NCBI RefSeq assembly: GCF_013002715.1
Contig: NZ_JABENB010000003.1
Location: 310,001 to 374,000, forward strand
Direction of reading: 5' to 3'
DNA from: Flexivirga aerilata
GTDB lineage: Bacteria; Actinomycetota; Actinomycetes; Actinomycetales; Dermatophilaceae
DNA length: 64,000 nucleotides
The notes under the pieces were generated by a model. That model was given only the letters and a program-made list of their open reading frames with translations. It was not told the origin of the DNA and ran no database searches. Of the stretch, positions 1-64,000 are shown one piece after another. Positions within the stretch are counted from its first letter, which is position 1. Each line of letters begins with the position of its first letter. A program made the position numbers and the translations under genes.

Positions 1-149
1 CCCTGGCTGCTGATCCAGAACGACGCCGCGAAGGCGGCGACGATGATCAGCAAACCCAGCAGCAGCGGCAGCAGGATCGCCTTGATATGCGTGCGCAGCT
101 CCATGTCGATCTGCTCGCCCCGGGCCAGATGCTTCGCCGAAAACGCCAT
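1..149 (-). CDS. PH-domain-like membrane protein, N-terminal part only
   Basis: Only the first 49 residues lie in the window and the gene continues past the left edge. It starts MAFSAKHLARGEQID and then has one strongly hydrophobic segment at about residues 25-45, rich in Leu, Ile, Val and Ala. This matches the start of actinobacterial membrane proteins with a bacterial PH domain, which are often found downstream of helY. The ATG lies 37 bases after the helY stop on the same strand, so co-transcription is likely. The PH domain itself is not visible, so the family call rests on the N-terminus and context. Confidence 0.55.
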   Translation of the reverse strand, partial: MAFSAKHLARGEQIDMELRTHIKAILLPLLLGLLIIVAAFAASFWISSQ

Positions 150-186
150 GGCGGCATCCTGCCACGCGGGTCCGGGTCTCGGCGGG

Positions 187-2982
187 TCAGTCGAGCCGGT
201 CGGCGGCGACGACGCCGCGCAACACCCCGTCGATCGCGGTGCGCGCCGTGCTGCGCAGGCCCTCGTGCTGCGTGGCGGCGGCGATCTGGTCGAGCAGGTC
301 GACCACCTGCTTGCACCGTCGTACGAAGTCGCCGGCGGACAGTTCGCTGTCGCGCAGCACCGTCTCCAGCCGGCCGCCGGCCGCCCAACGGTGCATCGTC
401 CAGGCGATGCCCGGGTCGGGCTCGCCCATCGGCGTCAGGCCGAGACGGCGCTGCGACTCCCGCAGCCCGTGGGTGATGCGGCCCATCTCGGCGAGGGCGT
501 CGCGCACCTGGTCGTTCGGCAGTTTCGGGGCCTCGGAGCCGCCGTCGCGCCGCGGCTCGTAGATGAGTGCGCTCACGACCGCGGCCAGCGACGGGGCGTC
601 CAGGCGGCGCCATACGTCGTGCTGGAGGCATTCGGCCGCCAGCAGGTCCTTCTCGGCGTAGATGCGCTGCAGCATCGTGCCCTGCTCGGTCACCTGCTCG
701 CCGTCCGCGGATAGGTAGCCGAGCTCGGCGAGCAGGTCGCAGATGCGGTCGAAGGTGCGCGCAACGGTGTGGGTGCGCTTGTCGACCTGCCGCTGCAGGC
801 CGTCGGTCTCCTGGCGCAGCTTCCACCACCGCTCGGCCCAGCGCGAATGCTGCTCGCGGTAGGGGCAGTCGTGACAGGGGTGGCGTTGCAGCGCGCCGCG
901 CAGCTGGTCGACCTCGGCCTGGAGCGACTCGTCGGTGCCGTCCTGGTCGGCGTGCTCCCCCGGCTTCGGCGGCGGCTCGGCCCGCAGCTTGTTGCGCAGG
1001 CTCGAGGCAAGGTCGCGCCGGGACCGCGGGCTGCGGGCGCTGAACGACTTCGGGATCGGCAGCTGTCCCACCGGTTCGACGACGTCGCGCACGTCGGTCT
1101 CGGCGAGCCGGCGCACCTGGGCGTCGAGGGTCAGGATCGTCGGGTCTCCCCCGGTGCCACGCCCCCGCTGACCGGGTATGACGACGGCGTATCCCGCGCG
1201 GCGCCCGTCCGGCACCTGGACGACGTCGCCCGGCTTGAGCTCGCCCAGGGACACCGCGGCCGCGGCTCGCCTGCTCGCCGAACGGCGCTTGGCGGCCGAC
1301 TTCTCCAGCGTCGACAACTGGCGGCGGAGGGCGGCGTACTCGGCGAAATCGCCCAGGTGGCAACGCATTGCGTCGGCATACCCCTCGAGCGCCTCGTCGT
1401 TGCGGCGGATCGACCGGGTGATGCCGACGACCGAGCGGTCGGCCTGGAACTGCGCGAACGACTGCTCCAGGATCTGGCGGGCGCGCCAGCGGCCGACCTG
1501 TGCGACGAGGTTGACCGCCATGTTGGAGGACGGCACGAACGACGACCGCAACGGATAGGTACGGGTCGAGGCGAGGCCGGCCACCGCGTCGGGGTCGACC
1601 CCCGGCGCCCAGAGCACGACCGCGTGTCCTTCGAAGTCGATGCCGCGCCGGCCGGCCCGCCCGGTGAGCTGGGTGAACTCGGCCGGGGTGATGTCGGCGT
1701 GCGTCTCGCCGTTGTACTTCACAAGGCGTTCGAGCACGACGCTGCGGGCCGGCATGTTGATGCCGAGCGCGAGCGTCTCGGTGGCGAAGACCGCCTTGAT
1801 CTGGCCGTCGGTGAAGAGCTCCTCGACGATCTCGCGGAAGGTCGGCAGCATGCCGGCGTGGTGGGCGGCGAAGCCGCGGGAGAGGCCCTCGACGAAGTCG
1901 TAGTAGCCGAGCACCGCGAGGTCTTCCTCGGGCAGGTCGGCGACGCGCTCCTCCACCATCCGGCGGATGCGTCGCCCGGCCTGCTCGCTGATCAGCGTGG
2001 TGCCCCAGGCCAGCAGTTGGGAGACGGCCGCCTCGCAGCCGACCCGGCTGAAGATGAAGGTGATCGCCGGCAGGAGTCCGTCGCGGTCGAGTGCCTCGAT
2101 GACCTCCGGACGGCTGGGGCCGCGCCCGGGGCGCCCGGCTCGCACCGGCCCGCGGTCGCCGCCTCCACGGATCCGGCCACGCCGGCCACGCGGTGCGCCG
2201 GCGTCCTCGCGGCGACCGTGCCGGTCGTTGCGACGAGCGGACTCGACCTGCGAAATCCGTTGCAGCAGATGCGGGTTGATCCGCAGCCGGTCGGACTCCC
2301 GGCCGTCGTCGACGAAGAGGTCGAACAACTGCGGCCCGACCATCATCTGCTGCCAAAGCGGCACCGGGCGGTGCTCCTCGACGATCACGTCGGTGTCGCC
2401 ACGCACCTCGCGCAGCCAGTCGCCGAACTCCTCGGCGTTGCTGACGGTCGCCGAGAGCGACACCAGCTGCACCGACGGCGGGAGCTGGACGATGACCTCC
2501 TCCCAGACCGCACCGCGGAACCGGTCGGCCAGGTAGTGCACCTCGTCCATCACCACGAACCCGAGCCGGTCGAGGGTCTTGGAGCCGGCGTAGATCATGT
2601 TGCGCAGCACCTCGGTGGTCATCACCACGATGGGCGCTTCGCCGTTGATCGACGAGTCGCCGGTCAGCAGCCCGACGTTCTCCGCGCCGTGCCGGGCGAC
2701 CAGGTCGGTGAACTTCTGGTTGGACAGCGCCTTGATCGGCGTGGTGTAGAAGGTCTTGCGCCCGGTCTGCAGGGCCAGGTATGCCGCGAACTCCCCCACG
2801 ATCGTCTTGCCGGCACCGGTCGGCGCGGCGACCAGCACGCTGCGGCCGGCCTGCACGGCATCGATGCCGCGCACCTGGAACTCGTCGAAGGGGAAGTCGA
2901 ACTCCTCGGCGAACCTGGCCGCGTGCGTGGAGTCGAAGCCCGTGCGGGAGGAGGCGTCCGTCCGGGGCGCTGAATCAGACAT
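187..2982 (-). CDS. helY: DEAD/DEAH-box RNA helicase, Ski2/Mtr4-like HelY
   Basis: This 931-residue superfamily-2 helicase is of the HelY type and probably unwinds structured RNA in the cytoplasm. Visible motifs in order are Walker A APTGAGKT at about 53-60, DEVH at 146-149 (motif II), SAT at 177-179 (motif III), HHAGMLP, and QLTGRAGRRG (motif VI). The C-terminal half is the DSHCT-like helical region typical of Ski2/Mtr4 enzymes. An Arg/Gly-rich insert at about 249-291 separates the first RecA lobe from the second and could bind RNA. The gene follows tatC with a 26-base gap, the usual order in this neighbourhood. The ATG start (MSDSAPRTD) is the only good one before the helicase fold. Confidence 0.93.
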   Translation of the reverse strand: MSDSAPRTDASSRTGFDSTHAARFAEEFDFPFDEFQVRGIDAVQAGRSVLVAAPTGAGKTIVGEFAAYLALQTGRKTFYTTPIKALSNQKFTDLVARHGAENVGLLTGDSSINGEAPIVVMTTEVLRNMIYAGSKTLDRLGFVVMDEVHYLADRFRGAVWEEVIVQLPPSVQLVSLSATVSNAEEFGDWLREVRGDTDVIVEEHRPVPLWQQMMVGPQLFDLFVDDGRESDRLRINPHLLQRISQVESARRNDRHGRREDAGAPRGRRGRIRGGGDRGPVRAGRPGRGPSRPEVIEALDRDGLLPAITFIFSRVGCEAAVSQLLAWGTTLISEQAGRRIRRMVEERVADLPEEDLAVLGYYDFVEGLSRGFAAHHAGMLPTFREIVEELFTDGQIKAVFATETLALGINMPARSVVLERLVKYNGETHADITPAEFTQLTGRAGRRGIDFEGHAVVLWAPGVDPDAVAGLASTRTYPLRSSFVPSSNMAVNLVAQVGRWRARQILEQSFAQFQADRSVVGITRSIRRNDEALEGYADAMRCHLGDFAEYAALRRQLSTLEKSAAKRRSASRRAAAAVSLGELKPGDVVQVPDGRRAGYAVVIPGQRGRGTGGDPTILTLDAQVRRLAETDVRDVVEPVGQLPIPKSFSARSPRSRRDLASSLRNKLRAEPPPKPGEHADQDGTDESLQAEVDQLRGALQRHPCHDCPYREQHSRWAERWWKLRQETDGLQRQVDKRTHTVARTFDRICDLLAELGYLSADGEQVTEQGTMLQRIYAEKDLLAAECLQHDVWRRLDAPSLAAVVSALIYEPRRDGGSEAPKLPNDQVRDALAEMGRITHGLRESQRRLGLTPMGEPDPGIAWTMHRWAAGGRLETVLRDSELSAGDFVRRCKQVVDLLDQIAAATQHEGLRSTARTAIDGVLRGVVAADRLD

Positions 2983-3008
2983 GGGCGCAGGCTAATCGGC
3001 GAAGCTGC

Positions 3009-3842
3009 TCAGAGCGCGGACTTCTGGTCGTCCGGGATGTCCAGCCACTCCGCCCGGTTCTTCTCCTCGCGACCGGCGCGTCGCCGGTCGAGGAACATCG
3101 AAAGCAGCACCGCGGCGAAGAAGAGGCCGATCAGCGGGCACATCAACGCAAGCATCGACCAGGCATCCGGGGACGGACTCATGACCGCAGAGAAGACCGC
3201 GATGATCATCACCGCCACCCGCCAGCCCTTCACCATCACGCGACCGGGCAGGATGCGCAGCGAGTTGAGCCCCACCAGGAAGACCGGCAGCAGGAATGCC
3301 AGGCCGAAGACCAGGATGAACTTGGTCACGAAGTTGATGTAGGCGCCGGCGTTGGTGTAGTTGACGGCGTCCTCGGGTGTGACGCCGAGCAGGAACTTCA
3401 CCGCGTTCTTCATCACCAGGCTGGCGACGAAGCAGCCGAGCACGAACAGCGGGACGGCCGCGCCGATGAACATCCGCGCGATCCGCTTCTCCTTCTTGGT
3501 CAGCCCGGGGGCGAGAAAGGCCCAGATCTGCCAGAGCCAGATCGGCGCGGACAGGATGAGACCGATCCACAGGGAGACCTTCAGTTTCACCGAGAACGCC
3601 TCGGCGATCGAGGTGCCGCCGTAGTTGAGTTGCACCTTGTCGCGAGAGACGTGCCGCTCGGCGGCGACCGCCCATAGCGGCTCCTGTAGCCAGCGGATCA
3701 CCGTCGGATAGAGGAACCAGCCGACAATGCCAAGCACCAGGATCGCGAACGCGCACACCAAGGCGCGCCGGCGGAATTCGCGGAAGTGTTCGCCGAGGGA
3801 CATCCGCGCTTCGGGATTGTCCTTACGACGCAAGAGGGCCAT
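3009..3842 (-). CDS. tatC: Sec-independent protein translocase subunit TatC
   Basis: TatC is the multi-spanning inner-membrane receptor that recognises twin-arginine signal peptides and recruits TatA. The 277-residue product has the cytoplasmic N-terminal signature around HFREFRRR (about residues 19-26) and six hydrophobic segments, as expected. The C-terminal tail is short, charged and rich in Arg and Glu. It lies 64 bases downstream of tatA on the same strand and upstream of helY. No TatB-like gene is visible here, which fits a minimal TatA/TatC system or a tatB located elsewhere. Confidence 0.96.
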   Translation of the reverse strand: MALLRRKDNPEARMSLGEHFREFRRRALVCAFAILVLGIVGWFLYPTVIRWLQEPLWAVAAERHVSRDKVQLNYGGTSIAEAFSVKLKVSLWIGLILSAPIWLWQIWAFLAPGLTKKEKRIARMFIGAAVPLFVLGCFVASLVMKNAVKFLLGVTPEDAVNYTNAGAYINFVTKFILVFGLAFLLPVFLVGLNSLRILPGRVMVKGWRVAVMIIAVFSAVMSPSPDAWSMLALMCPLIGLFFAAVLLSMFLDRRRAGREEKNRAEWLDIPDDQKSAL

Positions 3843-3906
3843 GTCGGTCGTGTCGTCCTACGCGGTGTCGGTGGGGCGGGTCAGGCGCTGCAGCGATGTG
3901 CCGGGC

Positions 3907-4407
3907 TCAGTGCCCGGAGCCCGACTGGCCGCTCTGCGGGTAACCCTGAGGCTGGGGCTGCTGCGGCTGCCCCTGTTGCGGGTAACCGTTCTGCTGCGGG
4001 TAGCCGGCCGGAGCCTGCTGCTGCGGCTGGTAACCGGGCTGACCGGGCTGCGGCTGGTAGCCGGGCTGACCAGGTTGCGGCTGGTAGCCGGGCTGACCAG
4101 GTTGCGGCTGGTAACCGGACTGCCCGTGTCCCTGCTGCTGCCCGTAGCCCTGCTGCGGGTAGGCCTGACCACCGGGAACCTGTGCCTCGCCGGGCACGCC
4201 GCCCTGCTGCGGTGCGGTCTGACCGGGAACGGTCTGGCCGGCGGCCCCGCTGCTGCCCTCGTCGTTGTCGCTGATCTCACTCTTGAGGATGCGCGCGGAC
4301 CGTCCCAGGCTGCGCGCTGCGTCCGGAAGCTTCTTCCAGCCGAAGAGGATCACCACGATCAGCACCAGGATCAGCAGGTGCCACGGCTCGAGTGCTCCAC
4401 GAAACAT
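3907..4407 (-). CDS. tatA: Sec-independent translocase subunit TatA with a long Gln/Pro/Gly/Tyr-rich tail
   Basis: TatA forms the pore-like assembly of the twin-arginine translocase. The protein opens with a short transmembrane helix ([15 protein letters not shown]) followed by the amphipathic helix starting [18 protein letters not shown], the diagnostic TatA arrangement. I chose the ATG giving MFRGALEP because a GGGAG ribosome site lies 8 bases upstream; an in-frame start five codons earlier is less likely. At 166 residues it is about twice the usual length. The extra half is a low-complexity tail with a nine-residue unit GYQPQPGQP repeated in tandem. The tail should be cytoplasmic and is not needed for the family call. 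Confidence 0.92.
4021..4119 (-). repeat. 27-bp tandem repeat inside tatA
   Basis: About 3.7 copies of a 27-base unit encode the GYQPQPGQP repeats of the TatA tail. Copies differ only at a few third positions (for example taa/tag, ccgg/cagg), which suggests recent expansion by slippage or unequal exchange. Confidence 0.85.
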
Positions 4408-4473
4408 AACCAGCTCTCCCAAGATCGAGGGCCCGGAAATCCGGGGCCCGTGTGGTCCTATCTTCGCACCGGT

Positions 4474-4797
4474 TCACCACTCTACGTGATCGGTCCACGC
4501 CGGTCGGCGGGCTCGACGGCGAGCTTCTCGCTCGGCGCGTCGCCTGCTGCGCAACGTCTCGTACTCGGCCCGGAGTTCCGTGGGCGAACGCAGCACGGCC
4601 AGGTCGTCGACCGAGTCCAGCTGCTCCTGGAGTTCGCGCACGCGTGACTCGATCTCGGTGAGCCGGTCCTGCGCGTCGGCGGCCTCCCGGCCGAGCGCCT
4701 TGAGCGGCGGCCACAACCGCCAGAGACGCCATCCGACGTATGCCGTGCCGAGCAGTGCGAGCGCCGCCCAGAGCAGCACCCATTGCCACCACTGCAT
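4474..4797 (-). CDS. Small membrane-anchored coiled-coil protein, function unknown
   Basis: This 107-residue protein has one N-terminal transmembrane helix (about residues 5-25, WVLLWAALALLGTAYVGWRLW). A heptad-like helix rich in Leu, Glu, Arg and Gln follows (about 40-95), and the tail is Arg-rich. The topology is a single-pass anchor with a cytoplasmic coiled coil. It sits between pafC and tatA on the same strand, a position often held by unnamed small proteins in Micrococcales. I do not recognise a named family. Confidence 0.75.
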   Translation of the reverse strand: MQWWQWVLLWAALALLGTAYVGWRLWRLWPPLKALGREAADAQDRLTEIESRVRELQEQLDSVDDLAVLRSPTELRAEYETLRSRRRAEREARRRARRPAWTDHVEW

Positions 4798-4845
4798 CAG
4801 GCGTCGGCTGTCATCGGGCGTCGGGTCTCATCAGGCGTCGCGACA

Positions 4846-5811
4846 TCAAACGTCGTATGACGCGAGCGCGTCCGCGGCCCCGGCGGCGACCTCGTCGCGC
4901 AGTGCGGCGGGTTCGAGCACCCGGGCGGCGCCACCGAGGCGCCATACGAGCTGACGGAGCCAGGTCAGGTCGGCGGCCCGGATCGACGCGGTGATCGTGC
5001 CGTCGGCGGCGCGCTCGACGGACTCGACCGGGTAGTAGTCGACGACCCAGGCGGCCTCCGGCTGCAGCGCGAGGGTCGCGCGCAGGTCGTCGGGGCCGGC
5101 GGTGAACAGGTCGGTGTCGAGGTCCCGCGGCCGGGCCTCGGTGGGTGGGGTGCCGTCGACGTCGAGCGTCTCGATCGCCGCGACGCGGTCGAGCCGGAAC
5201 AGCCGCACGTCCTGCGCCCGGTGACACCAGCCTTCGAGATACCAGTTGCCGTCGAGCGAGACCACCCGCATCGGGTCGACGTCGCGCTCGGTGGTCTCGT
5301 CGCGCGAGGCGACGACGTAGCGCAGGTGCAGCCGGCGGTGCGCGGCGACCGCGGCGCGCGCGGTGCTCAGGGTGTCGGACGGCACCGCCGCGGCGAGCGC
5401 GACCTTGACCCGGTCGCTCACTTCGCTGGCGTCACCCGCGGCGTCGACCAGCTTGGCCAGCGCCCGGTCGACCGCGTCGCGTTCGTCGAGGCCGGGCACC
5501 GCGGCGAGGGCCCGCAGACCGACGATGAGCGCGGTGGCCTCGTCGAGGCCGAGCCGCAACGGGCGGGCGATCGTGTCGGCGTTGCGCAGGAAGACCCGGC
5601 CGCCGTCCCACTCCGCCTCGATCAGGTCGTCCGGCAGGTGGCCCGGCGTGCCGCAGACGAACAGCAGGGCGAGGTCGGCCTCGACCTGCTCGGTGGAGAC
5701 GCCGAGCTCGGCGGCGGCGCGGGCGATGTCGATGCCCTGCCGGTTGACCAGCCACGGCACCATCGTCAGCAACCGCGCGAGGCGGGCGGTCGCGCTCTCG
5801 GGGGCGGCCAT
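4846..5811 (-). CDS. pafC: WYL-domain transcriptional regulator PafC
   Basis: PafC is the second half of the PafBC regulator, which in mycobacteria activates the main RecA-independent DNA damage response. The 321-residue product has an N-terminal helix-turn-helix region (about 8-60, with QGIDIARAAAELGVS) and a central WYL domain (about 145-215). A C-terminal WCX-type extension follows. Its ATG shares one base with the pafB stop (TGATG), so translation is coupled and the two subunits are probably made together. Confidence 0.92.
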   Translation of the reverse strand: MAAPESATARLARLLTMVPWLVNRQGIDIARAAAELGVSTEQVEADLALLFVCGTPGHLPDDLIEAEWDGGRVFLRNADTIARPLRLGLDEATALIVGLRALAAVPGLDERDAVDRALAKLVDAAGDASEVSDRVKVALAAAVPSDTLSTARAAVAAHRRLHLRYVVASRDETTERDVDPMRVVSLDGNWYLEGWCHRAQDVRLFRLDRVAAIETLDVDGTPPTEARPRDLDTDLFTAGPDDLRATLALQPEAAWVVDYYPVESVERAADGTITASIRAADLTWLRQLVWRLGGAARVLEPAALRDEVAAGAADALASYDV

Positions 5812-6806
5812 CAGGCGGCCCCGTTGCTGTCGAGCGATCCCCGCAGCCGCCGCACGACCGCGTCGACCAGCTCGGGAGGAGCAACGGCTCGGGCCGCGGG
5901 GCCGAAGCCGGCGATCTCGTCGGCGAGCACCTCGGTGTCGCCGAAATCGACTGTCAGCCGGGTAAATTCGCCGTCCTGCTGACTGCTCTGCCGGGCCCGG
6001 CGGCGCAGGGTGTTGCCGGCACCGGCGCGGACCAGGACCGTCGCTGTCATCGTCTCGCGACTGTCCGTGCCGTCGATCATCGTCAGCGGGTCGTGGTCGG
6101 CTGGCACGTCATACGCGCCGGGCTTGCCGAGACGTTTCACCGCGCCGTCGATGCGGCTCAGGCGGAAGACGCGCGGAGCCTGCCGGTTCAGGTCGAACCC
6201 GGTGACATACCAGCGGCCGTGCCAGTTGGTGACGGTCCACGGCTGCAGCTGCCGGGTGCTGGCCTCTCCCCCGGCCTTGCGGTAGGTGAACGAGATCGCC
6301 TGCCGGCGCAACGCCGCGTCCTTCACCGGATTGAACGCCGGCTCGCTGGTGCGCACCCGCGGCTCCAGACCGACCAGCGACTCGGTGTCCCGCTCGACCT
6401 CGGCAGCCTCCAGCTTGCGCATCGCGGTCGCCGCGGGGCCGGCGAGACTCGCCTGCTGCCACGTGCGGCTGGCCAGCCCGAGCACCGCGAGTTCGTCCGG
6501 TTCGAAGGCGATCTCGGGCAAGGCGTACTCGCGGCGGTCGATGCGATAGCCGGTCTCGTCGTCGAAGAAGCTGTCGATCGGCTCGATCCGCAACGGGATG
6601 CCGAGCTCGCGCAACTCGTCCTTGTCGCGCTCGAACATCCGGTCGAACGCCTCGTCGGAGGCCGTCTCGCCATACTGCGGCACGGCGTCGCGGATGCGCG
6701 CCTTCGACAGCGGTTGCCGGGTGTAGAGCAGACAGATCACCAGGTTGAGCAACCGCTCGGTCTTCGCGGCAGGTGACGGCTGGGCCATGGTCCGACGGTA
6801 TCTCAT
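5811..6806 (-). CDS. pafB: WYL-domain transcriptional regulator PafB
   Basis: PafB pairs with PafC to form a DNA-damage-responsive transcription activator. The protein has 331 residues. The N-terminal winged-helix region (about 10-85) is followed by a WYL domain with the stretch NWHGRWYVTGFDLNR at about 190-205 and a C-terminal WCX-like region ending near VVRRLRGS. It is encoded directly upstream of pafC with coupled stop and start. The association with pafA is by gene order; in mycobacteria PafBC is not needed for pupylation. Confidence 0.92.
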   Translation of the reverse strand: MRYRRTMAQPSPAAKTERLLNLVICLLYTRQPLSKARIRDAVPQYGETASDEAFDRMFERDKDELRELGIPLRIEPIDSFFDDETGYRIDRREYALPEIAFEPDELAVLGLASRTWQQASLAGPAATAMRKLEAAEVERDTESLVGLEPRVRTSEPAFNPVKDAALRRQAISFTYRKAGGEASTRQLQPWTVTNWHGRWYVTGFDLNRQAPRVFRLSRIDGAVKRLGKPGAYDVPADHDPLTMIDGTDSRETMTATVLVRAGAGNTLRRRARQSSQQDGEFTRLTVDFGDTEVLADEIAGFGPAARAVAPPELVDAVVRRLRGSLDSNGAA

Positions 6807-6858
6807 CCGTGCGGACGCATGTACGACGCGCCCGCGCGGGCGCCCATCGGGCCGCCGG

Positions 6859-7839
6859 TCAGTCCGCGAGCGGTTTCTGATCCGGCGCGGACAGGCTGAG
6901 GATCGCGCCCGCGACGCCGCGAGAGGCGGTGATCCGCCGCTCGAGGCGTTCGAGCTCGGCGGCCACCTCGTGCTCGGCGTGGTCGCCCGCGAGGTCGACG
7001 TCGGCGACCAGGAAGACCTGGCGCGGGCCGACGAACTCCAGCCGCAGGTAGCTGACGCTCGCGACGTCGGGCTCGCTCTGCAACGCGCGCAGGGCGGCGG
7101 CCCGCACCTGCGGACTCACCTGCTCGCCCACCAGGAAGCCGACGTTGCGCTTGATCAGGATGAACGCCACGACCCCGAGCACCAGCCCGACCAGGATCGA
7201 ACCGATCGAGTCGGGCACCGGCGATCCGGTCAGCTGGTGCAGCCCGAGCGCGCCGGCGGCGATCACCAGACCGGTGAGCGCGGCGGCGTCCTCGGCGAAG
7301 ACCGCCCGCAGGGTCGGGTCGGAGGTGGCGAGCACGTGCTCCAGCAGTTCCCGGTCGTATGCCGAGGCCTCCGCCCGCGCCTGTCGCACCGACTGCGCGA
7401 ACGAGATGCCCTCCAGCACGAAGGAGATCGCGAGCACGATGTAGCCGACCAGGAATTCGCTCGCCGGCTCGGGGTGGATCAGCTCCTGGATACCGTGCCA
7501 GATCGACACCGCGGCTCCGGCGATGAAAAGGCCGAGCGCGGCGAACAGCGACCACACGTAGGCGGCCCGGCCGTAGCCGAGGGGGTGCGCCTTGTCCGGG
7601 GGTCGACGCGACCGCTTGTCGGCGATGAAGAGGAAGACCTCGTTGCCGGCATCGGCCCAGGAGTGCGCGGCCTCCGCGACGAGCGAGGCGGACGCGGTGA
7701 TGACGGCGGCCACCGACTTCGCGAGCGCCACCAGCACGTTGGCGCCCAGCGCGATCAGCACGGTGAGCGTGCTCTCCCCGCCCCCCTCGGTCTGCTTGAT
7801 GCCGACGTCGAACTCGTCGGTGACGTGACGGTCTTCCAT
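6859..7839 (-). CDS. Cation diffusion facilitator (CDF) family metal transporter
   Basis: CDF proteins export divalent metals such as Zn, Fe, Mn or Co by proton antiport. The 326-residue product has about six membrane segments after a short acidic N-terminus (MEDRHVTDEFD). Segment 2 carries a His/Asp-containing site (EAAHSWADAGNE), the usual metal-binding motif of the family. A C-terminal cytoplasmic domain occupies about 225-320. I chose the ATG at MEDRH; reading frames further upstream have no membrane features. The substrate cannot be told from sequence alone. Its place between the FKBP genes and pafB looks like an addition to the conserved paf order. Confidence 0.88.
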   Translation of the reverse strand: MEDRHVTDEFDVGIKQTEGGGESTLTVLIALGANVLVALAKSVAAVITASASLVAEAAHSWADAGNEVFLFIADKRSRRPPDKAHPLGYGRAAYVWSLFAALGLFIAGAAVSIWHGIQELIHPEPASEFLVGYIVLAISFVLEGISFAQSVRQARAEASAYDRELLEHVLATSDPTLRAVFAEDAAALTGLVIAAGALGLHQLTGSPVPDSIGSILVGLVLGVVAFILIKRNVGFLVGEQVSPQVRAAALRALQSEPDVASVSYLRLEFVGPRQVFLVADVDLAGDHAEHEVAAELERLERRITASRGVAGAILSLSAPDQKPLAD

Positions 7840-7954
7840 GGCAGGCGACGCTATCCGAGCCGCCGCGGCGGGATTGCGAGGAGGCCGCCGCGACTCGCGG
7901 AAAGATCGCGAGCCGGGCGGCCTCGACGGGAGGTGCGCCGTGCGGCGCGGGACG

Positions 7955-8374
7955 TCAGCGGATGCCGAAGGCGCTGCCCGCACCGGGCTTGTTCGCGTTG
8001 ACCAGGTCGACCACGAAGATGAGCGTCTCGTTCGGGCCGATCGCGCCGCCGGCGCCACGCTCGCCATACGCCAGCTGCGAGGGGATGACCAGCTTGCGGC
8101 GGCCGCCGACCTTCATCCCGACGATGCCCTTGTCCCAGCCCGGGATGACCTGGCCGACGCCGACCTGGAAGTCCAGTGGCGCGCCGCGGTTCCAGGAGGC
8201 GTCGAACTCCTCGCCGGTGGAGTGCGCGACACCGACGTAGTGCGCGGAGACCTGGTCGCCGGCCTCGGCCGTGCGGCCGTCGCCCTCCCAGATGTCCTCG
8301 ATGACGAGCTCGGTCGGTGCCTCGTCACCCGGGAAGTCGATCTCGGGCTTGGTGGTGTTGGGGTCGAACGGCAT
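7955..8374 (-). CDS. FKBP-type peptidyl-prolyl cis-trans isomerase, cytoplasmic
   Basis: This 139-residue protein is one FKBP domain without a signal peptide. It has the typical core: GDQVSAHYVG, the FDASW strand, the VIPGWDKGIVGMKVGG segment, and the C-terminal strand LIFVVDLV. It should catalyse proline isomerisation during protein folding in the cytoplasm. It lies 64 bases downstream of a two-domain FKBP lipoprotein gene, and single FKBP genes at this position after pafA are common in Actinobacteria. Confidence 0.94.
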   Translation of the reverse strand: MPFDPNTTKPEIDFPGDEAPTELVIEDIWEGDGRTAEAGDQVSAHYVGVAHSTGEEFDASWNRGAPLDFQVGVGQVIPGWDKGIVGMKVGGRRKLVIPSQLAYGERGAGGAIGPNETLIFVVDLVNANKPGAGSAFGIR

Positions 8375-8438
8375 GGGACTACCTCGGCTTTCGCTGGTAT
8401 GACGGGGCTTCTGGGACGACCGTGGTCGCGCGATCCGG

Positions 8439-9491
8439 TCAGACCGCGGCGACGATGTCGACCACGAACACCAACGTATCGGTGCCCTTGATGTTGGCCT
8501 GCGGGTTGCCCGCGCTGCCGTAACCGTCGGCCGGCGGGACCACGATGAGCACGCGGTCGCCGACCTTCTTGCCGACCAGGGTCTTGTCCCAGCCCGGGAT
8601 GACCTTGCTGGTGCCGATCGGGAAGCCGGCCGGCTGCCCGCCGCGCGACCCGGTCGAATCGAAGACGGTGCCCGCCTTGCCCTTGTTCCAGATCACGCCG
8701 GTGTAGAGGGCGTAGAGGGTCTGGCCCTTCTTCACCTCGGCGCCCTTGCCGTTGATCAGGTTGGTCGACTCGAGCTTCTTGGGGGCGTCGGCGTTCGGCA
8801 TCGTGATCGTGGCGGGCTTCGAGGCGCCCTCCCACTTGACCGTCGGCATGCCGGACTTCGGCGCGACGGCCGTGCCGGTGGCCTCCTTGAGCGGGGTCAC
8901 CGCCGACTTGATGTTCATGTAGAAAATGAGCGTGTCGTCCGCGCCGACGCCGAGCTGGGCGTTGCCCTGGGTGCCGAAGGCGTCCTTCGGCGGGATCGCG
9001 ACGGTCTCGGTGGTGCCGACCTTCTTGCCCTTGATGGCGGTGACCAGGCCGGGGAACTGCGCCGGGTCCTTCAGGTCGAGGGTCACCGGCTGCTCGCTGA
9101 AGGTGTTGGCGAGGGTCTTGCCGGACTTGCCGTCGACGACGGTGTAGTTGACGGTCGCGATCTGGCCGTCGGTCACCGCGGCGCCCGTGCCGTCCTTCAG
9201 CACCTCGACCGTGGTCTTGTTCACCTGGAACGGCTTCTTGGACAGGCTGACCGCGGGCTTCTTCGGATCCTTGTCGTCGACCTTGATCGCGCTCATCGGC
9301 GTGACGTCCTTGTCGGCGACGGTGGCCGGCGCCTTCGAGGCGGACGCCGCGCCGGAGCCCGAGGCGGATGCGGCCGGGGTCGACGCCGAGCTGCCGGCAG
9401 CCTTGCCCGTCGAGCTGCTGCTGCCGCAACCGGCGAGCACGAGGACGGGCAGGGTGCCTGCGGCGAGCAGGCGGAACGGGATACGGCGCAC
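8439..9491 (-). CDS. Two-domain FKBP-type prolyl isomerase lipoprotein
   Basis: The start chosen is the GTG giving VRRIPFRLL, because an AGAGG ribosome site lies 9 bases upstream and the product then begins with a lipoprotein signal whose lipobox is VLAGC. The 350-residue protein has a Ser/Ala-rich linker after the Cys. A divergent FKBP domain follows at about 110-215, then a better-conserved one at about 235-345 with VIPGWDKTLVGKKVGD and TLVFVVDIV. It is expected to be membrane-anchored on the outer face and to assist folding of exported proteins, which suits its position between pafA and the Tat genes. Confidence 0.9.
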   Translation of the reverse strand: MRRIPFRLLAAGTLPVLVLAGCGSSSSTGKAAGSSASTPAASASGSGAASASKAPATVADKDVTPMSAIKVDDKDPKKPAVSLSKKPFQVNKTTVEVLKDGTGAAVTDGQIATVNYTVVDGKSGKTLANTFSEQPVTLDLKDPAQFPGLVTAIKGKKVGTTETVAIPPKDAFGTQGNAQLGVGADDTLIFYMNIKSAVTPLKEATGTAVAPKSGMPTVKWEGASKPATITMPNADAPKKLESTNLINGKGAEVKKGQTLYALYTGVIWNKGKAGTVFDSTGSRGGQPAGFPIGTSKVIPGWDKTLVGKKVGDRVLIVVPPADGYGSAGNPQANIKGTDTLVFVVDIVAAV

Positions 9492-9694
9492 GTCGAAAAA
9501 CCTCTTAGCGGTCGCTGTGGGAGAAACTTGCGGCGCCACCATAACCATCTGCGCTGTGCCGCACGTCATCCCGTGCTGTGCGAGGTGTCGGCGAGGCGGG
9601 GCCGGCGCACGGCATACGTCCTGCCCGATACCTGGCCATGCCTGCCCATGCTGCTGTATGCCGCCTTGTGCTGGGACAGACCTGCCCTGCGGGG

Positions 9695-11056
9695 TCACAT
9701 ACCGTCGATGAGGCGCTGCACCCGCGGGTCGGCGGCACTGAACGGGTCCTTGACCAGCACCGTGCGCTGCGCCTGATCGTTGAGTTTGAGGTGCACCCAG
9801 TCGACGGTGAAGTCGCGCCGCTTGGCCTGCGCGGCGCGGATGAAGTCGCCGCGCAGCTTGGCGCGGGTGGTCTGCGGGGGGAACGTCTTGCCCTCGAACA
9901 CCTCGACGTCGGAGCTGACCCGTGCCGCCTGGCCGCGCCGCTGCAACAGGTAGAACAGCCCGCGCCGGCGGTTGATGTCGTGGTAGGTCAGGTCCAGCTG
10001 CAGCATCCGCGGGTCGTCCAGCGCCAGATCGTTCTTGGCGGCGTACTGGTCGAGCAGCTTGTGCTTGATGACCCAGTCGATCTCGGTGTCGACCAGCCCC
10101 AGATTGCCGGTCTCGACGGCGGTGAGGGTCCGGCCCCAGAGATCCATGATGCGCTTGGTGAGGTCGTCGGTCAGGCCGCGCTCGTCGACATACTGCTGGG
10201 CCTTGTCGAAGTATTCGGCCTGGATCTGCAGCGCCGACAGCTCGCGGCCGTTGGCGAGCTTGACCGGAGCCCGGCCGGTGATGTCATGGCTGATCTCGCG
10301 GATCGCGCGGATCGGGTTCTCGAGGCTGAGATTCCGCATCACCACGCCGTCCTCGATCATCCGCAGCACCAGGTGCGCCGAGCCGAGCTTGAGCAGCGTG
10401 GTCGTCTCACTCATGTTGCTGTCGCCGACGATCACGTGCAGCCGGCGGTAGCGTTCGGCGTCGGCGTGCGGCTCGTCGCGGGTGTTGATGATCGGCCGGG
10501 ACCGGGTGGTCGCGCTGCTCACGCCCTCCCAGATGTGGTCGGCGCGCTGGCTCACGCAGTAGGTCGGCTTGTGCCCGAGCAACGCGATCTTGCCGGCGCC
10601 GCAGGTGATCTGCCGGCTCACCAGGAACGGGATCAGGATGTCGCTGACCTTCTGGAACTCCCCCGCGCGCCCGATCAGGTAGTTCTCGTGGCAGCCGTAG
10701 GAGTTGCCGGCCGAGTCGGTGTTGTTCTTGAAGACGTAGATCTTGCCCTCGACGCCCTCCTCGGCCAGCCGGGACTGGGCCTCCTCCACCAGGCCCTCGA
10801 TGATGCGCTCGCCGGCCTTGTCGTGGATCACCGCTTCGCGCACGTCGTCGCACTCTGGTGTGGCGTATTCGGGGTGGCTGCCGACGTCGAGGTAGAGCCG
10901 GGATCCGTTGCCCAGGAAGACATTCGACGACCGGCCCCAGGAGACGACCTTGCGGAAGAGGTAGCGGGCGACCTCGTCGGGGGTGAGCCGGCGCTGACCG
11001 TCGAAGGTGCAGGTCACGCCGTATTCGTTCTCGATGCCGAAGATGCGCCGCTCCAT
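9695..11056 (-). CDS. pafA: Pup--protein ligase PafA
   Basis: PafA joins the C-terminal Glu of Pup to lysines of target proteins using ATP, marking them for the proteasome. The 453-residue length fits the family. The N-terminus [13 protein letters not shown] carries the Glu-containing nucleotide/metal motif of the glutamine-synthetase-like fold. The conserved [14 protein letters not shown] segment holds the Asp used for catalysis in characterised PafA. The shared PafA/Dop motif NNTDS, the [13 protein letters not shown] stretch and the [15 protein letters not shown]-terminal region are also present. It is 203 bases upstream of the FKBP lipoprotein gene and separated from prcA by a 12 kb block, whereas many relatives have it next to the proteasome genes. 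Confidence 0.97.
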
Positions 11057-11065
11057 GTATCGACC

Positions 11066-11908
11066 CTAATCCTCGGGTGCCCGCACGTCAGCGGATGTCT
11101 CACGGGTGTCCCGCCATACGGTGCCGGTGCGGTGCGCGGTCGCTGCGCCGGCGGTGAGCGCCGCGAGCAGCGCGTCGACGGAGTCGGCGTCGTCGGCCGC
11201 CAGGTGCAGGGTGACGCCGGCGCCGGTGTAGTCGGCATCGAGCACCTCGACGGCTGCGTGAGCGCGCAGCCCGGCCTCCACCTTGCCGGCCTCGGCGTGG
11301 CTGAGCGGCACGTCGAGGAGGGCCCGCTGCCGTCGTATGACGGGAGTCGCGCCCGCCAGCGCCGCCTCCACCGCCCCTGCGTAGGCCCGGGCCAGGCCGC
11401 CCGTGCCGAGCAGGGTGCCGCCGAACCACCGGGTCACGACCGCGACGACGTCGGTCAGGCCGCCGTCCGAGGGGCCGGTGGTCGTGGCCCCGGTGGTCGT
11501 GGTGCCGGTGCGCGCCGCGTCTTCTCGCGCCGCATTGCCTCGCGCCGCATTGCCTCGCACCGCGTCGCCTCGCACCGCGTCGCCTCGCGCGGATTCGGCG
11601 CCCGAACGCAGGCCAGCGCGCAGGCCGGCGCCGGAACGCAAACCAGCGCCCGCGCGCAGGGCGGCGAGCATCGGCGCGCCCGCCGTACCGGACGGCTCGC
11701 CGTCGTCGTTGCTGCGCTCGATCCGGCCGTCCGGCCCGAGCACGAACGCCGAGCAGTGGTGCCGCGCATCGGCATACCGCGATCGCTGCTCCCCGATCAC
11801 CGCCCGCGCCGCCTCCTCGGTCTCGACGCGCGCGACGACGGCAAGGAACCGCGAACGGCTCACCTCGATCTCGCCGGTGCAGGTCCGGGCGATGGTGCGG
11901 TAGGTCAT
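11066..11908 (-). CDS. YigZ/IMPACT family protein with an internal repeat insertion
   Basis: The family (UPF0029) is related to the eukaryotic translation-control protein IMPACT; its biochemical role in bacteria is unclear. The ATG giving MTYRTIART is used, for 280 residues. The conserved motifs SRFLAVVAR, HHCSAFVLG and GEPSGTAGAPML are followed, after an insertion, by the strongly conserved TRWFGGTLLGTGGL and then a C-terminal ferredoxin-like domain. Residues about 86-150 are a low-complexity insert (LRSGAGLR repeats, then RGDAV/RGNAA repeats and Thr/Gly) that splits two motifs normally a few residues apart. It may form a loop outside the fold. Confidence 0.85.
   Translation of the reverse strand: MTYRTIARTCTGEIEVSRSRFLAVVARVETEEAARAVIGEQRSRYADARHHCSAFVLGPDGRIERSNDDGEPSGTAGAPMLAALRAGAGLRSGAGLRAGLRSGAESARGDAVRGDAVRGNAARGNAAREDAARTGTTTTGATTTGPSDGGLTDVVAVVTRWFGGTLLGTGGLARAYAGAVEAALAGATPVIRRQRALLDVPLSHAEAGKVEAGLRAHAAVEVLDADYTGAGVTLHLAADDADSVDALLAALTAGAATAHRTGTVWRDTRETSADVRAPED
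11525..11584 (-). repeat. 15-bp tandem repeat inside the yigZ-like gene
   Basis: Four consecutive 15-base units in two near-identical pairs encode the RGDAV, RGDAV, RGNAA, RGNAA stretch. The period keeps the reading frame, so the protein is lengthened rather than broken. Confidence 0.9.
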
Positions 11909-11986
11909 GTCGGCGCCCAGCGTAGGCGGCCGGTCCCGATGCCGTTTCGCGTAACGGGGGTGCGGGCAGTTACCGTGGTGCCACTC

Positions 11987-13756
11987 ATGATCGAACTGCT
12001 GTTGCTGTTCCTCGCCCTTCTGATGGTGCTCGGCTGCGGCATTTTCGTGGCTGCCGAATTTTCCTTCATCACCGTCGACCGGCCTTCCGTCGAGCGTGCT
12101 GCAGCCGGGGGTGACCGCACCGCGAACGGCGTGCTGCACGGGCTACGTTCGCTGTCGACCCAGCTGTCGGGCGCGCAACTCGGCATCACCATCACCAACC
12201 TCGCGATCGGCTTCCTCGCCGAACCGGCCATCGCCAACCTGCTGCACGACCCCCTCGAGTCGGTGGGTGTGCCGTCCGGCACGGTGCCCGCCGTCGCGGT
12301 CATCGTCGCAATGGTGCTGAGCACCGCCGGGACGATGGTCATCGGCGAGTTGGTGCCCAAGAACCTCGCTATCGCGCTGCCGATGCGCACCGCGCGCAGC
12401 GTCCAGGGCTTCATGCGCGGCTTCACCGCGGTCACCCGTCCGGCGATCGCGGTGCTCAACGGTGCCGCGAACGCGGCGCTGCGCCGGATGGGCATCGAGC
12501 CGACCGAGGAGCTGGCCTCCGCGCGCAGCCCGCAGGAGCTGTCCTTCCTGGTCGAACACTCGGCCCAGGCCGGTGTCCTGCCGGCGGACACCGCGCGGCT
12601 GCTGCGGCGCAGCCTGGAGTTCGGCGAGCATCGGGCGAGCGACGTCATGACCCCGCGCAGCACGGTGCACTTCGTCGGCCCCGACGACTCCCTCGCCGAT
12701 GTCGTGCGCCTGGTTCGCGCCACCGGGCATTCGCGCTTCCCGGTCCTCGACGCAGCGACCGACGAAGTGATCGGCGTCATCTCCACCGGGCAACTCCTAC
12801 GGGTCCCGGCGCCGAAACGTGCTGACACGTCAGTGCGTTCGGCGATGCGGTCCGCCCTGCTCGTGCCCGCATCCGTCGACCTCGACTCACTGCTCGGCCA
12901 GCTGCGGGGCAGCAGCCAGCAACTGGCCGTCGTGATCGACGAGTACGGCGGCGTCGACGGCGTCGTCACGCTCGAGGACCTGGTGGAGGAACTCGTCGGC
13001 GCGGTCGACGACGAGCACGACACCCGCACCGCCCCTGTCCGGGAAGTCGTGCCGGGCACGTGGGAGCTATCGGGCCTGCTGCGGCCCGACGAAATCCGCG
13101 ACGCGATCGCCGTCGAACTGCCGGAGGACGAGGAGTACGAAACCCTCGGCGGCCTCATCGTCGACCGACTCGGCCGGCTCGCGCAGGTCGGTGACGTGGT
13201 GCGACTGCAGCTGTATGACGAGGACGCCGCGCCATACGAGGTCGAGCTGAAGGTGCTCGCGATGGACGACCTGCGCGTGGACCAGGTGCGGGTGACCGTG
13301 CACCGGGACACCCACAGCCGCAACGCACACGACGGCAAGAATTTCGACGGCAACGACTTCGACGGCAACGAAGGCGGTCGCGACAATCGCGACGCTAACG
13401 AAGGCCGCCGCGACATCAATGCCGGTGACGCCAATGCCGGTGATGTCGACAGAACGGCAACTCGCGGCGACACCGGTGACCGCGACGTTAATGCCAGTGA
13501 CGTTAATGCCAGTGACGCCAATGCCGCTGACCCCAGCACCGGTGATGTCGATACAACGGCAGCTCGCGGCACCGGTGACCGGGATGTCAACGCCGGTGAC
13601 GCCACTACCGGTGACGTCGATACCCCAGGCGCCCGCGGCGACATCGCCGACACCGCAGACAGGGCCGACCGTGCCAACCGCGCGCGGCAGGCCGACCGTG
13701 CCCACCGCGCGCGGCAGGCCGACGGCGAGAACGAGGCAGGTGAGCAGCGTGGGTAA
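11987..13756 (+). CDS. CNNM/CorC-type (hemolysin C family) membrane protein with a repeat tail
   Basis: The chosen ATG gives MIELLLLFLALLMVLGCG, the start of the first membrane helix of the DUF21/CNNM domain (about residues 1-195, four hydrophobic segments). A tandem CBS pair follows at about 205-335 and a CorC_HlyC domain at about 345-435 (GTWELSGLLRPDEIRDA, with the VDRLGRLAQVGD region). Members are linked to Mg or other cation efflux, or to metal sensing. Residues about 443-589 are an unusual Asp/Asn/Gly/Ala/Arg-rich tail made of short repeats. A paralogue starts within its last codons, so the pair is co-translated and may work as a heterodimer. Confidence 0.9.
   Translation: MIELLLLFLALLMVLGCGIFVAAEFSFITVDRPSVERAAAGGDRTANGVLHGLRSLSTQLSGAQLGITITNLAIGFLAEPAIANLLHDPLESVGVPSGTVPAVAVIVAMVLSTAGTMVIGELVPKNLAIALPMRTARSVQGFMRGFTAVTRPAIAVLNGAANAALRRMGIEPTEELASARSPQELSFLVEHSAQAGVLPADTARLLRRSLEFGEHRASDVMTPRSTVHFVGPDDSLADVVRLVRATGHSRFPVLDAATDEVIGVISTGQLLRVPAPKRADTSVRSAMRSALLVPASVDLDSLLGQLRGSSQQLAVVIDEYGGVDGVVTLEDLVEELVGAVDDEHDTRTAPVREVVPGTWELSGLLRPDEIRDAIAVELPEDEEYETLGGLIVDRLGRLAQVGDVVRLQLYDEDAAPYEVELKVLAMDDLRVDQVRVTVHRDTHSRNAHDGKNFDGNDFDGNEGGRDNRDANEGRRDINAGDANAGDVDRTATRGDTGDRDVNASDVNASDANAADPSTGDVDTTAARGTGDRDVNAGDATTGDVDTPGARGDIADTADRADRANRARQADRAHRARQADGENEAGEQRG
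13420..13640 (+). repeat. Degenerate short tandem repeats in the CNNM-protein tail
   Basis: Fifteen-base units of the type aatgccggtgacgcc recur in larger blocks that each contain GDVD and TGDRDVNA. The reading frame is kept throughout. Confidence 0.75.
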
Positions 13757-14774
13757 CTGGATCGCCCTCGGTTTCGCCGTCGTGCTGTTGCTGCTCAACG
13801 CGTTCTTCGTGGGGGCCGAGTTCGCGCTGATCTCGGCGCGCCGTTCGGCGGTCGAGCCGCACGCCCGTGCCGGGTCGCGCGCCGCCCGGATCGCCGTGGG
13901 CGCGATGGAACAGGTGTCGCTGATGATGGCGACCGCTCAACTCGGCATCACCCTGGCGTCGCTCGGCCTGGGTGCGCTCGGTGAACCGGCAGTCGCGCAT
14001 CTGATGGAGCCGGTGTTCCACGCGCTCGGCATGCCCGAGTCGGTCAGCACGATCGTCGCGTTCGTCATCGCGCTCGCGATCGTGGTGTTCCTGCACGTGG
14101 TGCTGGGCGAGATGATCCCGAAGAACATCGCCCTGGCCGGGCCCGACCGGGCGGCGTTGTGGCTCACTCCCCCGCTGGTGCTGATCAGCCGCCTGCTCTG
14201 GCCGTTCGTCGTGTCGCTGAACGCGCTCGCCAACCTCGTCCTGCGCATCCTGCGTGTGGAGCCCAAGGACGAGGTGAGCAGCACCTTCAACCGTGACCAG
14301 GTCGGCGAGCTGGTGGCCGAATCGCGACGGGAGGGCTTGCTCGACGACGCCGAACAGGCCCTGCTCGCAGGCGCACTCGGCTTCGAGGAGCAGACGGTGG
14401 CCGACGCGATGGTGCCGATGGACCGGGTGGTGACGGTGCCCGCGTCAGCATCGCGCAGCCGGGTCGAGCAGATTGCCGCCGACGCCGGCTACTCGCGACT
14501 GCCGGTGGTCCCGGGGACCGGCGGACTGCCGGTCGGCTACCTGCACCTGAAGGATCTGCTGATCCTCGACGGAGACGACACCTCGGAGACCGTGCCGGCT
14601 AGCCTGCTGCGTCCGCTGCCGAGGCTCGACCGGTCCGACGATCTCGGCGCGGCCATGGAGATGATGCAGCAGCGCCAGGTGCATCTCGCGCTGGTGACCG
14701 ACGGCGCGACGCCGGTCGGGTTGCTCGCGCTCGAGGACGTGCTGTCTCGCCTGATCGGCCGGGTCGGCGCCTGA
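13749..14774 (+). CDS. Second CNNM/CorC-type (hemolysin C family) membrane protein
   Basis: This 341-residue paralogue of the upstream protein has the DUF21/CNNM membrane domain at about 1-185 (NAFFVGAEFALISARRSAVE, and VVLGEMIPKNIALA) and two CBS motifs at about 210-335. It lacks the CorC_HlyC domain, which is usual for the shorter partner of such tandem pairs. The GTG at GTGGGTAACTGG is used because an AGGTGAG ribosome site lies just upstream and the start overlaps the previous stop by 8 bases; a GTG three codons earlier is possible. The overlap points to coupled translation. Confidence 0.88.
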   Translation: MGNWIALGFAVVLLLLNAFFVGAEFALISARRSAVEPHARAGSRAARIAVGAMEQVSLMMATAQLGITLASLGLGALGEPAVAHLMEPVFHALGMPESVSTIVAFVIALAIVVFLHVVLGEMIPKNIALAGPDRAALWLTPPLVLISRLLWPFVVSLNALANLVLRILRVEPKDEVSSTFNRDQVGELVAESRREGLLDDAEQALLAGALGFEEQTVADAMVPMDRVVTVPASASRSRVEQIAADAGYSRLPVVPGTGGLPVGYLHLKDLLILDGDDTSETVPASLLRPLPRLDRSDDLGAAMEMMQQRQVHLALVTDGATPVGLLALEDVLSRLIGRVGA

Positions 14775-15373
14775 TCGGGCCGGCTCGCAACAATCGGGCA
14801 GATCAGCGGACAACCGTGCGGCGAGAGTGTGGCGAGTGCACCACAAGTCAGGCGGCGGTCGTCGGGCGCTCGGCGAGTCGCGCAGCTGCCCGCCGGTCGC
14901 GCTCGGCCACCCGCCGGTCGCTCGGCCCTGTGAACGCCGATCAAGCATGTTAAGGATCGGAGCTTCAGTGGGACAAATTTAGGTTGTGTCCTTGATTGCC
15001 TCGCAGAGCCCCCGTCAGGTGCCCCGCAGTGTCCCTCGTCGCGCTTCCTGGACTGCCTTACACCACCCGTTCGCCGTTGAATTGTCGTTGTGTCGTTGTG
15101 TCGTTGTGTCGTTCTTGAGTGACTCTTGATTCGCTCGGGAGTCGCTCAAGAGTCGCTCGGGGGTGGCAGCGATTTCGTGCGCGGAGCCAGTGGGTTCGCT
15201 GTCTTCGTTCGCCGCGTCGTCCAGTGCTTTGTATGGGTGAGCACTGCCGTCGCCACTGGTCACCACGTGGACACCGGCAGGAACTCGTCGGGTACGACTC
15301 GTCGGGTACGACTCGTCGGGTAGGGCTCGTCCGGTAGCGCAACGGCCAATCTGGGGAGCGTCACTCGGGAACC
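14775..15373. other. Gene-poor intergenic stretch with short tandem repeats
   Basis: No convincing gene is seen in these about 600 bases between two convergent genes. It holds an AT-richer patch near 14945-14995, about 3.5 copies of the 8-base unit gtcgttgt (15084-15114), an imperfect array of gagtcgctc-like units (15115-15165), and four 14-base units ctcgtcgggtacga (15284-15339). Confidence 0.7.
15284..15339. repeat. 14-bp tandem repeat, four copies
   Basis: The unit ctcgtcgggtacga appears twice exactly. It is followed by a copy ending aggg and a copy ending agcg. The array lies just downstream of the DUF222-HNH gene. Confidence 0.85.
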
Positions 15374-17191
15374 TCATCCGGGTTCGTCATCCTGGTCGCC
15401 GCTCGAGTTGGGCTGGCCGGCGTGGCGGGTATGGCCGGTATGGCCGGCGCGACTCTCCGCGCTGCCGGTGTGCGGGCGGCGCCGGGCATCGAAGCGCACC
15501 CACGCCAGGTGGAGGGTGTCGTTGGTCGGGCCGGCATAGGGCTCGAACCTCGGTGGTGGCGACGCGACGCTGGCACGCACCGGCTGCGCGGTGACGGCAG
15601 CGCCCTCGCTGGGAGGTGGCGGCGGCTGCCGATCGAGCGGAGGCGTCAGACCGAGTGGACCGATCTGCGCCCCACCGCGCTCGACGAACAGCACACCGTC
15701 GCGACGGCTGGCGTCGCCGACCATCGTGAACGCGCCGCGATGATGTTCGTGATGGTGGAACCGGCACAGCATCAGCAATCGGTCGGCATCGGTCAGGCCG
15801 CCGTCGATCCAATGATCGAGGTGGTGACACTCCAGATTGTGCAGCGCGAGGCACCCCGGGAACCGGCAACCGCGATCGCGGTCCTCCAGGACATGCCGGG
15901 TGTGCTCGGGGACGATGCGCTGCGCGCGGCCGACACTGATCGGTCGACCCTCGGACTCCCAGATCGGTTGCACGACGCCGTCGCACACCATCCGATCGCG
16001 CAGACTCGGCGGGATCGCGGCACCCTTGTGCAGCCAGGCGCTGCCCGCCGTGTCGAGGTGCAGGTAGACGCGGTAGCGACGGGCGCGCGTGCTCTCCACA
16101 GGAGCTCCATGATCGAGCGAACGCTCCGCCAGGAGCGTCATGGCCTCGCCGAGCGTCACCTTCGTGGGTGGCGGCGGATCAGCCGACGCGTCCTGGCCGT
16201 CGGTCGGACCGGACGTCTGCGACCGACGGAGCGCGAACAAGGCATCCTTGGCCTCGAGCAGAGCCTGCTCCACCAATGCGCCGATATCCGCCGGTGCGTC
16301 GTAGTTGAGTATGAATCGCCCTGCTGTATAACGCATTTCGAGCCGTGCCTGCGCGATCGCCGGGTCGAACAGTGAGGGCAGTCGCCGCTCCGCGGCCTCA
16401 ACCGCGTCCTGCTGCCGGTCGGGATCGGAGGGATCATCGGTGCGGTCGCCGACCGGGCCGTCGACCGGGCCGGCTACCGAGCCCTCAATCGGGTCGCCGG
16501 GCAGGTATGACGGCACGCACTGAGCATCGGCATCCGTCGATGCCTCGGCGTTGAACTCGTATCGGGCGAGGCTGCGCCGAAGCTGGGTCACGGTGGCGTA
16601 GGAAGCGAACTCGGACACGTCATCGTCGTAAGCGGCCGGGGTGTACTTCGCGACCACGGCGGCCTGTCCGAGGGTGAGCTTCCCGTCGTCGAGCAGCCTT
16701 GTCATGGTGGGCAACTCACCGGCACGGCCAGCGATCCGGACGATGTCGTGAGCGCTCGACCAGGTCAGCCCGGCGAAGGCGGTCAGCCAGTGCTCGGGTG
16801 ACTTGAGCCCGGCACCGGCCCACAGTTCGTCCGCCAGCACGCGACGCATCAACTCCACCAGCCGGCTGTGGCCGTCGTTGATCTGCCCGCAGATCTCGGC
16901 GAGTTCGTCGCGTGCGGCCTGCAACGCACCGCCCGGCAGCGCGGTTTCGTCGCCCGGGGCCAACAGGTCGACCGGCTCCATACCGTCGTGGTCCATGCCG
17001 CCGGGATCGATGGGACCGGAGTCGTTGGGGTCGGGACCGTAGGGGCCGAGACCGATGGAGTCGGGCGCCATGGCGCCGGGACGGCCGGCATACGACGAAT
17101 CGGCATACGACGAATCAGTAGGAAGGGCAGCATTGTTCGCGCTGCCGCCGGGCCGTGGCACCGGCTGCCTGCTGACTCGTCGTCCTGACAT
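15374..17191 (-). CDS. DUF222 domain protein with C-terminal HNH endonuclease domain
   Basis: These 13E12-type proteins are common, often multicopy, in Actinobacteria, and their role is unknown; mobility has been suspected. The 605-residue protein has a DUF222 domain at about 85-370 and an HNH motif at about 450-500. The HNH motif is visible as RGCRFPGC, then HHLDHWIDGG, then LCRFHHHEHHRG. The ATG of MSGRRVSRQ is preferred over an in-frame TTG four codons upstream. The N-terminus is rich in Gly, Pro and Asp, and the C-terminal tail is rich in Gly, His, Arg and Thr. It is divergent from the VOC gene, with only about 50 bases between. Confidence 0.88.
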   Translation of the reverse strand: MSGRRVSRQPVPRPGGSANNAALPTDSSYADSSYAGRPGAMAPDSIGLGPYGPDPNDSGPIDPGGMDHDGMEPVDLLAPGDETALPGGALQAARDELAEICGQINDGHSRLVELMRRVLADELWAGAGLKSPEHWLTAFAGLTWSSAHDIVRIAGRAGELPTMTRLLDDGKLTLGQAAVVAKYTPAAYDDDVSEFASYATVTQLRRSLARYEFNAEASTDADAQCVPSYLPGDPIEGSVAGPVDGPVGDRTDDPSDPDRQQDAVEAAERRLPSLFDPAIAQARLEMRYTAGRFILNYDAPADIGALVEQALLEAKDALFALRRSQTSGPTDGQDASADPPPPTKVTLGEAMTLLAERSLDHGAPVESTRARRYRVYLHLDTAGSAWLHKGAAIPPSLRDRMVCDGVVQPIWESEGRPISVGRAQRIVPEHTRHVLEDRDRGCRFPGCLALHNLECHHLDHWIDGGLTDADRLLMLCRFHHHEHHRGAFTMVGDASRRDGVLFVERGGAQIGPLGLTPPLDRQPPPPPSEGAAVTAQPVRASVASPPPRFEPYAGPTNDTLHLAWVRFDARRRPHTGSAESRAGHTGHTRHAGQPNSSGDQDDEPG

Positions 17192-17243
17192 GTGACCAGT
17201 CAAACACCGACCACCGACAGCGCCCGACCACTAGGCTGGTGAG

Positions 17244-17621
17244 ATGACCGTGACCCAGCTGGACCACCTCGTTCTTCGTGTCGCGGACGTCGACCGCGCG
17301 CTGGCTTTCTACACCGAGGCGCTCGGCTTGACCGCCGAACGGGTTGACGAATGGCGCGCCGGCACGGTGCCCTTCCCGTCGGTCCGGATCACCGGCGAGA
17401 CGATCATCGACCTCGTGGTGGGCGAGCCCTCGGCCGCGCTCGACCACTTCTGCCTTGTGGTCGACCCCGGCGACGCGGATGCCCTGCTCGACAACGAGCG
17501 GCTCGAATTCGCTGACCGCACCCCCGCCGAACGCTCCGGCGCGCGTGGGACCGGCATGTCGCTCTACACCCACGACCCGGACGGCAACACGATCGAATTG
17601 CGTTGGTATCCGGCCGATTAG
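17244..17621 (+). CDS. VOC (glyoxalase/bleomycin-resistance) family protein
   Basis: This compact 125-residue protein has two beta-alpha-beta-beta-beta units. It begins QLDHLVLRVADVDRALAFY, the first metal-ligand strand of the VOC fold, and has a second His at DHFCLVV and a Glu at NTIELRWY near the C-terminus, as in metal-binding members. VOC proteins include lyases, dioxygenases and drug-binding proteins, and the substrate cannot be told here. No strong operon partner is present; the next gene starts 115 bases downstream. Confidence 0.9.
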   Translation: MTVTQLDHLVLRVADVDRALAFYTEALGLTAERVDEWRAGTVPFPSVRITGETIIDLVVGEPSAALDHFCLVVDPGDADALLDNERLEFADRTPAERSGARGTGMSLYTHDPDGNTIELRWYPAD

Positions 17622-17736
17622 CGAAAGCGCGCCTGTCGCTGATTCGTCTTGCGCGGCGAATGCGGACCGCCGGCGTTCCCCTGCTCTGAGCAGCGCGCCG
17701 TTGCGTCGGGCCGGCTGACGTGCTGCGGTGGCATGC

Positions 17737-18734
17737 ATGCGACTCCTGGTGCTCGGTGGAACTGGCTGGCTCGGCGGCGAGATCGTACGTGCCGCCCTCG
17801 CGCGCGGCTACGAGGTGGTGTGCCTGGCTCGCGGGACCTCCGACGTGCCTGCCGGTGCGACGCTCGTGCGCGCGGATCGCGATGATCCAGAGGCTTATTC
17901 GGCGTTGGACGGACATGAAGCGTCGGCCGGATTCGACGCGGCGATCGACCTCACCCGTGACCCGGAGCACGCGCGCGGTGCGGTCGGCGCGCTGCGGGAC
18001 CGGGTGCCGCACTGGGTCTTCGTCTCCACCTGCTCGGTGTATGCCGACGACGCCACTCCGGGCCAGGACGAGTCGGGGCCGTTGCTGCCGGCGTTGACCG
18101 GCGCCTACACGATGGAGCGGTATGGCGAGGCCAAGGTCGCGTGCGAGGAGGCGGTGCTCTCGTCATACGGGATCGAGCACGCGATGATCGCGCGCTCAGG
18201 ACTGATCACCGGTCCGGGCGACCACAGCGACCGCACGGGGTATTGGCCGCTGCGGTTCGCGCACCCGGCGAGCGACGACGGAGCCGTGCTGGTGCCGGAC
18301 GCTCCCGACGCGGCCGTGCAACTGATCGACGCGCGCGACCTCGCAGCGTGGCTCGTCGACGGCGCGGCGCACCGAACCGCGGGCGTCTTCAACGCCATGG
18401 CGCAGCACGTGCCGCTGCCTGAATACCTCGACACCGCAAGGCAGGTCGCGGGTCACGCGGGCGCGGTGGTGCCGGTCGATCAGGCGTGGATCGCCGCGCA
18501 CGACATCGCGCCGTGGAGTGGTCCGCGCAGCTTCCCGATCTGGCTGCCGCAGCCGGAGTATGCCGGGTTCGCGACCCGCCGCGTCGATGCCGCACTCGGT
18601 GCGGGTCTGCGGCCGCGACCGCTCGCCGACTCGATCCACGACACCCTGGCCTGGTGCAGGCCGGTCCGGGCCGCCGGCGGCGGGCCGGGCTCTCCCCCGC
18701 CGACGAGCGCGAGCTGCTGGCCGGCCGCGAGTAG
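17737..18734 (+). pseudogene. NAD-dependent epimerase/reductase-like gene with a C-terminal frameshift
   Basis: The frame starting MRLLVLGGTGWLGGEIV has an N-terminal Rossmann motif (GGTGWLG), the FVSTCSVYA strand and YGEAKVACEE (YxxxK) of extended short-chain dehydrogenases. It runs well to DTLAW near the expected end. The expected ending (RAGLSPADERELLAGRE, then TAG at 18732-18734) is read in a different frame, so one base appears lost, or two gained, between about 18655 and 18690 in a G/C-run-rich stretch. Without correction the frame runs on into an Arg/Thr-rich nonsense tail ending at 18993, inside the opposite-strand ABC gene. About 305 of some 330 residues are intact, so it may still function, or the shift may be a sequencing error. 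Confidence 0.75.
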
Positions 18735-18747
18735 GCGGCGCCGCACG

Positions 18748-18930
18748 AGGGGCCGGTGCAACCGCACGAGAACCCGGCGGCGCTGCACGAGGACCCGGCT
18801 GCACGGCACGATGAGCCGGTGCAACCGCACGACGACCCGGCGGAACCGCACGAGGAGCCGACGCACCGCGCGACGACCTGGCGGAACCGCACGAGGAGCC
18901 GACGCACCGCGCGAGGACCCCGCCGCACGC
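18748..18930 (+). repeat. Degenerate PHE/HED-P type repeats after the epimerase
   Basis: The sequence between two convergent genes is built of imperfect units of the type ccgcacgaggacccggcg. A 33-base stretch is also repeated exactly at 18841 and 18882. In the frame directly after the epimerase TAG it reads as repeated PHEGP, PHENP, HEDP, HDEP, PHDDP and PHEEP. Confidence 0.75.
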
Positions 18931-18931
18931 A

Positions 18932-20902
18932 TCACGCGAGCGACGACACCCACGCCCGGTGCAGGGCGGCGTAGCGGCCGTCGTCGGCGCTGATGAGGTC
19001 GGCCGGGGCCCCGTCCTCCAGCACCTGCCCGTGCTCCAGCACGAGCACCCGGTCGGCGACCTCGACGGTCGACAGCCGGTGCGCGATGATCAGCGCGGTG
19101 CGATCGGCGAGCACGGTCTCCAGGGCGCGCTGCACCAGGCGTTCGCTCGGGATGTCGAGCGACGAGGTCGCCTCGTCGAGGATCAGGACGGCGGGGTCGG
19201 CGAGGAAAGCCCTTGCGAATGCGACCAATTGGCGCTGCCCCGCGGACAGACGTCCGCCGCGCTTCTCCACCGAAGTGTCATAGCCGTCCGGCAGTCCCTC
19301 GATGAAATGGTGCGCTCCGACGGCCTCCGCCGCGGCGCGCACCTCGGCGTCCGTCGCGCTCGGTTTGCCGAAGCGGATGTTGTCGGCGACGCTGCCCTCG
19401 AACATGAAGTTTTCCTGCGTCACCATCACCACGTGCCGCCGCAACTGCGGCTGGTCGACGTCGCGCAGGTCAGTGCCGTCGAGCGTGATGCGGCCGGAGG
19501 TCGGGTCGTAGAACCGGGCCATCAGCTTGGCGATGGTGGTCTTTCCGGCGCCGGTGGTGCCGACCAGCGCGACCGTCTGCCCGGCCGGGATCTCGAGGTC
19601 GAGACCGGGCAGCACCGGCCGGTCCTCGACGTAGCCGAACCGGACATCGTCGAATCGCACTGCGCCCTGGACGTTTTCCAGCTGCTTCGGCTCGTTGGGG
19701 TCGGCGATGCCCGGCGTGGTCGCGAGCACCCCGGCGAGCTTCTCCAGCGCGGAGGACGCGGACTGGAAGGTGTTGAAGAACTGGGTGATGTCCTGCATCG
19801 GTTCGAAGAACATCCGCAGGTAGAGCAGGAACGCGGCCAGCACGCCGACGGTCATGTGGCCGTGGAGGACGCGCCATCCGCCATACAGCAACACGATGCC
19901 GGTCATGATGTTGCCGACCAGCTTGACCGCGGGCATGAAGATCGCGATTAGCCGGAACGTCCGCTCGTTGATCGCCCGGTAGCGCTCGGCGACCTCCTCG
20001 AAGATCTCCTGGTTGCGCGGCTCGCGGCGGTAGGCCTGCACCGCCTTGATCCCGGTCATCGTCTCGACGAACTGCACGATCACCAGCGCGGCGCTCTCGC
20101 GCACCTCGCGGTAGGTCTTGCTCGACTCGTTGCGAAACCAGATCGACAACGCAACCAGGACCGGGAAGCTGATCAGGCAGATCAGCCCGAGCTCGACGTC
20201 GAGCGTCACCAACAGGATCGCGGTGCCGAGCAGGGTCAGCACCGCGGTGATCAGGCTGTCGAAGCCGTTTTCGAGCATCTCCTGGATCGCTTCGACGTCG
20301 TTGGTCGAGCGGCTGACGACCCGGCCCGAGGTGTACTTGTCGTGGAAGCTGACGTCGAGCCGCTGGAAATGCCGGAACACCCGGCGGCGCAGTTCGAGCA
20401 GTGCGAGCTGGCCGATGCGGCCGGACTGCCGCAGGAAGAACCACCGGCTGATCGCCTGCACCGCAACGACCGCGCACAGCACACCGACGACCACCAGCAG
20501 GTCGTGGGCGTTGCCGTCGCGGGTGATCGGCGGCACTCCGTGGTCGATGCCGACCTGCACCAGCCGGGGCACGGACAGTCGCGCAATGTTTTCGACGACG
20601 ACCGCGACCAGCAGCACCGCCACCAGCCTCTTGTATGGCGCAAGCAGCGATCCGAGCAGCGCACGCGACTCCCGGCGCAGTGGTCGCTGCTCGTCGATCG
20701 GCAGGTCGTCCTTGCCGTCGGACATGACGCCGCGCCAGCGCTGCTCGGGGCGATCCGTCGTCGCCGCTGCCTGCTGGCCTGTCTGTGTTGTCTGTGCAGC
20801 CTGTGCCGTCTGTGCTGTCGTCTGTGCTGCTGCCTGTGCTGTCGCCTGTGCGCTCTTCGCCCGCTGCGAATCGGCCTGCTGCGTCTGGGTATCGGCGCTC
20901 AA
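18932..20902 (-). CDS. ABC exporter half-transporter (membrane plus ATPase), second of a pair
   Basis: This type-I ABC exporter half has a six-helix membrane domain at about 95-380 and an ATPase domain at about 415-645. The Walker A is GTTGAGKT, the signature LSAGQRQL, and the Walker B VLILDEATSSL. The start chosen is a TTG overlapping the previous stop (TTGA), with GGGAGGTG just upstream. It gives an unusual N-terminus of about 50 residues rich in Gln, Thr and Ala. An internal ATG (MSDGKDD, 20725) would give a standard 597 residues. It probably forms a heterodimer with the upstream product. The substrate is unknown; lipids or drugs are typical. Confidence 0.9.
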   Translation of the reverse strand: MSADTQTQQADSQRAKSAQATAQAAAQTTAQTAQAAQTTQTGQQAAATTDRPEQRWRGVMSDGKDDLPIDEQRPLRRESRALLGSLLAPYKRLVAVLLVAVVVENIARLSVPRLVQVGIDHGVPPITRDGNAHDLLVVVGVLCAVVAVQAISRWFFLRQSGRIGQLALLELRRRVFRHFQRLDVSFHDKYTSGRVVSRSTNDVEAIQEMLENGFDSLITAVLTLLGTAILLVTLDVELGLICLISFPVLVALSIWFRNESSKTYREVRESAALVIVQFVETMTGIKAVQAYRREPRNQEIFEEVAERYRAINERTFRLIAIFMPAVKLVGNIMTGIVLLYGGWRVLHGHMTVGVLAAFLLYLRMFFEPMQDITQFFNTFQSASSALEKLAGVLATTPGIADPNEPKQLENVQGAVRFDDVRFGYVEDRPVLPGLDLEIPAGQTVALVGTTGAGKTTIAKLMARFYDPTSGRITLDGTDLRDVDQPQLRRHVVMVTQENFMFEGSVADNIRFGKPSATDAEVRAAAEAVGAHHFIEGLPDGYDTSVEKRGGRLSAGQRQLVAFARAFLADPAVLILDEATSSLDIPSERLVQRALETVLADRTALIIAHRLSTVEVADRVLVLEHGQVLEDGAPADLISADDGRYAALHRAWVSSLA

Positions 20903-22860
20903 CGCCGCACCTCCCGTCCGGTCTCGGTGCTCTCGCCGGCACCGCAGTCGCGGCACGCCTCCTCGGCCCCGGACGCCACCTCGTGCCCGCACCGCAACTC
21001 GGCGCGGGCGTCGTCGGTGTCCCAGACCGGGTCGGGCGGCGCACCGTCATCGAGTTCGTCGTCGGCGGCGAGCAGGTAGCGGTAGTGCGGCACGGTCGCG
21101 AGCAGTTGGGCGTGGGTGCCGACGTGGGTGATCGTGCCGTGCTCGAGCAGCGCGACCCGGTCGGCGAGCAAGACGGTGGACGCTCGGTGCGCCACGACCA
21201 GACCGGTGACGTCGTGCAACATCCGGCCCAGCGCCTCCTCGACCAGCGCCTCGGTGTGCACGTCGAGGGCGGACAGGGTGTCGTCGAGCACCAGGATGCG
21301 CGGCCGGGCGAGCACCGCGCGCGCGAGCGAGAGCCGCTGCCGCTGCCCGCCGGACAGGCTCATCCCCTGCTCGCCGATGCGGGTGTCCAGCCCGAACGGT
21401 AGGTCGTGCACGAACTGCGCCTGCGCGACCTCGATCGCTTCCGCGATCTCCTCGTCGCTCGCGTCGGGCCGGCCGAGGGTGAGGTTCTCCCGCACCGACA
21501 GAGAGAAGAGTGTGGGGTCCTCGAAGGCGGTCGCGACCGTGCTGCGCAGCGCCGGCAGGCTGAGCTCGCGGACGTCCGTGCCGTCGATGCGGATGCTGCC
21601 CTCGGTGACGTCATACAGCCGCGGGATGAGTGCGGTGAGCACCGACTTGCCGGATCCGGTGGCGCCGACGAGGGCGATCGTCTCCCCCGGCTCGATCTCC
21701 AGGTCGACGTGCCGCAGCGCCCACGCGCTGTCGCCGCCCTCACTGCCGTCGCCGCCGTCGTTGCCGGGGAAGCGGAAGCCCACGTCCGACAGCTGCAACC
21801 GGCCGCCGGCGCGCGCTTCGTCGACCGGACCGTCGGTGATGTCGACCCGCGCGTCGAAGATCTCCGCCACCCGATCGGCCGCGGTCATCGACTCCTGCGT
21901 CATCGACAGCAGGAAGCCGAGCGACGCGATCGGCCAGACGAGCGACAGCATCATCGTGATGAAGGCGACGAGCGTGCCGAGGGTGATCCGGCCCGACCCG
22001 ACGGCTGCCGCGCCCAGCCCGAGCACCACGATCAGCGTCAGGTTGGGGATCACCTCCAGCAGAGTCCAGAAGCGGGCCTGCAGGCGAACCTTGCGCACCT
22101 GGATGTCGAAGAGCTCGCTCACCTGCCCGTCGAACCGGTCGAAGACGTAGTCCTCCCGGCCGAACGACTTGATGACGCGCAGGCCGAGCGCCGACTCCTC
22201 CACCCCGGTCGCGACGACGCCCGCCTGGTCCTGTGCCATCCGCGACAGCACCGTGAACTGCCGCTGGTTGTGCAGCACGGTCGCGGTGATCGGCGCGACC
22301 GAGAGCAGCACGACGACGCCGAGCGGCCAGTACATCGCGAGCAGGATGCCGGTGATCACCACGATCTGGGTGACGTTGAGCAGCAGGAAGACCACCCCGA
22401 AGCTCAGGAATCGGCGAACGGTGCTGAGATCGTTCATGATCCGCGACAGCAGCTGACCCGACTGCCACTGGTTGTGGAACGACATCGGCAGGATCTGCAG
22501 CCGCGCGTAGAGGTCCTTGCGGATGTCGCGCTCGACGCCCATCGTGGCCCGCGTGACCAGCCACCGCCGGATGAACCAGAGGACGGCTTCGAGCACGCCG
22601 ACGCCGAGGGCCGCCGTGCCGAGCACCCACAGACCGCGCTGGTCGTGATGCTGCACCGGGCCGTCGATGACCGCCTTCGTCATCAGCGGTATGGCGATGG
22701 TCGCGCCCAGGCTGACGAACGCGATGACCACCATGGTGATCCACCGGGCCCGGTATGGCCGCAGGTAGGGCAACAACCGCAGCAGATCGGTATGCCGCCG
22801 CCTGCGGGTCGGGATGGGCGCTATCGCCGGTTCGGATCGCAGGCGGGCTGGTGCGGTCAT
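20899..22860 (-). CDS. ABC exporter half-transporter (membrane plus ATPase), first of a pair
   Basis: This 653-residue type-I ABC exporter half has its membrane domain at about 35-325 and its ATPase domain at about 350-590. Walker A is GATGSGKS, the signature MSLSGGQRQR, and the Walker B ILVLDDTLSAL. The Asp after the Walker B Asp replaces the usual catalytic Glu, so this half holds the degenerate ATP site of a heterodimeric exporter, while the partner has Glu. The C-terminal tail has RCGHE and CRDCG, a possible small zinc knuckle. A perfect 18-bp palindrome lies about 65 bases upstream of the ATG (MTAPARLR) and may be an operator. Confidence 0.92.
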   Translation of the reverse strand: MTAPARLRSEPAIAPIPTRRRRHTDLLRLLPYLRPYRARWITMVVIAFVSLGATIAIPLMTKAVIDGPVQHHDQRGLWVLGTAALGVGVLEAVLWFIRRWLVTRATMGVERDIRKDLYARLQILPMSFHNQWQSGQLLSRIMNDLSTVRRFLSFGVVFLLLNVTQIVVITGILLAMYWPLGVVVLLSVAPITATVLHNQRQFTVLSRMAQDQAGVVATGVEESALGLRVIKSFGREDYVFDRFDGQVSELFDIQVRKVRLQARFWTLLEVIPNLTLIVVLGLGAAAVGSGRITLGTLVAFITMMLSLVWPIASLGFLLSMTQESMTAADRVAEIFDARVDITDGPVDEARAGGRLQLSDVGFRFPGNDGGDGSEGGDSAWALRHVDLEIEPGETIALVGATGSGKSVLTALIPRLYDVTEGSIRIDGTDVRELSLPALRSTVATAFEDPTLFSLSVRENLTLGRPDASDEEIAEAIEVAQAQFVHDLPFGLDTRIGEQGMSLSGGQRQRLSLARAVLARPRILVLDDTLSALDVHTEALVEEALGRMLHDVTGLVVAHRASTVLLADRVALLEHGTITHVGTHAQLLATVPHYRYLLAADDELDDGAPPDPVWDTDDARAELRCGHEVASGAEEACRDCGAGESTETGREVRR

Positions 22861-22923
22861 CGTGGTGCGGGTCCCCCTTGACGTGGCGGTGGAGCAGCGC
22901 TCCCTGGGCCGATCAGCCTGCAC

Positions 22924-22941
22924 CTTCAAGCGCGCTTGAAG
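22924..22941. promoter_or_regulatory. 18-bp perfect palindrome, candidate operator for the ABC pair
   Basis: CTTCAAGCGCGCTTGAAG is a perfect inverted repeat with no spacer. It lies about 64 bases upstream of the first ABC start codon, where a dimeric TetR- or MarR-type repressor could bind. No regulator gene is adjacent, so the regulator is unknown. Confidence 0.5.
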
Positions 22942-23050
22942 TCAAGACGAGCGTGGCAGCACGACTGGTCAGCACCGGACAGCTCTGGGTAGCTCTGCTG
23001 TCTATGGATCATGCCAGAAGGCACCGACAGCCCTCACGTCCTTTTACCGC

Positions 23051-23104
23051 CGGCCGCACCCACAACTCACCGGCCGCACCCACAACTCACCGGCCGCACC
23101 CACA
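23051..23104. repeat. 20-bp tandem repeat, about 2.7 copies
   Basis: The unit cggccgcacccacaactcac is repeated exactly twice, with a third partial copy. It ends about 15 bases before the prcA stop codon, in the gap between the ABC pair and the proteasome genes. Confidence 0.9.
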
Positions 23105-23121
23105 GCGGCCCGCAGCGGGGA

Positions 23122-23904
23122 TCAGACCTGCTGCTCGTCCTCCGGCCGGTGCGTGTCGTGCACCCCGCGGGTGGTCTTGTCGTCGCCCGGTGGCACGTCG
23201 CTGGTGGGGTCGTCCGGGCTGAGCAACGCGGTGAGCAGGTCGCCGCTGATCCGCCGGAACGTGCGGCGTTCGCGGGAGCGGTCGAGCACGGCGACCTCCA
23301 GCTGGTCCGCGCCGAGCTCACGCTGGTCGCCGTCGGTGCCCCGGCCGAGCGCATCCACGGCCAGCCGCAGCGCCGCGCCCAGGTCGAGTCCGTCGGACCA
23401 GTGCTCGCGCAGGTCGGTGTTGATCTGCTCGGCCGCCCCGCCCATCGCCACGAAGCCGCGTTCGTCGGCGACCGAGCCGTCATAGGTCAGCCGGTAGATC
23501 TGGTCCTCGGCCTGGGTCGGGCCCACCTGGGCGACGACGATCTCGACCTCGTAGGGCTTGGACTCCTGGGTGAAGACCGTGCCGAGGGTCTGCGCGTAGG
23601 CGTTGGCCAGGCCGCGCGCGGTGACGTCGGAGCGGTCGTAGGAGTAGCCGCGGAAGTCGGCGTAGCGGATGCCGGCGACCCGGAGGTTCTCGAACTCGTT
23701 GTACTTGCCGACCGCGGCGAAACCGATGCGGTCGTAGATCTCGGAGATCTTGTGCAACGCCCGGCTCGGGTTCTCCGCGACGAAGGCGATGCCGCCGTCG
23801 TAGGTCAGCACGACCACCGAGCGGCCGCGGGCGATGCCCTTGCGCGCGAAGTCGGCCCGGTCCTTCATCAACTGCTCGGGCGAGACGTAGAACGGCATGC
23901 TCAT
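23122..23904 (-). CDS. prcA: 20S proteasome alpha subunit
   Basis: PrcA forms the outer rings of the 20S proteasome and gates substrate entry. The 260-residue product begins [27 protein letters not shown], the alpha-type N-terminal helix, followed by the Ntn-hydrolase fold without a catalytic Thr ([40 protein letters not shown]). A hydrophilic tail of about 30 residues ends EQQV. Its ATG overlaps the prcB stop by four bases (ATGA), so both subunits are co-translated. Confidence 0.97.
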
Positions 23905-24728
23905 CGCAACTCACCGCCCCGCGGCTCCTGGCGGCCGGCGACGACCCGGGCGACCACTTCCTCGAGCGTGTCGGAGGCGACGAAGCGCACGCCGTCGGCG
24001 TCGATCACCGCGACCGTCGGCCAGATCCGCCGACCGAGGTCCGGTCCGCCGGTGGCGGAGTCGTCGTCGGCGGCGTCATACAGCGCCTCGACGGTGACCC
24101 GCACCGCGGCGTCCTGGTCGAGGTCGCGGCGCCACAGCTTCTTCAGTGAGCCGCGCGCGAAGAGCGAGCCGGAGCCGACCGAGTGGTAGTCGTGCTCCTC
24201 GTAGGGGCCGCCGGTGACGTCGTAGGAGAAGATGCGGCCGCGGCCGGTGTCGATGTCGAAGCCGGCGAAGAGCGGCACGACCGACAGGCCCTGCATCGCC
24301 ATGCCGAGGTTGCCGCGGATCATCGTGGCGAGCCGGTTGGCCTTGCCGACGAGCGAGAGGCGGGTGCCCTCGATCTTCTCGTAGTGCTCCAACTCGACCT
24401 GGAACAGCCGGACCATCTCGATTGCCAGGCTCGAGGACCCGGCGATGCCGACCGCGGAGTAGTCGTCGGTCGCGAAGACCTTCTGCATCTCGTGGTTGGC
24501 GATGAGGTTGCCCATCGTCGCGCGCCGGTCGCCGGCGATCAGCACCCCGCCGTCGTAGGCCAGCGCGACGATCGTGGTGCCGTGCGGCACGTCGATCGGG
24601 GCGCCGCCCTGCACGCTGCGGGAACCCGGCACCAGGGTCGGCGCGTGGTCACCGAGGAAGTCGGTGAACGACGACGACCCCGGCCGGCTGTATGGCGACG
24701 GCAGCCGCGTGTCGTCGGCCTTGCTCAC
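23901..24728 (-). CDS. prcB: 20S proteasome beta subunit
   Basis: PrcB carries the proteolytic site. The 275-residue precursor has a propeptide of about 50 residues with the start region [11 protein letters not shown]. The sequence [13 protein letters not shown] follows, where the first Thr (about residue 51) becomes the N-terminal nucleophile after self-cleavage. RATMGN and the [11 protein letters not shown] loop of the beta-type fold are present. It starts with GTG overlapping the pup stop (GTGA), and prcA overlaps its end, giving a fully coupled pup-prcB-prcA series. Confidence 0.97.
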
Positions 24729-24925
24729 TGGCCGCCCTTCTGGACGAAACCGCGCACGAACTCCTCGGAGTTGGACTCCAGCACGCCGTCGATCTCGTCG
24801 AGCACGCTGTCGATGTCGCTGTCGAGCTCCTGCTTGGCGGGCGCCGTGGCCGGTGCCGGCTCGGGTGCGTCGTCGGCCGGGTCGGCGTCGCGCCGCTGCG
24901 GACTCTTGTGTTCCTGAGTGGCCAT
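24725..24925 (-). CDS. pup: Prokaryotic ubiquitin-like protein Pup
   Basis: Pup is the small disordered tag attached to proteins destined for the proteasome. The 66-residue product has a charged N-terminus, the [20 protein letters not shown] helix that binds the Mpa coiled coil, and the conserved ending [11 protein letters not shown]. It ends in Gln, so Dop must deamidate it to Glu before PafA can use it. Dop is encoded about 90 bases upstream on the same strand. Confidence 0.98.
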
Positions 24926-25015
24926 GCTCTCGTCCTCTCGTGCGGAGACTTCAACCCTAATCGTCGGTCCCGACAGATGCGACGGGTGTCTCGCGGCGTG
25001 CCGCGAGACGGGAGT

Positions 25016-26545
25016 TCACGCCCCGGTCGGCGCGTCCTGGGCGAGCAGCCGCAGGAGTTCGTCGGCGCTGCCCGCCTGCTCCAGCAGCCCGCCCACGTGC
25101 GACTTGGTGCCGCGTTCCGGCTCGAGGGTGGGCACCCGCTGCAGGCTCGGCTGGCTGCGTACGTCGAAGATCACCGAGTCCCAGGACGCCGCCGCGACCT
25201 CCTGGGGGAAGCGCGCGAGACAGGTGCCGCGGAAGTAGGCACGGGTGTCCTCGGGCGGCGCGGTGACCGCGGCGCGCACCGTGTCGTCGTCGACGAGTTG
25301 GTCGACGCGCCCGGCAGCGAGCATCCGGTTGAACAAGCCCTTGTCGGCGCGCACGTCGGACCACTGGATGTCGATCGCCTTCAGGCGCGGGTCGGACCAC
25401 TCGAGCCCGTCGCGTGCCCGGAAGCCTTCCAGTGCCTGCAGTTTCGTGACCCAGTCGACCTCCCGGGCGGCGTCCATGGGGTCGCGCTCGAGCGTCGTGA
25501 GCACCTGCTCCCAGCGCTGCATCACCTCGGCGGTGTCGGGATCGAGCTCCCCGCCATACGTCTGCTGGAGCCAGGTGTCGGCGAGTTCGTAATAACTCCA
25601 GAGCAATTGGACGCCGGTCATGGTGCGTCGGCCGGCCACCTCGACGGTCGCCTTGAGCGTCGGATCGTGCGACAGCCGGTGCAGCGACTCGACCGGCTTG
25701 TCGACGGTCAGGTCCTCGGTCACCGCGCCGGCCTCGATCATGCCGAGCACGAGGCTGGTCGTGCCGAGCTTGAGCAGGTTGCTGACGTCGCTGTGGTTGG
25801 CGTCGCCGATGATCACGTGCAGCCGGCGGTAGCGCTCGGCGACCGCGTGCGGCTCGTCGCGGGTGTTGATGATGGGCCGTTTGAGGGTCGTCTCCAGGCC
25901 GACCTCGACCTCGAAGAAGTCCGACCGCTGGGCCAGTTGGAAGCCGGGCCGGGTGGATTCGACGCCGATGCCGACCCGGCCGGAACCGCACATGACCTGC
26001 CGCGCCACGAAGAACGGGATGAGGTGGCGCACCACGTCCGCGAACGGCGTCGCACGGCTCATCAGGTAGTTCTCGTGGGTCCCGTAGGAGGCGCCCTTGC
26101 CGTCGGTGTTGTTCTTGTAGAGGTTGACGCCGGGCGTGCCGGGCACCGCGAGCAGTCCGACGGCCTCCCGCATGACCAGCTCGCCGGCCCGGTCCCAGGT
26201 GATCGCCGCGCGCGGCGTGGTCACCTCCGGCGAGCTGTATTCCGGGTGGGCGTGGTCGACATACAGCCGGGCGCCGTTGGTGAGCACCACGTTGGCGAGG
26301 GTGGGGTCTTCCTCGTCGGTCAGCTGGCTGGGGTCGGCGATCGCGCGGGCCATGTCGAAACCGCGGGCGTCCCGCAGCGGCGCCTCGTCCTCGTAGTCCC
26401 AGCCGGCGCGGGCCGCTCGCATGCCCTGCTGGGTGGCGTATGCCGTGACGACCCGCCCCGACAACACCATCGGGTTGGCGGTGGGGTCCCCCGGCACGGA
26501 GATGCCGTACTCGGTCTCGATGCCCATCACCCGGCGCACAGTCAT
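25016..26545 (-). CDS. dop: Depupylase / Pup deamidase Dop
   Basis: Dop converts the C-terminal Gln of Pup to Glu and also removes Pup from tagged proteins. It is a PafA homologue with the same glutamine-synthetase-like fold. The ATG gives MTVRRVMGIETEYGIS and 509 residues. RLYVDHAHPEYSSPE carries the conserved Asp region, and NNTDGKGASYGTHENYLMSR and [12 protein letters not shown] match both families. The segment at about 38-80, after the first strand (MRAARAGWDYEDEAP), is the loop that distinguishes Dop from PafA. The C-terminus ends LLRLLAQDAPTGA. Confidence 0.97.
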   Translation of the reverse strand: MTVRRVMGIETEYGISVPGDPTANPMVLSGRVVTAYATQQGMRAARAGWDYEDEAPLRDARGFDMARAIADPSQLTDEEDPTLANVVLTNGARLYVDHAHPEYSSPEVTTPRAAITWDRAGELVMREAVGLLAVPGTPGVNLYKNNTDGKGASYGTHENYLMSRATPFADVVRHLIPFFVARQVMCGSGRVGIGVESTRPGFQLAQRSDFFEVEVGLETTLKRPIINTRDEPHAVAERYRRLHVIIGDANHSDVSNLLKLGTTSLVLGMIEAGAVTEDLTVDKPVESLHRLSHDPTLKATVEVAGRRTMTGVQLLWSYYELADTWLQQTYGGELDPDTAEVMQRWEQVLTTLERDPMDAAREVDWVTKLQALEGFRARDGLEWSDPRLKAIDIQWSDVRADKGLFNRMLAAGRVDQLVDDDTVRAAVTAPPEDTRAYFRGTCLARFPQEVAAASWDSVIFDVRSQPSLQRVPTLEPERGTKSHVGGLLEQAGSADELLRLLAQDAPTGA

Positions 26546-26583
26546 GGCCACGACCCTACGACGGGTTTGGGAGGATGAGCGGC

Positions 26584-27612
26584 ATGGCCCGCCTTCCCTC
26601 ACCGACGACACCCGACCCGATGGACGCTCCCCCGCTGCGATGGGGTGTGCTCGCGCCGGGCGGGATCGCCTCGACGTTCGTCGCCGCGCTGCAGGCGGGC
26701 ACCCGGCAGCAGGTGGTCGCGTGCGGTTCGCGCAGTCTCGAGCGGGCTCGCGAATTCGCCTCCCGTTTCGGGGGTTTCACGGCATACGGCTCGTATGACG
26801 AGTTGGTCGCCGACCCCGAGGTCGACGTCGTCTACGTGGCGTCCCCGCACTCGGGGCACCACGACCTGGCGCTCTCGGCGCTGCGTGCGGGCAAGCCGGT
26901 CCTGGTCGAGAAGGCGTTCGCCCGCAACGCGGCCGAGGCACGGGAGATCATCGACGAGGCACGCGCGCGCAAGCTGTTCTGCATGGAGGCGATGTGGTCG
27001 CGCTTCCTGCCCCGTTATGACGTGGTGCGGCAGGCGGTCGCCGACGGCCTGATCGGCACGCTGCAGACGATCGTCGCCGATCACGGGCAGCTGCTCTACC
27101 CGAACGGCCCGCAGCGGCTCACCGATCCGGCGCTCGCCGGAGGTGCACTGCTCGACCTCGGCATCTACCCGATCTCGCTCGCCGCGATGTTCATGCCGGG
27201 TGAGCTGTCGGTGAGCGCATCGGGCCTGCTCACCCCCGAGGGCGTCGACGCCAGCGAGGTGGTCGCCCTGACCGGCGGCGACGTGCTCGCGTCGTGCGTC
27301 TCGACGATGACGGGCCAGACCGCGAACACCGCTGTCATCGCTGGTGATTCGGCTCGCCTGGAGCTCGACGGCTGGTTCTACCAGCCTGGCCCGGTGCGGC
27401 TGGTCGCACACGGCGACACGGTGCTCGACACCTACGTGCCCGCCTCCGCCGAGCACGGGCTGCACTTCGAGGCAGCGGAGGTGGCCCGCCGCATCACCGC
27501 CGGAGAGACCCAATCGCCGCTGATGCCCTGGGACGAGACGCTGCGGATCATGCAGATCATGGACGAGGTGCGCGCCCAGCTCGGTGTGCGCTTCCCGGGT
27601 GAGCCTTCATGA
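26584..27612 (+). CDS. Gfo/Idh/MocA family oxidoreductase
   Basis: This NAD(P)-dependent sugar- or polyol-type dehydrogenase has 342 residues. After a short leader, the Rossmann core starts LRWGVLAPGGIASTFVAAL. The strand DVVYVASPHSGHHDLALSALRAGKPVLVEKAF contains the catalytic Lys of the EK(P/A) motif. The C-terminal alpha/beta domain includes GGALLDLGIYPISLA. A GGGAGG ribosome site suits the ATG at MARLPS. Its stop overlaps the start of the next gene, so it leads an operon with a DUF3054 protein and alditol oxidase, which suggests polyol or sugar oxidation. It is divergent from dop. Confidence 0.92.
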   Translation: MARLPSPTTPDPMDAPPLRWGVLAPGGIASTFVAALQAGTRQQVVACGSRSLERAREFASRFGGFTAYGSYDELVADPEVDVVYVASPHSGHHDLALSALRAGKPVLVEKAFARNAAEAREIIDEARARKLFCMEAMWSRFLPRYDVVRQAVADGLIGTLQTIVADHGQLLYPNGPQRLTDPALAGGALLDLGIYPISLAAMFMPGELSVSASGLLTPEGVDASEVVALTGGDVLASCVSTMTGQTANTAVIAGDSARLELDGWFYQPGPVRLVAHGDTVLDTYVPASAEHGLHFEAAEVARRITAGETQSPLMPWDETLRIMQIMDEVRAQLGVRFPGEPS

Positions 27613-27974
27613 GACGCGTCCTGCCGGCTGCTGTGCTCGACGTCGTGGTGATCCTGGTGTTCGCCGCGATCGGCCGGGCATCGCACCACGAGTCCAACCC
27701 GGTGGTCGACGCGCTCGGCACGGCCTGGCCGTTCCTGATCGGCGCCGCGCTCGGCTGGGCGGTCTCCTTCGCCGTATGGCGCGAGGCGCCGCTCCGGGTG
27801 CGCCACGCCCTGCCGGTGTGGGTCTGTGCGGTGGCGGGCGGCATGCTCCTGCGACACCTCACCGACCGCGGCGTCGCCTTCTCCTTCGTCGTGGTCGCGA
27901 CGATCTTCCTCGGGGTCTTCCTGCTCGGCTGGCGAGCGGTCGCGTCCCTCTCGCAGCGAAAGGCATCCGCATGA
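27609..27974 (+). CDS. DUF3054 membrane protein
   Basis: This 121-residue hydrophobic protein has four predicted membrane helices. The N-terminal motif AAVLDVVVILVFAAIGRASH is typical of the DUF3054 family of actinobacterial membrane proteins of unknown function. Its ATG overlaps the stop of the oxidoreductase gene (ATGA), and its own stop overlaps a further ATG that begins a short leader reading frame before the alditol oxidase gene. Confidence 0.88.
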   Translation: MRRVLPAAVLDVVVILVFAAIGRASHHESNPVVDALGTAWPFLIGAALGWAVSFAVWREAPLRVRHALPVWVCAVAGGMLLRHLTDRGVAFSFVVVATIFLGVFLLGWRAVASLSQRKASA

Positions 27975-28036
27975 GCACCCCACGAAGTTCCTCCTCCGCT
28001 TCGCTCCCCCGGATACTTCGCGAGGACCCCGCATGA
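27971..28036 (+). CDS. Possible 21-residue leader peptide made by duplication of the aldO start
   Basis: The frame starts with ATG overlapping the DUF3054 stop and ends with TGA overlapping the aldO ATG. Its first codons (MSTPRS) are the same as those of aldO because about 19 bases are duplicated 62 bases apart. It could act as a coupling relay between the two genes, or be a harmless by-product of the duplication. Confidence 0.35.
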   Translation: MSTPRSSSSASLPRILREDPA

Positions 28037-29289
28037 GCACCCCACGAAGCAACTGGTCAGGGACGTACGAGTACCGCGCCGACAAGAGGCTGCAGCCGGC
28101 GTCGGTCGAGGAGCTACGGCAGGCGGTCGCCGACGCCCCCGCGGTCAAGGTCGCCGGTTCCGGCCACAGCTTCAACGGGATCGCCGACAGCGAAATCGGC
28201 TGGCAACTGGACCTTTCCGGGCTCATCGCACCCCCGGTGGTCTCCCCCGACCGCACGACGGTCGAGGTCAGCGGAGCCATGACCTACGGCGCACTCGTGC
28301 CGCACCTGGCCGACGCCGGTCTTGCCCTGTCCAACCTGGCATCGCTGCCGCACATCACCGTCGCCGGCAGCGTCGCGACCGGCACCCACGGCTCCGGCGC
28401 GCGCCAGCCCGGGCTCGCCGAGGCGGTCGACGCGATCGAACTGCTGACCGCCGACGGACAGTTGCGCTGGTACGACCGCACCGACCCGGTCTTCCCCGCG
28501 CTCGTGGTCTCGCTCGGCGCGCTCGGCGTCGTCACCCGCCTCCGCCTGCGGGTCGAGCCGGCGTTCGACGTGCGGCAGGACGCCTTCACCGGGCTGACGT
28601 GGTCGCAACTGGTCGCACGCCTCGACGACGTCCTCGAAGCCGCCTACAGCGTCAGTGTTTTCGGCCGCTGGATCGGCGACGGTCCCGACCACATCGTCCT
28701 GAAGTCGCGGGCGCCCGCGGCCGTCGACCGGCCGGATCTGCCGGGTGCGCAATGGACCTCGCAGACGCTGCACCCGCTGCAGGCATCCGGGGCGACACCC
28801 GACGCGGTCACCGAGCAGGGCGGCCGGCCCGGCGTGTGGGCCGACCGGCTGCCGCACTTCCGCCTGGGCTTCACCCCGAGCGCCGGCGCCGAAATCCAGT
28901 CGGAGTTCTTCCTGCCACGCGCGGACGGCGCCGCCGCGATCGACGCGATGCTCGCCGTGGGCGACGCCGTCGCACCCGCGCTGCTGGTCGCCGAGATCCG
29001 CACGATCGCCGCCGAGTCGCAGTGGCTGAGCCCGGCATACGACCGTGACTCGATCGCCTTCCACTTCACCTGGCGACCGGATGCCGAGGCCGTCCACGAG
29101 GCGCTTGCGGTGGTCGAGCGCGCGCTCGCGCCATACGATCCGAGGCCGCACTGGGGCAAGGTCTTCGTGCGGCCGGGCCGGCTCACGGGCACCTACCCGA
29201 AGCTGGAGGACTTCGAGCGGGTGCGTCGCGAGCTCGACCCGGACGGGAAGTTCCTCAACGACTTCCTGCGCGAGCACGTCGCCGGCTAG
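28033..29289 (+). CDS. aldO: Alditol oxidase (VAO-type flavoprotein)
   Basis: Alditol oxidase oxidises polyols such as xylitol or sorbitol with O2, giving the aldose and H2O2. The 418-residue length fits the family. In the N-terminal FAD domain, GSGHSFNGIA holds the His (about residue 45) that links covalently to FAD in the characterised Streptomyces enzyme, and LPHITVAGSVATGTHGSG is the main FAD-binding stretch. In the substrate domain, LPHFRLGFTPS, EIRTIAAESQWLSPAY and RPHWGKVFV match the alditol-oxidase active site. The ATG giving MSTPRSNW is used; an identical upstream start belongs to a leader frame. Confidence 0.9.
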   Translation: MSTPRSNWSGTYEYRADKRLQPASVEELRQAVADAPAVKVAGSGHSFNGIADSEIGWQLDLSGLIAPPVVSPDRTTVEVSGAMTYGALVPHLADAGLALSNLASLPHITVAGSVATGTHGSGARQPGLAEAVDAIELLTADGQLRWYDRTDPVFPALVVSLGALGVVTRLRLRVEPAFDVRQDAFTGLTWSQLVARLDDVLEAAYSVSVFGRWIGDGPDHIVLKSRAPAAVDRPDLPGAQWTSQTLHPLQASGATPDAVTEQGGRPGVWADRLPHFRLGFTPSAGAEIQSEFFLPRADGAAAIDAMLAVGDAVAPALLVAEIRTIAAESQWLSPAYDRDSIAFHFTWRPDAEAVHEALAVVERALAPYDPRPHWGKVFVRPGRLTGTYPKLEDFERVRRELDPDGKFLNDFLREHVAG

Positions 29290-29292
29290 GGG

Positions 29293-29796
29293 CTACTCCC
29301 CGCGCAGCACCGAGCGGGCGAACCGCGCCGCGCGCTCCTGCAGCCCGGCGACGCGCTGCTGCACGAACCATGCCCGGTCGGCGTCGTTGTCGCTGACGAC
29401 CTCGGTCAACGCCGGTTGCCGCCGGACGTTGGCCGAGCAGCCGAAATCGGAGCAGATCATCGTGCCGATGGTGTTGCCCCGCTTGCCGGCTGCGCCGGTG
29501 CGGCGGGCGACGTAGAGGCTCACGTCGTCCTCGACGACGACGTCCTGGCACCAGGCACAGACCGCCTTCCGGCGTGGTCCCTTCGGAGCGGCCGTGGTCA
29601 GTCGCAGGCCGACGACGTCGTCGCCGAGCTCGACGACCACGTAGGCGTCCCGCTCGCGTTTGGCGTCCCGCCAGCCGAGGAAGTCCAGGTCGTCCCAGGA
29701 CACGGCGGACAGGTCGGGCACGGACGCCTCACGTGCCTCCCGCTTGGAGGCGTTGACAAAGGACGCGCGGATTTCGTTTTCGGTCAAGGGTTTCAA
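29293..29796 (-). CDS. FBP-domain zinc protein (EF-G-binding, FusB-like C-terminal treble clef)
   Basis: The 167-residue protein starts MKPLTENEIRASFVNASKRE, the conserved opening of actinobacterial FBP proteins. It contains CAWCQD and later CSDFGCS, the two Cys pairs of the treble-clef zinc finger. Relatives of this domain, such as FusB, bind elongation factor G and can affect fusidic acid tolerance, so a role at the ribosome is inferred. The start codon is TTG, chosen because the MKPLTE opening is conserved. It converges with the aldO gene, with 3 bases between. Confidence 0.85.
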   Translation of the reverse strand: MKPLTENEIRASFVNASKREAREASVPDLSAVSWDDLDFLGWRDAKRERDAYVVVELGDDVVGLRLTTAAPKGPRRKAVCAWCQDVVVEDDVSLYVARRTGAAGKRGNTIGTMICSDFGCSANVRRQPALTEVVSDNDADRAWFVQQRVAGLQERAARFARSVLRGE

Positions 29797-29967
29797 GGGT
29801 CACTGCTTTCGATCGAGTGTGAGAAGAAGGCGGCACTCAGCCGCAGAGGAGATGCGTGCACGGGACGGCTGAGCAGGCCGACGCGGCCACCTCGCCCCCT
29901 GCGGTCCAGCCGCGCATCTGCTCGCTCCTTCGGACAACTCGATCGCGCGCCAGTCTCTCGGCGCACC

Positions 29968-31227
29968 TCAACCAGTATGCCGGGTCCGCCCTACCGGCCG
30001 CATCCAGGATTTGGCGAGCCACCAGAGGGTCGTGATCAGCAGGACCGCTCCCGCGCCGATGAACGCCGTTGGTGCTCCTACGGATTCAACCGATGACGTG
30101 AAAACGAACGTTGTCACGAGCAGCGGCAGCATCTGGGCGAGCAAGAGGATCGCCTGGTATCGAGCGAGCTGCCCCGGCGGCGTTGCTGCCAGGTAGGCCG
30201 GCCAGAGGTGGCCGGTGCACGCAGCCACGCCGACGCCGAGCAACACCGCGCCGGCGCCTGCGGCCCACGGGCTCGTGGCAAGTCCCATTCCGGTCAGTCC
30301 CACGGCTTGGGCGAGCAGGCCGGCGGTGACCGCCAGCAGCTGACGCCGCCAGACGCCCCACCGCGCGATGACCGCGGTGACGGGCAGGCCACCGACGATC
30401 CATCCGGCTTCGAGCAGGCCCGACACCGTTGCACCCCAATCGTTTTCACGAGCCAGCAACGGCGTGCCGAGCACCACGGCCGGGAGCACGACTGCGGCGA
30501 TGACGGCGGTTGCCACGAGAGTGCGCCGCAGCGTGAGGTCGTCCCACACGTCCCGCAGCGTTCGCCGGAGAGGGACACGCTCCGAGGTCGCCGGAGCAGC
30601 ACGCAGCGGTGGGCGGATCAGGACGAGCACGGTGAGGACGACTGCGAAGCTCACCGCGTCGATCACCGCCGCGCCGGTCAGACCGAGTGCGGCCACCACG
30701 ACCGCGCCGAGCGCGGGGCCGGCAAGACGGGCCAACCGTGCGAACGTGCTGTTCACCGCCAACGCGCGCGGCAGTGCCGCCCCGTCGACGAAGAGACGTG
30801 GCAGCACTCCGGTGGCGGGCAGGTAGAAGGCATCGACCACCCCGGCCAGGACCGACACGGCCACCAGGAGGGCGGCCTGCACGCCGTCGAGCGAGGTCCA
30901 GACCGCCAGGGCGACGCACATGACGAACATCGCCAGGTCGCCGGCCACCAGCACCTTCCGGATGCCGAGCCGGTCGGCGGTCAGCCCGCCGACCAGCAGC
31001 AGCGCGATGCGCGGCGCGACGACCACGGTCGTGACCACGCCGGCGAGATTGGCGGACAATCCCGTTGCATACCAGACGATCCCGAACTCCAGGATCCCGG
31101 TGCCGAGCGTGCTGATCGCCGTCGCACCCACCCAGATCAGGTATGGCGCAGGCAGCGGCTCGCGCACCCGCACCGCGGCCCGCGCAGTCCCCGCGTCCGC
31201 CGTCGCGCGCCGTGTGCCGACCTTCAC
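29968..31227 (-). CDS. MFS transporter coupled to the MerR-clamp regulator
   Basis: This 419-residue major facilitator has about 12 membrane segments. The first helices (LIWVGATAISTLGTGILEFG) and the loop GGLTADRLGIRKVLVAGD match the family's motif A pattern, suggesting a proton-driven exporter. The GTG start overlaps the stop of the upstream MerR-type gene (GTGA) and has a GGGAG site 5 bases upstream. The tight coupling to a MerR regulator suggests drug or metabolite efflux controlled by that regulator. The substrate is unknown. Confidence 0.9.
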   Translation of the reverse strand: MKVGTRRATADAGTARAAVRVREPLPAPYLIWVGATAISTLGTGILEFGIVWYATGLSANLAGVVTTVVVAPRIALLLVGGLTADRLGIRKVLVAGDLAMFVMCVALAVWTSLDGVQAALLVAVSVLAGVVDAFYLPATGVLPRLFVDGAALPRALAVNSTFARLARLAGPALGAVVVAALGLTGAAVIDAVSFAVVLTVLVLIRPPLRAAPATSERVPLRRTLRDVWDDLTLRRTLVATAVIAAVVLPAVVLGTPLLARENDWGATVSGLLEAGWIVGGLPVTAVIARWGVWRRQLLAVTAGLLAQAVGLTGMGLATSPWAAGAGAVLLGVGVAACTGHLWPAYLAATPPGQLARYQAILLLAQMLPLLVTTFVFTSSVESVGAPTAFIGAGAVLLITTLWWLAKSWMRPVGRTRHTG

Positions 31228-32315
31228 GGCCGCTCCCGGCGGACCGGCATCACCACCGTGGTGAACGTGCCCTGGTCGGCCGACCGCACCACGGCGGGAC
31301 GCGACGGGTCGTCGGCGAGCTCGAGGAGCACCTCCGGCCCGATGCTGGTGCTCACCGCCTGGGCGAGCAGGCCCGGGCGGAAGGCAGCGGCCAGCGCCGC
31401 GCCCGTGCACACCGCGGGCAGCCGCACGCCGTGCCGGTCACCATCGAGGCGCAGGTCCAGATGCTCCGCACCCGTGGTGAGCACGAGGACGTCGTCACCG
31501 CCCCCGCGGCCGGTGCGGTCGATCTCGTCGAGCAGGCGCTGCCGGTCGACGGTGACGCGTGCCGCGGTCGCGGGCAGACCGGCGAGAACCGCCTGATAGG
31601 AGGGGTATTCGGCCTCGATGGTCGGCACGGCGAGGCGGGCATCCGTCGCTTCGAGGGCAGCCTCGTGGTCGGTCGCCCGCAGCCGGACCCGGTCACGGCG
31701 GCTCGCCCACGACGCCAGCTCGGGCAGCGACGCGGACGGCACGACCAGGGCACGATCCGGTCCGCTCACCTCGTGCAGCGGCAGACTCCGCACCGCCATC
31801 CAGTAGCGGTCGGTGGCGACCACCGTGAGGCCGTCGACGGTGATCTCGAACAGCACACCCTGCAGCGCAGGAATGTCCGGCGCGGCGGCCGCGGCCGGCG
31901 ACACCTGCCGGATCGCGCTGGCCAGCTCCGGGCCCGGCATCGTCGCCGTCGTGGGCTCCCGGTCGCTCTCCCCCGCGGCGCGCAGCGATGCGATGACGTC
32001 GTCGGTCGTCTCCCGTGCGCGCCGGGCCCGACCGGCGGTCTCCTCGGCATACGACCGCAGGACGGCCCGTGCTTGGTCCGGGTCCCCGTCGAGCACCAGC
32101 CGAATGTCCTGCAACGGCAGGCCGATCGCCCGCAACCGGCTGATCGCGATGCCGCGCCGCTCCTGCGCCGCCGTGTAATAGCGGTAGCCGGAGGCGCCGT
32201 CGACCTGGTCCGGCCGCAGCAGCCCGCAGTCGTCGTAGAACCGCAGCGCGCTCGGGGTCAGCCCGACCAGCCGCGCGAACGAGCTGATGGTCAGCAGGGG
32301 TTGTTGATCGTGCAC
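31224..32315 (-). CDS. MerR-type regulator fused to two DNA sliding-clamp (DnaN-like) domains
   Basis: The 363-residue protein has a MerR winged-helix domain at about 7-77 (TISSFARLVGLTPSALRFYDDCGLL, then GYRYYTAAQ) and a short helical linker at about 78-120. Two regions follow that read like domains II and III of the DNA polymerase III beta clamp. Domain II covers about 127-243, with GVLFEITVDGLTVVATDRYWMAVRSL, LVVPSASLPELA and PTIEAEYPSYQAVL. Domain III covers about 247-360, with FRPGLLAQAV, PEVLLELADDPSRPAVVR and the ending VVMPVR, close to the clamp's MPMR. Domain I is missing. The clamp part may sense a ligand, dimerise or touch DNA. The start is GTG. The MFS gene is translated from its stop. 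Confidence 0.88.
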   Translation of the reverse strand: MHDQQPLLTISSFARLVGLTPSALRFYDDCGLLRPDQVDGASGYRYYTAAQERRGIAISRLRAIGLPLQDIRLVLDGDPDQARAVLRSYAEETAGRARRARETTDDVIASLRAAGESDREPTTATMPGPELASAIRQVSPAAAAAPDIPALQGVLFEITVDGLTVVATDRYWMAVRSLPLHEVSGPDRALVVPSASLPELASWASRRDRVRLRATDHEAALEATDARLAVPTIEAEYPSYQAVLAGLPATAARVTVDRQRLLDEIDRTGRGGGDDVLVLTTGAEHLDLRLDGDRHGVRLPAVCTGAALAAAFRPGLLAQAVSTSIGPEVLLELADDPSRPAVVRSADQGTFTTVVMPVRRERP

Positions 32316-32330
32316 GCCGTCAGCTTGCAG

Positions 32331-32352
32331 CTTCAGCCAAGTCGAAGGTCAA
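32331..32352 (-). promoter_or_regulatory. Candidate MerR-type operator/promoter upstream of the MerR-clamp gene
   Basis: On the minus strand a TTGACC box (32347-32352) is followed directly by the imperfect dyad CTTCGAC-TTG-GCTGAAG. A dyad just after the -35 is the usual position for MerR-family operators, and autoregulation would be expected. No good -10 hexamer is evident, so this is tentative. Confidence 0.4.
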
Positions 32353-32452
32353 CCGGCTGCGAAAGTGTGGCCCGCTGTTTGCCCCATCATGACAGGCGGC
32401 CAGCTACGCTGACGATCGCCCAACTCGGGGCATACGAAGGGAATCCCCCGTC

Positions 32453-34048
32453 ATGAGAAAAGCCCGTCACGCCTCTCTCCTGCTTGCCTTCACCGGGGCG
32501 ACCGTCGCCGTTGCCACCGCGACCAGCAGCGGCGCGTTCGCCGCACCGGGTGCCGACTCCGGCCGGGTGCGGTCGACCACCGCCGTGCGGCTCGACACTG
32601 CCCAGACCGACGGCGCGGTGGGCGCGGTGACCTCCGACCGTGGCCGCTACGGCCTGTCGGCCGACCAGAAACTCACCAAGAAGTCGGCGCTGCTGGACAG
32701 CACGGGCACCACGCACGTGCGGGTGGCGCAGTCCTACAAGGGGCTGCCGGTGATCGGCGGTGACACGGTGATCCACCGCACCAAGCGCGGGCAGGTGTCG
32801 CTCTCACGGACGCTCACCAAGCCGCTCTCGCTCGACGTGAAAGCGGCGAAATCCGCTCCGGCACAGTCGCGTTCGGCGAGCAAGGCGACCCTGGTGGTGG
32901 ACGCGACGGCGAAGCCGCGTCTCGCCTGGCAACAGACGGTCACCGGTGTGCAGGCGGATGGGACGCCGAGTCGGAAGCTGGTCTACACCGATGCGAAGAC
33001 CGGTGCGGTGATTCGCTCGGAGGAGCGGGTGATGACCGTGGGTGGGCAGGGCAATTCGTTGTATGGCGGGACGGTGCCGCTGGAGTTGACCCAGAGTGGT
33101 GGCAACTACCTGATGAAGGACCCGACCCGCGGCAACACCTACACGGTCGATGTCCGCAACGGCACGGATGTGGCCGTCGTCTGTCCCCTGCTCGGCATCT
33201 TCTGTGCCTCGGGTCCGGTCTTCTCCGGTCCGGACACCAGCTTCGGCAATGGCACGATGTCGAGTCGGGAGTCTGCGGGTGTGGATGCGCAGTTCGGCAC
33301 GGACGAGACGTGGGATTACTACAAGACCAACTTCGGCCGTAACGGGATCTTCAACACCGGCAAGGGGTCCTTCAACCGGGTCCATTACGGGCGGAACTAT
33401 GTGAATGCGTTCTGGGACGGCACGAAGATGACGTATGGCGATGGGGATGGTGCGAACTACGGGCCGTTGACGTCGTTGGACGTGGCCGGGCACGAGATGA
33501 GTCACGGGGTGACGGAGAACTCGGCGAACCTGACCTACAGCGGGGAGTCGGGTGGTTTGAACGAGTCGACCAGTGACATCTTCGGCACGATGGTGGAGTT
33601 CTTCTCGGCCAATGCCAAGGACACCGGTGACTACCTGATCGGGGAGATGTTCGACAAGACCGGTAAGGGTCTGCGGCGGATGGACAACCCGGCCGCCGAC
33701 GGCAAGAGCGCCAACTGCTGGACCTCGAGCGTGGGCAGCCTGAATGTGCATTACTCGTCGGGGGTGGGTAACCACTTCTACTACCTGCTGGCCGAGGGGT
33801 CGGGTGCCAAGACGATCAACGGTGTCGCGCACAACTCCCCGACCTGTGACGGCAGCAGCGTGGCTGGGATCGGCCGCAGTGATGCCCAGCAGATCTGGTA
33901 CCGGGCGTTGACGGTCTACATGACCAGCAGCACCAACTACGCCGGTGCCCGCACCGCCACTCTCAACGCCGCCAAGGACCTGTATGGCGCGACCTCCGCG
34001 CAATACACCGCGGTCGGCAAGGCCTGGAGCGCCGTCAACGTCAAGTGA
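32453..34048 (+). CDS. Secreted M4-family (thermolysin-like) neutral metalloprotease
   Basis: The 531-residue preproenzyme has a signal peptide of about 31 residues (MRKARHASLLLAFTG, ending SSGAFA). An FTP/PepSY-type propeptide runs to about residue 200 and includes VAQSYKGLPVIGGD. The M4 catalytic domain follows. HEMSH at about 347-351 gives two zinc-ligand His and the catalytic Glu, GLNESTSDIFG gives the third zinc ligand (Glu about 371), and NVHYSSGVGNHFYYLL carries the transition-state His. It should be secreted and activated by propeptide cleavage. Third-position GC is visibly lower in the catalytic part than in neighbours. A hairpin follows the stop. Confidence 0.95.
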   Translation: MRKARHASLLLAFTGATVAVATATSSGAFAAPGADSGRVRSTTAVRLDTAQTDGAVGAVTSDRGRYGLSADQKLTKKSALLDSTGTTHVRVAQSYKGLPVIGGDTVIHRTKRGQVSLSRTLTKPLSLDVKAAKSAPAQSRSASKATLVVDATAKPRLAWQQTVTGVQADGTPSRKLVYTDAKTGAVIRSEERVMTVGGQGNSLYGGTVPLELTQSGGNYLMKDPTRGNTYTVDVRNGTDVAVVCPLLGIFCASGPVFSGPDTSFGNGTMSSRESAGVDAQFGTDETWDYYKTNFGRNGIFNTGKGSFNRVHYGRNYVNAFWDGTKMTYGDGDGANYGPLTSLDVAGHEMSHGVTENSANLTYSGESGGLNESTSDIFGTMVEFFSANAKDTGDYLIGEMFDKTGKGLRRMDNPAADGKSANCWTSSVGSLNVHYSSGVGNHFYYLLAEGSGAKTINGVAHNSPTCDGSSVAGIGRSDAQQIWYRALTVYMTSSTNYAGARTATLNAAKDLYGATSAQYTAVGKAWSAVNVK

Positions 34049-34055
34049 CCTCGGG

Positions 34056-34099
34056 CGGCCTCGCAGGACGCGGTCGACTGGCCGCACTCTGCGAGGCCG
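34056..34099 (+). terminator. Stem-loop between convergent genes
   Basis: CGGCCTCGCAG at 34056-34066 pairs exactly with CTGCGAGGCCG at 34089-34099. A second nested stem (gcggtc/ggccgc, one wobble) lies inside. It starts 8 bases after the protease stop and has no T-run, as is common for terminators in high-GC actinobacteria. Confidence 0.7.
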
Positions 34100-34138
34100 C
34101 GGTGTCCATGGGGACGAGCCCTCGAACGTCGGTTACCG

Positions 34139-35092
34139 CTAGGCCGGGCCTGCGGCCGGTGAGTGCCGCCGCTCGCGGCGGTAGTGACTCGGGCTGCTTC
34201 CCACGACGCGCCGAAATGCAGCACGGAAGGTAGTTGCGGACGCGTAGCCGCACCGTGCGGAGATCACGTCCACGGGTATGGCCGTGGACTCCAGGAGCCG
34301 GCGTGCGTGGTCCGTCCGGAGGCCGTTCAGCCAGCGCCCGGGGGAAGCTCCGACTTCGTTCTCGAATCGTCGGTTGAGTGTGCGGGTGGACATCCCTGCC
34401 GCCCTCGCGAGGTCTTTGACGCCGATGGATACTTCGATTCGGTCGTGTACCCACGCCGACAGATTCGCGAGCCAGTCGGCGTCGGAGTGCAACGGTTCCG
34501 GGCCAGCGAACTGTGCCTGACCGCCGTCTCGGTAGGCACTGACCACCAGCCGGCGCGCCACAGCGTTGGCGGCTGAGATCCCGTGGTCCTGGCGTATGAG
34601 GTAGAGGCAGAGATCGATGCCTGCGGTGGATCCGGCACCGGTGATGACGCCGTCGTCGACATACAGCTTGTCCGGGAGGACAAGGGTGTCCGGGTACATG
34701 CTTCGAAGCAACCCGCAGCGGCGCCAGTGCGTGGTCGCGCTGCGGTGGGCAAGCAGGCCGGCTGCGGCCAAGACGAACGCGCCGGTGCAGATTGAGACCA
34801 CCCGTTTTCCCCGCGCGTGAGCCAGGCGCAGCAGTTCCAGCACCTGCGGATCGAACGGGCCGGTCAAGTCCCCGGTGCTGGGCACGATGAGCGTATGCGC
34901 CTCGACCGCTTCGTCGAGCGGCGCAGTGGGCTGGACGACCACGCCGCCAGCGAGGGCCACGGCGGTCTCGGCGTGGACCTGGACGTCGTACAACGCGCCC
35001 TCGCCCCAGTCGTAACCGAGGGCTTCACCGGGGATCCCTGTCTCGAACATCGTCGAGCCAGGCTGTAGTAGCACCGCAACCTTCTGTCGCAT
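34139..35092 (-). CDS. GlxA-family transcriptional regulator (DJ-1/PfpI domain plus AraC HTH)
   Basis: The 317-residue protein has an N-terminal DJ-1/PfpI-like domain at about 5-170 with SICTGAFVLAAAGLL (Cys about 102 at the nucleophile elbow). The C-terminal AraC-type double helix-turn-helix is at about 210-305, with STRTLNRRFENEVGASPGRWL and GYASATTFRAAFRR. Family members respond to quaternary amines or other small metabolites. It is divergent from an MFS gene with about 150 bases between, so control of that transporter is a reasonable guess. Confidence 0.93.
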   Translation of the reverse strand: MRQKVAVLLQPGSTMFETGIPGEALGYDWGEGALYDVQVHAETAVALAGGVVVQPTAPLDEAVEAHTLIVPSTGDLTGPFDPQVLELLRLAHARGKRVVSICTGAFVLAAAGLLAHRSATTHWRRCGLLRSMYPDTLVLPDKLYVDDGVITGAGSTAGIDLCLYLIRQDHGISAANAVARRLVVSAYRDGGQAQFAGPEPLHSDADWLANLSAWVHDRIEVSIGVKDLARAAGMSTRTLNRRFENEVGASPGRWLNGLRTDHARRLLESTAIPVDVISARCGYASATTFRAAFRRVVGSSPSHYRRERRHSPAAGPA

Positions 35093-35246
35093 GGCTCAAA
35101 TCTATTGAAGGTTGGCATGGAACCGGCGTTGTGGCGAGGTGGTCTTGACGAGGCTGGCCGCAGACCGACCGACTCACGTCCGCCTGGCTGTGGTTGTGGC
35201 GACGCTTCGAGACGGTCCTTACTCGTGAGGAAGGAGCCGACCACTG

Positions 35247-36467
35247 GTGTCTGCGCGCACACTGAGTTCCCGGCAGCGTCGCGAGCTCGGTGCCGCCACC
35301 GCGATCGTCGCGACCTACTACGGCATGGCCCGATTCGGCCTGGGCTTGTCCGCACCTCGCGTTACCGAAGAAGGTGTGGTCACGACCGCTCAGATCGCCA
35401 CGGCTTCCTCGCTGAGCTTCGCTACCTACGTGCTCGCCTGTTTCCTCAGCGGCTCGATGCTGCGGCGCGATCGATGGCGCCTGAGCCTGCTTGCTGCGAT
35501 GGCATGCGCAACACTCGGATGTGTAGGAGCCGCGACCGCCACGACATCCATCGCGTTCCTGCTCTCGATCGCTGTCGGGGGTGCTGCGGCTGGGTTCGCG
35601 TCCGGTGCGGTGGCCTACCGCTTGGCTCGCGACATCCCAGTTTCCGGGGAGCAGCGATCCCAAGCCGTCGCCAATGCCGGCACCGGCACGGGCGTAGCGG
35701 TCGCGACCGTCTTGATTGCGCTTCCGGGCGGATGGCGCACGATGTTCTTCGTTGCAGCGATATTCGCCCTGGTCGCCACCTCGACGCTGCTTCGCGCCTC
35801 CCCCGCCGAGGGCGGCGATCCGCAAGCGGTGGCGGCGTCGGAGGAGCCGGGCCCGCGCCGCGACCTAGCTCTGCCCGTGCTCCTCACCGTGTTGATGGGC
35901 GCCGGCAGCTCAGTCTTCTGGACCTACGGTCGAAGCCTGGCCGAAACCAGCGCCGGCCTCACCGACGCCGCATCGTTGTGGTTCTGGGCCATGATCGGAG
36001 TCGCCGGGATCATCGGTTCGGTCTCAGGCGATCTGTCGGCGTTTGCAGGCACCCGGCTGTCCTGGTGCCTCTGCTCTGTTCTCCTGGCGGCCAGCATCGC
36101 GCTCCTGCCACAGGCAGCGGGCATCACAACCGCCATCATTCTCGGGGCCATCTTCGGCGCCATCTACGTCATGTTGTGTGGTCTGACGATCGAGTTGGCC
36201 CGGCAGTCGTGGCCGCACGCCGTCGGCGCCGGAACTGCTCTCCTGTTCGCAACGATCACCGTGGGCCAGGTCGTCGGCGCCATCGTTGCCAGCCTCACCG
36301 TCGACCAGTTCGGGATGGCTACCCTGTTCCGACTCGGCGCCCTCGTCAGCGGTCTCGGAGCGATTGCGGTCTGGGCACCTACGCCGCCCGTGCGCACCCG
36401 CCGGCCCGCGGACCTCCAGCGGCATCCGACCAACGGCGCCGAGACCATTCCCAGTCCAAGACGGTGA
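35247..36467 (+). CDS. MFS transporter, divergent from the GlxA-type regulator
   Basis: This 406-residue major facilitator has about 12 hydrophobic segments. The first reads AIVATYYGMARFGLGL, and a Met-Arg-Arg-Asp-Arg-like cytoplasmic loop follows segment 2. The GTG start has an AAGGAG site about 10 bases upstream. Arrangement opposite a GlxA regulator suggests regulated efflux or uptake of a small compound. A very strong hairpin follows the stop. Confidence 0.88.
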   Translation: MSARTLSSRQRRELGAATAIVATYYGMARFGLGLSAPRVTEEGVVTTAQIATASSLSFATYVLACFLSGSMLRRDRWRLSLLAAMACATLGCVGAATATTSIAFLLSIAVGGAAAGFASGAVAYRLARDIPVSGEQRSQAVANAGTGTGVAVATVLIALPGGWRTMFFVAAIFALVATSTLLRASPAEGGDPQAVAASEEPGPRRDLALPVLLTVLMGAGSSVFWTYGRSLAETSAGLTDAASLWFWAMIGVAGIIGSVSGDLSAFAGTRLSWCLCSVLLAASIALLPQAAGITTAIILGAIFGAIYVMLCGLTIELARQSWPHAVGAGTALLFATITVGQVVGAIVASLTVDQFGMATLFRLGALVSGLGAIAVWAPTPPVRTRRPADLQRHPTNGAETIPSPRR

Positions 36468-36494
36468 TTCGGCGCTGCGCCTCGCGCAGCAGAA

Positions 36495-36537
36495 GCGCCG
36501 GAGCCGGCGGACCATCGCGGTCCGCCGGCTCCGGCGC
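36495..36537. terminator. 19-bp perfect hairpin, bidirectional terminator
   Basis: A 19-base arm (36495-36513) pairs perfectly with 36519-36537 around a five-base loop atcgc. It sits in the 104-base gap between the convergent MFS and mpa genes, so it can stop transcription from either side. Confidence 0.85.
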
Positions 36538-36571
36538 GAAACTGCTTGAACGACAGGCGATTACGGGCGGA

Positions 36572-38311
36572 TCACAGGTATTGCCCGGTGCCCTTGATCG
36601 AGTCGATCGAGCGACCCGGTTCGGCGCCGTCCTTGCCGTCGATGAGCGTGCGGATGTAGACGATCCGTTCGCCCTTCTTGCCGGAGATCCGCGCCCAGTC
36701 GTCGGGGTTGGTGGTGTTGGGCAGGTCTTCGTTCTCCTTGAACTCGTCCACGCACGACCGCAGCAGGTGCTCGACCCGGATGCCCTTCTGACCGGTGGTC
36801 AGCTGCTCCTTGATCGCCATCTTCTTGGCGCGGTCGACGATGTTCTGGATCATCGCCCCGGAGTTGAAGTCCTTGAAGTAGAGGACCTCCTTGTCGCCGC
36901 TGGCGTAGGTGACCTCCAGGAACTTGTTCTCGTCGATCTCGGTGTACATCCGCTCGACGGTCGCCTGGATCATCGCGGCCACGGTGTCCTCGAGCGAGCC
37001 GTTGTTCTCCGCGACGTCGTCCGCGTGCAGCGGGAGGGTCGGCACGAGGTACTTGGAGAAGATGTCGCGCGCGCTCTCGGCGTCGGGGCGCTCGATCTTG
37101 ATCTTCACGTCGAGCCGCCCGGGCCGCAGGATCGCCGGGTCGATCATGTCCTCACGGTTGGAGGCGCCGATCACGATGACGTTCTCCAGCCGCTCGACAC
37201 CGTCGATCTCGGCCAGCAGCTGCGGCACGATCGTGGTCTCCACGTCGGAGGAGACGCCCGACCCGCGGGTGCGGAAGAGTGACTCCATCTCGTCGAAGAA
37301 CACCACGACGGGCGTGCCCTCGGACGACTTCTCCCGGGCCCGCTGGAAGATCAGCCGGATGTGCCGCTCGGTCTCCCCGACATACTTGTTGAGCAGCTCC
37401 GGGCCCTTGATGTTGAGGAAGTAGGCGGTCTCGCCGCGCCCGGTCTTCTCGGCGACCTTGCGCGCCAGGTTTGCGGCAACCGCCTTGGCGATCAACGTCT
37501 TTCCGCATCCGGGAGGACCGTAGAGCAGCACACCCTTCGGCGGCCGCAACGCGTGCTCGCGGAAGAGATCGGCGTGCAGGTAGGGCAGTTCGACCGCGTC
37601 CCGGATCTGCTCGATCTGGCCGGCGAGCCCGCCGATGTCCTCGTAGTGGATGTTGGGCACCTCCTCCAGCACGAGGTCGGCGACCTCGGCCTTCGGGATG
37701 CGCTCGAAGACGAAACCACTGCGGGTGTCGAGCAGCAGTGAGTCGCCGGCCCGGATCGGCTCGCCCTCCAGCGAGGCGGCGAGCCGGCAGACCCGTTCCT
37801 CGTCGGCGTGCGCGACCACGAGCACCCGGTCCGTGCCGAGCAGTTCCTTGGCCTGGACGAGTTCGCCGACCTGCTCGAAACCAACGGCGGCCACGACATT
37901 GAGCGCCTCGTTGAGCATGACCTCGCGGCCGGGCTGCATGTCGTCGGGCTCGATCGAGGGGCTGACCGCGACCCGCATCTTCCGGCCGCTGGACAGGATG
38001 TCGGCGGTCGCGTCGTCATACGTCTCGATGACGATGCCGTATGACGCAGGCGGCTGCGCGAGGCGGTCGACCTCACCCTTGAGGTTGACGATCTGCTCGC
38101 GGGCTTCCTTGAGGGTGCGCACGAGTCGCTCGTTCTGGGCGGAGAGCGTCCCGACCGATGCCTGCAACTGGCGCACCTGGTCGGCGAGTTCGCGCGGCGT
38201 GCCACGACCCGGGCCGGTGCCACCGAGCCGGTTGCGCAGGTCGCGCACCTCGCGCTGCAGGCTCTCGGCGCCTTCCTCGGGCGTGCCGGGCTGCTGGGGC
38301 TGGTCGTTCAC
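36572..38311 (-). CDS. mpa: Proteasomal AAA+ ATPase Mpa/ARC
   Basis: Mpa is the hexameric unfoldase that recognises pupylated proteins and feeds them into the 20S proteasome. The 579-residue protein has an N-terminal coiled coil (about 15-85) that binds Pup, the tandem OB domains (about 88-220), and an AAA+ domain with Walker A GPPGCGKT at 265-272 and Walker [12 protein letters not shown]. The C-terminus is GTGQYL, the Gln-Tyr-Leu tail that docks into the proteasome. The start is GTG with GGAGG 6 bases upstream. In relatives dop follows directly, but here a 10 kb block separates them. Confidence 0.97.
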
Positions 38312-38384
38312 GTCGGCCTCCTTCGCGCAGAAGCACCAGTGGTGCTTGCGAGTGATGCCACCCGACCCTAACTCGCGAACCTGG

Positions 38385-40571
<2,187 letters not shown>

Positions 40572-40600
40572 TCAGCCTAACGAGCGGGCACCGGCCACCG

Positions 40601-40797
40601 CTGATCGAGTAGCGGCGAGGAACGAGCGGGGGCCTTGCTGATCGAGTAGCGGCGAGGAACGAGCCGCGTATCGAGATCAGCCCGGCAGCTCGCGTGGGTC
40701 GGGTGGTCTCGATACGCCTCCCCCGCTGCGCTCCTCCGGCTACTCGACCACCAACTCTTCGCCTCCCCCGCTGCGCTCATCCGGCTACTCGACAACC
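40601..40797. repeat. Composite of direct and inverted repeats (actinobacterial intergenic element)
   Basis: Two copies of ctgatcgagtagcggcgagg (40601 and 40638) lie upstream of two inverted copies, at about 40703-40752 and 40761-40797. The inverted copies share the core ccgctgcgct and ccggctactcgac. The inner arms gcgtatcgaga and tctcgatacgc are exact reverse complements, so the whole can fold into a long cruciform. It fills the gap between divergent genes. Similar elements are scattered in Micrococcales genomes. Confidence 0.8.
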
Positions 40798-40844
40798 AGG
40801 CAGCGCGCGCGGCGCTGTCGGTGGGCCGGGTTACGTTTGCCGGT

Positions 40845-41795
40845 ATGACGCAGGCCGCGCAGCACGACCACCCCGTGCAGTCGGACCACGCCCAGTCCGG
40901 CGTCCAGTCCGATCAGGGGCAGAACGACGGCCGGCCCCGTCAGCTGCGGGCAGCCCTGTCCCCCAGCCGCGCCGGCGACTTCATGCAGTGTCCGCTGCTC
41001 TACCGCTTCCGGGTGGTCGACCGCATCCCGGAGGAGCCGTCCGCCGCCGCAGCAAGGGGCACGCTCGTGCACGCGGTGCTCGAGCGCCTCTTCGACGCCC
41101 CGGCGGCCGAGCGGACCATCGAGGCCGCGACCCGGCTGCTGGACCCGCAGTGGCAGCAGCTGCTGGAGCGCGAGCCGGAGCTGGCCGGCCTGCTCGGCGA
41201 CGACCCGGCGGAGCGCACGCAATGGTTCGCCGAGGCGACCTCGCTGCTGGAGCGCTGGTTCACCCTCGAAGACCCGACCCGGCTCGAGCCCGCCGAGCGC
41301 GAGCTCTACGTCGAGGCGGAGGTCGACGGTCTCACCCTGCGCGGCTACGTCGATCGTCTCGACGAGGCGCCCGGTGGACTGCTGCGGGTCGTCGACTACA
41401 AGACCGGTCGCTCGCCGTCGGAGCTGTTCGAGGCGAAGGCGCTCTTCCAGATGAAGTTCTACGCGCTGGTGCTCTGGCGCACCCGTGGAGTGGTGCCGCG
41501 CATGCTGCAGCTGGTCTATCTCGGCAATGGCGAGCTCGTCCGTTACGAGCCCGACGAGTCCGACCTGCTCGCGACCGAGCGCAAGATCAAGGCACTCTGG
41601 GCGGCCATCGAGCGAGCCGCCCGCACCGGCGACTGGCGGCCACGACGCAGCCGGTTGTGCGACTGGTGCGACCACCGGTCGCGGTGCCCGGAGTTCGGCG
41701 GCACACCGCCTCCCCTGCCGGAGCATGCGATCGAGCTCGCCCTCGACCCGGTGCGCGCGGGAGGCACGTCGCCCGCCGAGGGCGACGACGCCTGA
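40845..41795 (+). CDS. RecB-family PD-(D/E)XK exonuclease
   Basis: The 316-residue protein has the Cas4/RecB-like nuclease core. A SPSRAGDFMQCPLLYRFR motif comes first, GTLVHAVLERLF supplies the His, VVDYKTGR is the DxK catalytic strand, and FQMKFYALV is the following QxxxY helix. CDWCDHRSRCPEF at about 280-292, with the earlier Cys, looks like a four-Cys iron-sulfur cluster site. Its cellular role in Actinobacteria is not defined; DNA repair is likely. The ATG of MTQAAQ is used. The N-terminal 35 residues are low-complexity and rich in Gln, Asp and His. Confidence 0.92.
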   Translation: MTQAAQHDHPVQSDHAQSGVQSDQGQNDGRPRQLRAALSPSRAGDFMQCPLLYRFRVVDRIPEEPSAAAARGTLVHAVLERLFDAPAAERTIEAATRLLDPQWQQLLEREPELAGLLGDDPAERTQWFAEATSLLERWFTLEDPTRLEPAERELYVEAEVDGLTLRGYVDRLDEAPGGLLRVVDYKTGRSPSELFEAKALFQMKFYALVLWRTRGVVPRMLQLVYLGNGELVRYEPDESDLLATERKIKALWAAIERAARTGDWRPRRSRLCDWCDHRSRCPEFGGTPPPLPEHAIELALDPVRAGGTSPAEGDDA

Positions 41796-41987
41796 CCGCT
41801 CGACGCCGACCGGCTACCCATAAAGGATTACTTTCCGGCGGGTCTGCAGTATTTCAATTACCGTCGCGTATAAATCCGACGTTTAGTCGAATGTATGGAA
41901 CCACGCCATACACCCGTTCAATCTCTGGCACTCTGTCCTGCGGAAGCCGCGCACTACCGGTGCGCTGCGTGGGGAAGAGGATGAGCA

Positions 41988-42974
41988 ATGGCAAGCCGTG
42001 CAAGAAAACGGAACAACCTGATCGTCGGCGCGGGGGCGGCGTTCTTTGCAGCGGGTACGGCGATCGCGATCGGCACCGCCGGTGCCGCGTCGGCCGCCCC
42101 TCCGGGCAATAATTCCACTGTCAAGATCCACGAACTCGACACGCCCGATCACACCGAGAGCAACGACCCGAAGGTGTGCGAATTCAACCTGGAGTACTTC
42201 AACCAGGACCCGAGCCAGGAGGGCTTCACCGCGGTGTTCACCACCCAGCCGGGTGGCGAGGCCGTGCTGACGATCCCGATGCCGCCGGCCGGTGCCGACG
42301 GCTACTCCGAGTCGGTCTACCTCAACGCCGACCCGAACGGCGAGACCGACGGTTACACCGTCCCGGCCGGCCAGTACTACGTGACGGTCTACGGCAAGTT
42401 CGGCACCGAGCCCGAGGAGAAGGCCAAGAGCAAGGTCTTCCGGGTCGACTGTGAGGACACGACACCGACGTCACCGACCGGACCGACGTCACCGACCGAG
42501 CCGACCAGCCCGACCAGCCCGACATCGCCGACCGAGCCGACCAGCCCGACCGGACCGACATCACCGACCGAGCCGACCAGCCCGACCGGACCGACGTCAC
42601 CGACTGAGCCCACGAGCCCGACCGGACCGACGTCACCGACCGAGCCCACGAGCCCGACCGGACCGACGTCACCGACCGAGCCGACCAGCCCGACCGGACC
42701 GACATCGCCGACTGAGCCGACCAGCCCGACCGGACCGACGTCACCGACCACCGGTCCCACGAGCCCGACGTCACCGACCGGGCCGACCAGCCCGACCACA
42801 GGACCGACCGCTCCCCCGACCGGACCCACGTCACCGACCACCGGTCCCCCGGTGGTGACCGACGGACCGCAGGGTGGCGGCGGTAACGACGCCGGCGTCA
42901 TCGGCCTCGGCATGGTCGCCTTCGGCGTGGTCGTCGCCGGTGCCGGCATGTTGCGGCGCCGGATGACCGAGTAG
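41988..42974 (+). CDS. Secreted, membrane-anchored Thr/Ser/Pro-repeat surface protein
   Basis: The 328-residue protein begins with a basic signal peptide ([16 protein letters not shown], cut near GAASAA). A small globular domain of about 120 residues follows, with CEFNLEYF and YVTVYGKFG and one Cys at each end that may pair. About 120 residues of TSPTGP and TSPTEP repeats come next. The C-terminus is a hydrophobic helix ([20 protein letters not shown]) and RRRMTE, the layout of sortase substrates, but no LPXTG is seen. It has a GAAGAGGA ribosome site and an AT-rich upstream region with TATAAA at 41869. Confidence 0.85.
42463..42850 (+). repeat. Thr-Ser-Pro coding repeat tract
   Basis: Tandem 36-base units (two six-residue blocks, TSPTGP and TSPTEP) repeat with few changes and then degrade into TSPTTGP blocks. 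In-frame length change is likely between strains. Confidence 0.85.
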
Positions 42975-42998
42975 TCGCGAATCCGCCAGTAGGACCAC

Positions 42999-43033
42999 GG
43001 AGGGCCGGTGCACCGGAGGTGCATCGGCCCTCC
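42999..43033. terminator. 15-bp hairpin terminator after the surface protein gene
   Basis: GGAGGGCCGGTGCAC (42999-43013) pairs with GTGCATCGGCCCTCC (43019-43033) with one G-T wobble and a five-base loop. The T-rich ttggttg follows on the plus strand. It separates the convergent surface-protein and HAD genes. Confidence 0.8.
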
Positions 43034-43130
43034 TTGGTTGTCCGCTCTTCTTGCGGTGCGCGTTTGCTCGGTGCGCGTGTGGGAGGTGCCGTCTGCGAGA
43101 TGCCGGCTTGGCGCGCCGCCCGCCGACGGG

Positions 43131-43799
43131 CTAGCGCGCGTTGGCGGTGACTGCCACCAGGTCGCCCGGGGTGAGGCCGTCCAACGAGTGCACCTGCACC
43201 GCGCCGTCGACCGGCGGCACCTGCACGATGTGCGGCACCGCGATCGTCGGCACCCCGGCGGCCACCGCCGCGTGGACGCCCGGGATCGAGTCCTCGATCG
43301 CGACGCAGACCGCCGCGTCGACACCGAGCTCACGGACGGCCGTCGAGTAGGCCTCCGGGTCGGGTTTGCCGTGAGTGACCCGGTCGCCGGTCACGGCCGC
43401 GGAGAAGGTCCCGGCCGGCAGCGCGTCGATGAGGACGTCGGCGAACGACCGGTAGGACATCGTCACCAGGGCGTTCGGGATGCCTTCTGCCACACAGGCT
43501 TTCAGCAACTGCTCCGCGCCGGGGCGCCACGGCAGGTGCTGGCGCATCTGCTCGATGACCCGCGCCAGGAGGTAGTCGACGATCTGCTCCGGCGCCAGCG
43601 TCACCGGGCTGTTGTCGCGGATGATCTGCGCGGAGACCAGCAACGGGTTGCCGACGAGCTGGTGGGCCATGTCGTCGTCCCAGGTGCCTCCGTACGACGC
43701 GACCAGGCCCTTCTCCGCGGCGATCCAGAGCGGCTCGGTGTCGACAAGGGTGCCGTCCATGTCCCACAGCACGGCCGCGGGCAGTGTCCTGGTGGTGAT
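43131..43799 (-). CDS. HAD-superfamily phosphatase (beta-phosphoglucomutase-like), possible AUC start
   Basis: The HAD core is clear: LWDMDGTLVDTEPLW (nucleophile and acid/base Asp), ALVTMSYRS (motif II), Lys in THGKPDPEAY (motif III) and VAIEDSIPGVHAA (motif IV). A helical cap lies between them. It is the usual neighbour downstream of metH. A perfect GGAGG lies 7 bases before an ATC codon (ATC-ACC-ACC), where homologues typically have ATG, so either AUC is the start or the ATG was lost. Canonical alternatives are a GTG at 43772, inside the first strand, and an ATG at 43880 that overlaps metH by 80 bases. Confidence 0.85.
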   Translation of the reverse strand: MTTRTLPAAVLWDMDGTLVDTEPLWIAAEKGLVASYGGTWDDDMAHQLVGNPLLVSAQIIRDNSPVTLAPEQIVDYLLARVIEQMRQHLPWRPGAEQLLKACVAEGIPNALVTMSYRSFADVLIDALPAGTFSAAVTGDRVTHGKPDPEAYSTAVRELGVDAAVCVAIEDSIPGVHAAVAAGVPTIAVPHIVQVPPVDGAVQVHSLDGLTPGDLVAVTANAR

Positions 43800-43800
43800 G

Positions 43801-47631
<3,831 letters not shown>

Positions 47632-47810
47632 TGTGGGGTTCCCTTCGGGGAAGATGGGCGCAGGTGGCTCGATTTTAGCCACCCGGTCGGGGGTTGCAGC
47701 AGTCAGGCGGGCCGGTCGGCGCGCGGCCTGCGGCATACCTGCGGCAGGAGCGGGGTTGCATTCCCTAAGCTGGTCGGGATCCGTCGGTCTGGAGCAAGGA
47801 GCGTGCGAAG

Positions 47811-48656
47811 GTGATCGAGTTCGAGGACGTGCCGGAGCTGCGCGACCCGATCATGATCGCCGCGTTCGAGGGCTGGAACGACGCCGGCGAGACCGCGTCG
47901 GCGACCGTCGCCCACCTGATCGAGACCTGGGACGCCTCGCCCATCGCCGCGCTTGACCCCGAGATCTACTACGACTTCCAGGTCAACCGGCCGCGGGTGT
48001 CCGGTGACGCGGGCAACCGTGAGATCACCTGGCCGACCACCAAGATCTTCCTCGCGCGGGACACCCCGCTCGACCGTGACGTGCTGCTCGTGCAGGGCAT
48101 CGAGCCGTCGATGAAGTGGCTGTCCTTCACTCGCGAGCTCGTCGAGTTCGCCGGCGAGTACGACGTCGGGATGATCATCACCCTCGGCGGCCTGCTCGCC
48201 GACGTGCCGCACACCCGGCCGATCCCGGTCACCGTCACGTCCGAGGACGAGGAGACCCGGCAGCGCTACGACGTGGAACCGAGCCGCTATGAGGGGCCGA
48301 CCGGGATCGTCGGCGTCGTCACCGACGCGGCGCACCGCGCGGAACTGCCGACGTTGTCCTGCTGGGCGGCCGTGCCGCACTACGCCGGCGGCAGTCCGTC
48401 GCCCAAGGCCACCCTCGCGCTGCTGACCCGCCTCGAGGAGTTGCTCGACGCGCTCATCGGGCACGCGGACCTGCCCGACCAGGCGCGCGCCTGGGAGCAC
48501 GGGGTCGACGAACTCGCCGCCTCCGACGACGAGGTGGCCGACTACGTGCATTCGCTGGAGGAAGCCCAGGACACCACCGAACTCCCCGAGGCCAGCGGCG
48601 ACGCCATCGCCCGGGAGTTCGAGAAGTATCTGCGGCGCCGCGAGACCGACGACTGA
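47811..48656 (+). CDS. PAC2 family protein (proteasome-assembly-chaperone-like fold)
   Basis: The 281-residue protein begins [29 protein letters not shown], the conserved start of actinobacterial PAC2 proteins. It also has the [16 protein letters not shown] motif and the [23 protein letters not shown] stretch. The fold is shared with eukaryotic proteasome-assembly chaperones and archaeal homologues, but the bacterial function is not established. It starts with GTG and is divergent from metH, the common arrangement. The 51-bp repeat element follows its stop. Confidence 0.92.
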
Positions 48657-48689
48657 GGGCGGGCGGCGGCAGAGCCGCGGGCTTCGCGT

Positions 48690-48832
48690 GCGTGCGCAGC
48701 CCGCGACCGTCGCGACTTCTGCACGCTCCCGGCGCGATGAGCGTGCGTATGCCGCGACCGTCGCGACTTCTGCACGCTCCCGGCGCGATGAGCGTGCGTA
48801 CGCCGCAACCGTCGCGACTTCTGCACGCTCCG
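48690..48832. repeat. 51-bp direct repeat, about three tandem copies
   Basis: Copies begin at 48690, 48741 and 48792, and the third is cut short. Each unit has outer inverted arms gagcgtgc / gcacgctc and an inner gcgaccgtcgcg, so each can fold into a hairpin. The tract fills the gap between the convergent PAC2 and mshC genes. Confidence 0.9.
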
Positions 48833-48846
48833 ACCGCCCCAGCGCG

Positions 48847-50094
48847 TCAGGCCCGCAACCCCAGCAGCGCGTCGAGCGCGTCGGCGACCTGCGGGCTGGG
48901 CTGGCCGTTGCCCGGTCGCGCGGCCCACTCGTCGACGAGCGCGACGGCGCGGGGGCTGTCGAGATCGTTCGAGAGCGCGGCGCGGATGCCGGCGATGAGC
49001 TCGGCGGCGCCGTCGTCGCCGCGCGTCTTCAGCGCGTCGCACCAGGTCTGCCAGCGCGTGGTCGCGTCGGCGAGCAGCTGCGGGGTGTACTCCCACGGGG
49101 TGCGGTAGTGCTGCGCGAGCAGCACGGTCCGGATCACCATCGGGTCGACGCCGTCCTTGCGCAGCTGCGAGACGCGCACCAGGTTGCCCTTGGACTTGCT
49201 CATCTTCTCGCCGTCGTAGCCGACCATCGCCTGGTGGGCGAAGCTGCGCGCGAACGGCGGGTCGTCGGTGAGCGCCACGGCCTGCACCGCGGACATCTCG
49301 TGATGGGGGAAGATCAGGTCGGTGCCGCCGCCCTGCAGCTCAAAGCCCATCCCGAGGTGGTCGAGGGCGATCGTAGTGCACTCCACGTGCCAGCCGGGAC
49401 GGCCACGGCCGAGCACCCCGCCCTCCCAGGCGGGTTCGCCGTCGCGCTCGACGCGCCAGAGCAACGGGTCGAGCGGGTCGCGCTTGCCCGGCGTGTCCGG
49501 GTCTCCCCCGCGCTCGGCGAACACCTCGAACATCTCGCCGCGGTCCCAGCCGCTGACCTCGCCGAACGACCGCTGCGTCGACAGGTCGAGGTAGACGTCC
49601 TCCGCCCCCGCGTGCACCGCGTCAGGGGTCGGCACCGAGTAGGTGACGCCCTTCTCGACCAGGCCGGTGATCGTCGCCACGTGCTTGTCCATCGTCTCCA
49701 CGACACTCACGTAGTGATCCGGCGGCAGCACCCGCAGGGCGCTCATGTCGTCGTGGAAGAGCTCGATCTCGCTGGTCGCGAGGTCCCGCCAGTCGACGCC
49801 GTCGCGGGCGGCTCGCTCCAGCAGCGGGTCGTCGATGTCGGTGACGTTCTGCACGTAGCGGACCCCGTGACCGGCGTCGCGCAGGACGCGGGCCGCGAGG
49901 TCGAAGGTCACGTAGGTTGCCGCGTGGCCCAGGTGCGTTGCGTCATACGGGGTGATGCCGCACACATAGAGCCGTGCGACGTCGTCGACCTGCACGGGCA
50001 CGGGGGCCGAGGAGTCCCGGCGCCAGAGCGCCAGGCCGTCACCTTTCCCGTGCAACTGAGGCAGATCCGGCGCGGGCCAGGGAGCGATCGTCAC
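48847..50094 (-). CDS. mshC: Cysteine:1D-myo-inositol 2-amino-2-deoxy-glucopyranoside ligase (mycothiol synthesis)
   Basis: MshC uses ATP to join cysteine to GlcN-inositol in mycothiol synthesis. The 415-residue enzyme resembles cysteinyl-tRNA synthetase. [17 protein letters not shown] holds the zinc Cys and the HIGH-type motif, [13 protein letters not shown] follows, and KMSKSKGN is the KMSKS loop. The C-terminus is shorter than in CysS because the tRNA-binding region is missing. It ends a tight minus-strand operon of five genes that begins with an F420-dependent oxidoreductase gene. Confidence 0.96.
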
Positions 50095-50113
50095 GCCGGC
50101 CAGGATATCGGGG

Positions 50114-50923
50114 CTACCAGAGCGGCCAGGGCAGCGGATGCCGATGCTCGGGCGGAGCCGGGAATCGCCCTGTGCGGATTAGGGATTCGACCCTCGCCTG
50201 CAGTGCCTCCACCTCATCGGGCTGTATGACGGCAGACAGCTGCGCCCCGAACGGCCCCTCCAGGACGTCGTGCAACCGCTTCAACCGGTCGAGGTCACCG
50301 GCCTCGAAGTCGTCGCCGGCGAATCCCCACAGCACCGTCCGCAGCTTGTCCTCCGCGTGCAGCGTCAGACCGTGGTCCACGGCGTACAACCGCCCGTCGT
50401 CGACGATCAGCGCGCTCCCCTTGCGGTCGGCGTTGTTGAGCACCACGTCGAGCAATGCCACCGCGCGCAGTGCGTCGCTGGCCGCGTGCGACACGACCAG
50501 CGGGCTGTCGGCCTCGTCACGGACGCCGAGCACCGGCCGGTAGCCGTCGGGCACGGCGGTGGGCGGGTCGATCCGCAACAGGTCCGGGTCGTCGCGCTCG
50601 TCCAGGGCGCCGACCCACTGCTGCACCGACCCCGGCCCGAGCGGCCCGTCCTGCCGCAGAGCGGTCACCGGGATGCAGTCCCAGCCGCCGGCCTCGGCGA
50701 TCAGGTAGGACGCCACCTCCCGGCCCGCGAGGGTGCCGTCCGGGAAGTCCCAGAGCGGCCGCTCGCCGCGAACAGGCTTGTAAACAGCGGGAATCCGATC
50801 GTCGTCCAGCGACACCCAGACCCGCAGTGCCACGTTGGAGGCATCGGTCAGCTGCCCCTCGACCTCCAGCTCGCCGCGCTCGAGCAGCTGCCGGACGCGC
50901 TCAGCGCTTGTATCCGTTGGCAC
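50114..50923 (-). CDS. SCO1664-family protein, phosphatidylinositol-kinase-like fold
   Basis: The 269-residue protein belongs to a conserved actinobacterial family with weak similarity to PI3/4-kinase or HipA-like folds. AVYKPVRGERPLWDFP gives a Lys-containing nucleotide strand, DVVLNNADRKGSALIVDDG a catalytic-loop-like Asp and Asn, and YAVDHGLTLHAE a metal-binding Asp. No substrate is known. Its GTG overlaps the end of the DUF3090 gene by 23 bases, and it lies 19 bases before mshC. Confidence 0.88.
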   Translation of the reverse strand: MPTDTSAERVRQLLERGELEVEGQLTDASNVALRVWVSLDDDRIPAVYKPVRGERPLWDFPDGTLAGREVASYLIAEAGGWDCIPVTALRQDGPLGPGSVQQWVGALDERDDPDLLRIDPPTAVPDGYRPVLGVRDEADSPLVVSHAASDALRAVALLDVVLNNADRKGSALIVDDGRLYAVDHGLTLHAEDKLRTVLWGFAGDDFEAGDLDRLKRLHDVLEGPFGAQLSAVIQPDEVEALQARVESLIRTGRFPAPPEHRHPLPWPLW

Positions 50924-51440
50924 GGGGGCAGATGTGTCCGGTCGGGTCCAGCGGGCCGCCGCAGAAGGGGCACGGGGGCCGCCCGTCGGCGACCGATGCC
51001 AGGCCGCGACGGGCGAACTCGCGTGCTTGGGCCGGGTCCAGCATGACTCGCATGAGGGAGGCGTCGGGTCCGACGATCTCGCGCAGGTCCTGACCGTCCT
51101 CGGTCGGTTCGAGCTCGACCTCGCGGTCGTGGGCCTCGATGATCAGCACCTGACGCTCGGGCTCCCACGCCAAACTCAGTGTGCTCACCCGGAATTCGTC
51201 CTCGATCGGCGTGCTCAGCGGGTCGTTGTCCTGGGCGGCGGCGGGCAGGTCGTCGGTGGCCGAGAGTTCGTCGAGCAGGTCGTTGACCCGCTCGGCGAGC
51301 ACGGCAACCTGCTCCTTCTCCAGCGACACGGACACGACGCGGCGTCCCTGCACGGCCTGCAGGAAGAACGTCCGGCCACCGGGCGGACCGACGGTGCCCG
51401 CGACGAACCGGTCGGGGTGGTCGAATTCGATCGTCGGCAT
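50901..51440 (-). CDS. DUF3090 family protein with C-terminal zinc ribbon
   Basis: The 179-residue protein starts MPTIEFDHPDRFVAGTVGPPGGRTFFLQA, typical of DUF3090. It ends with CPFCGGPLDPTGHICPRANGY, which looks like a zinc ribbon with two Cys pairs or a Cys/His set. The function is unknown, but it is almost always found between a histidine-phosphatase gene and an SCO1664-type gene near mshC in Actinobacteria, as here. Confidence 0.92.
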   Translation of the reverse strand: MPTIEFDHPDRFVAGTVGPPGGRTFFLQAVQGRRVVSVSLEKEQVAVLAERVNDLLDELSATDDLPAAAQDNDPLSTPIEDEFRVSTLSLAWEPERQVLIIEAHDREVELEPTEDGQDLREIVGPDASLMRVMLDPAQAREFARRGLASVADGRPPCPFCGGPLDPTGHICPRANGYKR

Positions 51441-51450
51441 GCCCCCGAGC

Positions 51451-52161
51451 CTAATCCTCCGCGTCGTTTCCGGTGACTCCACCGGGGGTTGCGTCGCCGC
51501 TCGCGGGCGGGGCAGTGACCAGATCACGCAGCTGCCCGAGATTGTCGTTGAGCCGCAGCACGAAGGGCCGCCGTGCGGTGTACTGCACGACGCTGACCGA
51601 AGCGGGTCCGGCGACGATGCGCTGGAAGGCGTCCAGCCCCGTGCCGAGCGCGTCGGCGAGCACCGCCTTGATGACGTCGCCGTGCGACACGGCCACCCAC
51701 AGCGCCCGCTCCCCGTGCTCGGCCCCGATGGCGGCGTCGGTGTCGCGCACGGCGGCGACCGCGCGGGCGGACATCTCCCGCAGCGACTCGTGCTCGAAGG
51801 TGTCCGACGGCGGGAAGGTGACCGCGGACGGGTGGTCCTGCACGGTGCGCCAGAGCGGGTCCTTGGTGAGGTCGCTGATCTTGCCGCCGGTCCACCCGCC
51901 GTAGCGGCACTCGCCGAGCCGGTCGTCGGTGACCACCTCACCGCCGTCGCGGGCGGCGAGGATCGCCGCGGCGGTCTCCTGGCAGCGCTGCAGCGGGGAG
52001 CTCACGACCCGCACGATCGGCAGGCCGGCGAGGTGGTCGCCGAGCCGCTGCACCTGCTCCCGACCGGTCTCGTCCAGACCGATGCCGGGCGTCCACCCCG
52101 CGAGCACGCCGGAGGTGTTGGCGGTGGTGCGGCCGTGCCGCACGAGCAGAACCGTCGGCAT
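51451..52161 (-). CDS. Histidine-phosphatase-superfamily protein (MSMEG_4193-type putative phosphomutase)
   Basis: The 236-residue protein starts MPTVLLVRHGRTTAN. The RHG motif carries the catalytic His and Arg near residues 8-9, SSPLQRCQETA follows, and VAVSHGDVIKAVL holds the second His. These are the hallmarks of the branch-1 phosphoglycerate-mutase-like superfamily. The substrate is unknown. It is translated 3 bases after the F420 oxidoreductase stop and 10 bases before DUF3090, so it is part of the same operon. Confidence 0.93.
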   Translation of the reverse strand: MPTVLLVRHGRTTANTSGVLAGWTPGIGLDETGREQVQRLGDHLAGLPIVRVVSSPLQRCQETAAAILAARDGGEVVTDDRLGECRYGGWTGGKISDLTKDPLWRTVQDHPSAVTFPPSDTFEHESLREMSARAVAAVRDTDAAIGAEHGERALWVAVSHGDVIKAVLADALGTGLDAFQRIVAGPASVSVVQYTARRPFVLRLNDNLGQLRDLVTAPPASGDATPGGVTGNDAED

Positions 52162-52164
52162 CGG

Positions 52165-53229
52165 CTACCCGAGCCCCTCGGCGCGTGCGACCTCCGCCAG
52201 GGTGCGCACGCTCGCGATGCGGTCCTCCAGGGTGTCGCCGTATGGCGAGACGTTCAGCGTGGTGACGCCGGCCTCGGCATACGCGTGCAGCCGGTCGGCC
52301 AGGTGCTCGCGCGGGCCGACGAGGGAGGTCTGGTCGATGAAGTCGCGCGGCACCGCGGCGGCGGCGTCGCGGTGCTTGCGGTCCAGGTAGAGGTCCTGCA
52401 CCTGCTGCGCGGCCTGCTCGAAACCCATGCGCCGGGCGAGCGCGTTGTAGAAGTTCTTCTTGCGCGAACCCATGCCACCGACATAGAGGGCGGCGTTGGC
52501 GCGCAGCCGGTCGGCGGCGGTGTCGAGGTCGTCGGCGATGCTCAGCCCCGCGCTGGCCGCGACGTCGAAGCCGTCGAGCGAGCCGTCCTCGTGGCCGGCC
52601 TTCGCCCGGCCGGTGCGCAGCTGGGCCAGCTGCTCCGGCAGGTGGTCGGGACTGACGAAGATGCCGAGCCACCCATCGGCGATCTCGCCGGTGAGCTCCA
52701 TGTTCTTCGGGCCGATGGCGGCGAGGTAGATGGGCACCTGAGCGCGCTCGGGCAGCAGGAGCAGCCGCAGCGACTTGCCCGGGCCGTCCGGCAGCGGCAA
52801 TTCGAAGTGTTTGCCGTGGTATTCGACGTTCTTGCGGTCGAAGGCCAGTCGGATGATGTCGACGTATTCGCGGGTCCGGCCGAGCGGGTCGTCGAAGCGC
52901 ACGCCGTGCCAGCCCTCGCTCACCTGCGGTCCGGACACGCCGAGGCCGAGCCGGAATCGACCGCCGGTGATCTTGTCGAGGGTGGCGGCGGTCATCGCGG
53001 TCATCGCCGGGGTGCGGGCCGGGATCTGCAGGATCGCCGAGCCCCAGTCGAGGTTGGTGGTGTGGGCACTGAGGTATGCCGCGAGCGACGGCACGTCGGA
53101 GCCGTAGGCCTCGGCCAACCAGGCCACGTCGTAACCGGATTGGTCAGCGGCGGTGGCGCTCGCCTTCATCGCGGCGAGGTCGTCGGTGCCGGTGGTCCCC
53201 CAGTAGCCGAGGTTGATGCCGAGCTTCAT
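52165..53229 (-). CDS. LLM-class F420-dependent oxidoreductase (Rv3520c-type)
   Basis: The 354-residue protein has a bacterial-luciferase-like TIM barrel. It starts MKLGINLGYWG, has GYDVAWLAEAYGSD and GRFRLGLGVSGPQVSEGWHG (typical of F420-binding LLM enzymes), and later AAIGPKNMELTGEIADGW. The substrate is unknown; the Rv3520c-type subfamily is uncharacterised. It heads the operon leading to mshC, which is worth noting since both F420 and mycothiol are redox cofactors. Confidence 0.92.
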   Translation of the reverse strand: MKLGINLGYWGTTGTDDLAAMKASATAADQSGYDVAWLAEAYGSDVPSLAAYLSAHTTNLDWGSAILQIPARTPAMTAMTAATLDKITGGRFRLGLGVSGPQVSEGWHGVRFDDPLGRTREYVDIIRLAFDRKNVEYHGKHFELPLPDGPGKSLRLLLLPERAQVPIYLAAIGPKNMELTGEIADGWLGIFVSPDHLPEQLAQLRTGRAKAGHEDGSLDGFDVAASAGLSIADDLDTAADRLRANAALYVGGMGSRKKNFYNALARRMGFEQAAQQVQDLYLDRKHRDAAAAVPRDFIDQTSLVGPREHLADRLHAYAEAGVTTLNVSPYGDTLEDRIASVRTLAEVARAEGLG

Positions 53230-53288
53230 GATCCGAAACGCTACCCGGCCGCCCGGTCCGGGGTGACCGCGACCACTACGGTTGGCGG

Positions 53289-54227
53289 GTGCATTCGTCG
53301 ACAGTGGGCAGGTCCGGGCTGCGCGTCAGCGCGCTGACACTCGGCACGATGGGGTGGGGCGACGTCGTCGACCCGCAGCATGCGGAGGAGACGCTGAGCG
53401 ACTTCCGGGACGCCGGCGGGACGACGATCGACACGGCATACGGCTATGCCGACGGCGCGTCCGAGGAGCTGCTCGGCGACCTGCTGGACGGTGGCGCCCG
53501 CGACGAGTGTGTGCTGATCGGCAAGGCCGGCATCTCCCGCACCACCGGCTCGCGTGTCGTCGACACCTCGCGCGGCACGCTGCTCGACCAGCTGGAGGCG
53601 TCGCTGCGCCGGCTGCGCACGGACCATCTCGACCTCTGGCTGGTGCACACCTGGTCGGACGAGACGCCGCTCGAGGAGACGATGTCGGCGCTGGAGTTTG
53701 CCGTCACGTCGGGCCGGGCCCGCTACGTCGGAGTCTCCAACTACGGCGGCTGGCAGCTGGTCGCTGCAGCCGACCTGCTGCGCGATGCACGAATCCCGTT
53801 GGTAGCAGGTGAAATCGAGTACAGCCTCCTCGAGCGTTATGCCGAGCAGGAGGTGCTCCCTGCGGCGTCGTATGCCGGGGCCGGCCTGCTCGCCTGGGCG
53901 CCACTCGGCGGCGGGGTGCTGACCGGGAAGTATCGCCGCGGCGTACCCGCCGACTCGCGTGCTGCCACCGGCAAACACTCCGGGTGGGCGGCGCGCCGGC
54001 TCGGCGGCAACAGCGATGCGGTGGTCGATGCCGTGGCGACCGCAGCGGACGGCCTCGGGGTGCCGGCCGCGCAGGTCGCGCTGGCGTGGGCGCGGCAGCG
54101 TCCGGGGATCAGCTCACTGATCGTCGGTGCCCGCAACCGCTCGCAGTTGCGCACCCTGCTCGCCGCCGGTGACGTCGAGCTGCCCGCGCAGATCGCGCAG
54201 GCGCTGGACGACGTCTCGGCTCCCTAG
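53289..54227 (+). CDS. Aldo/keto reductase
   Basis: The 312-residue NADPH-dependent reductase has the AKR TIM barrel. TIDTAYGYADGASEELLG holds the catalytic Asp and Tyr, LIGKAGIS the Lys, and DLWLVHTWSDETPLEE the His. VGVSNYGGWQL and GLLAWAPLGGGVLTGKY are typical, and the C-terminal NADP-binding region includes RPGISSLIVGARNRSQLRT. The GTG start fits the alignment of the first strand. Its stop is one arm of a 16-bp palindrome whose other arm is the stop of the convergent gene. Confidence 0.94.
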   Translation: MHSSTVGRSGLRVSALTLGTMGWGDVVDPQHAEETLSDFRDAGGTTIDTAYGYADGASEELLGDLLDGGARDECVLIGKAGISRTTGSRVVDTSRGTLLDQLEASLRRLRTDHLDLWLVHTWSDETPLEETMSALEFAVTSGRARYVGVSNYGGWQLVAAADLLRDARIPLVAGEIEYSLLERYAEQEVLPAASYAGAGLLAWAPLGGGVLTGKYRRGVPADSRAATGKHSGWAARRLGGNSDAVVDAVATAADGLGVPAAQVALAWARQRPGISSLIVGARNRSQLRTLLAAGDVELPAQIAQALDDVSAP

Positions 54228-54240
54228 CGGTCGACCGCTA
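54225..54240. repeat. 16-bp palindrome holding the stop codons of two convergent genes
   Basis: TAGCGGTCGACCGCTA is perfectly palindromic. Its left TAG ends the aldo/keto reductase and its right CTA is the reverse complement of the TAG that ends the minus-strand acidic protein gene. Confidence 0.85.
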
Positions 54241-54606
54241 CTTGCGGGTGTCCTCGTATTCGAGGTCGTCGGTGTCGTCGCCGGAGAGGCCGACGTAGCG
54301 GCCGTCGTCCTCTTCGTCGTCATCGTCGAGGTCGTCGTCGTTGAGGTCGTCGTCGAGCAGGTCCGGCTCGAGGTCGTCGTCCTCGTCGTCCTCGAAGTCG
54401 TCGTCGCCGCTGTAGACCTCGAGCGGGGTCACCTCGCCGTAGGTGTCCATGAGGGCGTCGTCGTAGTTCTCGAACGCGTCGGCCAGGTCCCGGTAGGCCG
54501 CGACCACGGTGGGGTCGTTCTCGCCGCGTCGGGAGGCGGCAGCCTCCAAATGCCGTTCGAAGGCACCTACCAGGGCGGTCAGCGTGGCACGCGGGTCAGC
54601 GGTCAT
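54238..54606 (-). CDS. Small highly acidic protein, often annotated as primosomal protein
   Basis: The 122-residue protein has a helical N-terminal half (MTADPRATLTALVGAFERHLEAA, then VVAAYRDLADAFENYDDAL). An extremely acidic tract follows (about residues 65-105), almost entirely Asp and Glu. Related actinobacterial genes are labelled primosomal protein, without clear evidence. The function is unknown; the acidic region could bind cations or basic proteins. The ATG of MTADP is used instead of a GTG two codons upstream. Confidence 0.8.
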   Translation of the reverse strand: MTADPRATLTALVGAFERHLEAAASRRGENDPTVVAAYRDLADAFENYDDALMDTYGEVTPLEVYSGDDDFEDDEDDDLEPDLLDDDLNDDDLDDDDEEDDGRYVGLSGDDTDDLEYEDTRK

Positions 54607-54716
54607 AGCCACGACCGTAGCGGCATATCGGCGGCATGAGATAGAGCATCGCCGTGGAAGGTGTCCTGGGGTGTCGCGGCACGGGCCGTCGGTGTGGTCA
54701 TGAATAATGCGGCGTG

Positions 54717-54902
54717 ATGACCGAGTACGAGTTCCGGGTGCTGACCTTCCCGCGCGAAACCAGTCGCGCGGACGTGCGCCAGGTCCTCGCCGACCACGCC
54801 GAGTACGGCCACTGGGAGCTCGCCCGGACCCGTCTCTACCTCGGCGGAGCGCGCCGGGTGTGGCTGCGCCGCCGGATCATCCGGGTGCGCCGGACCGCCT
54901 AG
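54717..54902 (+). CDS. DUF5703 family small protein
   Basis: The 61-residue protein has the family pattern YEFRVLTFPRETSRADVRQ followed by DHAEYGHWELARTRLY and the strongly basic ending VWLRRRIIRVRRTA. It is conserved across Actinobacteria, function unknown, and often lies beside an M20 peptidase gene as here. The ATG MTEYEF is preferred over the preceding GTG. Confidence 0.88.
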   Translation: MTEYEFRVLTFPRETSRADVRQVLADHAEYGHWELARTRLYLGGARRVWLRRRIIRVRRTA

Positions 54903-54906
54903 GTCA

Positions 54907-54928
54907 CGACTGCTCAGCTCAGCAGTCG
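54907..54928. terminator. Short hairpin between convergent genes
   Basis: CGACTGCT (54907-54914) pairs with AGCAGTCG (54921-54928) around cagctc. It overlaps the last codons of the minus-strand M20 gene and lies just after the DUF5703 stop, so it may end transcription of the latter. Confidence 0.45.
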
Positions 54929-56262
54929 GCGAGGAACTTCCCGAGCACCCGCGCGCCGAAGCGCAGTGAGTCCAGCGGCACCCGCTCGTCGATGCCGTGG
55001 AACATCGGGGCGAAGTCGAGGTCGGCCGGCAGTTGCAGCGGCGCGAAGCCGTAACCGGTGATGCCGAGCCGCTTGAGCGCCTTGTTGTCGGTGCCGCCGG
55101 ACAGGCAGTAGGGCAGCACGGCGGCGCCCGGGTCCTCGGCGAGCAGTGCGGACTTCATCTTCTCCACCAGCGGCGCGTCGAACGGTGCGTCGAGCGCGAT
55201 GTCGCGGTGCACCACCTCGACGTCGACGTGCTCGCCGGCGAGCTCGCGGATGGTGGCCATGAGGTCGTCCTCGTGACCCGGCAGGAAGCGGCAGTCGAGC
55301 GAGGCGCTGGCCGACTGCGGGATCACGTTGTGTTTGTAGCCGGCGTCGAGCATCGTGAAGTTGGACGTGTCACGCAGCGTCCCTTCGACGAATCCCTTTG
55401 CGCCACCGAGGTTTTGCAGCAACGCACCCAGGTCGTCGTCGGTGTATGACGCACCGGTCAGGTCGCTCAGCCCGTCGAGCAGCTGGCGCACCGACGCGAT
55501 GTATTCGCGCGGCCAGACGTGCTGGTTGATGCGGGCGATCGCCTGGGCGAGGTGCACCACGGCGTTGTCGTCGTTGGGCACCGAACCGTGCCCGGCGCGT
55601 CCGTGCGCCCGCAGCCGCAGCCAGGCGATGCCCTTCTCGGCGGTCTGCAGCAGGTAGGCGCGCTGCGGGCCCTGCTTGCCGTCGAAGGTGACCGAGTAGC
55701 CGCCCACCTCGCTGATCGCCTCGGTGACGCCCTCGAACTGGTCGGCGTGGTGGTCGACCAGCCAGTGGCTGCCCTTGACTCCCCCGGCTTCCTCGTCCGC
55801 GAGGAAGCCGATCACCAGGTCGCGCGGCGGCTTGCGGCCGCTGCGGGCCAGCTCGCGCACACAGGCCAGGATCATCGCGTCCATGTCCTTCATGTCGACC
55901 GCGCCGCGGCCCCAGACGCAGCCGTCCTTGATCTCGGCGCCGAACGGATCGACCTGCCAGTCCTCGGCGTTCGCCGGCACGACGTCGAGGTGTCCGTGCA
56001 CGGCGAGGCCGCCGCGCTCGGAGTCCGCGCCCTCGATGCGCACCAGCACCGACGCCCGGCCAGGCTCGCTCTCGAGCAGCACCGGGTCGAGGCCGACCTC
56101 GGTCAGCTCGCCCATGACGTATTCGGCGGCCTTGCGCTCGCCCGGCCCGCTGCCGTCGCCGTAGTTGCTGGTGTCGAAGGCGATCAGGTCCTGGCAGATG
56201 CGCACCACCTCGTCCTCGGCGGACGGGTGCTCTTCGGTCGGGGCGGAGTCCTGCGGCGTCAT
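54919..56262 (-). CDS. M20/M25/M40-family metallopeptidase
   Basis: The 447-residue dizinc hydrolase has the family ligands in order: AVHGHLDVVP (His, Asp), WGRGAVDMKD (bridging Asp), LADEEAGG (Glu pair, catalytic Glu) and LSGGTDNKAL near the C-terminus (His replaced by the usual late position before it). The dimerisation domain lies between with RAHGRAGHGSVPND. Substrates may be dipeptides or N-acyl amino acids; a homologue sits at this position in mycobacteria. The ATG giving MTPQDSAP is used. Confidence 0.92.
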   Translation of the reverse strand: MTPQDSAPTEEHPSAEDEVVRICQDLIAFDTSNYGDGSGPGERKAAEYVMGELTEVGLDPVLLESEPGRASVLVRIEGADSERGGLAVHGHLDVVPANAEDWQVDPFGAEIKDGCVWGRGAVDMKDMDAMILACVRELARSGRKPPRDLVIGFLADEEAGGVKGSHWLVDHHADQFEGVTEAISEVGGYSVTFDGKQGPQRAYLLQTAEKGIAWLRLRAHGRAGHGSVPNDDNAVVHLAQAIARINQHVWPREYIASVRQLLDGLSDLTGASYTDDDLGALLQNLGGAKGFVEGTLRDTSNFTMLDAGYKHNVIPQSASASLDCRFLPGHEDDLMATIRELAGEHVDVEVVHRDIALDAPFDAPLVEKMKSALLAEDPGAAVLPYCLSGGTDNKALKRLGITGYGFAPLQLPADLDFAPMFHGIDERVPLDSLRFGARVLGKFLADC

Positions 56263-56285
56263 GCCTCCCAGCCTGCCATGCGCGA

Positions 56286-57851
56286 TCAACCCCCGCTCAG
56301 CGCCCGCACGGTCTCGATCGTGTCGGCCTCGTCGGCGGTCTTGTCGTCGCGATAGCGCAGCACCCGCGCGAAGCGCAGCGCGACACCGCCCGGGTAGCGG
56401 GTCGAACGCTGCAGCCCGTCGAAGGCGATCTCGACGACCTGCTCGGGCCGGACGTGCACCACCCAGTCGCCGGTGTCGGTGGCCAACTCGGTGAAGCGCT
56501 GCGTCTGCCAGCGCAACATCTCGTCCGTCATACCCTTGAACGTCTTTCCCAGCATGATGAATTCGCCGGTTTGCGGATCGCGGGCGCCGAGGTGGATGTT
56601 GGACAGCAGCCCCTTGCGCCGGCCGCTGCCCCACTCGACCGCGAGCACCACCAGGTCGAGGGTGTGCCGCGGCTTGACCTTGACCCAGCCGGCACCCCTC
56701 CTGCCCGCCGCGTATGCCGAGCCGAGCGCCTTGACGACCACGCCCTCGTGACCGGCCGCGACGTGCGCGTCGAAGAACTGCTGCGCGCCGCCGGGATCGG
56801 TGATCTGCTCCCGCGGCACCCGCCACCGCTGCGGCACCAGCGCGTCCATCCGTCGCTGCCGCTCGGCCAGCGGACTGTCGATCAGGTCGTCGCCGTCGAC
56901 GTGCAGCAGGTCGAAGAACATCGGCGTCACCGGCACCTGCTCGCGCAACTGCGCTGGGTCGCCCTGGCTGGCCGTGCGCGCGCCGGTGACCTGGAACGAC
57001 TCGGGTCGCCCGTCGGCGCGCAGCGCGATCGCCTCGCCGTCGAGCACGGCGGTCTCCGCGGGCAGTGCGCGCACGATCTCGACCACCTCCGGCAGCCGGT
57101 CGGTGATCTCCTCCAGGCTGCGGGTGAAGAGCCGCACGTCGTCGCCGAGCTTGTGCGCCTGCACCCGGATGCCGTCGAGCTTCACCTCCACCTGCTGTGC
57201 GGCCGTACCGACTGCCTCTGTGTCGAATACCTCTGTGTCGAATGCCGCGGGGTCGATCGCCTCAGCGACGGTGGGCGCGCTCCCGGCGAGCATCGGGCGC
57301 ACCGGGCGGCCGACGACCAGGCCGACCCGCTCGACCTCGGCGAGTCCTCCGCGCAGCGCCGCCTGCGCGACCGGCGCGGCATGGCCCGCCAGCATGACGG
57401 CCCGCCGGATCGCAGGCTCCGGCACGTCGCTGGCGGCGGCGATCGCCGCGAGCATCACACCGTCGCCGGCTCCCTGCCGCAGTTCGCCGCCGATGAGTCG
57501 CGCGACGAACTGCTGCTCGTCGGCGGTCAACCGCCCGAAAAGGTCTGCTACCAACGTCTTTCGGCGCCCCGCGGAGCCCGCGCCGCTCTGTTGGCCGATC
57601 TCGGTCAGGGCCGCGTCGAGCTCGGTCACGGTGACCGCCGGCTCCTCGGCAGGTGTCGCCAGTTCGCGCAGGCCGCGCCACCCGACACCGATGCGCCGCT
57701 GTGGCAGCACCCCCGCCAGGTAGGCCGCGACGAGCAGCACCTCGTCGCCGTCGGCCCGCCGCAGGGCCTCCGCGACCGCGGCCCGCTTGGCGTCCCGGGA
57801 CCGGGTGGCGCCGACCTGCGCCGAGGTGGTGATGACGTCGTGCAACAGCAT
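56286..57851 (-). CDS. ATP-dependent DNA ligase (LigB-like)
   Basis: The 521-residue enzyme has the N-terminal helical DNA-binding domain seen in long ATP-dependent ligases (about 1-190). The adenylation domain contains VEVKLDGIRVQAHK, with the catalytic Lys (motif I), LDGEAIAL (motif III) and GHEGVVVKAL (motif IV). The OB domain has GAGWVKVKPRHTLDLVV (motif V). The order and length fit mycobacterial LigB, an accessory repair ligase. Just before motif I, a short duplicated block (FDTEVFDTEAV) suggests slippage. The ATG giving MLLHDVITTSAQVG is used. Confidence 0.93.
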   Translation of the reverse strand: MLLHDVITTSAQVGATRSRDAKRAAVAEALRRADGDEVLLVAAYLAGVLPQRRIGVGWRGLRELATPAEEPAVTVTELDAALTEIGQQSGAGSAGRRKTLVADLFGRLTADEQQFVARLIGGELRQGAGDGVMLAAIAAASDVPEPAIRRAVMLAGHAAPVAQAALRGGLAEVERVGLVVGRPVRPMLAGSAPTVAEAIDPAAFDTEVFDTEAVGTAAQQVEVKLDGIRVQAHKLGDDVRLFTRSLEEITDRLPEVVEIVRALPAETAVLDGEAIALRADGRPESFQVTGARTASQGDPAQLREQVPVTPMFFDLLHVDGDDLIDSPLAERQRRMDALVPQRWRVPREQITDPGGAQQFFDAHVAAGHEGVVVKALGSAYAAGRRGAGWVKVKPRHTLDLVVLAVEWGSGRRKGLLSNIHLGARDPQTGEFIMLGKTFKGMTDEMLRWQTQRFTELATDTGDWVVHVRPEQVVEIAFDGLQRSTRYPGGVALRFARVLRYRDDKTADEADTIETVRALSGG

Positions 57852-57903
57852 GTGTGCAGTGTGCCCGCAGGCTCCGACATACGGGCGGAGTTGAATGGGG
57901 GCC

Positions 57904-58935
57904 ATGGAGACAACTCGCATCGTCCTGGCCGCCCGCCCCCACGGCGCACCCACCGCCGCCGACTTCCGCACCGAGACCGTCGAGCTGCCCGCCCCGCAGG
58001 ACGGGCAGGTGTCGCTCGAGACGATCTATCTCTCGCTCGACCCCTACATGCGCGGCCGGATGAGCGACGCCAAGTCCTACGCCGAGCCGGTCCCCATCGG
58101 CGGCACGATGGTCGGGGCGACGGTGTCGCGCGTCGTGGAGTCCCGCGACGACAACTTCACGCCCGGCGACTACGTGCTCGGCTACGGCGGGTGGCAGACG
58201 CATTCGGTGGAGGGCACCGGTCATCTCGTGCCGCTCGACCTGCACGCCGCTCCGCTCTCGACCGCGCTCGGGGTGCTCGGAATGCCTGGTTTCACTGCAT
58301 ATTCGGGGTTGCTGACGATCGGTCAGCCGAAGCCGGGCGAGACCGTGGTGGTCGCCGCCGCGACCGGCCCGGTCGGTTCGGCGGTCGGGCAGATCGCCCA
58401 GCTCAAGGGTGCGCGCGCGGTCGGCATCGCGGGCGGCCCGGCGAAGGTCGCCTACCTGCAGGACCTGGGCTTCGACGCGGCCATCGACCACCGCGCGCCC
58501 GACTTCAAGGAGCAGCTCAAGGCGGCGACACCGGACGGCATCGACGTCTACTTCGAGAACGTCGGCGGTCCGGTCTTCGACGCGGTGCTCCCCCGCCTCA
58601 ACACCTACGCGCGGGTGCCGGTGTGCGGGCTGATCGCGTCATACAACGCGACGGAGGCGCCGGCCGGACCCGACCGCCTCGGTCTGCTGATGCGCACGAT
58701 CCTCACCAAGAGCCTGACCGTGCGCGGCTTCATCCAGAGCGAGTTCGTCAAGGACCAGCTCGGCGACTTCCGTCGCGACATGACCGCGTGGGTGGCGGAC
58801 GGCAAGGTGCGCTACCGCGAGGACATCGTCGAGGGCCTGGACAACGCGGTGAGCGCCTTCCAGGGGCTGCTGCGCGGGGACAACTTCGGCAAGCTCGTCG
58901 TGCAGGTGTCCGCGGCGGAACCTTCGACGCGCTAG
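57904..58935 (+). CDS. NADP-dependent oxidoreductase, zinc-free MDR family (leukotriene B4 dehydrogenase-like)
   Basis: The 343-residue protein has an N-terminal catalytic GroES-like domain with SLDPYMRGRMSDAKSY, the conserved pattern of zinc-independent medium-chain reductases. The Rossmann part has AATGPVGSAVGQIAQLKGARAVGIAGG and DVYFENVGGPVFDAVLPRL. Members reduce enones, quinones or prostaglandin-like compounds with NADPH. The ATG of METTRIV is used; an ATG three codons upstream is possible. It is divergent from the ligase gene. Confidence 0.93.
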   Translation: METTRIVLAARPHGAPTAADFRTETVELPAPQDGQVSLETIYLSLDPYMRGRMSDAKSYAEPVPIGGTMVGATVSRVVESRDDNFTPGDYVLGYGGWQTHSVEGTGHLVPLDLHAAPLSTALGVLGMPGFTAYSGLLTIGQPKPGETVVVAAATGPVGSAVGQIAQLKGARAVGIAGGPAKVAYLQDLGFDAAIDHRAPDFKEQLKAATPDGIDVYFENVGGPVFDAVLPRLNTYARVPVCGLIASYNATEAPAGPDRLGLLMRTILTKSLTVRGFIQSEFVKDQLGDFRRDMTAWVADGKVRYREDIVEGLDNAVSAFQGLLRGDNFGKLVVQVSAAEPSTR

Positions 58936-59004
58936 CGTCGCTGTCGAAGAGGAAGACGCGCAGTTCGTTTCGCAGTTCGTTCGAAGGTTCACGAAGGGAA
59001 GATC

Positions 59005-59589
59005 ATGCCGGTCAATCTGAGCAAGGGCGCCAACATCTCACTGGAGAAGGCGGCGCCGGGGATGTCGACGGCGATCGTCGGCCTGGGCTGGAACCCGCGC
59101 ACCACCGACGGCGCGCAGTTCGACCTCGACGCGTCCGTGCTGATCCTCGGCGCGGACGGAAAGGTGCGCCAGCAAAGCGATTTCGTCTTCTACAACAACC
59201 TCACCGGCGACAACGGCGCCGTGCAGCACCTCGGTGACAACCGCACCGGCGAGGGTGAGGGCGACGACGAGCAGATCAAGCTCAACCTCGGGCAGATCTC
59301 TCCCGACGTCGAGCGCATCGCGTTCGTCGCGTCGATCGACCAGGCCGACAGCCGCGGCCAGAACTTCGGTCAGGTCTCGGACGCCTTCATCCGCATCTTC
59401 GACGCCGACGACCCGAACAACGCCGACAAGGGTGCCCGTTACGACCTCGGCGAGGACGCCGCCACCGAGACCGCCCTGGTCTTCGGCGAGCTCTACCGCA
59501 ACAACGGCGAGTGGAAGTTCCGCGCGGTCGGCCAGGGCTACTCGAGCGGGCTCGCCGGAGTGATCCAGGACTTCGGCTTGTCCGTCTGA
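59005..59589 (+). CDS. TerD-family calcium-binding stress protein
   Basis: The 194-residue protein is one TerD domain. MPVNLSKGANISLEKAAPG is the classic start, GWNPRTTDGAQFDLDASVLIL carries the Asp ligands of the calcium site, and FVFYNNLTGDNGAVQHLGDNRTG and ELYRNNGEWKFRAVGQGY are also conserved. TerD proteins are linked to tellurite, phage and other stress responses and usually occur in ter operons, but this copy stands alone. A GAAGGGAAG site precedes the ATG, and a perfect hairpin follows the stop. Confidence 0.96.
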   Translation: MPVNLSKGANISLEKAAPGMSTAIVGLGWNPRTTDGAQFDLDASVLILGADGKVRQQSDFVFYNNLTGDNGAVQHLGDNRTGEGEGDDEQIKLNLGQISPDVERIAFVASIDQADSRGQNFGQVSDAFIRIFDADDPNNADKGARYDLGEDAATETALVFGELYRNNGEWKFRAVGQGYSSGLAGVIQDFGLSV

Positions 59590-59595
59590 GTGCTA

Positions 59596-59632
59596 TCGTG
59601 GGGTATGACGGGACTCCCGTCATACCCCACGA
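59596..59632. terminator. 18-bp perfect inverted repeat after terD-like gene
   Basis: TCGTGGGGTATGACGGGA (59596-59613) and its exact reverse complement (59615-59632) flank a single base. Allowing a small loop leaves about 16 paired bases. It lies between the convergent TerD and SRPBCC genes. Confidence 0.85.
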
Positions 59633-59649
59633 GTGTCGTGTCGGGCGGC

Positions 59650-60102
59650 TCAGCTGGGCGGGCTGACCAGCTTCTCGAGCTTGCCGAAGGAGCTCTCCCA
59701 GCCGGCCTTCGCCTGCTCGACCATGTCGTCCGGGAAGGGGCCCTGCGTCACCGACAGTTGTGTGCCGGCGGGCGCGTCGGCGAACTCCAGCCGCAGCGTC
59801 AGCTCGGTGCCGTCGTCGAGGCCCGGGAAGCCGGTCACCTGCTCGGTGCCGACCAGGGTCTGGTCGGGGGTGAACTCGGAGAGGGTCGCGTCGACCGGCG
59901 ACTGCAGGTCGGGGTTGTCGTCGGCGACCATCGTGAGCCGCCACGCGCCGCCCTGGCGCGGCTCGACGGTGACGCTGTCCTCCGGGACGTGGAAACCCTC
60001 CGGGCCGAACCACGCGGCCAGCTCGGCCGGGTCGACGAAGGCGCGGAAGAGGCGCTGTCGTGATGTGCGGAACTCGTGGGTGACGTGCAACTGCTCGGGC
60101 AT
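59650..60102 (-). CDS. SRPBCC (AHSA1-like) domain protein
   Basis: The 150-residue protein has the START-like pattern of AHSA1 proteins: HVTHEFRTSRQRLFRAFVDPAELAAWFGPEG, GGAWRLTMVADD, LRLEFADAP and the C-terminal helix around WESSFGKLEKLV. It probably binds a hydrophobic ligand or client protein. It is convergent with TerD and has no obvious operon partner. Confidence 0.92.
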   Translation of the reverse strand: MPEQLHVTHEFRTSRQRLFRAFVDPAELAAWFGPEGFHVPEDSVTVEPRQGGAWRLTMVADDNPDLQSPVDATLSEFTPDQTLVGTEQVTGFPGLDDGTELTLRLEFADAPAGTQLSVTQGPFPDDMVEQAKAGWESSFGKLEKLVSPPS

Positions 60103-60253
60103 GACGGGTCCTCTCGGGATGGAGCCGGTCCGGGGTCGGGGGTGTTGCCCGCCGATCCTTGCAGGGGCAGGCGCCGATGCGGGAGTTTCGCCCTCTCCGT
60201 GCTAGTGTTTCCGGTCGTTGGCCAGGCGGTTTCCGCCTGCTGACGCACCCTTT

Positions 60254-60336
60254 GTCCGGGTGGCGGAATGGCAGACGCGCTAGCTTGAGGTGCTAGTCCC
60301 TTAACGGGGGTGGGGGTTCAAGTCCCCCTCCGGACA
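60254..60336 (+). tRNA. tRNA-Leu (anticodon GAG)
   Basis: The 83-base gene folds as a class II tRNA. The acceptor stem GTCCGGG pairs with TCCGGAC (one G-T), the anticodon arm is CTAGC-TTGAGGT-GCTAG with GAG in the loop, a long variable arm tcccttaacgggg follows, and the T arm is GGGGG-TTCAAGT-CCCCC. The discriminator is A. CCA is not encoded and must be added after transcription. Confidence 0.96.
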
Positions 60337-60344
60337 CTGGTCGG

Positions 60345-60377
60345 ATCGGCGGCCCAGCTTCGCGCTGGGCCGCCGAT
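60345..60377. terminator. 14-bp perfect hairpin after tRNA-Leu
   Basis: ATCGGCGGCCCAGC pairs exactly with GCTGGGCCGCCGAT around TTCGC. It begins 8 bases after the tRNA and ends shortly before the stop of the convergent epimerase gene, so it can serve both. Confidence 0.85.
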
Positions 60378-60389
60378 TCACGTATGACG

Positions 60390-61424
60390 TCACGACGCGG
60401 TGCGCCCTGCAGGCTGGCACTGCGGGCGGACGGACTCCCCCAGGTGGCCGGCCGCACGCCACCAGGCGACCGTGCGGTCCAGTCCATCGCGCCACGCCAC
60501 CCGCGGTCGCCAGCCGAGCACCTGCTCGGCAAGGCGGACGTCCGGACGGCGCACGCTCGGGTCGTCCTGCGGTCGCTCGATGTGCTGCACCGCCGATCGC
60601 GACCCGGTCGCCGCGATGATGTCGCGTGCGAGGTCGAGCACGGTGCGTTCGTCCGGGTTGCCCAGATTGACCGGTCCCGGATGCTCGCCTGCCGCCATCG
60701 CCAACAGGCCATCGACCAGGTCGTCCACGTAGCAGACCGACCGGGTCTGCAGCCCGTCGCCGGCCACCGTCAGCGGCTCACCGGCGAGCGCCTGCGTGAT
60801 GAAGGTCGGGATCGCGCGGCCGTCGTCGGCCCGCATCCGAGGGCCGAATGTATTGAAGATGCGCACGATCGCGCTATCGACCGATGCGCTGCTGCGGTAT
60901 GCCGCGGAAAGCGCTTCGGCATATCGCTTGCTCTCGTCGTACACGGCTCGCGGACCGACGGAATTGACGTTGCCCCAATAGCTTTCGGGTTGCGGGTGCA
61001 CCGACGGGTCGCCATACACCTCAGAGGTGGAGGCCAGGACGAACCGGGCATCCTTCTCCTTCGCCAGGCCCAGCAGGTGCCAGGTGCCGAGCGAGCCGGC
61101 CTTCAGCGTCTGCAGCGGCAATCGCAAGTAATCCGCGGGCGACGCCGGCGACGCCAGGTGCATCACCAGATCGACCGGCCCCGGCACGTGAACGTAGTCG
61201 GTGACGTCGCACCGGACCAACCGAAATCCGGGATCGGGCAGGAGGTGCGCGACGTTGCGCGCCGTGCCGGTGAGGAAGTTGTCCAGGCAGAGCACCTCGA
61301 CCCCGCGCGCGCGAAGCGCGTCGCACACGTGGCTGCCGAGAAAGCCGGCACCACCGGCGACGACTGCACGCCGTAACACGTCGGGGCCGGCGTCCGACGC
61401 CGGAGTCCGGAGCTGTGTGCGCAT
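60390..61424 (-). CDS. NAD-dependent sugar epimerase/decarboxylase (UDP-glucuronate decarboxylase-like)
   Basis: The 344-residue extended short-chain dehydrogenase has GGAGFLGSHVC for NAD binding (about 24-34). HLASPASPADYLRLPLQTLKAG, typical of UXS-type enzymes, follows, then LASTSEVYGDP and YDESKRYAEAL (YxxxK). FNTFGPRMRADDGRAIP and RSVCYVDDLVDG are also conserved. The best guess is conversion of UDP-glucuronate to UDP-xylose or a related sugar nucleotide for cell-surface glycans. No glycosyltransferase is nearby. Confidence 0.9.
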   Translation of the reverse strand: MRTQLRTPASDAGPDVLRRAVVAGGAGFLGSHVCDALRARGVEVLCLDNFLTGTARNVAHLLPDPGFRLVRCDVTDYVHVPGPVDLVMHLASPASPADYLRLPLQTLKAGSLGTWHLLGLAKEKDARFVLASTSEVYGDPSVHPQPESYWGNVNSVGPRAVYDESKRYAEALSAAYRSSASVDSAIVRIFNTFGPRMRADDGRAIPTFITQALAGEPLTVAGDGLQTRSVCYVDDLVDGLLAMAAGEHPGPVNLGNPDERTVLDLARDIIAATGSRSAVQHIERPQDDPSVRRPDVRLAEQVLGWRPRVAWRDGLDRTVAWWRAAGHLGESVRPQCQPAGRTAS

Positions 61425-61606
61425 GCGAGCCCGTTACCCCGGCGCAGCGCCATCGACACGCACCTCGTGCGCACTGCAGCAGTGTATGCAGGCAGAGGCG
61501 CTATGGTTTGATCACCGCGCCTCACCCTTTCGGGGGACACCACGAAACCACGAAACCCGCATCGGCGAGATCTGCAGCCTGTGCCGAGACCACACCAGGA
61601 GCCGAT

Positions 61607-62314
61607 GTGGATGCCACCGAATTCGCGCGCGTAGCAGCGCAACTCGCCGCTGCGGACGGCCCCGAAGCAACCGCGAAGGAGGTCGTCGAGCAGGCTCGCA
61701 GCCTCCTCGCAGCCGACCATGCGGGCATCACGCTGATCGGCAGCCGCGGCCGATTACGCACGGTGGGCACCGACGACCCCGTCGCGCTCACCGCAGACGA
61801 GCTGCAATACCGGCTGCACGAAGGACCCTGCGCCGACAGCTCATGGACCGGCGAGACCTTCGCCAGCAGCGCCGTGGCAGACGATGAGCGGTGGCCGGCC
61901 TGGGGGCGAGCCGTGGCCAGGCTCGGCGTGGGGAGTGCCCTGGCCGGTGAACTGACCGACACCGATGGCCATCGGCTCGGCAGCCTGAACCTCTACTGGC
62001 GTGCGCAGCGACCCTTCACTCGCGACGACCACTCCTATGTCCAGATCTTCGCCACGCACGCCGCCATCGCCTTGCACTCCTCGATGCGACACGCGCAACT
62101 CAACACCGCGTTGGACGCCCGTAAGGTCATCGGCCAGGCCCAGGGCATCCTGATGGAGCGGCACGCGCTCCGCGCCGAGCAGGCATTCGAGGTCTTGCGC
62201 CGCTACTCCCAAAATCACAACATCAAGCTCCGCGAGGTTGCCGAGTTCCTCGTGTCCACCCGCGAATTGCCCTCGGGGCGTACTGAATCCGAGGAAGCGA
62301 CCCCCGGCGCCTAA
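61607..62314 (+). CDS. GAF and ANTAR domain regulator
   Basis: The 235-residue protein has a GAF domain at about 20-150 (LLAADHAGITLIG, HEGPCADS, FATHAAIALHSS) and an ANTAR RNA-binding domain at about 165-220 (RKVIGQAQGILMERHALRAEQAF, then LREVAEFLV). ANTAR proteins bind paired hairpins in mRNA and prevent termination. The GTG start is preferred because AGGAG lies 5 bases upstream; upstream in-frame sequence lacks domain features. The GAF ligand is unknown. Confidence 0.92.
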   Translation: MDATEFARVAAQLAAADGPEATAKEVVEQARSLLAADHAGITLIGSRGRLRTVGTDDPVALTADELQYRLHEGPCADSSWTGETFASSAVADDERWPAWGRAVARLGVGSALAGELTDTDGHRLGSLNLYWRAQRPFTRDDHSYVQIFATHAAIALHSSMRHAQLNTALDARKVIGQAQGILMERHALRAEQAFEVLRRYSQNHNIKLREVAEFLVSTRELPSGRTESEEATPGA

Positions 62315-62363
62315 CCCGTGCCCGACGGCGCATGCCCAGACCGTTCCTGGGTATGGCAACCGC

Positions 62364-62825
62364 ATGTCCCGACCTCGCTTCTGCCGCACCACGGCGTTGC
62401 TCGTCGCGAGCCTCGCGGCCGCGTCGCTGGGCGGTTGCGCTACTCCTTCGCCGACGATGTCCGACTACCAGACGAAGACCCGCACGACGGCGCGAGCTGC
62501 CGCCGGGATCGTCGCGACCGCCAGGGCCGGCGCGAAGGCATGGCAGGACGGCAAGCTGACCCATGCCTACGCCGACACCATGGTCACCGAGGCCGAGGAG
62601 GACATCGGCTCGGTGGTGAGCACTTTTGACAGCCGGCAACCACCGACGCAGGCCGCGATCGCGCTGAGGGACCGCATCGACGCACCACTGGAGTCCGCCT
62701 CGAATGCGCTGTCGGACCTGCGGATCGCATTGCGCCGCAGCGATCACGAAGGGGTCAAGTCGGCGACCGACGATCTGGCCGCTCCGCAGCGATCTCTGGA
62801 GGGCCTGGAGCAGGTGGGACTGTGA
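62364..62825 (+). CDS. Small lipoprotein, translationally coupled to an Nramp-like transporter
   Basis: The 153-residue protein starts MSRPRFCRTTALLVASLAAASLGGCATPSP, a lipoprotein signal with lipobox LGGC. The mature part is helical and polar (TARAAAGIVATARAGAKAW, then LESASNALSDLRIALRR) without a recognised domain. Its stop shares bases with the GTG of the transporter (GTGA), so the two are made together and the lipoprotein may act beside the transporter. Confidence 0.8.
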   Translation: MSRPRFCRTTALLVASLAAASLGGCATPSPTMSDYQTKTRTTARAAAGIVATARAGAKAWQDGKLTHAYADTMVTEAEEDIGSVVSTFDSRQPPTQAAIALRDRIDAPLESASNALSDLRIALRRSDHEGVKSATDDLAAPQRSLEGLEQVGL

Positions 62826-64000
62826 AGCGGGTCTTCGCGGTCGCATTGGGATTGGTGACGGCGATCGGTGGCTTCGTCGACATCGGCAACCTCGTGACGA
62901 GCGGTGTCACAGGGGCGCGCTTCGGCATGTCACTCACCTGGGCTGTCGTCATCGGGACCTTCGGCATGACGGTGTACGCGGAGATGGCCGGCCGGGTCAC
63001 CGCAGTTGCCGGGCGTCCGGTGTTCCATGTGGTGCGCGAACGCCTCGGCGTTCGTTTCGGACTGTTCAACCTGTTGGCCAGCTGTCTGCTGAACCTGCTC
63101 ACCCTCGCCGCCGAGCTCGGCGGGGTTGGCCTCGCGCTCGAACTCGCGAGTGACGTCAATTACCTGCTGTGGGTGCCGCTCGTCGCGCTGGCCTTGTGGG
63201 GCGTGCTGTGGCACCTGCCGTTCAAGGCGATCGAGAACCTGTTCGGCGTGATCGGGCTGTCGCTTCTCGTCTTCGTCGTGGCGTTGTTCTGGTTGCCGAC
63301 CGATTGGGGGACGCTGCTTTCCAGCGCGGCCAGCCCTGCTGTGCCTGCGCAGGAGGCGTATCCGACCTACTTCTTCTACGCGGTGTCGTTGATCGGCGCC
63401 TGCCTGGTGCCCTACCAGATCATCTTCTTCTCCTCCGGCGGCATGGAAGAGGGGTGGACGCGGCGTTCCATGATGCAGATGAGACTGAACACTCTCGTCG
63501 GCTTTCCACTCGGCGGGCTGCTGAGCCTGGCGATCATGGCGACGTCCGCGGTCGTCCTGCAGCCGCTCGGCTCTGACGTCGGGCACCTCAGCCAGGTCGG
63601 CTTCCCGGTGGCAGTCGCATTGGGCAAGGTCGGCCTTGCATTCGCACTGGTCGGCTTCTTCGCCGCCACCTTTGCCGCAGGTGCGGAAGCGACTCTGTCC
63701 ACGGGGTATTCGGTTGCCCAATACTTCGGGTGGGCGTGGGGAAAGTGGTTGCGGCCGAGCGCCGCGCCGCAATTTCACGTCGTGAGTCTGCTCGTTCTGC
63801 TGGCCGGGACGATGCTGGTGCTGACGACCATCGATCCGGTGACGCTGACTCTCATGTCGGTAGTGCTCGGGGCCGCTGCCATCCCGCTCACCTTCCTGCC
63901 GGTGCTCCTCATCGCCAATGACCGTGACTACCTGGCGGACCAGGTCAACGGCCGGTTGGCGAACGCCTTCGGAGTCATCTTCCTCGCCGTGGTCACGGTG
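62822..64000 (+). CDS. Nramp-family divalent-metal transporter-like protein, C-terminus outside the window
   Basis: The frame opens with GTG and is still open at the right edge (393 codons seen), with about ten membrane segments. The pattern fits Nramp: FVDIGNLVTSGVTGARFGMSL resembles helix 1 (DPGN region), EMAGRVTAV resembles helix 3, and GACLVPYQIIFFSSGGM resembles helix 6. In helix 6 the usual Met-Pro-His is Val-Pro-Tyr, so the selective Met is missing. Such changes occur in Nramp-related carriers that move other ions such as Mg, so the substrate is open. Confidence 0.85.
   Translation, partial: MKRVFAVALGLVTAIGGFVDIGNLVTSGVTGARFGMSLTWAVVIGTFGMTVYAEMAGRVTAVAGRPVFHVVRERLGVRFGLFNLLASCLLNLLTLAAELGGVGLALELASDVNYLLWVPLVALALWGVLWHLPFKAIENLFGVIGLSLLVFVVALFWLPTDWGTLLSSAASPAVPAQEAYPTYFFYAVSLIGACLVPYQIIFFSSGGMEEGWTRRSMMQMRLNTLVGFPLGGLLSLAIMATSAVVLQPLGSDVGHLSQVGFPVAVALGKVGLAFALVGFFAATFAAGAEATLSTGYSVAQYFGWAWGKWLRPSAAPQFHVVSLLVLLAGTMLVLTTIDPVTLTLMSVVLGAAAIPLTFLPVLLIANDRDYLADQVNGRLANAFGVIFLAVVTV

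Follow-up and report, generated by a model that had tools for sequence, protein, structure and literature searches.

BmrR is a MerR sensor that controls a multidrug pump through a long-spacer promoter, an arrangement that we propose here for a protein whose effector domain is clamp-like, whereas that of BmrR is GyrI-like. Sensor domains that resemble a drug target have a precedent in BlaR1/MecR1. The MerR proteins TipA and AlbA bind and neutralise a drug, and TipA raises its own expression, according to the available text of PMC6078987. The natural antibiotics griselimycin and mycoplanecin bind the pocket of the sliding clamp, and their biosynthetic clusters hold a second DnaN gene (griR and mypR) for which a role in self-resistance has been proposed, as described in the accessible portion of PMC10817943.

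Here, we describe a computational analysis of a MerR-clamp fusion encoded in a stretch of 64,000 nucleotides from Flexivirga aerilata (hereafter the window). Neither such a fusion nor a sensor of clamp inhibitors appeared in the titles or abstract openings among the literature matches listed, which is weak evidence of absence. We place moderate confidence in the reading that the protein is an autoregulated MerR-type ligand sensor in which a decoy of the sliding clamp serves as the effector-binding domain. The features of the locus are as follows.

32322 to 32352, minus strand: predicted MerR-type promoter/operator, with a -35 element TTGACC (32352-32347), a 19-bp spacer with a dyad, and a -10-like CAAGCT (32327-32322).
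31224 to 32315, minus strand: merR-clamp fusion gene, 363 aa, with a GTG start at 32315.
32082 to 32294, minus strand: MerR winged helix-turn-helix, residues 8-78 (Pfam MerR_1, residues 9-76, and model helices).
31971 to 32081, minus strand: long helix, residues 79-115 (helix 79-115 in the secondary structure of the model).
31566 to 31955, minus strand: clamp domain II, residues 121-250 (Pfam DNA_pol3_beta_2 at 127-238 and structure match).
31236 to 31565, minus strand: clamp domain III with a trimmed ring edge, residues 251-360 (structure match and gap profile).
31797 to 31814, minus strand: TDRYWM motif of pocket subsite I, residues 168-173, E. coli 172-177 (alignment and the residue list in the available part of PMC11139829).
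31239 to 31250, minus strand: MPVR pocket strand, residues 356-359, E. coli 362-365 (alignment and the same residue list of PMC11139829).
29968 to 31227, minus strand: efflux-type transporter of the MFS, 419 aa, whose gene shares 4 bases with that of the regulator.

A preliminary description of this DNA had recognized a MerR domain joined to the second and third clamp domains, with domain I missing, and matches to Pfam, NCBIfam and clamp structures agree with that layout. The MerR_1 match reaches 47.2 bits against a Pfam cut-off of 21.6, indicating a MerR-type winged helix-turn-helix at the N-terminus, and the predicted helix that follows it is expected, from what is known of the MerR family, to act as the dimerisation coiled coil. 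The match to the central domain of the DNA polymerase III beta subunit (DNA_pol3_beta_2) lies above its Pfam cut-off and that of the C-terminal clamp domain below; NCBIfam model TIGR00663 covers residues 123-359 with an E-value of 2.6e-21, its 76 bits falling short of the equivalog cut-off of 137.65. Domain I of DnaN is missing, and the helix-turn-helix and long helix stand in its position. Compared with clamp structures, the predicted model of the C-terminal part has a clamp fold rather than an unrelated one, with domains II and III in the mutual arrangement normal for a clamp. The genome has its own full-length dnaN elsewhere (contig C1, near 837391-838146), and the fusion is thus an extra clamp piece. 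Relative to a 96% identical sister, the fusion gene has a dN/dS of 0.11 overall and of 0.08-0.16 in each part. An artefactual frame joining two genes was considered and is ruled out by this low dN/dS together with the recurrence of the fusion, so that the single gene assumed in the preliminary description stands.

The fusion is widespread. A search profile built from 11 fusions gave at least 164 bits for fusions and at most 121.5 bits for the next matches, which were lone MerR or DnaN proteins. With this profile the fusion was detected at no fewer than 33 places, one of them broken (G350) and one truncated (G260), in at least 32 of 394 genomes of the class, and, within the window's family, in at least 42 of 186 genomes; both counts are lower bounds, the first pass having scored five or ten candidates per genome. 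A genome scan returned at least 545 relatives, and the fused frame was present in all of the best 80, which sit close to the window's own branch and belong to Flexivirga, Streptomyces, Nocardia, Amycolatopsis, Saccharopolyspora, Kribbella, Rhodococcus and others. Nine plasmid records carry the fusion, and the seven that bear a product name call it just 'MerR family transcriptional regulator'. A single-sequence scan of viral contigs found no fusion, and seven partial matches in phage records were each to the MerR or the clamp part only. In a tree of domains II-III, one branch separates 45 fusions from 19 DnaN proteins (support 89, not starred), a topology compatible with a single origin. At L164 (in G350) and at G561:C9:96891-97453 the fusion is broken into separate frames, perhaps representing decaying copies.

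Two sets of fusions underlie the comparisons below. The set of 153 loci omits L164, in which the fusion is split over two frames, and includes L162, which runs off its contig, and L120, which is truncated. E. coli numbering was transferred through a joint alignment of 151 fusions, 41 DnaN proteins and the E. coli protein; L162 and L112 are outside this alignment and L120 is inside it. Two duplicates (L165 of L125, and L233 of L109) are counted within both sets.

A clamp fold in a transcription factor raised the possibility, put forward in the preliminary description, that the regulator encircles DNA or forms a half-ring and thereby senses DNA topology. We reject this idea as extremely improbable. 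It could draw on the model, which keeps the clamp fold and the position of domains II and III relative to each other, but domain I is absent and the ring edge has been lost. Ile272 and Leu273, which close the ring, align to gaps in 99% and 98% of the 151 fusions, respectively, the exact placing of these gaps being alignment-dependent, and the interface residue Glu304 is kept in 3% of dereplicated fusions. Basic residues that are invariant in DnaN are mostly lost as well (R269 kept in 7% and R235 in 18% of dereplicated fusions), and the model of one short relative holds about half of domain III. The four channel helices have a mean net charge of -2.8 in fusions versus -0.7 in DnaN (window, -1), a more negative average that likewise speaks against encirclement, weakly, since the ranges overlap and 62 of the 151 fusions reach the lowest DnaN value.

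The clamp pocket, in contrast to the ring-forming parts, is largely kept. Residues were assigned to the pocket following the list given in the available part of PMC11139829. In the 151 fusions, eight of the twelve positions of subsite I hold the DnaN residue at frequencies of 84-99%: Leu155 (99%), Thr172 (99%), Arg at position 174 (99%), Tyr175 (89%), Arg176 (93%), Leu177 (84%, with Met in 15%), Pro242 (97%) and Met362 (99%). Of the remaining four, positions 246, 247 and 360 are variable within both DnaN and fusions, and position 152, Leu in 41 of 41 DnaN proteins, is Leu in just 28% of fusions. Subsite II is less uniform. Pro363 is found in 99% of fusions and Val at position 364 in 72%, but Asn320, invariant in the 41 DnaN proteins, remains in 11% and is replaced by Asp in 53%, and Arg365, which hydrogen-bonds mycoplanecin, is retained in 51%.

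The pocket is conserved beyond the rest of the clamp part. We took the 80 positions at which one residue occurs in at least 90% of 22 dereplicated DnaN proteins and compared them with 106 dereplicated fusions. The DnaN residue is present in a mean of 77% (median 94%) of fusions at the 12 pocket positions, and in a mean of 31% (median 13%) at the 68 others (Mann-Whitney p 5e-5, in a test that treats positions as independent); when non-pocket positions with at least 30% gaps are removed, leaving 60, p is 1.3e-4. Eight non-pocket positions (138, 142, 145, 153, 171, 173, 324 and 346) are also retained at 86% or more, so part of this conservation pattern may reflect the fold. Conversely, positions invariant in DnaN such as Tyr359 and the Trp at 184 have lost that residue in every fusion, which favours a pocket-driven reading. 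The combination of a largely kept pocket and lost ring-forming parts suggests a possible role of the fusion in detecting drugs that bind the clamp and in activating a pump.

Two other uses of the pocket deserve consideration. The clamp pocket is the docking site of known clamp partners, as stated in the available text of PMC11139829, and the fusion might accordingly take up the clamp-binding motif of a polymerase, repair protein or other cellular partner and signal replication stress instead of the presence of a drug. As this idea would have it, most of subsite I, the part that accommodates the C-terminal hydrophobic pair of that motif, is nearly unchanged; subsite II, where the Gln of the motif is bound, has drifted, and we regard the idea as unlikely. 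Alternatively, the clamp fold may have been recruited merely as a convenient pocket for hydrophobic compounds unrelated to clamp inhibitors, making the fusion a general multidrug sensor. Other MerR drug sensors are promiscuous, according to the portion of PMC6078987 available, and the pocket is altered in the window's branch (Arg176 to Trp172, Leu177 to Met173, Asn320 to Arg313), so that the ligand in this lineage may differ. The near-constancy of most of subsite I across the fusions goes beyond what free drift toward a new class of ligand would leave, and we give this second alternative, too, only a small share of the probability.

Upstream of the start codons of the fusions lies TTGAC[C/T], a 19-bp spacer containing the dyad C[CT]TC...GA[AG]G, and then an xAxxxT box; MerR promoters have spacers of 19-20 bp, as given in the available part of PMC9909328. 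The motif TTGAC[CT][TC]T occurs between -300 and +45 at 150 of the 153 loci, whereas ten mononucleotide shuffles gave 0-2. At 123 of those 150 loci it begins 37 or 38 bases ahead of the called start, which places the end of the xAxxxT box six or seven bases before the start codon. TTGAC followed by 19 bp and xAxxxT is present at 145 of the 153 loci, 121 of them with this same placement. With [CG]AxxxT as the downstream box, the spacer is 19 bp in 133 loci, 20 in one and 21 in three; no locus has 17 or 18. Complementary bases occupy dyad positions 6 and 20 at 114 of 148 sites versus 76 expected if the two positions were independent, an excess to which shared ancestry adds. In the window, the -10-like CAAGCT ends 6 bases before the GTG of the fusion gene, and the transcript may therefore be leaderless.

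In the 4.0 Mb window genome the exact pattern has a single match, the 32322-32352 site at the fusion operon, and the reversed control has none. Among 33 fusion-bearing genomes, 31 contain a match somewhere and 30 have one at a fusion, the three genomes with no exact match at their fusion being G259, G185 and G242; the reversed pattern matched once in the 33 genomes, in G003. Other fusion-bearing genomes have up to three further matches, several beside other MerR genes. Those at G503:C1:5180439, G247:C3:2724208, G155:C1:200054 and G001:C34:73433 adjoin MerR-like matches that lack a clamp part, and a self-promoter of this kind may thus be common across a broader group of actinobacterial MerR proteins. 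Given the presence of the pattern at fusions and its lone match in the window genome, the fusion protein most probably governs transcription of its own gene and, in the window, of the pump gene downstream; we infer that the fusion protein binds the 32322-32352 site. Having its own gene behind a MerR-type promoter is a trait of TipA/AlbA-type proteins that the fusion shares. A pocket conserved above its surroundings, a lost ring edge and a long-spacer promoter of its own are best read together as the marks of a ligand sensor, and they support the earlier suggestion that the clamp fold serves as an effector-binding module.

The transporter gene of the window lies adjacent to the fusion gene on the same strand and overlaps it, as had been noted before, and its product matches Pfam MFS_1 (E 3e-24) and MFS_3 (E 1.7e-11) and, below the cut-off of that model, NCBIfam TIGR00900 (E 1.3e-26). 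The sensor-pump pairing inferred from this arrangement holds in all five searched genomes of the window's genus. As a general rule it is rejected: phmmer with the window pump found a related MFS gene next downstream, on the same strand and within 150 bp, at 12 of the 153 loci, two of which are fragments as called (L145 and L182) and one a duplicate (L165, of L125). A Bcr/CflA efflux pump follows the fusion at L197, where the count places it under 'something else', and an MFS gene lies 232 bp away at L120; these two were added by hand, giving 14 MFS proteins. On a quick tree of 149 fusions in which many forks are weak, the pump label (12 rows) changes at least seven times.

A TPR protein is the commoner partner, occupying the corresponding downstream position at 65 of the 153 loci, a share inflated by the best 80 of the at least 545 relatives (53 of these 80 versus 12 of the 73 other loci; for MFS genes, 3 of 80 versus 9 of 73, the window included). 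The remaining loci are followed by something else (7), a gene on the opposite strand (39), a same-strand gene more than 150 bp away (28) or the end of the sequence (2). The TPR proteins are 96-253 aa long as called (median 202; for example, L100:7414-8058 and L111:7610-8116), overlap the fusion gene by 4 bases in some loci, and have a conserved GFYPSLHLNLA-like stretch. Pfam recognizes TPR repeats in some of them, and three proteins searched against NCBIfam gave no match. At eight loci (L138, L139, L140, L141, L142, L144, L127 and L146) the same strand encodes a 532-aa protein whose start lies 346-420 bp beyond the fusion; the one tested, from L139, is ABC-F, ribosomal-protection-like by NCBIfam. 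In the window, a divergent gene (32453-34048) begins 137 bp from the fusion start, and a HEMSH motif suggests that its product is a thermolysin-type metalloprotease. The fusion operon is situated between two regions about 10 kb apart (24725-26527 and 36572-40567) that presumably encode Pup, Dop and the proteasome ATPase.

These neighbours bear on both alternatives to a sensor of clamp-binding drugs. That partner genes differ between lineages would suit a general multidrug sensor. For a sensor of replication state, an efflux pump is an ill-suited target, and the partner proteins have no conserved clamp-binding motif: any match was seen in 2 of 66 TPR proteins and 4 of 14 MFS proteins, at corresponding places in the window pump and a close sister and elsewhere in the other two. 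Within the fusion itself the motif occurs in 18 of 154 proteins.

The decoy of the sliding clamp is the preferred explanation. Without ligand, a MerR dimer would occupy its own promoter and keep it off. A hydrophobic ligand that otherwise binds the replication clamp would enter the decoy pocket, and the liganded dimer would distort the long spacer such that RNA polymerase transcribes the regulator and the pump. The extra regulator would represent added binding capacity, a trap, and the pump would export the compound. To judge from the pocket, the ligands are probably clamp-binding natural products, the likeliest being of the griselimycin/mycoplanecin kind, or other compounds that use that pocket; from its autoregulation, the fusion protein possibly acts as a trap. 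Efflux-type MFS partners at 12 of 153 loci and the Bcr/CflA pump at L197 favour this explanation. Against it, pumps directly downstream are a minority partner, and the drift of subsite II and the altered pocket of the window leave room for other ligands. Additionally, no second DnaN gene was found near fusions among the called genes of the surrounding stretches examined, and a direct link to griselimycin-like clusters is thus missing. A wider proposal, which we advance tentatively and hold to be a little short of evenly balanced, is that the fusions are widespread actinobacterial target-mimic regulators, in which the druggable pocket of the bacteria's own clamp, with the ring-forming parts removed, has been wired to a MerR switch. 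A clamp-targeting antibiotic would then bind the decoy and induce more decoy, which acts as a trap, together with a pump in some of the lineages. On this proposal the family would mark organisms that are exposed to clamp-binding natural products or make them, many of these compounds being still undiscovered.

Antibiotics that act on the clamp pocket have validated it as a target. If the decoy explanation is correct, this regulator family would provide a ready-made biosensor for clamp-binding natural products. It would also account for a replication fold inside a transcription factor and imply that a drug sensor can be built by copying the target of the drug.

The fusion can be compared with three known systems. 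With DnaN it shares the fold and arrangement of domains II and III and most of pocket subsite I; it differs in lacking domain I, in its trimmed ring edge, in being joined to a DNA-binding domain, and in coexisting with a true dnaN elsewhere in the genome. GriR and MypR, as presented in the available text of PMC10817943, resemble it as spare actinobacterial clamp copies tied to clamp-binding antibiotics, a tie that for the fusion is presumptive; they are, however, encoded by DnaN genes within biosynthetic clusters, whereas the fusion is a regulator whose clamp part is truncated. TipA (TipAL/TipAS) of Streptomyces and AlbA of Klebsiella, in the accounts available, have the same overall plan of a MerR helix-turn-helix, a long linker helix and a C-terminal effector part, and in these proteins drug binding itself protects, to which the putative trapping role of the fusion may be likened. 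The drug-binding parts of TipA and AlbA are described there as helical (TipAS-like), whereas in the fusion this part is folded like the sliding clamp, itself a target of antibiotics.
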